Position numbers and translations under genes: made by a program
Notes under the pieces: generated by a model
Told to the model about the DNA's origin: nothing
The model's database searches: none
What the model saw: the letters and a program-made list of their open reading frames with translations, nothing else
Source of the DNA: Bacillota bacterium
GTDB lineage: Bacteria > Bacillota > SHA-98 > UBA4971
Direction of reading: 5' to 3'
Assembly (NCBI GenBank): GCA_012518595.1
Contig: JAAYRV010000139.1
Location: forward strand, 1 to 32,621
DNA length: 32,621 bases
Shown here: piece by piece, positions 1 to 32,621 of the stretch
Numbering within the stretch: position 1 is the first letter of the stretch
How the letters are laid out: each line of letters begins with the position of its first letter

Positions 1-325
1 CTCATTATCCGGTACGGCACGCAGCCTCGATGGGCCCTTCGTGCTTATACCTCCCCGCAGTAACGGGCGGGACCCGTCAAAGCCTACTCTCATAATGGAA
101 CCACAACACAACTTGTGCATGCGACCCGGTTTCGGTTTGCGCTCCGGGGGGTGTTTCAACCGGTACGTGGTGCCGGGCTTTCACCGTCCCCGGCTCGCTT
201 AGACTCTGTAGCCAGTCTACTTATCCCCATCATAGCTTTTTCTTATCATGACATTCGATCGTATCGTCTTCATCCTGCATACTTTTGCACCTGCGCAGGT
301 TCTTTTACCAGGATGTGCCGATTTA
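1..325 (-). ncRNA. T-box riboswitch leader, 3' end cut off by the window edge
   Basis: Read on the minus strand, this stretch has the ordered landmarks of a T-box leader. The GGGATAAGTAGAC element lies at 215-227. The distal Stem I element AGCGAGCCGGGG followed by GGTGAAAGCCCGG lies at 173-199. The specifier-loop side GAA...CCGGAGC lies at 141-157. The Stem II/III element GACGGGTCCCGCCCGTTAC then GCGGGG lies at 53-78. The leader runs off the window just after AATGAG, which is where the antiterminator core (GGTGGNACCGCG) would be expected, so that core and the regulated gene lie to the left. T-boxes sense uncharged tRNA and usually control aminoacyl-tRNA synthetase or amino-acid genes. The specifier cannot be fixed by eye: AAC, ACA and CAC are all possible in 141-157, so no amino acid is assigned. 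Confidence 0.85.
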
Positions 326-330
326 CGCAT

Positions 331-359
331 ACTCTAGCATGGACTGCCAGACTTGTCAA
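331..359 (-). promoter_or_regulatory. Sigma-A-type promoter of the T-box leader
   Basis: On the minus strand a perfect TTGACA (354-359) is followed by a 17-nt spacer and TAGAGT (331-336, 4 of 6 matches). Transcription would start near 325, just ahead of the T-box Stem I. The -35 box lies inside the last codons of the upstream GH13 gene and the -10 overlaps its stop codon. Confidence 0.75.
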
Positions 360-2367
360 GGATTTTTCCGGAGCATTGTTCGGAGCATGCCGAGTATGGA
401 CCGACCAAGACACGCGCTTGAAAAGGGCCTAAGTCATGAATCCGCAATCGTCCGCCGGAGATCACGTGAGATTGCCCTGTAAAAGCGTCAACAAAAACCA
501 TACCGTCAGCGACGTTGTCCGGAGAGAGGTCCAATGATGCGCCGGTGTCTCCTGCGCATATTACGACCGCTACAACTTCGCCCTCATAAGCACGGGTGAA
601 CGCGAATGTCCGTGTGGGATCATCAGCCAGTAGCCAACGCATGTTCCCGCGCCTTAGCGCAATACTGCTCTTTCGTAGATAGATTAGGTTTTGATATAAC
701 TGAAGAAGCTCCCGATCCTGTTTAGACTCATCCCAGATCATGGTCCCACGGCACCCGGGATCCTTAGCCCCCGTCATCCCGATTTCGTCGCCATAATAAA
801 TCATAGGGGTGCCTGGATAGGTCATCTGAAACACAATTGCAGGAATAATCTGCTTCTTGCTTCCACAGAAAGCAGTAAGCGCTCGCTCTGTGTCATGGCT
901 GCCCAATAAGTTCAGGAGGACCATTGATGCAGCATCGGGATAATCAGCCCTTGTGGACTCAAGCCTAGTCATTAAATCCGAAGCTTCACACGTCTTTCTT
1001 GCGAAGAAGTCCAAGACTGCGTCACGGAATACATAATTCATGACTGCGTCGAACTGATCCCCTTGAAGCCAAGGACTTCCGTTGTGCCAAATCTCACCTA
1101 CGATATATGCGTCAGGATTGATCTCCTTAACATGGTCGCGAAATTCTCTCCAAAAAAAGTGGCCGATCTCATTGGGAACATCCAATCGCCATCCGTCAAC
1201 CCCTAATTCCATCCAGTATCTGACTACGTTCAAGATGTAACCGCGAACCTCAAGGTTTTCCATGTTAAGCTGAGGCAAGTCCGGAAATCCCCACCATGCC
1301 TCATAATTGGGTTTTGGCGCCCTGCGGATTGGGAAATCGTGAATATGGTACCAGTCCGCATAACGGGAATCTCGACCTTTCTTGACAATATCTTGAAATG
1401 CCCAGAAGGTGTATCCTGTATGATTGAAAACCCCGTCCAGAACAACTCTGATTCCCGCATCATGGAGCGCGGATACCATTTCTTTGAACTTGTCCAGGTC
1501 GCCAAAACTCGGATCAATCTTCATGTAGTCGGACGTATCGTACTTGTGATTTGACGGCGCCTCAAAAATAGGATTAAACCAAATTGCGGTAATCCCAAGC
1601 TCCTCGAGGTAGGGGATATTGTCTATGACTCCCTGGAAGTCACCGCCGAAAAAGTCACCGGTTGTCGGAGTTCCACCCCAGCTACGAACAGCAAATGGAT
1701 CATTGGTCGGGTCGCCGTTTGCGAATCTCTCGGGAAATATCTGATAAAATACAGCATCCTTCACCCACTCCGGGGGCTCGAAGACCGGAACCCCGGCAAG
1801 ATCCAACTCAAATAAGTCATCTGTATCAGGCACATCCTGGCTTACCCCTCCGGCAGTGTACCAAACCTTCGTGTTACCGTCTTTCAGAGCGAATCGATAA
1901 TACAAGAGACCTTCCGAAGCCGGAATCTCTGCTCGATAATACGTAAAACCCCCGACAGTCGCATAAGGCTCCATAAGTGCATTCCGGCAGACGCCGCCGG
2001 CTGCCCTCTTGTCAGAGTTATCGCCAAAACCATCGCGCCCGGATGGGCTCAACACGTACTCCATGCGGACTTCTTCTACATCAGATGTCCTGGCCCGCAG
2101 TCTGATAGCAACGGTTTCACGGTCTTTGCGTTCAACGTACGGGGACGTCTTTTCATGTCGGAACGCTTCCGTCACTATCTCGCCGTCTCCCATGCTACAC
2201 GGAGCTTTTAGCAATTCCAGGTCACCGACTACGGTGACTGACTTCTTTCCCCCGTAAGCGTCGTCACGGAACTCCTCTGCTTTCATGTCTCGAACCCACA
2301 CCGTCCCATCCACGACAAACTTGTTGCATACCCTGTATCTCTCCATGCTAACCCGGGGGCTCCACAC
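334..2367 (-). CDS. Neopullulanase / cyclomaltodextrinase-type GH13 alpha-glucanase
   Basis: A 677-aa alpha-amylase-family enzyme. Residues about 45-190 resemble the CBM34 N-terminal domain of neopullulanases and maltogenic amylases. The (beta/alpha)8 domain then begins with DAVFYQIFPERFANGD. The four conserved GH13 regions are visible: DGVFNH (311-316), GWRLDVPNE with nucleophile D396, VGEIWH with acid/base E425, and LLGSHDT with H491-D492. There is no signal peptide, so it probably acts in the cytoplasm on imported maltodextrins, cyclodextrins or pullulan fragments, releasing maltose, panose or glucose. The GTG start at 2367 is preceded by AGGTGG seven bases upstream; an ATG at 2346 is possible but has a poorer ribosome binding site. 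It follows the GH57 gene by 85 bp with no visible terminator, so the two are probably one operon. The exact substrate cannot be told from sequence. Confidence 0.92.
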   Translation of the reverse strand: MWSPRVSMERYRVCNKFVVDGTVWVRDMKAEEFRDDAYGGKKSVTVVGDLELLKAPCSMGDGEIVTEAFRHEKTSPYVERKDRETVAIRLRARTSDVEEVRMEYVLSPSGRDGFGDNSDKRAAGGVCRNALMEPYATVGGFTYYRAEIPASEGLLYYRFALKDGNTKVWYTAGGVSQDVPDTDDLFELDLAGVPVFEPPEWVKDAVFYQIFPERFANGDPTNDPFAVRSWGGTPTTGDFFGGDFQGVIDNIPYLEELGITAIWFNPIFEAPSNHKYDTSDYMKIDPSFGDLDKFKEMVSALHDAGIRVVLDGVFNHTGYTFWAFQDIVKKGRDSRYADWYHIHDFPIRRAPKPNYEAWWGFPDLPQLNMENLEVRGYILNVVRYWMELGVDGWRLDVPNEIGHFFWREFRDHVKEINPDAYIVGEIWHNGSPWLQGDQFDAVMNYVFRDAVLDFFARKTCEASDLMTRLESTRADYPDAASMVLLNLLGSHDTERALTAFCGSKKQIIPAIVFQMTYPGTPMIYYGDEIGMTGAKDPGCRGTMIWDESKQDRELLQLYQNLIYLRKSSIALRRGNMRWLLADDPTRTFAFTRAYEGEVVAVVICAGDTGASLDLSPDNVADGMVFVDAFTGQSHVISGGRLRIHDLGPFQARVLVGPYSACSEQCSGKILDKSGSPC

Positions 2368-2452
2368 CTCGAGACCACCTGGTTCTTGACCTTAACCCCC
2401 GGGAATTACAGCATGGAGATATCTCAGTCCCTTCCGAGAATAAACAGACTCT

Positions 2453-5400
2453 TCACTTCTCCAAACCATACACCATAGGCACTTCAGCCAGCTTGCCTGT
2501 GTTTACGTCATAGGCGCCCAGAATCTCTTCCTGCGTCATTCCTGGAGGGGCCAGGAGATCCAAGACGTTGGGATTTATGTTTGAATCGTGCCCGCCTCCG
2601 AGCCTCCACTCTTGCGCAGTCTCTTGGACTTCTCTCACCCTAAGGTTACCGGTGGCGGCATAACCTTCCTGACTCAAAATGAATACCTGGTACCCCCAGT
2701 GTGGTTTAGGCTCACCCAGGACAGATTTGGGTACATGGATGGAGATAACGTTGTTTAGCGTATCTACGCTCACTCTTACCGCTCCGTCAAGTTCTCTCCC
2801 GTCAGATGTGAAAATGCTTTGCATCCAGCCTTCCATCCAAATAGCGTACTCCCATGCGCATTCCGGTGAGAACACCACGTTCCGCCCGCCCAAGGCTTTA
2901 GTTTCTCCTGAACTGTGCTTGCCGTCAGTGTCAATGTAAATGTCGATAGTCTGCAGGGCAACTCCAATCGGCGAGTTCCATGGGTTTGTGATTTCACCCG
3001 CAAACTCAACTTGGAATACAATATCGTCCTTTACGTCAACTACTTCAAAGGACAACATATCAAACACGCCTGGCGTAAATACCGGGCTCAGTGGATACGT
3101 GTATGAGCCTGGACCGTAGTCATCACCCTGTGGATCATCCCACCTAAAGAGGGTGGTTCCTACGACGACTTCAGGCACCCTGAACGCACAAGGCCCCTCG
3201 TAAGGAATCATATCCGCATTCTTTCCCTCTCGCGAAGCCACTGCAGCAAGACTTACAACGTCTCCCGGTTTCAGATTGATATCTGTAAACGGCAGCTTTA
3301 TCTCAATAGTGTGATCCACGCCTGATGTGGTTATCGGTCTTGCGTCAACCCATTGCTCGTTGCCGTCGGCAAATGCTAACTTAGCTTTTGCAGTTCCGGG
3401 CCTGGGTATCTCCTGAAAATCCACAAGGATTTCTGTCCCCGGAGAAAATCCGACTACTGTCGCATCCGGCCCTTCCTGACTCCACCGTGGCATGCTGTTG
3501 ACTTCCATCAGTCTGGGATTTGTGAGATACAAAGCCACTGATGAGTCGGTACCATAGAAGTCCTTGAGTCCGCCCTTCAAATCCACACGAACATAGAGGT
3601 TCTCGGCGTCAACTCCCAACCATAAGGCACGCAAAACATTTTCGGCGGCTTCGCCGGGAAGAGGAGCCGCCTCTTGCTTGAAGTAAAGAGCAGCCTGATT
3701 CCACTCACCGGGCCGGATTATGCCGTCAGCCTCAGCCTCCCTCATGAAATCCTTCATCTTCTCGTCAGGTGCCGCAGGCTCTTTCGGAATAATCGGCATG
3801 TATAAGTATGCCGGCACAGGCAGACCTATATAGGAGTAAACATTCTGCAGGTGGACCCTGAAGAGTTCGTCAAAAGCATGATCCTGCCCGGAATCCTGGT
3901 CATCCCCGTACCACCAAAACCAGTCACTTCCTTCAGCTGCATAAAACTCATCCCACGCCTTTTCAACCATACTCATCTCGCCGGCATCCGCTTTCCCGGC
4001 GGCTGCTTCCTGAGTATACTCAGCTAAGACGCGCCTGGCTTTGGCAAGGTAGTCCCATGCCCTGTTCTCTTCAGTCTCACCTATCCAAATCTCAAGATTG
4101 CTGTCAATCCACGATCCTGTGAAAAGCTTGGGGATCTTCGTGGTTGCGGGATGCTCTTTAAGGAATTCGCTTACAGTGACAGGTCGGAACCTAGGATCGC
4201 TATTCAACATCTCATAAAGGGTATGGAGGAACTCCTTACCGTCATTCTCGTAATACTCCCAGCAGTTCTCTCCGTCAAGGGCAATAGTTATAATATGCGG
4301 GCCAGGCTTTCCGGATAAGTCGCGCCTGACTTTCCCCAAATAGTCCATGAAATCCATGGCAGCAGCGCGACCATTCATTCCCGTATAGCTGAACCCAACC
4401 TTATCCGACAGCACGATATCACGGAAAAGGATTGTCACTGTCTTGCCGTTTTCTTCGACGAGATAAGGCTTATACATGAGATCCGGACGAGTCACGTTAC
4501 CTGTGCCGTCCCGCAGACTTATCCCCAGGGAGCGGGCTAGAATTCCTTCGCTGGATACCATCCATTGAAATCCGGCATCATGGATAAGCCCAACAATATC
4601 CTGGCCTACAGCCTGTTCAGACGGCCAAAGGCCCCTGGGCCTCCTTCCGAAATGATCCTCATATGACTCAATCGCCATCTGAAGCTGTGCCTCGACATCT
4701 TCAGGATATGCAAAAGGCTCTCCCGGAAGTTCCAAATTCGGACTCGCAACACGCGCAAGCCTCACATCGTAGAGAAGTGGCATAATTGGATGATAAAATG
4801 GGGTAGTGGTCACTTCAATCTGTCCTGAATCCTGCATCTCCCTGTGAAGCGGGATGACCTTTCCCACAATGTCTATGTGTTTTGCCAAGACCTTTTCTTT
4901 CTCTTCTTCAGTGAAACCTTGCCCTTTTTCTGCAAGGCCTTGCATAACAGGGTCTTCCTCTATGAAGTCCGGATCGAGCCAAGCCAGATTGAACCAGACT
5001 TGGAGATCTCTAAAATCGTCTTCTGTGAATCGCTCAATTGCCGCGGAAATTGAGCTGTCTGAGACAGTCTCACCACGCTTCAGAAGAAGCTGCCAGTACC
5101 TTGGGTACTTCTTAATCATTTGCTCCCAATTGGCGTCAAAGAACCTTCTCAGGATAAAGTCCTTATCTTCCCCGGTCAGATTAGATGCCGGTTTCTCGCT
5201 GAGAATCAATTGAATATCTTTTGCGCCTTCTGAGTACTCATCAAGTTGGAAGATTAATGAAGGGACAAGATTAAATGTAGCATGCACATTCGGGTAATCT
5301 TTTAGAATCGCAGCCATATCATAGTAATCCTTTGCAGCATGCATCCTGACCCACGGCATCATGTACAATCCCGTCGCAGTGTTCTTGTAAAACGGTTGAT

Positions 5401-5524
5401 GATTATGCCAAATAAGAGCCACGTATAACGGCTCATCCTGAGCTGACACAATTGTGGGCGCCAGACCTACTACAACCGCCATGAGCACCAGAACTGCCGA
5501 AGCTCTTAAAACCCACCGTTCCAT
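2453..5524 (-). CDS. Secreted GH57 glycoside hydrolase, amylopullulanase-like, with C-terminal DOMON-type domain
   Basis: A 1023-aa exported enzyme. Residues 1-28 are a signal peptide (basic start, hydrophobic core, cleavage near VSA-QD). The GH57 domain follows: WHNHQP at 39-44, TTTPFYHPI near 239-247, WPSE with candidate nucleophile E303, and ALDGENCWE with candidate acid/base D417. After the catalytic part, residues about 620-1010 look like beta-rich binding modules. The last one, starting near WDDPQGDDYGPG, resembles the glucodextranase-type DOMON domain found at the end of amylopullulanases. It probably breaks alpha-1,4 and alpha-1,6 links in starch or pullulan outside the cell and feeds oligosaccharides to the GH13 enzyme encoded next. 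The ATG is preceded by AGGGGGT about 11 bases upstream. No S-layer or transmembrane anchor is evident at the C-terminus, so the protein may be released. Confidence 0.9.
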   Translation of the reverse strand: MERWVLRASAVLVLMAVVVGLAPTIVSAQDEPLYVALIWHNHQPFYKNTATGLYMMPWVRMHAAKDYYDMAAILKDYPNVHATFNLVPSLIFQLDEYSEGAKDIQLILSEKPASNLTGEDKDFILRRFFDANWEQMIKKYPRYWQLLLKRGETVSDSSISAAIERFTEDDFRDLQVWFNLAWLDPDFIEEDPVMQGLAEKGQGFTEEEKEKVLAKHIDIVGKVIPLHREMQDSGQIEVTTTPFYHPIMPLLYDVRLARVASPNLELPGEPFAYPEDVEAQLQMAIESYEDHFGRRPRGLWPSEQAVGQDIVGLIHDAGFQWMVSSEGILARSLGISLRDGTGNVTRPDLMYKPYLVEENGKTVTILFRDIVLSDKVGFSYTGMNGRAAAMDFMDYLGKVRRDLSGKPGPHIITIALDGENCWEYYENDGKEFLHTLYEMLNSDPRFRPVTVSEFLKEHPATTKIPKLFTGSWIDSNLEIWIGETEENRAWDYLAKARRVLAEYTQEAAAGKADAGEMSMVEKAWDEFYAAEGSDWFWWYGDDQDSGQDHAFDELFRVHLQNVYSYIGLPVPAYLYMPIIPKEPAAPDEKMKDFMREAEADGIIRPGEWNQAALYFKQEAAPLPGEAAENVLRALWLGVDAENLYVRVDLKGGLKDFYGTDSSVALYLTNPRLMEVNSMPRWSQEGPDATVVGFSPGTEILVDFQEIPRPGTAKAKLAFADGNEQWVDARPITTSGVDHTIEIKLPFTDINLKPGDVVSLAAVASREGKNADMIPYEGPCAFRVPEVVVGTTLFRWDDPQGDDYGPGSYTYPLSPVFTPGVFDMLSFEVVDVKDDIVFQVEFAGEITNPWNSPIGVALQTIDIYIDTDGKHSSGETKALGGRNVVFSPECAWEYAIWMEGWMQSIFTSDGRELDGAVRVSVDTLNNVISIHVPKSVLGEPKPHWGYQVFILSQEGYAATGNLRVREVQETAQEWRLGGGHDSNINPNVLDLLAPPGMTQEEILGAYDVNTGKLAEVPMVYGLEK

Positions 5525-5736
5525 AGCTTAACGCTACCCCCTCTATATATTTGCCGACTATACCTTGTCAGCCCATACTTAAGGCACTTCAAGCGTCCCA
5601 TGTTTTTGACAGTTCCCCTTGCTTGCACATGGCAGATTTCAAAGGGCGCACGGTAAATCGGCCACAGGCAGCACGACTCTTCCACAACAAACCCGGCTAG
5701 GCGAACAGGCTATAACGTTATAGTGGTGCCGAAAGT
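5525..5736 (-). other. Long 5' leader of the GH57 operon
   Basis: About 200 bases lie between the predicted transcription start (near 5730) and the GH57 start codon. Apart from the palindrome at 5710-5723 and the ribosome binding site next to the gene, no riboswitch-like element or small gene is recognisable. Confidence 0.4.
5710..5723. promoter_or_regulatory. LacI-type palindromic operator
   Basis: CTATAACGTTATAG is a perfect 14-bp palindrome with the central CG step typical of LacI/MalR/CcpA-family operators. It sits at about +7 to +20 relative to the predicted start of the GH57 promoter, a position suited to repression. The cognate repressor is not encoded in the window. Regulation by maltose or starch is inferred from the downstream genes. 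Confidence 0.6.
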
Positions 5737-5765
5737 ATTATTGCATCCCATACTATGCGTGTCAA
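5737..5765 (-). promoter_or_regulatory. Strong sigma-A-type promoter of the GH57-GH13 operon
   Basis: On the minus strand TTGACA (5760-5765) is separated by exactly 17 nt from AATAAT (5737-5742, 5 of 6 matches). A TG one base upstream of the -10 gives an extended -10 element. The palindromic operator follows immediately downstream. Confidence 0.8.
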
Positions 5766-5890
5766 GGAAACACGTGCCAAACTAAATATTATGCTAATGA
5801 CATGATTCCGTTGCTGTACAAAAACGCGCGGACGCAGGTTTTCTCGGAGCATTCCATGTGTGATGCTGATATTACCCGGCAGTATATCAC

Positions 5891-5952
5891 GCCCGGGCCT
5901 GATAAGGCCAAACGAAAGCCTTCGTTCTCCGCAAGCCCTCTTCGGCCCGGGC
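5891..5952. repeat. Long inverted repeat just past the nucleotidase gene
   Basis: GCCCGGGCC (5891-5899) and GGCCCGGGC (5944-5952) are perfect 9-bp complements separated by 44 bases. A smaller AACGAA/TTCGTT hairpin lies inside the loop on the minus strand. It starts eight bases after the nucleotidase stop codon. No T-tract follows, so it is better described as a 3'-end stabilising structure or an atypical terminator than as a classical intrinsic terminator. Confidence 0.5.
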
Positions 5953-5959
5953 CAACATC

Positions 5960-7492
5960 CTATTTTACGACTATCCTTCCTTCAATGTCAGGAGACACCT
6001 TGTTCTGCGCTTTAATGTACCCGGCAAATATATCCCGCAACATCTCGCCGGATTCAAAAGCGACTTTGGCGTCCTTTAGCATGTCATAGCCATCGCCGCC
6101 TGCTGCAACAAAATCATTGGTCGCGACTGTGTAGGCCTTCTGCTCATCCAGTGGCTTATTGTCCACTGACACAGATACCACACGCTCACCGGGAGCTTTC
6201 GCAGGATCGAACTCAAACGAGAGGCCGGACACTTGAAGGAATGCGCCTAACTGATCCGGATACTCACTTACTGACCTTTCCAGAGCAGCCTTAATATTGG
6301 CGCCGGTTACCTCCAACACAACAAGGGTGTTATCAAACGGCAAGACAGTGAATACATCTCCAACAGTGATAGCGCCTGCATTAATCGATGCTCGAATCCC
6401 GCCGCCGTTTGTCAAGGCAATATCTGCGGATCCTGCATCACGCATAACATCAGCTACAAGATTCCCGAGATTGGTCTCTTTCGTTCTGACATTGGCTCGC
6501 TCTCCGTCAAGAGCGACAACAGCCTCACCGATGACCTCTCCGAGCTTCACTTCAAGCTCTTTGTTATAGGCCCTGACAATCTCCCCTATCTTGCTGTCAT
6601 CCACAACCTCAGGAGCGCAAGGAATAAGAGCACCTGCATAGTCAGTGACTTTGCCATCCTGATGACTGACTTCAAGACTACCCAGAGCTTGGGCATGTTC
6701 GCCTGATTGGACTATTATTGTGTCATTGACTCTCTCAGGCTGATCAAGCTTTGTGTGGCTATGTCCGCCGACGATAATATCAATACCTGGGACACTGGCG
6801 GCAAGCAACCTGTCATCATCGTACCCTATGTGTGTAAGTCCGATGACGAGGTCAACCTTCTCTTGGTTTCGGAGGTACGAAACCATCCAGCCTGAGACCT
6901 TGATTGGATCCAAGAATTCCAAGCCCTCAACGTTTTTCGGGTGTGTTACTGTAGGAGTATCAACTGTGGTTAATCCGAATATCCCTACTCTTTTTCCATC
7001 CACAGGCAGGATTACTGCGCCTGGGAACAGAGCGCGCCTGCTATCTGCCTCAATTGTATTTGCAGAAAGAAATACGAATTTCGCCTCTTCAGCCCTCTTT
7101 AGCAATGCAGCCTGACCGAAGTTGAATTCATGGTTACCTACTGCCATGGCATCGATTCCAATGGCTTCCAAAGCCTCGACCATGGGCTTACCTTCGAACA
7201 AATTGACAATGTTGGTCCCATGCAGTGCGTCTCCTGCATTTAGAATAATCACATTGTCGCCTTTCTCTCCGACGATATCTTCCACGAGCGTCGCCAATTT
7301 GATTAATCCACCGATAGGCGCATCGTCCTGTCCTTTAAAAGACTCAAGTCTACCATGGACATCATTCATATAGAGGATGACAACACCGTTCTCAGAAGCA
7401 GCTGCTAAACCTGCATATGCAGCACAAACAACAACCAATGCAACCACAAGAACCGGTAAACGAAGACCCTTCTTCCCTGGCATCCTTAACAT
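5960..7492 (-). CDS. Secreted UshA-type 5'-nucleotidase / metallophosphoesterase
   Basis: A 510-aa exported two-domain nucleotidase. Residues 1-32 form a signal peptide. The N-terminal calcineurin-like domain carries the dimetal ligands in order: D44 and H46 in NDVHG, D88 in NAGDALHG, N120-H121 in GNHEF, H221 in THIG, and H244/H246 in GGHSHT. The C-terminal 5'-nucleotidase domain contains TNGGGIRAS (361-369), which lines the substrate pocket, and NDFVAAGGDGYD (459-470). It probably dephosphorylates extracellular nucleotides or UDP-sugars to scavenge phosphate and nucleosides. No LPXTG motif or C-terminal membrane anchor is seen. The ATG at 7492 has GGAGGG six bases upstream. The nearest upstream gene is tRNA-Pro; the 256 bp between them shows no clear separate promoter. 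Confidence 0.9.
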   Translation of the reverse strand: MLRMPGKKGLRLPVLVVALVVVCAAYAGLAAASENGVVILYMNDVHGRLESFKGQDDAPIGGLIKLATLVEDIVGEKGDNVIILNAGDALHGTNIVNLFEGKPMVEALEAIGIDAMAVGNHEFNFGQAALLKRAEEAKFVFLSANTIEADSRRALFPGAVILPVDGKRVGIFGLTTVDTPTVTHPKNVEGLEFLDPIKVSGWMVSYLRNQEKVDLVIGLTHIGYDDDRLLAASVPGIDIIVGGHSHTKLDQPERVNDTIIVQSGEHAQALGSLEVSHQDGKVTDYAGALIPCAPEVVDDSKIGEIVRAYNKELEVKLGEVIGEAVVALDGERANVRTKETNLGNLVADVMRDAGSADIALTNGGGIRASINAGAITVGDVFTVLPFDNTLVVLEVTGANIKAALERSVSEYPDQLGAFLQVSGLSFEFDPAKAPGERVVSVSVDNKPLDEQKAYTVATNDFVAAGGDGYDMLKDAKVAFESGEMLRDIFAGYIKAQNKVSPDIEGRIVVK

Positions 7493-7633
7493 ATACGACC
7501 CTCCTAATTAAGTCCTTGATGAACCTCTTTTAATTATTCTCCGAAAACCAGCTTTTCCCTTCATAGGTTTACTTCACCAGCTGCCTGAGTTGGTTGAGGA
7601 TAGCGCAGAATTGAATCGCAATGCCATTGTCTC

Positions 7634-7657
7634 TGGAGTAAATAGTGGAGTAAATAG
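7634..7657. repeat. 12-bp perfect tandem duplication
   Basis: TGGAGTAAATAG occurs twice head to tail, in the gap between tRNA-Pro and the nucleotidase gene. No function is apparent. The rest of this roughly 255-bp gap (7493-7748) shows only a weak GC stem followed by a T-rich run (minus strand, about 7685-7735) that might end the tRNA transcript. Confidence 0.6.
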
Positions 7658-7748
7658 AAAACAGCAGACTCATGGTCGACTGGAGGTTGAAAAAAGAAAG
7701 AGGTCCATAACCGGTTGGTCGCGTGTTGAGAACCAGGTGATAGGCTAA

Positions 7749-7826
<78 letters not shown>

Positions 7827-7848
7827 AATTTGATGTCGAGAAGCAATC

Positions 7849-7891
7849 GACGGACCGTCGAGGTTATTGACGGACTGACGGACGGACCGTC
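7849..7891. repeat. Duplicated 11-bp palindrome in the tRNA-Pro leader
   Basis: GACGGACCGTC, an 11-base inverted repeat with a single central base, occurs at 7849-7859 and 7881-7891, 32 bp apart. A degenerate third copy (GACGGACTGAC) lies at 7869-7879. The copies sit between the tRNA-Pro promoter and the mature tRNA, so they are transcribed as the precursor's 5' leader. They could be protein-binding sites about three helical turns apart, or RNA hairpins. Confidence 0.55.
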
Positions 7892-7907
7892 TTTGGGTGA
7901 CAACGAT

Positions 7908-7936
7908 AGTATACGCGAAGCCGGACTCTATGTCAA
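7908..7936 (-). promoter_or_regulatory. Near-consensus promoter of tRNA-Pro
   Basis: On the minus strand TTGACA (7931-7936), a 17-nt spacer and TATACT (7908-7913, 5 of 6 matches). The predicted start near 7901 leaves a leader of about 75 nt ahead of the tRNA. Confidence 0.85.
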
Positions 7937-8227
7937 ACCTCTGAAAGAAGGCATCTTTTTGCCCTTAAGAGCCTGAGCTCGACTGTGGTTACAAGCTTCA
8001 TAAACCTCGTTCCGTTTGTCAGCGTGTTAGGAGCGAGAATCTTCCTTGGGGAACCGGTGTCTTTCACTAGACTGCTAGGAGGGATCCTAACAGTCACAGG
8101 CGTATACCTCGTTAGTTCTCAGGATACACCTTCTATACAAGCACCCTGCGTCGAATCTACACAGACAGCCTGCCCCACAGCCACACGTGGATCCTGCCCA
8201 GGATCACATATACGCCATGATTCATAA
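7911..8227 (+). pseudogene. Remnant of an EamA/DMT-family transporter (C-terminal end only)
   Basis: The forward frame entered after a TAG at 7908-7910 encodes, from 7952 to about 8125, a stretch typical of the end of an EamA (drug/metabolite transporter) domain: a segment like NLVPFVSVLGARIFLGEP followed by LLGGILTVTGVYLVS, corresponding to the last two transmembrane helices. The remaining 8-9 helices are absent, there is no ribosome binding site or proper start, and the tRNA-Pro promoter lies antisense at its 5' end. It therefore looks like the leftover of a deleted transporter gene. The tail to the stop at 8225-8227 is not homologous-looking. Confidence 0.7.
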
Positions 8228-8264
8228 CATGCCCCTTAACCGCATGGCACCAATATCGCAGCAG

Positions 8265-8882
8265 CTATGACAACTGAAAAAACTCCTCAATAAGAGGAAG
8301 GGCAGCCTTGAGCGCCACAGCTCTGTGGCTCATGGCATTTTTGACATCCTGAGGCAACGCTGCAAAACTCCTGGTATATCCAAGGGGAATGAAGACCGGA
8401 TCATATCCGAATCCGCCGCACCCGTCCGGCGCAATAGCTATCTTGCCTTCGCATATCCCTTCCGCTAACCTGACTTTCCCGGAAGGGGCGGCAATAGCCA
8501 CAACACACCTGAACCTTGCAGTCCTTTTGGCATCTTCTATACCCTTTAGCAAGGACAAGAGCTTCTCATAGTTGGTCTTGTCCCGCTCCCGACCGCGAGG
8601 GAGATCTTCCCCGGCAAACCTCGCAGAATGAACGCCCGGTGCCCCATGGAGAGCATCAACCTCAAGCCCGCTATCGTCTGCAAGCGCCACCTCTCCTGTG
8701 GCCTTTGCCGTTGCCAGCGCCTTACAGATGGCATTGTCCTCGAAAGTCTCACCATCCTCCTGAATGTCAGGGATATCCCCGTATGCAGAAAGCGCCACAA
8801 CTTCGAGAGGCAGATTCCTTAGAATCTCCTTGATCTCCAAGACTTTCCCTGGATTCTTCGTTGCCAGAACAAGGCGCGACAT
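8265..8882 (-). CDS. rdgB: RdgB/HAM1-family XTP/dITP pyrophosphatase
   Basis: A 205-aa house-cleaning nucleotidase that hydrolyses dITP, ITP and XTP to monophosphates, keeping deaminated purines out of DNA and RNA. The family hallmarks are present: ATKNPGKVLEIKEIL near the N-terminus, the catalytic region LADDSGLEVDAL (67-77), HSARFAGE (85-92), GGFGYDPVF (156-164) and the closing SHRAVAL (185-191). The length is normal. The ATG lies one base after the rph stop codon, so translation is probably coupled. It is the last gene of murI-rph-rdgB, a common Bacillota arrangement. Confidence 0.96.
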   Translation of the reverse strand: MSRLVLATKNPGKVLEIKEILRNLPLEVVALSAYGDIPDIQEDGETFEDNAICKALATAKATGEVALADDSGLEVDALHGAPGVHSARFAGEDLPRGRERDKTNYEKLLSLLKGIEDAKRTARFRCVVAIAAPSGKVRLAEGICEGKIAIAPDGCGGFGYDPVFIPLGYTRSFAALPQDVKNAMSHRAVALKAALPLIEEFFQLS

Positions 8883-8883
8883 T

Positions 8884-9630
8884 TCACCGCCCCACCTTCA
8901 GGGCAAGATCGCCTAACACCTTTTTTTGCACATCAATGAGGCCGGCAATTCCATGCCCCGCGATCTGAAGCATCTCATCCAACTCAGCCTTTGTAAAGGG
9001 ATTTCCTTCAGCCGTGCCTTGAACCTCAACAAGCCGTCCGTGTCCAGTCATAACTACATTCATATCCACACTTGCCCGTGAGTCCTCTTGAAAACTCAAG
9101 TCCAACATTACCTGTCTGTCAACTATACCTGCGCTGGTCGCAGCAATAAAGTCAATCACAGGAAAACGCCTGTGATTCCCTGGGTTTTCATTGGGAAACA
9201 TGCTGTTTACAGCATCCACCAAAGCCACAAAAGCACCGGTTATCGCGGAAGTCCGCGTCCCACCGTCAGCTTGTATCACATCACAATCCAACCAAACAGT
9301 CCGTTCGCCGAGAGCCTCCAGATCCACTACAGATCTCAGCGCCCGCCCTACCAATCTTTGAATTTCATATGTACGTCCTGACCTGCCTTTTGCGGCCTCC
9401 CTAGGGTTTCGTTCGCCGGTCGCCCGTGGCAGCATGCCGTATTCCGCGGTGACCCAACCTTTGCCCTGCCCTTTCAAAAACTGAGGCACCCTATCTTCAA
9501 CTGACGCTGTGCATACCACCTTCGTGTCACCGACCTCAATCAACACAGACCCTTCTGCGTATTTGGTGAACCCTCTTGTAATTTTCACAGGTCTCATGTC
9601 CGTCAAAGCTCTTCCATCGTGCCTAGCCAT
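8884..9630 (-). CDS. rph: Ribonuclease PH
   Basis: A 248-aa phosphate-dependent 3'-to-5' exoribonuclease that trims tRNA 3' ends. Recognisable blocks are [16 protein letters not shown] at the N-terminus, [14 protein letters not shown] (58-71), the Arg-rich segment through QRLVGRALR (91-99) and [12 protein letters not shown] (116-127 region). Length is typical. An excellent GGAGGTG lies nine bases ahead of the ATG. It is encoded 81 bp after murI and directly before rdgB. Because tRNA-Pro in this window already encodes its CCA, trimming rather than CCA addition would finish that tRNA. Confidence 0.97.
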
Positions 9631-9711
9631 GCAAATTACACCTCCGCTGTCAGCCTATCATCACCGGTGGAAAACAGTCCGATTTCAGCAGTCGAACTTC
9701 AAAAAGATAAA

Positions 9712-10548
9712 TCATATGCCGCGATTGCCTGCAGACATCTTGGCCCTTTCGTCAGACAAGTTCACTTGTCTGACTCCGGTCAAGCTATCACCTAAGAGCT
9801 TCCTTCCTACAGTGGCAAACCGCATAGGGTCTCCACTTACGGCAAATTCATGTTGCCCGGATTTCTCCTGGCTCTGCAAGCCTAACTCCTGAAGAGCTGC
9901 AGCCGTTGCAGTCACGGTCTCTGTCGCAGGATCCACAATCTCAACGTGAGGCCCGGTAATCCGCGCAATATGCTCAATGAGGTAAGGATAGTGAGTGCAG
10001 CCTAAGACGAGAACATCAATATCCTCCTCCATCAACGGGTCAAGGTAATAATGAAGCACGCGAATTGTTTCCGCCGAGTTAAGGTCGCCTCTTTCAATAA
10101 GTGGAACCAGCTCCGGGCAAGCCACGTTGAATACCTTCGCATCAGGCACGTATTCCTTTATCGTCTTCTCATAGGCCGCGCTCCTGGTTGTCCCAACTGT
10201 TGCAATAACACCGATTCTGCCGGTACGCGTAGCTCTTGATGCAGCGTACGCCCCTGGACGCAGAACGCCGATGATGGGAATATCAAACTCTTTCTTCACG
10301 TCATCCAACACTTGTGAAGCGGTAGTATTGCATGCAGCGATAATGTACTTAGAATCTTGGCCTATCAAGAATTCAATGATTTCACGAGAAAACCCAAGGA
10401 GATCACGGGCTGTTTTCTCTCCATATGGAACCCTGGCAGTGTCCCCGAAATACACCACCCGCTCCCAGGGCAACTTGGAGGATATTTCACGGACAACCGT
10501 AAGCCCTCCTACCCCTGAGTCATAAACACCGATTGGTCGCGAATTCAA
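9712..10548 (-). CDS. murI: Glutamate racemase
   Basis: A cofactor-independent racemase that makes D-glutamate for peptidoglycan. PIGVYDSGVGGLTVV near the N-terminus and YFGDTARVPYGEK mark the first half. The two catalytic cysteines are in AACNTTAS (C73) and LGCTHYP (C184), numbered from the proposed start. The frame stays open to a TTG at 10566, but GGGGGTG lies six bases before the TTG at 10548, giving a start Met-Asn-Ser-Arg-Pro-Ile-Gly as in other MurI proteins, so the shorter 278-aa form is preferred. It is the first gene of murI-rph-rdgB and has its own -10 box upstream. Confidence 0.95.
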   Translation of the reverse strand: MNSRPIGVYDSGVGGLTVVREISSKLPWERVVYFGDTARVPYGEKTARDLLGFSREIIEFLIGQDSKYIIAACNTTASQVLDDVKKEFDIPIIGVLRPGAYAASRATRTGRIGVIATVGTTRSAAYEKTIKEYVPDAKVFNVACPELVPLIERGDLNSAETIRVLHYYLDPLMEEDIDVLVLGCTHYPYLIEHIARITGPHVEIVDPATETVTATAAALQELGLQSQEKSGQHEFAVSGDPMRFATVGRKLLGDSLTGVRQVNLSDERAKMSAGNRGI

Positions 10549-10583
10549 AAACTTCACCCCCGGCAACGAATGCTACGATGGTT

Positions 10584-10589
10584 ATTATA
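10584..10589 (-). promoter_or_regulatory. Perfect -10 box upstream of murI
   Basis: A consensus TATAAT on the minus strand lies about 36 bases ahead of the proposed murI start. No good -35 hexamer is seen 16-18 bases upstream, so it may be weak or activator dependent. A run of eight T's just upstream (10613-10620, minus strand) follows the amidase stop, but no stable hairpin precedes it. Confidence 0.5.
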
Positions 10590-10638
10590 TGTCATACTTC
10601 AGCCTAAAGCACAAAAAAAATCAGGTTGGGATTGCAGT

Positions 10639-12465
10639 TCAATGCGGGTTCTCAGGGATCTCCGCGGCTCCTGCATCACGCGACTCATCCCCTGCGCCCT
10701 CATCCCAGCTCCTTCCTTCCTGTACCGGGGAAGCCTTCGCATCTCTCGACGCAGGCAATTTCGTGTCCGCCCCTTCTGATGCCCCTGATTGCCGGTCCTT
10801 ACGCCACTGAAAATAAGACGCTATTCCGGCTGTGATGCCTTGGGCAGCTTTCTGCCGGAATGCAGGATCAAGAAGAAGCATCTCTTCTTGGAGATTCGAC
10901 ATGAAAACCACTTCCACAAGACATGCAGGACACTTGACTTCCCGAATCACCATGAGATCGTTCCTCTCACGCGCCCCACGGTCAAATTGTCCGATTCGAC
11001 TTACAAGAGCACCTTGGACGTGCTCAGCCAGGACCTTGCTCATAGGCGCTGTGTTGGCATATAAAGTCTCAGTCCCTGTAGGCCCTCCGCTTCTGGACGC
11101 ATTAGCGTGTATACTGATAAATGCGTCAGCACGCGCATTTGAAGCAGCTCTCACACGTTCAGGCAGGCTGACACTGGTATCATCCGAACGTGTCAGGATA
11201 ACTTCAGCCCCCATTGCCTGAAGCTGCGTTGCAACTCTCTTTGAAATATCAAGGACTACGGCCTTCTCCTGAAGGCCGGTAGAACCAATAGCTCCCGGAT
11301 CCGTCCCCCCATGACCTGGGTCTATTACTATTCTCTCCTTCGCTATAGGTGATTTAAGCACTTCAACTTTTGCCTCTCCCCCATCCTCCCTGCTTGGCAA
11401 AGAATGTCCCACATAGTAATTTAGATCCAGGACTACACGGACAGTCATAGGGTCATGCTGCGCCAGGCGGATCCTCTCTACCGCAGTGTCTCCCACAGGA
11501 ACGACTCTTTCTTTCGTGTCCAAAGTTGAATTCTCAAAATCCATTACGATCCTGGGAGGGTGAGTGAGAACCATTGATTTGACCTCAGCGTGGCCTGTGG
11601 ATAACACACTTACTATCGTTGACTTCTCATCAGATTCAAAGTCAGCCCCAAGAATTCGATAGCCCAAATCAATTATTACTTCCCCCGGCCTGTCCGACGA
11701 TGTAAAGACAGAGTAAGTCGCCGCTTCTGCAAGGTCTAACACCACTCGGACTGTGTCAGGTGTAAACTGGCTTGCTCGAACCCTGGTCGCGTGGGGATGA
11801 GAAACCTCTGTGCTTATGGCATCTGAAACCAAAACCGTTCCGGGTAAATCCACAACAATCCTGGGAGGTGCAGACAGGCTTAAAGTCTCGTATTGCAGAC
11901 TGCCTGTTCCGTAGATAACAGCTTCCCCCCGTCCATCTCTGTCAAAAAACTCCACACCCGTTATTCGCTTGGGAAACGAAACCTCAATAACGTCAGGCTT
12001 GTCCTCTCTTTGAACTACAGTATACGATGCAGACCTCGACAGGTCAAAGACCACCCTCACTACCGAAGGGTTAAACTGACCTACTCGCACTCTTTCAATT
12101 ATCCCGTCATTAATAGGTATCGGCTCAGGCCGTGACATAAGAATCGCGCCTTCTACGTCCAATACAAGCCTCAACGGGTCTGACAGAATGAATGACTTGT
12201 AGGACGCCTTACCGCTAAGTGAGATTTCCACTGTGGTGCATCCATCCTTCTCTGATGCGGCAACCTGAAGCAGAGTGACATGCTCATCATGTCCAACTTC
12301 TGCCGCAATGACCCGGCTTACGCATACGCACACTGAAAAAAGGACAATCCAAAGAATAACAAGAAGGACACGGACCGAAAGGAAGTCTCTCCCTTTCGTC
12401 CCTGTCTCAGCGCTGATAGAACCCTGCTCATAGCTGCTGCTTGTCTCAGAAATCACAAACTGCAA
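10639..12465 (-). CDS. N-acetylmuramoyl-L-alanine amidase with three AMIN domains
   Basis: A secreted peptidoglycan amidase of the AmiC/CwlD (Amidase_3) class, cleaving the bond between MurNAc and L-alanine. In the longest frame (658 aa from TTG 12615) a single hydrophobic export segment lies at 80-100, three AMIN-like repeats lie at about 113-209, 218-313 and 322-420 (each with a VRxxQxxPxxVRVVxDL core), and the amidase domain lies at about 425-602. The zinc and catalytic residues are H435 (IDPGHGG), E450, H503 (SIHAN) and E568 (LVEVVF). The start is uncertain: TTG at 12465 has GGGGGT at the right spacing and gives a 608-aa protein with a normal N-terminus, so it is chosen here. The last 55 residues are a polar, low-complexity tail. 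AMIN domains usually bind cell wall and place the enzyme at the septum or cell surface. Confidence 0.9.
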   Translation of the reverse strand: MQFVISETSSSYEQGSISAETGTKGRDFLSVRVLLVILWIVLFSVCVCVSRVIAAEVGHDEHVTLLQVAASEKDGCTTVEISLSGKASYKSFILSDPLRLVLDVEGAILMSRPEPIPINDGIIERVRVGQFNPSVVRVVFDLSRSASYTVVQREDKPDVIEVSFPKRITGVEFFDRDGRGEAVIYGTGSLQYETLSLSAPPRIVVDLPGTVLVSDAISTEVSHPHATRVRASQFTPDTVRVVLDLAEAATYSVFTSSDRPGEVIIDLGYRILGADFESDEKSTIVSVLSTGHAEVKSMVLTHPPRIVMDFENSTLDTKERVVPVGDTAVERIRLAQHDPMTVRVVLDLNYYVGHSLPSREDGGEAKVEVLKSPIAKERIVIDPGHGGTDPGAIGSTGLQEKAVVLDISKRVATQLQAMGAEVILTRSDDTSVSLPERVRAASNARADAFISIHANASRSGGPTGTETLYANTAPMSKVLAEHVQGALVSRIGQFDRGARERNDLMVIREVKCPACLVEVVFMSNLQEEMLLLDPAFRQKAAQGITAGIASYFQWRKDRQSGASEGADTKLPASRDAKASPVQEGRSWDEGAGDESRDAGAAEIPENPH

Positions 12466-12671
12466 AGATGTACCCCCAGATCTTCGATAGCTGCTAAATC
12501 CTGTTTCGACTCTGTTCCCCAATTTCCTCTTCCAATTAGCAGGAAAGGTTGCGGATTTCTTAGTTTTAGAGAGGATCACTCTTCTGAGGCTCGTCAACAA
12601 GTCACCGACAGGCAATCGATCGCGCTACGTGCAAGGATATGCCCTGTTACTACATGCTGGTTGCTTCTTCA

Positions 12672-12694
12672 CTTACAAGTTGCCTGCTTGTAAG
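12672..12694. promoter_or_regulatory. Inverted repeat between amidase and Xre regulator
   Basis: CTTACAAG (12672-12679) and CTTGTAAG (12687-12694) form a perfect 8-bp inverted repeat with a 7-bp spacer, ending 21 bp before the regulator's ATG in the divergent intergenic region. The place and symmetry suit an operator for the Xre-type protein itself, possibly also affecting the amidase gene. Confidence 0.55.
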
Positions 12695-12715
12695 ATTTAC
12701 TAAGAGGTGGTAACC

Positions 12716-13087
12716 ATGGGCGATACCTTCGCCTATGCAGGAGAGCGAATTAGGATCTTAAGACAGCATAAACATCTCACCCAGGAGCAATTAGGGGAAC
12801 TGGCAGGACTGAATCCCAATTACGTAGGTCAGGTGGAAAGGGGTCAACGCACCCCATCAGTAAATGCAATTCACGCTCTGGCGAAAGCCCTCGGAGTAGA
12901 TCCGGGATTTCTTCTCTTGTCGCCAGACAAGGCGGGTTCTTCCATCGACAGCCTCATAGCCCTCATCGCGCTTGCCACACCTGAACAGGTCGAACTCATC
13001 ACAAAAATAGCGGAAACCGTGGTATCCTCGGGGTACCAAGTCAGTGAAAATCATGACCAACATGACGCTCATGATGTTGAAGAATAA
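12716..13087 (+). CDS. Xre-family helix-turn-helix transcriptional regulator
   Basis: A 123-aa DNA-binding protein. Residues about 9-64 form a Cro/C1-type HTH (RIRILRQHKHLTQEQLGELA, then NPNYVGQVERGQRTPS and LAKALGVDPGFLL). The C-terminal 55 residues contain a short helical stretch (LIALIALATPEQVELITKIAETVV) and a His/Asp-rich tail, with no recognised domain; a dimerisation role is possible. ATG 12716 is preferred over GTG 12707 because AGAGGTGG ends five bases before it. It is one of only two intact forward genes and is divergent from the amidase gene. Its stop lies 13 bp from the converging glycogen synthase stop. Targets are unknown, though an inverted repeat sits directly upstream. Confidence 0.88.
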   Translation: MGDTFAYAGERIRILRQHKHLTQEQLGELAGLNPNYVGQVERGQRTPSVNAIHALAKALGVDPGFLLLSPDKAGSSIDSLIALIALATPEQVELITKIAETVVSSGYQVSENHDQHDAHDVEE

Positions 13088-13100
13088 CGGTGTTGCTACT

Positions 13101-14276
13101 TCACAAAGCAACAACCTCCTCATAAAGCCGGGCAGTCTTTTCGGCAATCGAATCCCAGCTGAAGGACGTCTCAACTCGCTGCCTACCCGCCTCCCCCATA
13201 GTGCGCGCTAATTCCTCATCGCGTAGAAGCTTGTTGATAGCATGGGCAAGCTCGTCTGATTGCCCGGGCGCCACCAAAAACCCTGTTTCACCGTCTACTA
13301 CGACTTCAGTTATCCCTCCCACTCCGGATGCCACAACCGGAGTCCGACACGCCATGGCTTCCAAGTTAATAATACCGAACGGCTCGTATATGGACGGACA
13401 GCAGAAAACCCGCGCATGGGAGTATAGTTCAATAATCTTATTTTTAGGCACCATTTCCCTTATGAGTCTCACGTTTGGCCATTTTGAAGCCTCATGAACA
13501 ACCTCACGCTCGACCTCTTCCGTGTCAGGGGCGCCTGCACACAGGACTATTTGAACATCCTCAGGAAGACTCGGGACTGCATCGAGTAAGTGGAATATAC
13601 CTTTTTGCCTGCTCATTCTGCCCACAAACAGAATGTAGTCCTCCCAAATCCCGTATTCGTGCCTTGCTATGTCAGTCTCAACATACCTGTACTCATCAAG
13701 GTCAATTCCGTTATGGATCACGCGTACTTTCTCTTCAGCAATGTCATAACACTTCAGGATATCCTTTTTCATTTCGCGAGAGACTGCGATTACACGGTCA
13801 GAAGCCTCAACACCGATCCGCTCCATCCAGCTGCTTAGCCTATATGCGTTTCCGAGCTGCTCCTCCTTCCACGGGCGCAAGGGTTCCAAACTGTGGATGG
13901 TGGTCACAAGGGGTTGTCCATACAGTTTTTTACCATAAAAGCCTGCCATGAACGTATACCATGTATGACAGTGGATAACATCTGAGGTTATAGGCTCTTT
14001 CATCATCGCCAGGCTGACTGAAAGGGGAGAGAGCGCCTTAGCGAAACGCCTCTCTTCCACATCGTTCATTAAGTCCCATGGCTCATATGCCCTTACCCTT
14101 ACCCCTTCCGGCTCAGGTCTCGCCTTGCCAAAACACCTCACCTCCACCCCTAGGATTTTCGCCAGGGATCTGGAGAGATAATCCACGTGAACCCCGGCGC
14201 CCCCGTAGATATCAGGCGGGTATTCGCAAGTCATTATTGTCACGCCTAAGTCTTTTCGCTTCAACCCTTTTACCAT
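13101..14276 (-). CDS. GT4 glycogen synthase of the corynebacterial GlgA/GlgM type
   Basis: A 391-aa glycosyltransferase family 4 (GT-B fold) protein. CEYPPDIYGGAGVHVDYLS near the N-terminus, VIHCHTWYT, the UDP/ADP-sugar site GRMSRQKG and the C-terminal EPFGIINLEAMAC with retained acidic residues match the corynebacterial/mycobacterial glycogen synthase group. Members use ADP-glucose, and the characterised GlgM makes alpha-maltose-1-phosphate. The maltokinase directly upstream supports a maltose-1-phosphate role but does not prove it. The open frame extends to 14381 inside the maltokinase gene; ATG 14276, eight bases after the maltokinase stop begins, gives the length usual for the group and suggests translational coupling. 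GlgE and GlgC are not in the window. Confidence 0.88.
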   Translation of the reverse strand: MVKGLKRKDLGVTIMTCEYPPDIYGGAGVHVDYLSRSLAKILGVEVRCFGKARPEPEGVRVRAYEPWDLMNDVEERRFAKALSPLSVSLAMMKEPITSDVIHCHTWYTFMAGFYGKKLYGQPLVTTIHSLEPLRPWKEEQLGNAYRLSSWMERIGVEASDRVIAVSREMKKDILKCYDIAEEKVRVIHNGIDLDEYRYVETDIARHEYGIWEDYILFVGRMSRQKGIFHLLDAVPSLPEDVQIVLCAGAPDTEEVEREVVHEASKWPNVRLIREMVPKNKIIELYSHARVFCCPSIYEPFGIINLEAMACRTPVVASGVGGITEVVVDGETGFLVAPGQSDELAHAINKLLRDEELARTMGEAGRQRVETSFSWDSIAEKTARLYEEVVAL

Positions 14277-14283
14277 CAGCTCA

Positions 14284-15933
14284 TCACTCTCCACAGTCGA
14301 TACTTGACCGAATTTCGTAAATGCCATCGAGCGTCCCTCGGAGCGCAATATTGACCCATCTCGGCCTGTTACGAAGCTCATATCTTACTTCATAAAGAGC
14401 CTTCTCCAATTTGAAACATAACAGAAGCAGCTGAAAGTCACGGGGATCCTTAGGCAAAAGATGAGCGCAAGACCCACGCATTGCCTCCAGATACCCTTTG
14501 AGGAATCTCTCTCCTGTCCGCCTACCCCACTCTCTGGCGCTTTCCATCAACCGTTCCTCTTGATCAGGGAAATCATCCATACGAAAAGCCGCAGAATAAC
14601 CCGAATAGTCAAAAGACCTTAGCATCCCAGCCACGTCCCTTAAGGGACTGGACTTTCTTAACCTCTCACAGACAGGGCGCAACGGTTCTCCCTCAAAGTC
14701 AATAATCACAAAATCATAGGCGTCGTTCCTTCTTACTTGAAGAAACTGGCCGAGATGAAGATCGCCATGAATTCGAATCTTCATACCAAGATCATCCGAA
14801 TCTCTAAGAGCCTCCTCTACCCGGTGCAGACCCTTGAAAACAGTCCCTTTCCGTTTCAATGATTCATACACGTTGAGGGTTTTTTCGAGGGTCTCAGAAC
14901 ACAGGCTTGCCTGCCTCAATTCCTCAATCGTTATAGGAATTGCAGAAACTATGTTGCTGATCAGATCGGCTACATCCTCAGCCTTCATAGCTTCAGGGAC
15001 GAATTCATCTTCCTTCACACAAGACGAAGCCTGATGCAATCCTGCGGTAACCACTCCGAGACGGTCTTCGCGCAAACCAAAATCACGCCTGTAGTCATGG
15101 ACACCGCCATTATCGTCTCGTTGAGACGAGGAATCCTCCAACCGCATCTCGAGAAATCCCAAAGCATCCTCGCACAATATGTCCCACGCATCTCCTTCAT
15201 TTTCTACGAACTCCTGAATAAAGAAAGCAGGACACGTCACCCCTTGTCGTCCTGAATAGATACCATACCCCAAAGGACGTGGAATATTGGGAAAACCCGC
15301 CCTATCAAGGCTTTTACTTATTTCGATGTCCAAGGATGAGCCTGCCTGCAACCTTCGATATACCTTAATGACGTGGGATGAGTCTACCATTATCACGGTG
15401 TTTGTCGTATCCCTGTCATCGGCTACTACAGTATGCACCTGTGACTCCAAAACACCGGGCCCTGCCCAACTGAACCGAAGATGACCCTGCTTGGAATAAA
15501 TAACAGTCCCTGTCTTGACAGCGCCAAGCAGCGCAGAGGCAAAGGCCCCGGTGCTTGTAGCATCATGGACATACCCCACAAAATCCGAGCCGGTAACAAC
15601 AACAAGAGGCTCACGTTGAATCGCGTCCTCTGACTTGGTCACAAAGAGCGGGACATTGTAGAGATTTCTTTCGGCCTCCTCTTGAAACTCGCCTTCAGCC
15701 CGGGAGGTCGCTCCCATATTGAAGTCCACTGCAATAACGGCAATACCGACAATGGATTCTGCGTCTTGGAACAACGTAGCCCAATCGTATAAGGTCACTC
15801 TACTGATAGAAGCATCTTTTCTCTGAAGCCATCTCGCGCCGGCAAACCAGTCTAAACTGATCGTTGGCACAATAGAAGAGAGATCATGAATAATTTCCTC
15901 AAAAGGACGACGAGTATGCCAGATTCCCGGCAC
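14284..15933 (-). CDS. Maltokinase-like protein (Mak/Pep2 family)
   Basis: A 549-aa protein resembling maltokinases, which phosphorylate maltose to maltose-1-phosphate with ATP. Residues 1-170 match the N-terminal cap domain. The kinase-like fold follows: HVIKVYRRL with candidate ATP lysine K190, EFVENEGDAW (241-250), the catalytic-loop motif IHGDLHLGQ with D391, and the metal-binding segment IDFEGEP (411-417). It is a little longer than typical actinobacterial enzymes (about 450 aa). The GTG start has GAGGGGG a few bases upstream. It lies 44 bp after the plsY-like gene and directly before the GlgM-type synthase. In the known GlgE pathway these two enzymes supply maltose-1-phosphate for alpha-glucan building. 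A trehalose-synthase partner domain is absent. Confidence 0.87.
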   Translation of the reverse strand: MPGIWHTRRPFEEIIHDLSSIVPTISLDWFAGARWLQRKDASISRVTLYDWATLFQDAESIVGIAVIAVDFNMGATSRAEGEFQEEAERNLYNVPLFVTKSEDAIQREPLVVVTGSDFVGYVHDATSTGAFASALLGAVKTGTVIYSKQGHLRFSWAGPGVLESQVHTVVADDRDTTNTVIMVDSSHVIKVYRRLQAGSSLDIEISKSLDRAGFPNIPRPLGYGIYSGRQGVTCPAFFIQEFVENEGDAWDILCEDALGFLEMRLEDSSSQRDDNGGVHDYRRDFGLREDRLGVVTAGLHQASSCVKEDEFVPEAMKAEDVADLISNIVSAIPITIEELRQASLCSETLEKTLNVYESLKRKGTVFKGLHRVEEALRDSDDLGMKIRIHGDLHLGQFLQVRRNDAYDFVIIDFEGEPLRPVCERLRKSSPLRDVAGMLRSFDYSGYSAAFRMDDFPDQEERLMESAREWGRRTGERFLKGYLEAMRGSCAHLLPKDPRDFQLLLLCFKLEKALYEVRYELRNRPRWVNIALRGTLDGIYEIRSSIDCGE

Positions 15934-15977
15934 TATCCTACCCCCTCACGAAATTCGCCCGCATCTGATTCACTGAC

Positions 15978-16586
15978 TTAGTTCTTCCCCGGATGCATGC
16001 CGGCTGATACAGCAACTTCTCGCTTAACTCCATACTTTAGCCATGCAATTACCTGCTTCACTCCGAGCAGGAACCCCATACCCAAGCCAAAGAAAAAGTA
16101 ATCCCAAGAGTGTTCGTAGAGACCCAAGAATATCGCCACCGCTAAACAGCCTGTCACTGAGCTGAGATACTTATGCCTCGTTACTATGTATGCAGCAGCC
16201 CAGAAGATACCCATATATATGAGGGAGCCTGCAGATAACACCAGCAACGTCCCTATGCATGTCGCCAGTCCCCCGCCGCCGTGAAAATCCAACCAAACCG
16301 GCCAATTATGGCCAACAACTGCTGCGAGGGCAGCAATAAAATGCACGACAACAGATTCCGGGGCGATTACTTGTGCAAAAAGTACCGCAGCAACTCCCTT
16401 GCCCAGGTCTCCTATACCCGCCAGAAGTCCCGGGACAAGGCCGGATGACAGAACCACGTTTGTGGTACCTACGTTTCTCGAGCCTACTTGCCTAATGTCA
16501 ATCCCGCTAAATACTCTGGCCCATATATAAGAAAAAGGAATTGAACCCATGAAATAACTTGTAACTGCGACAGAAATGGCTGTCAT
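15978..16586 (-). CDS. plsY: PlsY-family glycerol-3-phosphate acyltransferase
   Basis: A 202-aa polytopic membrane protein of the PlsY family, which transfers acyl groups from acyl-phosphate to glycerol-3-phosphate, the first step of phospholipid synthesis. Motif 1 appears as GSIPFSYIWAR and VGSRNVGTTNV. The third motif region GHNWPVWLDF is followed by GGGGLAT, where PlsY normally has GGKGVAT. That lysine-to-glycine change lies in the proposed phosphate-binding loop, so this could be a paralogue with altered substrate or activity. Five hydrophobic segments are visible. AGGTGA lies about nine bases ahead of the ATG. It is the first gene of a probable plsY-mak-glgM operon. Confidence 0.87.
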   Translation of the reverse strand: MTAISVAVTSYFMGSIPFSYIWARVFSGIDIRQVGSRNVGTTNVVLSSGLVPGLLAGIGDLGKGVAAVLFAQVIAPESVVVHFIAALAAVVGHNWPVWLDFHGGGGLATCIGTLLVLSAGSLIYMGIFWAAAYIVTRHKYLSSVTGCLAVAIFLGLYEHSWDYFFFGLGMGFLLGVKQVIAWLKYGVKREVAVSAGMHPGKN

Positions 16587-16742
16587 ACAATAATCACCTC
16601 ACCGTGAGCACACGCTATTTGTTGTACTGCCAATCCCGCATCCACGCGTCACGTGTCGTACTGTCTTACCTTATTTATTTTCGCTTCTCACTTCTCTATT
16701 TCCTTCTTAGCCGCGTTCAATCAGTAACTCCCAATACGCCTG

Positions 16743-17765
16743 TCACCTTCTCCGAAGAGAGACACCGAGCATGTCAACGACTGTCCTTATTCTATTATAG
16801 ATCGTAGATTTATCAGATCCTGCAAATAGAAGACCTACTGCATTCATCTTCTCATCTACAAGCAGTGAGCCTGAATCTCCCCCTGCACCCATTTTGCCTG
16901 TAAGGATCTGGTCGGTGAAGGTCGCTGTTGCGTTGTCAGAGTAGATAACATTTACCGTGGCGTCAACCACCTGCACTTCTCCCTCGGTTACTCCCGTCGT
17001 TCGTCCGCTCTTCCTTACACGAAGCCCCAGGCCGGCCTCGCCTAAACCTTTTACCTCTCCCAACTCCAGTATGTCCCCGTCAATAAGCCGGGGGTTTGTC
17101 GGGCGGGCAAGCGCTGCATCCACCAGATTCGCAGTTCCGGCTAAGGACCTTGTAACTACCTCCACTCTGACCGGAGATCTGGTTGCGCTTAACCATTTAT
17201 TCATCGCCAGTTCAATAGATCTTGAAGCCATACACGCAGGAACCCGCCCGGTCATCTCGATAGGGATAAACCTTTCGAGATGAGCTATCTTATCCCGCTC
17301 CACTGTACCCCCGTCAGCCGCCCCGGGCTGAAGAATGGGATCTCCTTGCCGAGCCTTGCCGTCCTGTCCGGATGTGGCATTAGCTAACACGTGATTGTTG
17401 GATAGAATAAGCGGTTCACCTGTTTTCACATCCCAGACAACCGCGCCAAAAGTGCCTGCGGTCGTCCTATAATGTCCTAGGCTCACCCCGGGACGAGCAG
17501 GTCTCATCTGGGACTGTCTTTCACTCAGGAACCTAAGCTCACCGACTTCAATAACATCTGTAGGCACACCCCGCAATTCACTGGGCACCATATCCTCGGC
17601 TTTGAGGCGTAGCTTAGGAAGCTTCTTCTTAACCATGACGACTATACATTCACGTGAAGTCCTAACCCCTGCGGTAGTCTTGTAACCTCGTCCTACTCCT
17701 ACCACATTTTCCATGGACATGATCTGCCAGGTAGCATCCTTGAGAACATCAAAGATTTCGTCCAT
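16743..17765 (-). CDS. Trypsin-fold serine protease, bacterial Nal1-like
   Basis: A 340-aa protein with a complete chymotrypsin-type triad: H125 in ILSNNHVLAN, D216 in NLVDAALA, and S298 in GAGGDSGSLL. The region before residue 90 (NVVGVGRGYKT and VMVKKKLP, PTDVIEVGE) is the N-terminal module often found ahead of this fold in Nal1-like proteins. It has no signal peptide or membrane segment, so it probably acts in the cytoplasm or spore, or is exported together with a partner. AAGGAGGT stands ten bases ahead of the ATG. It follows the subtilase gene by 31 bp, so the two proteases are probably co-transcribed. The substrate is unknown. Confidence 0.82.
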   Translation of the reverse strand: MDEIFDVLKDATWQIMSMENVVGVGRGYKTTAGVRTSRECIVVMVKKKLPKLRLKAEDMVPSELRGVPTDVIEVGELRFLSERQSQMRPARPGVSLGHYRTTAGTFGAVVWDVKTGEPLILSNNHVLANATSGQDGKARQGDPILQPGAADGGTVERDKIAHLERFIPIEMTGRVPACMASRSIELAMNKWLSATRSPVRVEVVTRSLAGTANLVDAALARPTNPRLIDGDILELGEVKGLGEAGLGLRVRKSGRTTGVTEGEVQVVDATVNVIYSDNATATFTDQILTGKMGAGGDSGSLLVDEKMNAVGLLFAGSDKSTIYNRIRTVVDMLGVSLRRR

Positions 17766-17796
17766 AGACAGCGATACCTCCTTCTGAATCAGAGTA

Positions 17797-18996
17797 TCAG
17801 AGCCTGTTCTTGATTACTGAAGCCACTGCAGCCCCGGCATTGACCAAACCCGCGCCCTGTTGCTCCCGGGGGAATGCATCCATGATTGTGGCGGTCTCAT
17901 AGATAAGCCCCTCCATTTCTTTCGCTGACAGCCCAGGCGCTATAGAGAGCACCAACGCAGCAACGCCTGCCACATGTGGGCAAGCCATGGAAGTCCCGCT
18001 AAGTGTCTTATACCGTCTTCCCTTATATGTAGAGTAAATGTTCTGTCCGGGTCCTGTTATATCAACTTCCGGTCCGGAGCTGCTAAATTCAGCGATTCGT
18101 CGGTCCTCAGTAGACGCAGCCACTGCCACCACATGTGGATCCCGCGCCGGGTACAAAACAGTGTTTCGGCCGCCTGTATTGCCTGAAGCTGCCACCAAGA
18201 GAATACCGGATTCTGCCGCCTTACTGATGGCGAGCGCAAGGGCTTTGCCTGAGTCGGAAGTCCCGAAACTCATATTGATGATATGGACACCCTGCTCTAT
18301 GCACCACTGGATACCCTGGATAATATCGGATGTCATACCTTTTCCTCTTGAGTCAAAGGATTTCACTGCGTAGATATGGGCTTCCGGGGCAACCCCGACG
18401 ACTCCGAAGCCGTTGTCAAGGGCAGCAATTATGCCTGCCACGTGTGTGCCATGTCCGTTGTCATCTTCTACGCCTTCTGTCTCGGAAATCGCGTCAAACC
18501 CGGCTCTTACGTTCCCTGCCAAATCAGGGTGGCTCACGTTCACTCCGGTATCCACCACCCCGACCCGCACTCCCCTCCCCGTAGCATGTGCCCAAGCCGA
18601 AGGAGCGTTTGTCCCCATCACACCCCATGGTACTTTTTGCTTGGACCACTCCAGGCATCGCACTCTGGAACATCGCGACCTCACTTGTGTGCCGGGCGCC
18701 GATGAGCCCACTATTGTAAGGACGGTATCGTCCTCTATCCATTTCACCTCACTGCGGAGCGCAAGAAGCGCCATAGCCTTGTCCTCTTCCGGGAAGACAC
18801 ATGCGGACGCGTTGATTAGAGGCAGCGCTTTCCTCACACATCCTCCGCAGCTTTTCACTATAGAGCCGTGGTCCTCTGGATCTGTCTCCGCGTCGAATAT
18901 CACAATTTTCCTGCGCTGTGACGCATGGGTAGGTCTCCCTGCCCTACCTGCCACGGCAGCAACTGCCATGATGTAGGCTATGATAACAGAGAGCAT
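17797..18996 (-). CDS. Secreted subtilisin-family (S8) serine protease
   Basis: A 399-aa preproprotease. Residues 1-18 are a signal peptide, and about 28-95 are an I9-type inhibitor propeptide (KIVIFD... ending VKWIEDDTVLT). The catalytic domain carries D149 in VVDTG, H182 in GHGTH, oxyanion N273 in ASGN and S336 in GTSMACPHVAG. Between propeptide and catalytic core there is a Cys-containing linker (C109, C114). The ATG has GGAGGG eight bases upstream. A strong hairpin (19079-19106) separates it from the micro-protein genes upstream, so it should have its own promoter, though I could not define one. It leads a two-gene unit with the Nal1-like protease. Confidence 0.93.
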   Translation of the reverse strand: MLSVIIAYIMAVAAVAGRAGRPTHASQRRKIVIFDAETDPEDHGSIVKSCGGCVRKALPLINASACVFPEEDKAMALLALRSEVKWIEDDTVLTIVGSSAPGTQVRSRCSRVRCLEWSKQKVPWGVMGTNAPSAWAHATGRGVRVGVVDTGVNVSHPDLAGNVRAGFDAISETEGVEDDNGHGTHVAGIIAALDNGFGVVGVAPEAHIYAVKSFDSRGKGMTSDIIQGIQWCIEQGVHIINMSFGTSDSGKALALAISKAAESGILLVAASGNTGGRNTVLYPARDPHVVAVAASTEDRRIAEFSSSGPEVDITGPGQNIYSTYKGRRYKTLSGTSMACPHVAGVAALVLSIAPGLSAKEMEGLIYETATIMDAFPREQQGAGLVNAGAAVASVIKNRL

Positions 18997-19078
18997 GTAA
19001 GGCTCCCTCCTTTGCTTCGGTTATCGGATGTTAAATGATATTCCACGGGTTCATAATGGGTGATGAGATGTCTAGGAA

Positions 19079-19106
19079 GAGGCCACGACTCATCCGCCGT
19101 GGCCTC
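19079..19106 (-). terminator. Hairpin ending the micro-protein array
   Basis: GAGGCCACG (19079-19087) and CGTGGCCTC (19098-19106) form a perfect 9-bp GC-rich stem with a 10-nt loop. On the minus strand it is followed by TTCCT, a short and imperfect T-tract, so termination may be partial. It lies about 40 bp past the last micro-protein gene and about 80 bp before the subtilase start. Confidence 0.6.
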
Positions 19107-19146
19107 AGGTATGAGGAGGCTGCGAATTGCCAGCCGGGCCACATCG

Positions 19147-19260
19147 TTACATTTGAGGGTTGTAACGTGTTGCGATTACCTTAGCAATAGTAATTAGCTG
19201 AGGTATCATCAAGATGAACAGGAAAACCACCAGCCACCAGTTCTCCAGTTGAAGACTCAC
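19147..19260 (-). CDS. Micro-protein A of the tandem array (37 aa, one membrane helix)
   Basis: GTG start with GGAGGG seven bases upstream, stop TAA. The peptide begins MSLQLENWWLVVFLFILMIP and ends with a basic/polar tail (KVIATRYNPQM). The N-terminal (E/Q)LE(F/N)WW motif, the hydrophobic run and the proline at position 20 match the two neighbouring micro-proteins, so it is the most diverged copy. A single transmembrane helix with a short charged tail is predicted. Function unknown; size and composition recall small sporulation or membrane-regulatory peptides, but I do not recognise the family. Confidence 0.72.
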   Translation of the reverse strand: MSLQLENWWLVVFLFILMIPQLITIAKVIATRYNPQM

Positions 19261-19300
19261 TGCTTCGCCCTCCTCTGCATCCCTACCATTTGAGGTCGTC

Positions 19301-19402
19301 TTACACCTTCTTCGACCAGATTGGGAAGAAGACTAAGAATATCGGAACCAGCAAAATGAAGAGTAGTATGATTATCCACCAGAACTCCAATTCCTGTGTC
19401 AT
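19301..19402 (-). CDS. Micro-protein B of the tandem array (33 aa, one membrane helix)
   Basis: ATG start with AAAGGAGGG seven bases upstream, stop TAA. The peptide begins MTQELEFWWIIILLFILLVP and ends FFPIWSKKV. The first 20 residues match micro-protein C almost exactly, and the DNA is also nearly identical over about 60 bases, so B and C are recent duplicates. Acidic N-terminus, WW at the membrane edge, a hydrophobic helix and a basic end suggest an N-out/C-in helix. It lies 40 bp ahead of micro-protein A. Confidence 0.78.
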   Translation of the reverse strand: MTQELEFWWIIILLFILLVPIFLVFFPIWSKKV

Positions 19403-19482
19403 TACGTAGCCCTCCTTTCACAGCATGCGTTGCGTGCCGTGATATGCGAAGTCTTTGTTATTTTCGTGATACACTGTGTATC

Positions 19483-19569
19483 CTATATGCACATGAAAAT
19501 CAGGAACAACGGAATCAGCAAAACGAAGAGCAGTATGATTATCCACCAGAATTCCAATTCCTGTGTCAT
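19483..19569 (-). CDS. Micro-protein C of the tandem array (28 aa, one membrane helix)
   Basis: ATG start with AGAGGAGG seven bases upstream (GAGGAGGCGTGTCC then ATG), stop TAG. The peptide begins MTQELEFWWIIILLFVLLIP and ends LFLIFMCI, lacking the basic tail of A and B. It is the first in transcription order. Upstream on the minus strand, at about 19629-19637, CATATTATA fits the CATAnnnTA pattern of mother-cell sporulation -10 boxes, but no matching -35 is seen, so sporulation control is only a suggestion. Confidence 0.78.
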   Translation of the reverse strand: MTQELEFWWIIILLFVLLIPLFLIFMCI

Positions 19570-19670
19570 GGACACGCCTCCTCTCTTCATAACCCCAAAC
19601 CCCTGAGAGGCTGTGGTCTGTACTATAATATGGAGTCATGTTTTGCTTTGCTCCTAGAGTTTCATAGATA

Positions 19671-19802
19671 TTACGTATTGTCCCTTGTCTTTTCATTCAT
19701 GAACTGTGTGTCACGTTCAGGAATGGTAGGACCCGGAGTAAAAAACGCAAGGATAGCGCTTACAAGGAATAAAACGCTCCCAATGAGATTTAGGATATTC
19801 AT
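19671..19802 (-). CDS. Possible 43-aa small membrane protein
   Basis: An ATG-started frame gives MNILNLIGSVLFLVSAILAF, a hydrophobic helix, followed by a polar tail (PERDTQFMNEKTRDNT). It sits just upstream of the micro-protein array on the same strand. No ribosome binding site is seen within 15 bases of the ATG, and a longer frame to 19901 has no better start, so it may not be translated. It shares no clear motif with the other micro-proteins. Confidence 0.35.
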   Translation of the reverse strand: MNILNLIGSVLFLVSAILAFFTPGPTIPERDTQFMNEKTRDNT

Positions 19803-19925
19803 AATAGAGGATAAGTTGTTCTGGCTATCTCCGGGACAGCGGACCCACCTTTTAGCAAGAACCATGGCTTTGTCATCCCCCCATACGCATGCCTGCAACA
19901 CCCGGGGAATCGGCTGATGTGCGTC

Positions 19926-19964
19926 AATCGTCAGTCTTACCGGTCATCGTCAGTCCTACCGGGA
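19926..19964. repeat. Imperfect tandem duplication at the 3' end of the 120-aa gene
   Basis: Two copies of an approximately 18-bp unit (TCGTCAGTCYTACCGG core) lie head to tail. One copy encodes the last residues and the stop codon of the 120-aa protein; the other lies just past the stop. This looks like a small slippage duplication that may have changed the protein's C-terminus. Confidence 0.6.
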
Positions 19965-20299
19965 TCCTGGGAAACGTCATTCGCCGTCTCAAACAACCTC
20001 TGAATTTCAGGTGGGACTTCCCCAAGCTCCAGGCTGGAAATGGCTTCTATAGCCATGCTCATAATGTAGTTTCGAGTCTCATCAGGCATCGATGCCAGAA
20101 AATCCTGAGCCACCTTTGCCATTTCATTCACATCTTCCAGCTGAATATCAGTGTAACCAAGGTCATGTAGCATCGAACGGATCTTTTCGGGATCACCGGA
20201 GGATAAACCAAACTCGCGAATCAAGTCATTTAGCGCTTCTCTGTCCAACCGGTTTCCGCCGGCAAGAAATTGGGATATTAGATCGTTAACTTCACTCAT
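19937..20299 (-). CDS. Unidentified 120-aa acidic helical protein
   Basis: I do not recognise this protein. It is acidic and predicted mostly helical, with no cysteine, no signal peptide and no membrane segment. Distinctive segments are NDLISQFLAGGNRLDREALN near the start, LGYTDIQLEDVNEMAKVA in the middle and GEVPPEIQRLFETA near the end. AGGTGGG lies 12 bases before the ATG, a little far. It is transcribed divergently from the unidentified coiled-coil protein at 20552, with about 250 bp between them, which suggests shared regulation. A short tandem repeat overlaps its 3' end. Confidence 0.65.
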   Translation of the reverse strand: MSEVNDLISQFLAGGNRLDREALNDLIREFGLSSGDPEKIRSMLHDLGYTDIQLEDVNEMAKVAQDFLASMPDETRNYIMSMAIEAISSLELGEVPPEIQRLFETANDVSQDPGRTDDDR

Positions 20300-20370
20300 G
20301 GGTCTTACGTCCCACCTTTCAGGCGTCTTGCGCGAACTGATGCCCTGGGTAACCCCAGTGATTTACAGGT

Positions 20371-20398
20371 CTTATATTATTGATAGATCTTATTCCAA
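20371..20398 (-). promoter_or_regulatory. Candidate promoter of the 120-aa gene
   Basis: On the minus strand TTGGAA (20393-20398, 4 of 6 matches), a 16-nt spacer and TATAAG (20371-20376, 5 of 6 matches) lie about 70 bases ahead of the start codon. In the same gap, two overlapping TATAAT boxes on the forward strand (about 20496-20506) could serve the divergent gene, though no good -35 accompanies them. Confidence 0.45.
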
Positions 20399-20551
20399 CC
20401 AGGTCTCCTTGGTGATATCGGCATTGTGTTAGGCGCACACACAAGTACAGATTCGAATTGGTCTTGCCCTGCACGGAATCGCAACTGAAGGTCATATAAT
20501 ATAATGCTAATTGAAACTCATAGTCCCCAATCTGGATAACGGGGTGGTCTT

Positions 20552-21157
20552 ATGGATCTACAAGCAATCCATGATGCAATATCCCAGCAGAATTTAATTA
20601 TGCAGAGACTGGACCGCAACATGAAGAGAATCGAGGAATCATATAGCCGTGTATCCTCGAGACTCGATGCGCTGGAAGCTAAAGCTGAAACACCTGAAGC
20701 CAATACCGGCGAAAGCCGGCGACAGAAAAGGGCTCAGGCAAGTAGTATTTTAAGCAATAAGAAGACTGATGACACTGAAATGACAAACAACAGAGCAGAA
20801 GACGCACCAGAAGATACTGTGGAAAGAGAAAACAAAGGCCCGGCCCAGACGGCCCCGGCTTTGACTCAACGCGTAAAATCCGCTATCCGTAGTTCTATTC
20901 AAGACGGAAGCGTCACTCACACCCTTGACAAGTTTCAAGCCTCAATAAAACTGACAGACGAGGCGACCGGCGCGCTCTCAGAAATTGCGTCCCTTGTCAA
21001 AGCATCACTGGACCAGGATCAAGACGTCATACAACTGGGATCAGCGCCTATTCCCGGTGGATCACTGGCGCTATTGTTGGAAATGGCGAAGACGCCGCAG
21101 TTTCAGCGTTTCATTGCAAATGTAGTAGCCCAAGCGCTTAGGGAAGCTGAAGCCTAG
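20552..21157 (+). CDS. Unidentified 201-aa protein with N-terminal coiled coil
   Basis: I do not recognise this protein. Residues 1-45 are a likely coiled coil (QQNLIMQRLDRNMKRIEESY and following heptads). Residues about 46-100 are a charged, low-complexity, probably disordered linker rich in E, T, N, R and K. Residues about 105-201 form a more ordered helical domain (RVKSAIRSSIQDGSVTHTLD, then GSLALLLEMAKTPQFQRFIA). No membrane segment or signal peptide. GGGGTGG lies six bases ahead of the ATG. It is one of two intact forward genes and is divergent from the 120-aa gene. The shape (coiled coil, linker, small domain) suits a structural or adaptor protein. Confidence 0.72.
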   Translation: MDLQAIHDAISQQNLIMQRLDRNMKRIEESYSRVSSRLDALEAKAETPEANTGESRRQKRAQASSILSNKKTDDTEMTNNRAEDAPEDTVERENKGPAQTAPALTQRVKSAIRSSIQDGSVTHTLDKFQASIKLTDEATGALSEIASLVKASLDQDQDVIQLGSAPIPGGSLALLLEMAKTPQFQRFIANVVAQALREAEA

Positions 21158-21201
21158 GAACGGCACCAATGATTTGCAGTGCTTATCTTTACGGCATTAG
21201 A

Positions 21202-21253
21202 GTGGCAGGTGCTTGTGTGAGAGGCGCTATCCCCGGAACCAAACACCTGCCAC
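21202..21253. terminator. Inverted repeat between converging genes
   Basis: GTGGCAGGTG (21202-21211) and CACCTGCCAC (21244-21253) are perfect 10-bp complements with a 32-base loop, placed between the converging ends of the coiled-coil gene and sucD. No T-tract follows on either strand, so it may act as a bidirectional barrier or RNA stabiliser rather than a classical terminator. Confidence 0.45.
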
Positions 21254-21309
21254 CCTCGTCGTGAGCAAATCCTCTTTCAGATTCATCTCAAAACCTGCAT
21301 TCAACTGCA

Positions 21310-22182
21310 TCAAAGCAGTTCGGAAATAATGTCCACAACCTCATTCACCGTGTCCGCTACAGGGACGCCTGCCTCCTGAAACGCCTTTACCTTGGACTCG
21401 GCCGTCCCCATGGAACCTGATACGATGGCGCCGGCATGTCCCATTCGTTTGCCGGGAGGAGCAGTGCGTCCGGATACAAACGCTACAACGGGTTTTGTCA
21501 TACTACCAATGAAAGCTGCGGCTTCCTCCTCATCACGCCCACCGATTTCACCGATTAACACAATAGCATGCGTGTCATCGTCTTCTTCAAACGCTTCGAG
21601 GGAATCCACAAAAGTCGTGCCGATTATCGGGTCGCCTCCAATCCCTATACATGTAGACTGTCCAATCCCGCGGGATGAAAGAAGGCTTACCACCTCATAA
21701 GTCAGGGTGCCGCTCCTTGAGATCACTCCGATAGGTCCACGTTGGAAGATCTGTCCCGGCATTATTCCCACTGACGCTTCCCCACACGTGATAATGCCTG
21801 GGCAGTTCGGTCCGATTACCCTGCACCTCGACCCTTCCTTCTTTGCCTGATCCAGCATATCAATGACATCGAGGGTGGGAATACCTTCAGTGATACATAC
21901 GACAAGCTCAATTCCGGATGCAAAAGCTTCCACAACTGCGTCTTCGGCAGCTCTTGACGGCACAAAAACACACGAAGTATTGGCGCCTCGTTGTTCGACA
22001 GCCTCAGCCACAGTGTCAAATACGGGGATGCCTTCTACGTCCTGCCCGCCTCTTCCCGGAGTCACTCCTGCAACGACCACGTCAGGGTTATAGTCTCTCA
22101 TACGTAGCGCATGAAACCTTCCCTCGCGACCTGTGATACCTTGAACAACAAGCCTTGTATGCTTATCTACGAATATGCCCAT
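21310..22182 (-). CDS. sucD: Succinyl-CoA synthetase (ADP/GDP-forming), alpha subunit
   Basis: A 290-aa subunit that interconverts succinyl-CoA and succinate with ATP or GTP. It carries the CoA-binding Rossmann region ([11 protein letters not shown]), GPNCPGII, and the phospho-histidine H249 in [12 protein letters not shown]. Length is typical. Its ATG lies one base after the sucC stop, with GGAGGG inside the end of sucC as ribosome binding site. It is the last gene of a run that starts with hdrA. In this context it links succinate to 2-oxoglutarate via KorDABC, in either direction. Confidence 0.97.
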
Positions 22183-22183
22183 T

Positions 22184-23323
22184 CTACATCCCTCCCCCTG
22201 CGATTGCCACTATGCGCTTGGCAGCGTCAACCATGGTATCTGCTGTTACCACAGGCGTGTCGCGGAGAAGAGCCCGGCCTTCCTTCTCTCTCGTGCCAAC
22301 GAGTCGGACAACGACCGGGAGATCCAGGTTTACGCTTTCAATGGCTGTAAGGAGCCCTTGCGCTACTTCATCACAGCGAGTTATGCCCCCAAATACGTTA
22401 ATCAGGATTGCCTTTACAGCCTTGTCCATGAGGATCAGTTCCAAGGCGTTTTGGACTACTTCCGCCCTTGCGCCTCCTCCGATATCAAGGAAATTGGCAG
22501 CTTCTCCTCCTTCAGCCTTGATAGCGTCAATTGTCGCCATAACGAGGCCTGCCCCGTTTCCGATGACCCCTATATCCCCACCGAGCTTAACATATGTAAG
22601 CCTTCTCCTTCTTGCCTCCTGCTCCAGCGGGTCATCGCCCTCTGCCTCCCAAAGGCCTCCGTATCCGGGATGCCTGAAAAGAGCATTATCATCCAGGGTG
22701 ATCTTTGCGTCAGCTGCAACTACTTTTCCGTCCTTTGTAAGCATAAGAGGATTGATCTCGGCAAGCTCCGCGTCTTCCTGTTTGAACAAACGGAACAGGG
22801 ACGAAAAATACCCACCCACCTGAGTGATTACGCGTCCGTCGAAACCTGCCGACAAGGCCAAGGCTCTTGCCTGCCACGGCATGAAGCCTTCCCTTGGCGT
22901 CGTCCACACCTTGGCGATTTTCTCAGGGGTTTTAGCAGCGACTTCCTCGATGTCAACTCCACCCTCACTGCTGGCTATGATTGCAATTGATTTTTGCGAC
23001 CTGTCAACGGTCACGCCCAGATAATACTCTTTCACTGCTTCGACAGCCTGTTCTACCAGGACTTTCCCGACGGTAAGCCCTTTTATGTTCATCCCGAGAA
23101 TTCGCGAAGCCGCATCCCTCGCCTCCTCAGGAGTCTTCACCACACTGATACCGCCGGCTTTACCCCGCCCGCCGACATGAACCTGGGCTTTCACCACAAC
23201 ATGTCCCTTGAGCTCAGACGCTATCTCATACGCCTCATCCGGGGTCTCGGCAACCCTTCCGTGAGGAGTCGCAATGCCATAACGCCTCATAATCTCCTTT
23301 GCTTGATATTCATGGAGTTTCAT
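22184..23323 (-). CDS. sucC: Succinyl-CoA synthetase (ADP/GDP-forming), beta subunit
   Basis: A 379-aa ATP-grasp subunit: [16 protein letters not shown] at the start, [13 protein letters not shown] in the nucleotide-binding loop, the acidic [19 protein letters not shown] metal-binding region and a C-terminal flavodoxin-like CoA-ligase domain with [13 protein letters not shown]. The frame is open to a TTG at 23359, but the ATG at 23323 gives the conserved MKLHEY start, overlaps the end of korC by 14 bases and is preceded by a GGGAGGGAGG. Nucleotide preference (ATP or GTP) cannot be told by eye. Confidence 0.97.
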
Positions 23324-23876
23324 GCTTAGCTCTTGCCTCCCTCCCTCTCTCGAGACCAATGTTGAACGCTTTCATGTTCAGCTCTTCAGTTCCTCGGGGA
23401 ACCCTGGACGAAATAGCCTTCTCCATGGCATCAGGTGTCACTATACCGGTTACGCCGACAAGCGCGCCGAGGGCTACAACATTAGCCACTACCTGCCTGC
23501 CTACATCGTGCCTTGCTATTTCAGTAATGGGTAGGGTCACAACGCACGCGTCTTCCAGAGAGGGTATGGAACTTACGTTAGTGTCATCCACAAGAACAAT
23601 CCCACCTGGTTTTACGTGCTGTCCGTATCTGTCACATGCTTGCTGAGACATGATTAGAACAACATCAGGAGAAGTAACCTTAGGGAAGTCTATTACGTCA
23701 TCTGCGATGATAACCTCAGCCCGACTTGCTCCTCCGCGTGCCTCAGGCCCGTATGACTGCGTCTGAATCACGTCATAGCCGTCATAGACACCTGCGGCCT
23801 CGGCCAGAATTATGCCTGCAAGAATCAGGCCTTGCCCTCCTGTTCCGGAAAGTCGAATTTCCTTATACATCATCAT
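23310..23876 (-). CDS. korC: 2-oxoacid:ferredoxin oxidoreductase, gamma subunit
   Basis: A 188-aa gamma subunit of the four-subunit oxidoreductase. IRLSGTGGQGLILAG near the start, QTQSYGPEARGGASRAEVI in the middle and IVLVDDTNV mark the family. The start is one of three consecutive ATG codons that overlap the end of korB by 14 bases; the next two ATGs are equally possible. Its 3' end in turn overlaps sucC. These overlaps indicate tight translational coupling of korC to both neighbours. Confidence 0.93.
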   Translation of the reverse strand: MMMYKEIRLSGTGGQGLILAGIILAEAAGVYDGYDVIQTQSYGPEARGGASRAEVIIADDVIDFPKVTSPDVVLIMSQQACDRYGQHVKPGGIVLVDDTNVSSIPSLEDACVVTLPITEIARHDVGRQVVANVVALGALVGVTGIVTPDAMEKAISSRVPRGTEELNMKAFNIGLERGREARAKHETP

Positions 23877-24696
23877 CAGTCTCCTTGGTAGCAGCTTCGA
23901 TTATCGATTCGTAGCGCTTAGTATACTCAGGTCGAGCCCTTGTTCCGAGCTCGCCTATGATGAACTTGTCCTCTAATTCGTCAGGCGAAAGCCGGGACGC
24001 AGCCTTCTTGGTCACTGCATGTTCTTTCTGCCAGTCCAACATTACCAAAGCGTTTCTCATTTTGTTCCGGCGTCCGAAATATGTAGGACACTGAGATACT
24101 GCCTCCACAAAAGCAAACCCGTCTTGAGCTATTGCTTTGGCTATCAATCTGGAAAGGGGTGCAGCATGGTACGCAGTTCCTCGCCCCACAAAACTTGCTC
24201 CCGCAGCAAACACCAGCTCACAGAGGTCAAAAGGCTCCTCTATGTGTCCGTAAGGCGCAGTCGTCGCCATTTTCCCTGTTGGAGTCATAGGTGAATACTG
24301 GCCGCTTGTCATCCCATAGATGCTGTTATTGAAGCATATGGTTGTAATGTCGATATTCCGCCTTGCTGCGTGTATTAGGTGGTTCCCGCCGATAGCAGCA
24401 AGGTCCCCGTCCCCGGCCAGTACAATCACGTCGAGGTTAGGTTTCATCATCTTAATGCCTGTGGCAAATGCCAAGGCTCTGCCATGAGTTGTATGAAGCG
24501 TATCAAAATCGAGATAACCCGGCGCTCTTGATGCGCACCCGATTCCCGATACTACACAAACGTTGTTTTTATCCAGATTCAGTGAATCAATGGCCCGAAG
24601 GACAGCGCTCAGTACTATGCCGTGGCCACACCCTTCGCACCATATATGCGGCATCTTGTCCTCCCTGAGATAGTAGGTAATAGGTTTTCTTGCCAT
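23863..24696 (-). CDS. korB: 2-oxoacid:ferredoxin oxidoreductase, beta subunit (TPP-binding)
   Basis: A 277-aa beta subunit that binds thiamine diphosphate and a [4Fe-4S] cluster. WCEGCGHG with C20 and C23, C54 in GIGCASR, and the TPP/Mg motif GDGD (95-98) through NNSIYGMTSGQ (123-133) are visible. TTAPYGHIEEPFD follows, a segment typical of 2-oxoglutarate-type rather than pyruvate-type enzymes, although substrate cannot be proved. AAGGAGGT overlaps the korA stop region, three bases from this gene. Confidence 0.94.
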   Translation of the reverse strand: MARKPITYYLREDKMPHIWCEGCGHGIVLSAVLRAIDSLNLDKNNVCVVSGIGCASRAPGYLDFDTLHTTHGRALAFATGIKMMKPNLDVIVLAGDGDLAAIGGNHLIHAARRNIDITTICFNNSIYGMTSGQYSPMTPTGKMATTAPYGHIEEPFDLCELVFAAGASFVGRGTAYHAAPLSRLIAKAIAQDGFAFVEAVSQCPTYFGRRNKMRNALVMLDWQKEHAVTKKAASRLSPDELEDKFIIGELGTRARPEYTKRYESIIEAATKETDDDV

Positions 24697-24699
24697 GTC

Positions 24700-25842
24700 T
24701 TATACCTCCTTCAGCGCAGAGAGAATCTGTTGGGGAGAAATAGGCTCCGCATCGACCCTGGTAAGGCTTATGACTTTCGTCTTGCCCTTGGAAGCCCGTT
24801 CAACCTCACGAACCAACTGCCCCATATTCATCTCAGGGACAACTATTGCTCTCACTTTTGACGCAATTCTTTCCACATGTTCTTCTGGGAACGGCCACAA
24901 TGTCTTCACTTTCAGAAGGCCTGCGGAAACTCCCGAAGCCCTTGCATCTCGCACCGCTCTTGCACCTGCACGGGCAGTAATGCCATAAGCGAACACTGCG
25001 ATATCCGCATCTTCAGTCAAGACCTCGTCAACAAAGGTCACCTCTTGCTTCGCCTTATCCATCTTGCTGTCGAGACGTCTTATTAAGGCGTCTACCTCCG
25101 GTCTCTTCGTTGTGGGGAACCCTGTCCGGTCATGGGTGAGCCCGGTCAAATGGTACCTGTACCCCGTCCCAAAATCCGCCATAGGGGGAACCACGCCGTC
25201 CCCTGCATCAGCGTCAAACGGAAGATAATCCTCAGGCTTGCAACGAGGACGTGCTCTGTTGACTATATTCAATTCACCGGGATCAGGAATCGCAACCTTC
25301 TCCCGCATGTGTCCGATGACTTCGTCCATAAGAAAGATTACAGGAATTCTCCACCGCTCCGATATGTTGAAAGCCTCCACTATCAAAGTATAAGTCTCTG
25401 CGACTGAAGTCGGGCATAACACAACAACAGGATGGTCTCCGTGTGTTCCCCATCTGGCTTGCATGACATCAGCCTGGGAAGGAGCGGTGGGAACACCGGT
25501 GCTTGGCCCGACCCTCATGACGTTTACAATAACGCAAGGGACCTCTGCGATGGCGGCAAACCCAATACTCTCCTGTTTGAGGGAAAACCCAGGCCCGCTC
25601 GTGGCAGTCATTGATTTCGCTCCTGTGAGTGAAGCCCCGATTATCGCTGATATGCTTGCAATTTCATCTTCCATCTGTATGAATTTTCCGCCGACCTTTG
25701 GGAGTATGAATGCCAGTTCTTCCGCAATTTCCGTTGAAGGAGTTATGGGGTACCCGGCAAAAAACCTCATGCCTGCAGCGACAGCGCCTTCGGCACATGC
25801 CTCATTTCCTTGCATCAATCTTATGCTTGTCTTATTTCCCAT
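24700..25842 (-). CDS. korA: 2-oxoacid:ferredoxin oxidoreductase, alpha subunit
   Basis: A 380-aa alpha subunit with the pyrimidine-binding and core domains: RLMQGNEACAEGAVAAG, FFAGYPITPSTEIAE, the activating glutamate in QMEDEIASI, TSGPGFSLKQE and MRVGPSTGVPT. Together with KorB it oxidises a 2-oxoacid plus CoA to acyl-CoA, CO2 and reduced ferredoxin, or the reverse. The frame is open to 25899, but ATG 25842 has GGAGGT seven bases upstream and overlaps the korD end by 11 bases. The adjacent sucCD makes 2-oxoglutarate the most likely substrate. Confidence 0.95.
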   Translation of the reverse strand: MGNKTSIRLMQGNEACAEGAVAAGMRFFAGYPITPSTEIAEELAFILPKVGGKFIQMEDEIASISAIIGASLTGAKSMTATSGPGFSLKQESIGFAAIAEVPCVIVNVMRVGPSTGVPTAPSQADVMQARWGTHGDHPVVVLCPTSVAETYTLIVEAFNISERWRIPVIFLMDEVIGHMREKVAIPDPGELNIVNRARPRCKPEDYLPFDADAGDGVVPPMADFGTGYRYHLTGLTHDRTGFPTTKRPEVDALIRRLDSKMDKAKQEVTFVDEVLTEDADIAVFAYGITARAGARAVRDARASGVSAGLLKVKTLWPFPEEHVERIASKVRAIVVPEMNMGQLVREVERASKGKTKVISLTRVDAEPISPQQILSALKEV

Positions 25843-26116
25843 GGACACTACCTCCCCGGGCACCGGATCTCTCTTCCTTCCTGTCACCGGCAGGCACAAC
25901 TTGAATAGCTAAATCCGGGCACATGATCTCGCATATTCCACATCTCGTACAGTCTTCGACGCGCGCTACCTGCGCCTTTCCCCCTTCCGGCCTCTCCAAG
26001 ACATTCTTTGGACAGAATGAGACGCAAATATCGCATCCCTTGCACCATCTGTCGTTGATAATCACCGGCCGGCTGTCTCCGTCCACAACCGGACCGGCAT
26101 TGCCTGATTTTTGCAT
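25832..26116 (-). CDS. korD: 2-oxoglutarate oxidoreductase ferredoxin subunit (2[4Fe-4S])
   Basis: A 94-aa dicluster ferredoxin subunit. The two binding motifs are C25-C28-C31-C35-Pro and C56-C59-C62-C66-Pro, each of the CxxCxxCxxxCP form. It carries electrons between the TPP-dependent core and external ferredoxin. AGGTGG lies nine bases before ATG 26116; a GTG at 26122 is an alternative but is only three bases from the ribosome binding site. The order korD-korA-korB-korC is the standard one for 2-oxoglutarate:ferredoxin oxidoreductase. Confidence 0.94.
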   Translation of the reverse strand: MQKSGNAGPVVDGDSRPVIINDRWCKGCDICVSFCPKNVLERPEGGKAQVARVEDCTRCGICEIMCPDLAIQVVPAGDRKEERSGARGGSVHGK

Positions 26117-26158
26117 TGACACTCGCCACCTTTGTCTTATGATTTTCGGATACCTATG

Positions 26159-27796
26159 TCAAACTGCCGGATCAGCGCCGGGAACAGATTGATAACGCGC
26201 ATAGGGGGGCAAGAGGATAGGTGAAACCTTATCTGTCACAAGCCCTGCGTCCTCCAATTCCTTGTGATACCTGGATACATGAGCGAGGGAGAGCGCTCCG
26301 GGCTTTACATGTCGTGCCCTCTCCGCTCCGGCCATGCCTGCTCGTCTGCCAAACACGACAACATCAAGGAGGGAGTTTCCCATGAGCCGGTTCCGCCCGT
26401 GGACTCCGCCGGAAGTCTCGCCTGCCACAAACAGATTCTCCACTGTGGTTACGCTTGTGTCATCCCTTATGTCAACCCCGCCGTTTTGATAATGCAGTGT
26501 AGGAAACACCAGGATAGGTGTTTTTCTCATATCAATGCCAAACCTTGCATACTGACGGTACATTGCAGGCAAGGAGCGTAGAATCGTGCCCTCCCCGTGA
26601 ATGCGTTCTATCATGGGAGAATCCAACCACACCCCGTGTTGACCTGTCTCTGTGACAATCCCCTTCTTCCTATCGAGGCACTCACGGATTATTGCGCTGG
26701 ACACCGCATCTCTGGTTTCCAAGGGGTACACGAACTGTTCACCATGGATATTGACCAATTGTGCCCCGAGGCCCCGCACCTTCTCAGTGATGAGAAGGCC
26801 GACAATTTGCTCAGGATAGGCAGCACCCGTCGGGTGGAACTGGGTCGCGTCAAGAAACACTAAACGTCCGCCCAGTCGATAAGCCATAACCAATCCGTCT
26901 GCAGTCGCGCCATAGTGATTGGTGGTTGGGAAATCGTCAATATGAAGCCTTCCGAACCCCCCTGTGGAAATCACAACTGTTTTGGCCCTGACCACAAAGA
27001 ACTCCTTGGTCTCGAGATTCATAAGGACAGCCCCGCGGCATGCGTATTCACCGTCAGACAAGAGCTCTACAGCGGGGGAGAATTCGAGCACAGGGATTTC
27101 CCTGTTTCTCACTTCGTCCCTCAAAGTGCGCATAATCTCTGCGCCGGAATAGTCCCTTGCAGCGTGCATGCGTTTTCTACATGTGCCGCCTCCGTGTTGA
27201 GTGACCATGGTCCCGTCAGACTCTTTGTCAAACATGCACCCGAGGTCTTCCAGCCACTTTATTACCAAGGGAGCGTCATGGACAAGAGCTTTCACAAGCT
27301 CGGGCTTATTGGCGAAACCTCCTCCTCCCATTACGTCAAGGTAATGGAGGTTCGGCGAATCATTTGCCTTGTCTGCAGCCTGGATCCCACCTTGAGCCAT
27401 CATGGTGTTGGCGTCACCGAGCCTTAGCTTTGTTGCCAAGAGAACGTTTGCGCCTTCGGCGTGAGCCATTAGGGCAGCAGATGAGCCTGCGCCGCCTCCG
27501 CCTATGATCAGCACGTCAACGTCGTAGTCTATCTTGTTTAAGGGAAACTTGTCCGAATCCAGCCTGCTCCGGGACTCCAGAACATCCACAAGTTCATGCG
27601 GCATGACTGATCCTTTAGAGACACCGACTTTGATAGGACGCATTGTGTCAGGACGATAGTCAGGATGAAAATCTTCAAGGAGCTGCTGTTTTTCTTCGGG
27701 ACTGAGCCGTGCATGCCTTTCATCATACCGTTTCTGCCTGGTGGCTTCCACAGCCTGGATGAACTCGTTCATTTTAGGGGTATAAGACACATCCAT
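26159..27796 (-). CDS. Fumarate reductase / succinate dehydrogenase-type flavoprotein, non-covalent FAD form
   Basis: About 545 aa. An extension of roughly 95 residues (with LSPEEKQQLLEDFHPDYRPD) precedes the FAD-binding GGGGAG at 99-104; ordinary FrdA/SdhA proteins begin their FAD site near residue 15. Further family blocks are MMAQGGIQAA, HGGGTCRKRMHAARD, QFHPTGA with the substrate-binding His-Pro-Thr-Gly, PTLHYQNGGVDI and the C-terminal HGRNRLMGNSLLD. The usual His for covalent FAD (R-S-H-T in E. coli FrdA) is Asn here (D-A-N-T), so flavin is probably bound non-covalently, as in soluble thiol:fumarate reductase TfrA. The protein has no capping helix and no membrane part. Start: ATG 27796, seven bases after the previous gene's stop; a GTG six bases further on is possible. 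The direction of reaction cannot be read from sequence. Confidence 0.87.
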   Translation of the reverse strand: MDVSYTPKMNEFIQAVEATRQKRYDERHARLSPEEKQQLLEDFHPDYRPDTMRPIKVGVSKGSVMPHELVDVLESRSRLDSDKFPLNKIDYDVDVLIIGGGGAGSSAALMAHAEGANVLLATKLRLGDANTMMAQGGIQAADKANDSPNLHYLDVMGGGGFANKPELVKALVHDAPLVIKWLEDLGCMFDKESDGTMVTQHGGGTCRKRMHAARDYSGAEIMRTLRDEVRNREIPVLEFSPAVELLSDGEYACRGAVLMNLETKEFFVVRAKTVVISTGGFGRLHIDDFPTTNHYGATADGLVMAYRLGGRLVFLDATQFHPTGAAYPEQIVGLLITEKVRGLGAQLVNIHGEQFVYPLETRDAVSSAIIRECLDRKKGIVTETGQHGVWLDSPMIERIHGEGTILRSLPAMYRQYARFGIDMRKTPILVFPTLHYQNGGVDIRDDTSVTTVENLFVAGETSGGVHGRNRLMGNSLLDVVVFGRRAGMAGAERARHVKPGALSLAHVSRYHKELEDAGLVTDKVSPILLPPYARYQSVPGADPAV

Positions 27797-27803
27797 CCCC
27801 TCC

Positions 27804-28484
27804 CTATTCAGGCTCGATGTCCCTCTGGTTGTAGAGGGTTTCAAGTTCCGCCCGGGTGAATTCTGTCATTTCGTCAAGGCTCCGGTCAAATGCCCCATCC
27901 AGGATCTCGCCGACCCGGGACGCAAGATGTTTTGCCCTGGGCGCCACATGCCTCGCATAGAGTCTTCTTATGAGGATCGCAATGTTATACTGGACAGTCT
28001 CCGCGGGGCAGCGCGCTGCGCACAGGCCGCACATTAGGCAGTCAAAAGACATATCTGCAGCCCTCTCAATATCTCCTCTCATTGCGGCTGCCATATAATT
28101 CATGACATCCAGGTCTTGGGGGCATGCTTTGGTGCAAGTATTGCACCCTAAACACCTGGTAAGCTCAGGATATAGCTTTATTATGTCACTTAAGCCGGGA
28201 CGGAGCTTCTCTACGTCATACGTAGCCTTATTTGCAGGGAAAACAGGAATTTGAGTCAGGTACATGCCATCCTCAACCACTGTCTGGCATGCCAGCCCTA
28301 CCATTAGCCTGTAGTCGCCGGGCATTCGGTAGACTGTGCCACATGCGCCGCAGAACCCTCCGCGGCATCCACAACCGCGGATAAACTGATAACCTGCATG
28401 TTCCATGGCCTTCATTATTGTAAGGCCTTTTGGAACCTCATAAGCCTTCCCCATAATGAAGATTCTGACTTTCTCCTTTTCCAT
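27804..28484 (-). CDS. Fumarate reductase-type iron-sulfur subunit
   Basis: A 226-aa electron-transfer subunit. The N-terminal [2Fe-2S] domain has C38-G-C40-RGGF-C45-GA-C48 with C66 further on. A C-terminal helical domain carries two full CxxCxxCxxxCP motifs (C111, C114, C117, C121 and C149, C152, C155, C159), predicting two [4Fe-4S] clusters rather than the [4Fe-4S] plus [3Fe-4S] of standard SdhB/FrdB. It ends soon after and lacks the HdrB-like CCG domain that thiol:fumarate reductase TfrB carries. ATG 28484 is preferred; a GTG at 28493 is closer to the same purine-rich ribosome binding site. It presumably passes electrons between the flavoprotein encoded next and the FrhB/Hdr-type proteins encoded before it. 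Confidence 0.87.
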   Translation of the reverse strand: MEKEKVRIFIMGKAYEVPKGLTIMKAMEHAGYQFIRGCGCRGGFCGACGTVYRMPGDYRLMVGLACQTVVEDGMYLTQIPVFPANKATYDVEKLRPGLSDIIKLYPELTRCLGCNTCTKACPQDLDVMNYMAAAMRGDIERAADMSFDCLMCGLCAARCPAETVQYNIAILIRRLYARHVAPRAKHLASRVGEILDGAFDRSLDEMTEFTRAELETLYNQRDIEPE

Positions 28485-28498
28485 CCCCCTCACCCCCT

Positions 28499-29593
28499 CT
28501 ACCTGGGCTCAAGCTCATCTTCTCTAAACGTTGTAAACGGAAGTTGATCTTCTTGACTTCTGCCCGGGACATACTGAAGAAGTCCTTGGGTTCTCCTGGC
28601 CACCCCGGCAAACAACGGGAAAAGCTTAATATCGACAGGGCATGCTTCTTCGCACATACCACATGCAACACAAGACAAAGACATATGGTTCATACGCGTC
28701 AAATGATAAAGAAGGGTCTCGCCGGGAAGCTTAAGGCCGCCTTTCTTCCCCGCGCGTGCCAGAACCTGCCTTGTCTCATACTCGAAAACATCCCCGTCAA
28801 AAATGCACTCCCTGCAATAACAGACCGGACATGCCACTCTGCAATTACGGCAACCGATGCATGCCGCCAAAAGCTTGGCGACACCTTCAATCCCCTCGCC
28901 GTTCAGTTCAGCGCGGGCCTTCTCGAGAAACTCCTGATATTTGCTGTTGCGCTCTTCCTTAAGCACAGCAAGAGCAGCCAGGCGCATGCCGGCTAAGGCG
29001 TCTCCCCTTTCAAACCCCAGCTCTTCTATAATTCCTGCTATACCAGGGTCAAGCCCCGGAGACAAAGAAACTAATAAGCCTCTCGAGTCGCTAAGACCTA
29101 TGTGTCCAATGTTGATACCGGGAAAAGCCGTGTCAGGCGGATTAGGGTTAAGGCAAACCTTGCATGCATCACGGAAAGAAAGATTGTCTAAATCAGAATA
29201 TGCGTCCTTGTATTCCTCTCTGTCAACCGTCCCAACACAATCAATACCGATAACAAAGAGATTGTCGGCCTCAGCTTGCTTAAGCTTTACAAGTTCAACA
29301 AGGGCACGAATTTCACATGGTTTGAGAAGGGCGCCGATTCTGCCTTGAGGTCTCTTTGAGACGGCACGGGCCACAGGAGAAGCTCCGTTAACCGGCATCA
29401 CAGGTGCAAAGGGTTCAGCCCTCTGTCTGATGAGCTCTGCATCTTTCGCCATCAGGTACGTGATAACCCCTGGCACAGGCATTACCGGGACAACCATGGC
29501 ATCCACTACGCCAAGCTCAAGCAACTTCGCGAGAAACTCAGTAAGCGCTCTGCCTCTACCTTCTTCTCCGACAGGGATCACAAGGTTATTCAT
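28499..29593 (-). CDS. FrhB/FdhB-like iron-sulfur flavoprotein
   Basis: A 364-aa protein of the coenzyme F420 hydrogenase/dehydrogenase beta-subunit type. The N-terminal 160 residues contain a segment like GALLKPCEIRALVELVKLKQ and VIGIDCVGTVD, part of the FrhB fold that binds FAD. Residues 245-263 are Cys-rich (C245, C248, C251, C255, then C258, C260, C263), and C308-C311-C314-C318-Pro form another [4Fe-4S] motif. The closest familiar relatives sit with Hdr or formate dehydrogenase proteins. An acceptor or donor such as F420, NAD(P)H, formate or ferredoxin cannot be decided by eye. It lies 39 bp after mvhD and 14 bp before the iron-sulfur subunit gene. Confidence 0.8.
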   Translation of the reverse strand: MNNLVIPVGEEGRGRALTEFLAKLLELGVVDAMVVPVMPVPGVITYLMAKDAELIRQRAEPFAPVMPVNGASPVARAVSKRPQGRIGALLKPCEIRALVELVKLKQAEADNLFVIGIDCVGTVDREEYKDAYSDLDNLSFRDACKVCLNPNPPDTAFPGINIGHIGLSDSRGLLVSLSPGLDPGIAGIIEELGFERGDALAGMRLAALAVLKEERNSKYQEFLEKARAELNGEGIEGVAKLLAACIGCRNCRVACPVCYCRECIFDGDVFEYETRQVLARAGKKGGLKLPGETLLYHLTRMNHMSLSCVACGMCEEACPVDIKLFPLFAGVARRTQGLLQYVPGRSQEDQLPFTTFREDELEPR

Positions 29594-29632
29594 GGCTCAA
29601 GTCACACCCCGATCTGGTCACCCGGACCGCTT

Positions 29633-30064
29633 TCACGTAAACCATACAGCCTTCGCAGGATTGGGACCCAGTACCTTCAGGGAATCAACCATCTCTCGGA
29701 TGGTTTCTGCAAACAACGCGCCTTCACTTGCGCTGATAAACTTGAACCACACTCTCTCACTGCTAATGCCTAATTCATCCAACACTTCTCGCAAAACCGC
29801 CAAACGACGTCTGGCTTTGTAGTTTCCGCTAACATAATGGCAGTCACCTGCGTGACACCCACCCACCAGGACTCCGTCCGCCCCATCGAGCAGCGCCTTC
29901 ACGATGTACATGGGATCTACTGATCCCGAGCACATGACTCGGATCGGACGTACGTTTGAAGGGTATTGAATCCTGGATACCCCTGCAAGATCAGCCCCGG
30001 TATAAGTGCACCAATTACACAAGAAAGCAACAATTTTCGGCTCGAAGTCCACGGAAGCTTCCAT
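29633..30064 (-). CDS. MvhD/FlpD-type [2Fe-2S] electron-transfer subunit
   Basis: A 143-aa MvhD-family protein. Conserved cysteines are C16 and C19 in FLCNWCTYTGAD, C45 in VMCSGSVDP, and C70 and C75 in GGCHAGDCHY. In methanogens MvhD bridges a hydrogenase to HdrA; FlpD does the same for formate dehydrogenase. Here no hydrogenase or formate dehydrogenase large subunit is adjacent, and an FrhB/FdhB-like protein comes next. ATG 30064 is chosen, with GGGGGA six bases upstream, over the frame's upstream start at 30127. It lies 89 bp after hdrA. Confidence 0.92.
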   Translation of the reverse strand: MEASVDFEPKIVAFLCNWCTYTGADLAGVSRIQYPSNVRPIRVMCSGSVDPMYIVKALLDGADGVLVGGCHAGDCHYVSGNYKARRRLAVLREVLDELGISSERVWFKFISASEGALFAETIREMVDSLKVLGPNPAKAVWFT

Positions 30065-30153
30065 CTCGGTTCCCCCTCTTCCAATCCTCGGTACACCCCA
30101 TGCACACGGGGAAACAGGCAAAACCATAGTCTAGAATCTCCCAATGGCCGGTA

Positions 30154-32621
30154 TCATAAAACCGCCACATCCAGCGCAGCCAATAGCCTTCGCGCTTCAA
30201 ACCCGCGATGTTCCGCTGCCCCTCCCGGGCAAGCTACCTGGCAAGCACCGCACCCCTGACACCGAAACTCATCCACAACTGCAACGCGGGAGTCCTTATC
30301 AAGAGACCTGGCATCATACGGACATGTTTCTACACAGACTCCGCATCCTCTGCAAAACCTGGTCCTCACATCTGATATATTCTCTTTGGAATGCTCCACT
30401 CCTCTCCGCAACCTGACCGCTGCCCTTACAGCAGCTGCCTCTGCGGAAAGCAAAGCCTCGGTGACAGTGGTCGGAGCTCTCGCGGTTCCACACACATACA
30501 CTCCGGGTGTGAGAAAATCCGTAGGCCTCACCTTTATATCAGCTTCCGTGTAAAAGCCGTGCAGGTCAAAATCCACCCCTAATCCGGAAGCTAATTCAGG
30601 GTCGCCTGAACCTTGAACTCCCACGGACAGAACTACACGATCCGCAGGAATGTGAAGGAGTTCGCCAAGGCCTTCATCGTAAACTTCTACTACGGCGGAC
30701 TTACCACCGTCATCAGCAATAACTCCGGGGACGTTATTCTCCGCGTACCTTATGAATACCACACCCATATCCCTGGCCTGTTCGTAGAAGAGCTCATTGA
30801 ACCCTGAGGCCCTGATATCTCGATGTAGGACATATACTTCAGTTTCAGGACGGCAAGTCTTCATGCGAATAGCGTTCTTCAGCGCCTGCAAGCAGCAAAC
30901 CCGGCTGCAGTAAGGCCTTTCTGTGTCACGCGAGCCTGTGCACTGTATCATTACTACACTTCTAATCTCGCCCTCTAAATCCTCTAAGATAAGGCCGGCC
31001 TGATCAAGCTCTGCCTCAAACTCTGTTTGTGTGACAACCGGTGACATGAGCCTGTGCATGAAGGTCTTGGGCGCTTCACACTGAGTGCCGCCGGTAGCTA
31101 AGATAACCGCTCCGCACTGAATTTCCCCGGCGGGACCCTCTGAACCGGCCTCCTGACTCTGGATTTTTGCCCGAAATCCTCCGTCAGCCCGGGATATATA
31201 GGAAATTTCAGATGACACATGCGCTTCGATGAGAGGATCTTGTCTGATTCTTTCACTCAGTGTACTAACCAGGGCTTGAACATCCATACCTGAGAGAGAA
31301 CGCTTCACTGAGCGAGCCCTTCCCCCCAGTATAGGCGCGTTTTCAACAAGGTGCACCCTATGGCCTAAGTCAGCCAAAGCTTTGGCTGCCCTCATCCCTG
31401 CAATACCCCCGCCGATTACCAATGCACCTTCCAACACAGGCCGTACCTTCTTAGTAAGGGGATTCCCATAACGAGCTTGTTCTATTGCCATTGCCACAAG
31501 ACCCAAGGCTTTTTCCGTAGCGAACCCGCTATCCCTGTGTACCCAGGCGCATTGTTCACGGATGTTGGCGACCTCCAGGAGCCCTCTCTTTATTCCAACC
31601 TCCTGAAGCCTCTCCTCCAAGACCCGGGTAACGTCTCTTGGCGAGCATCCGGCTATTATCACTTTGTCCACAGGCTCCTGTCTAACAGCCGTCTGCAGCG
31701 CCCGAATACCCGCATCCATACAGATATCAGGAATCTCCATTGCAGTTACGACTCGATCTTGCTCCTTTGCCCAGTTGACAATCTTGTCAACATCCAGACC
31801 GTCCAAGGAGGATTTGCACCTGCACACGAAAACACCGATTCTATCCCCGTCTGTCTCTCTTTCGGCGTCGGCGTCGGCGTCACCTGCGATCCGCATAGAT
31901 CCGAACCCTTGCGCCGGCTGACTCTCCAGCGCGTCCTTCAAGGCGTAGAGAGCGCACGCCCCTGACCATATGATTGCAGTTGGAATATCCTGCGGCTCAA
32001 CACCACCGCCACATACGTATATTCCTTCCCTCTCTGTCGAAACCGGAGAAAATCCGGTGGCATCTCTGCCGAGATACCCAAACAGCCCTTTCTCAACCCT
32101 CAAAGCCTGTGATAATTCGTCAATTCCGTCAGGCGGGGTAAAACCTGTTGCGAGCACAGCCAAATCGAACTCTTCAGTTGATACTGCCCCATCCGTCTCT
32201 ACGGGGATATATACATATTCATCCCCGGGCTCGATTGAAGAGACTCTACACGGCACAAATTCCACACCCAGGCCTCTGGCTCTTTCATAGTACTCCTCAA
32301 ACCCTTTCCCACATGCCCTTATGTCCATGAAAAAAATCTTTACAACCGCGTCAGGCATCAACTCCTTAAGTCTCATGGCATCTTTAATCGCATACATGCA
32401 GCACACAACTGAACAATAGGGCGCCTCCCCCGTCCTGTCGCGAGAGCCCACACATTGAACAAAAGCTATTCGCTTTGGAATTCTACGGCGAGACCCACAG
32501 ATCAACATGCCCCCTGTCGGGCCCGACGGACTGATGAGCCTTTCCAGTTCCAGCCCGGTAATGACGTTGTCAGTGAAGCCATATCCATATTCTCTGCGCG
32601 TCAGAGGGTCATAATGGCCCA
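30154..32621 (-). CDS. HdrA-type flavin/iron-sulfur protein, tandem double module, 5' end outside the window
   Basis: The frame stays open to the right edge, so 821 residues are visible and the N-terminus is missing (at 32508 there is only an internal Met; positions below count from it). The visible part has two HdrA modules. Module 1 (end only) contains QCVGSRD (18-24), YCSVVCC (31-37) and an FAD C-terminal segment to about 200. An acidic Asp/Ala linker (208-222) follows. Module 2 is complete: the N-terminal domain with GVFVCRCKSSL (225-235) and ANIREQCAWVH, FAD motif GGGIAG (366-371), QCTGSRD (522-528), YCSRVCC (533-539), and a C-terminal ferredoxin domain with C719-C722-C725-C729 and C750-C753-C756-C760. 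HdrA houses the bifurcating flavin in heterodisulfide reductases. The partner here appears to be MvhD plus the FrhB-like and fumarate-reductase proteins. Confidence 0.9.
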   Translation of the reverse strand, partial: GHYDPLTRREYGYGFTDNVITGLELERLISPSGPTGGMLICGSRRRIPKRIAFVQCVGSRDRTGEAPYCSVVCCMYAIKDAMRLKELMPDAVVKIFFMDIRACGKGFEEYYERARGLGVEFVPCRVSSIEPGDEYVYIPVETDGAVSTEEFDLAVLATGFTPPDGIDELSQALRVEKGLFGYLGRDATGFSPVSTEREGIYVCGGGVEPQDIPTAIIWSGACALYALKDALESQPAQGFGSMRIAGDADADAERETDGDRIGVFVCRCKSSLDGLDVDKIVNWAKEQDRVVTAMEIPDICMDAGIRALQTAVRQEPVDKVIIAGCSPRDVTRVLEERLQEVGIKRGLLEVANIREQCAWVHRDSGFATEKALGLVAMAIEQARYGNPLTKKVRPVLEGALVIGGGIAGMRAAKALADLGHRVHLVENAPILGGRARSVKRSLSGMDVQALVSTLSERIRQDPLIEAHVSSEISYISRADGGFRAKIQSQEAGSEGPAGEIQCGAVILATGGTQCEAPKTFMHRLMSPVVTQTEFEAELDQAGLILEDLEGEIRSVVMIQCTGSRDTERPYCSRVCCLQALKNAIRMKTCRPETEVYVLHRDIRASGFNELFYEQARDMGVVFIRYAENNVPGVIADDGGKSAVVEVYDEGLGELLHIPADRVVLSVGVQGSGDPELASGLGVDFDLHGFYTEADIKVRPTDFLTPGVYVCGTARAPTTVTEALLSAEAAAVRAAVRLRRGVEHSKENISDVRTRFCRGCGVCVETCPYDARSLDKDSRVAVVDEFRCQGCGACQVACPGGAAEHRGFEARRLLAALDVAVL

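Follow-up and report, generated by a model that had tools for sequence, protein, structure and literature searches.

A putative soluble fumarate reductase encoded with a probably electron-bifurcating Hdr-like complex in a Bacillota bacterium

The stretch of Bacillota DNA analysed here (the window, 32,621 nucleotides) carries on its reverse strand a run of genes for an HdrA protein (HdrA2), MvhD, an FlxC-like protein, a fumarate reductase-like iron-sulfur subunit (FrdB) and flavoprotein (FrdA), 2-oxoglutarate synthase (KorDABC) and succinate-CoA ligase (SucCD; Table 1). The order with SucD after SucC is repeated in four other loci (L019-L022). The window stops inside the gene for HdrA2, and its final 127 bases are exactly those with which another contig of the same genome (C55) begins. 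Beyond these, C55 carries the rest of the HdrA2 gene and then genes for HdrA1, HdrB, HdrC, malic enzyme and a TRAP transporter; in congeners and other genomes of the family, too, MvhD is preceded by HdrB, HdrA1 and HdrA2. The overlap, the fit between the two parts of HdrA2 and the gene order of relatives, which is the same, suggest that the window joins C55; the order of the joined operon is MaeB-HdrC-HdrB-HdrA1-HdrA2-MvhD-FlxC-like-FrdB-FrdA-KorDABC-SucCD. HdrB on C55 has two full CCG motifs and HdrC two 4Fe-4S motifs; HdrA, HdrB, HdrC and MvhD, the gene set of an HdrA-type electron-bifurcating complex, are thus all encoded. Fifteen cysteines are invariant between the FlxC-like protein and the protein that takes the FlxC position in clostridial operons. 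FlxA and FlxB were not found between HdrC and FrdA of the joined operon, and a membrane C/D subunit was not found in the FrdAB operon. In one congener (L021, 12255-15551), the HdrA2 gene contains a string of N with repeated sequence on its flanks, which probably marks a gap in the assembly. Elsewhere in the window, a 549-aa frame (14287-15933) with no Pfam match overlaps a glycosyltransferase gene and adjoins a glycerol-3-phosphate acyltransferase gene.

Table 1. Positions in the window of the operon genes and of the features of FrdA and FrdB
Feature	Coordinates	Strand	Basis
SucD, succinate-CoA ligase alpha	21310..22182	-	translation and position after SucC
SucC, succinate-CoA ligase beta	22184..23359	-	NF001913 above cut-off
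KorC	23310..23876	-	profile match
KorB	23863..24696	-	profile match
KorA	24700..25899	-	NF006412 above cut-off
KorD, ferredoxin-like subunit of 2-oxoacid oxidoreductase	25832..26122	-	profile match
FrdA-like flavoprotein, 545 aa	26159..27796	-	profile matches, tree, dicarboxylate-site residues all kept
Asn130 codon at FAD-linking His position of FrdA	27407..27409	-	Asn in 88/89 family members
N-terminal extension of FrdA, residues 1-92, family-specific, without known domain	27521..27796	-	kept in 89/89 members
FrdB-like iron-sulfur subunit, 226 aa	27804..28484	-	motif and residue comparison
Second CxxCxxCxxxCP motif of FrdB, CLMCGLCAARCP at residue 149	28005..28040	-	3Fe-4S type in E. coli
First CxxCxxCxxxCP motif of FrdB, CLGCNTCTKACP at residue 111	28119..28154	-	
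[2Fe-2S] ligand stretch of FrdB, C40-C66	28287..28367	-	ligands C40/C45/C48/C66
FrhB-like/FlxC-like iron-sulfur protein, 364 aa	28499..29593	-	FrhB_FdhB_C (just below cut-off) and Fer4
MvhD/FlxD	29633..30127	-	PF02662
HdrA2, 5' part cut by contig end, continues on C55 of the same genome (G000)	30154..32619	-	HdrA profiles

The FrdA frame starts at an ATG directly behind AGGGAGGGG, 7 nt past the FrdB stop, and is covered by PF00890 (FAD_binding_2) from residue 96. Its best NCBIfam profile was TfrA (330 bits, curated cut-off 718); scores to TIGR01812 (FrdA/SdhA) and NadB were 266 bits (curated cut-off 567.3) and 264 bits (cut-off 453), and AprA was not among the 25 best matches listed. When 61 genomes, its own and those of relatives, were searched, 17 had a full-length match, extension and all, at 56-100% identity, after which the score dropped from 645 to 210 bits. 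A wider genome scan gave at least 581 confirmed relatives, including gut Blautia, Dorea and Ruminococcus; the 80 kept came mostly from Clostridia and Chloroflexota, with some from archaea and others. In a tree with E. coli FrdA/SdhA and NadB as references, the family formed a single clade (support 100/98) apart from these references. Counts of residues, lengths and extensions were made on 89 extracted family sequences, all of which have the His/Thr/Glu/Arg/His/Arg dicarboxylate-site set of fumarate reductases in the broad sense (H321, T337/E338, R341, R362, H435 and R470). The motif HYQNGG is specific to the family (N438 in 89/89, Q437 in 88/89), and most members have His201 within the stretch that holds the NadB Glu motif. 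L-aspartate oxidase (NadB) was considered and rejected as an identity for FrdA on the basis of the separate clade, the score below cut-off, and the replacement of the active-site Glu (EGG/EGAHS motif) by QHGGGT.

As the initial annotation had noted, the FAD-linking His is missing. By residue comparison Asn130 aligns with this His in E. coli FrdA and SdhA, and all but one of the 89 members have the same Asn; the FAD of FrdA is therefore likely to be bound non-covalently. Most proteins of the phylum that resemble L-aspartate oxidase likewise have Asn at this position. The sole family member with His there (DAHTMM) is that of locus L094.

The annotation had also placed about 95 residues ahead of the FAD motif, and such an extension is real: 94 residues precede the GGGGAG motif of FrdA, and 94-101 do so in all 89 sequences, whether from Clostridia, Chloroflexota or archaea. 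An artefact of start-codon choice, which was raised with the original claim, is ruled out by this conservation, by the differences between congeners within the extension, which fall mostly at third codon positions (e.g., 8, 3 and 24 at positions 1, 2 and 3), and by the confident fold of the AlphaFold model (mean pLDDT 83.5; block means of 84-95 for residues 11-90), in which the extension forms two helices, short strands and a helix. The best structural match of the model was E. coli FrdA (1kf6). We rejected the extension as a known domain, as no Pfam family scored above cut-off in the residues before PF00890 and the extension profile (A4) found no convincing relative in Pfam or the PDB. A module used outside FrdA was likewise rejected after a survey of 200 genomes of the phylum, in which every frame carrying the extension was 537-675 aa long. 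At the other end of the protein, the tail after the RNR..NS motif has a median of 62 residues in the 89 family sequences, whereas the tails of E. coli NadB, SdhA and FrdA run to 149-206; relative to FrdA/SdhA, about 100 residues are missing from the C-terminus of the family. The extension is a part of FrdA, folded and specific to the family, whose presence goes with the loss of most of the C-terminal domain normally seen, and it is a ready marker for the family. The earlier suggestion that it docks to Hdr or FrhB partners is weakened, because members with no Hdr or Flx genes nearby (L015, L017, L018, L031, L035, L037, L038, L064 and L073) keep it. Since all members retain it in varied contexts, FrdB or the FrdA core seems more likely than Hdr or FrhB to be its conserved partner.

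FrdB has a set of [2Fe-2S] ligands and, as previously noted, two full CxxCxxCxxxCP motifs, which occur in 82 of 85 family FrdB sequences; in E. coli FrdB/SdhB, unlike here, the second Cys is missing from the last motif (3Fe-4S type). FrdAB resembles quinol:fumarate reductase (FrdABCD/SdhABCD) in its flavoprotein, its FrdB family and its active site, and differs in having neither membrane subunits, nor the FAD-linking His, nor the 3Fe-4S ligand set, and in the N-terminal extension and shortened C-terminus of FrdA.

FrdAB had been said to fit neither a quinone-linked FrdABC nor a thiol:fumarate reductase (Tfr), and this claim was supported in part, as was a link to Hdr. The scores below the curated cut-offs for TfrA, FrdA/SdhA and NadB and the separate clade agree with it. 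A soluble, non-quinone-linked enzyme is supported by the lack of a membrane subunit in the operon and by UbiA prenyltransferase, which was not found in any of the seven genomes of the genus; UbiA is present in 6/6 genomes of a sister genus (g2) that has the same operon. The contrast with Tfr had been drawn from a missing CCG domain. FrdB itself indeed has none, but the operon encodes the domain in a gene of its own outside the window, that of HdrB, which had been missed because the contig ends within the operon. With a CCG-bearing HdrB encoded upstream, the system resembles a Tfr in separate pieces combined with a bifurcation module. Methanogen TfrB unites an HdrB-like and an FrdB-like part in one polypeptide; a 1998 paper by Heim et al. 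is cited in PMC6315080. Methanogen TfrAB and the present system thus both pair FrdB with an HdrB-type CCG part, which here is a separate gene not fused to FrdB, and the window operon adds HdrA, MvhD and FlxC-like proteins. Similarly, the operon shares HdrABC, MvhD/FlxD and an FlxC-like protein with FlxABCD-HdrABC of Desulfovibrio, and differs in having FrdAB and a second HdrA and no FlxA or FlxB.

Gene neighbors were counted at 62 family loci with at least 8 kb of upstream sequence, which are best matches and not a random sample. FrdB was present in 62/62, HdrB in 50, HdrC in 49, MvhD in 46, an FlxC-like protein in 44, and FlxA and FlxB in 36. The order of FrdAB and Hdr genes is conserved across phyla, and fumarase, malic enzyme or SucCD are neighbors of FrdAB in many loci. 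In gut Clostridia, HdrB, HdrC, HdrA, MvhD, FlxC, FlxB, FlxA, FrdB and FrdA form a single run, with fumarase before or after it; the Flx names in clostridial loci were assigned by gene order and sequence, following the Flx operon. Chloroflexota loci such as L062 and L082 resemble the window type in having a large HdrA2 and no FlxAB. A minimal HdrC-HdrB-FrdB-FrdA unit, with no HdrA gene directly beside it, occurs in five loci (L014, L023, L024, L028 and L032). At the nine loci listed above there are no Hdr genes nearby, and in three of these (L015, L035 and L038) FrdAB is accompanied by malic enzyme and fumarase only. FrdAB adjoins NapC-type (c-type) cytochromes in L017 (4079-7016) and stands beside a membrane cytochrome b/iron-sulfur protein in L018 (6653-7642), with a similar match in L064. 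Because some members have no Hdr genes nearby and a few adjoin a cytochrome, FrdAB seems modular, and its tie to bifurcation need not always hold.

Judged from its genes, the Hdr-like complex encoded with FrdAB is probably electron-bifurcating, and we lean towards the view that FrdAB is a soluble fumarate reductase not linked to quinone and acts as the high-potential acceptor of that complex. In the scheme that we infer, as regards complex formation, donor, bifurcation, electron path and direction alike, a mid-potential donor (NADH or another carrier) would reduce the FlxC-like protein and MvhD, and electrons would be split at the FAD of HdrA. The high-potential branch would run through HdrC, HdrB, FrdB and FrdA to fumarate; low-potential electrons on the other branch would reduce ferredoxin, which in turn would supply KorDABC. 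Fumarate would thereby be converted to succinate by FrdAB, to succinyl-CoA by SucCD and to 2-oxoglutarate by Kor, in one co-encoded reductive TCA arm, and fumarate reduction may meet part of the cost of the strongly reducing electrons that the next enzymes of the reductive cycle require. From textbook potentials, the reaction of 2 NADH and fumarate with ferredoxin reduction yields about -33 to -43 kJ/mol. Reductive synthesis of 2-oxoglutarate makes sense because citrate synthase (PF00285) was not found in 13/13 family genomes, although they may have a Re-citrate synthase, which belongs to another family; the arm is likely to be the route to glutamate in these bacteria, and the proposed coupling, if true, helps explain such synthesis in genomes with no detected citrate synthase. 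Fumarate reduction is usually seen as quinone respiration; if a soluble, widespread family links it to the reduction of ferredoxin, the energy accounting of succinate formation in anaerobes would change. Against bifurcation, the NADH-entry genes FlxA and FlxB are outside the operon (a separate copy is on contig C247 of the same genome), with another HdrCBA elsewhere in the genome. A bolder version, in which a single physical complex with two HdrA, no FlxAB and a non-NADH donor bifurcates electrons from fumarate reduction straight into 2-oxoglutarate synthase, strikes us as doubtful; if true, it would make a self-powered reductive TCA arm.

On the other hand, the operon could run oxidatively, with imported dicarboxylate or glutamate passing through 2-oxoglutarate, Kor, SucCD, FrdAB (as a succinate dehydrogenase), fumarase and malic enzyme to pyruvate, and Hdr confurcating the electrons of both succinate and reduced ferredoxin onto a mid-potential carrier. 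The upstream malic enzyme and TRAP transporter genes fit this catabolic direction as well, being contiguous with those for Hdr, FrdAB, Kor and SucCD, and the genome encodes a fumarase. We nevertheless consider this direction unlikely, since at standard potentials confurcation would cost about 33-43 kJ/mol and the failure to find PF00285 favors a biosynthetic arm. Further, a published account (PMC9557727) describes relatives with non-covalent FAD as able to reduce fumarate and unable to oxidize succinate. The flavin type, the energetics and the missing citrate synthase together favor the reductive direction.

Electrons might also reach FrdAB with no bifurcation at all. If HdrB oxidized a soluble dithiol and FrdB/FrdA reduced fumarate, the enzyme would be a split thiol:fumarate reductase, as the five minimal HdrC-HdrB-FrdB-FrdA units and the TfrA profile would allow; the operon's two HdrA, MvhD and FlxC-like protein speak against this, and we know of no reason to expect CoM or CoB in Bacillota, so that it appears improbable. 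FrdAB could instead be merely co-transcribed with Hdr and draw electrons directly from ferredoxin or another soluble donor, which the family members with no Hdr neighbors, and an FrdB whose two 4Fe-4S clusters could accept from ferredoxin, make conceivable; the order with Hdr conserved across phyla makes it very improbable. That the substrate is another unsaturated dicarboxylate, as HYQNGG and the usual His201 might hint, can hardly be right given the full conservation of the fumarate-site residues and the frequent fumarase, malic enzyme or SucCD neighbors.

The FrdAB-Hdr operon is a variant of a kind already proposed. In Pseudoclostridium thermosuccinogenes, PMC7282089 describes a proposed link of fumarate reductase to ferredoxin through Flx-Hdr, citing a 2019 preprint by Koendjbiharie and van Kranenburg for the bifurcating proposal, and reports that the succinate operon (fumarate hydratase, Flx-Hdr and fumarate reductase) was up about fourfold under CO2 limitation. 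By this description, that operon also combines fumarate reductase with a bifurcating Flx-Hdr, and its order matches that of clostridial family members such as L045 and L050; the window operon differs in having a second large HdrA and no FlxA or FlxB, and in its connection to Kor, SucCD and malic enzyme where the other has fumarase. Relatedly, tfrAB, korABCD and flxABCD-hdrABC are interspersed in tubeworm symbionts and Thioflavicoccus, for which direct electron hand-over was proposed (PMC6315080). These clusters, as described there, mix fumarate reductase, 2-oxoglutarate synthase and Hdr genes as here, but their hosts are Gammaproteobacteria with ATP citrate lyase and Flx. What appears new is the double-HdrA form with no FlxAB; its joining to Kor, SucCD and malic enzyme, and the FrdA extension with the shortened C-terminus, were not found in the literature passages on such systems, although the 2019 preprint may describe some of this.

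Two further pathways were considered and rejected for this genome (91.67% complete): propionate oxidation by methylmalonyl-CoA, as the mutase was not found, and a Wood-Ljungdahl link, as the CdhC domain was not found. The genome also carries a separate classic set, split between contigs C22 (L113; HdrC-HdrB-HdrA) and C247 (L117; HdrA end-MvhD-FlxC-FlxB-FlxA). A second FrdA-like flavoprotein (C101, L112, 1016-8211), with no FrdB, has Phe in place of the substrate His and lacks the FAD-linking His; its neighbors are a desuccinylase-like gene, two fumarase-like pairs and an MmgE/PrpD-like gene. A third (C137, L111, 1346-3043) scores 486 bits to TfrA, has Tyr at the substrate His position and stands alone between symporter-like and peptidase-like genes.
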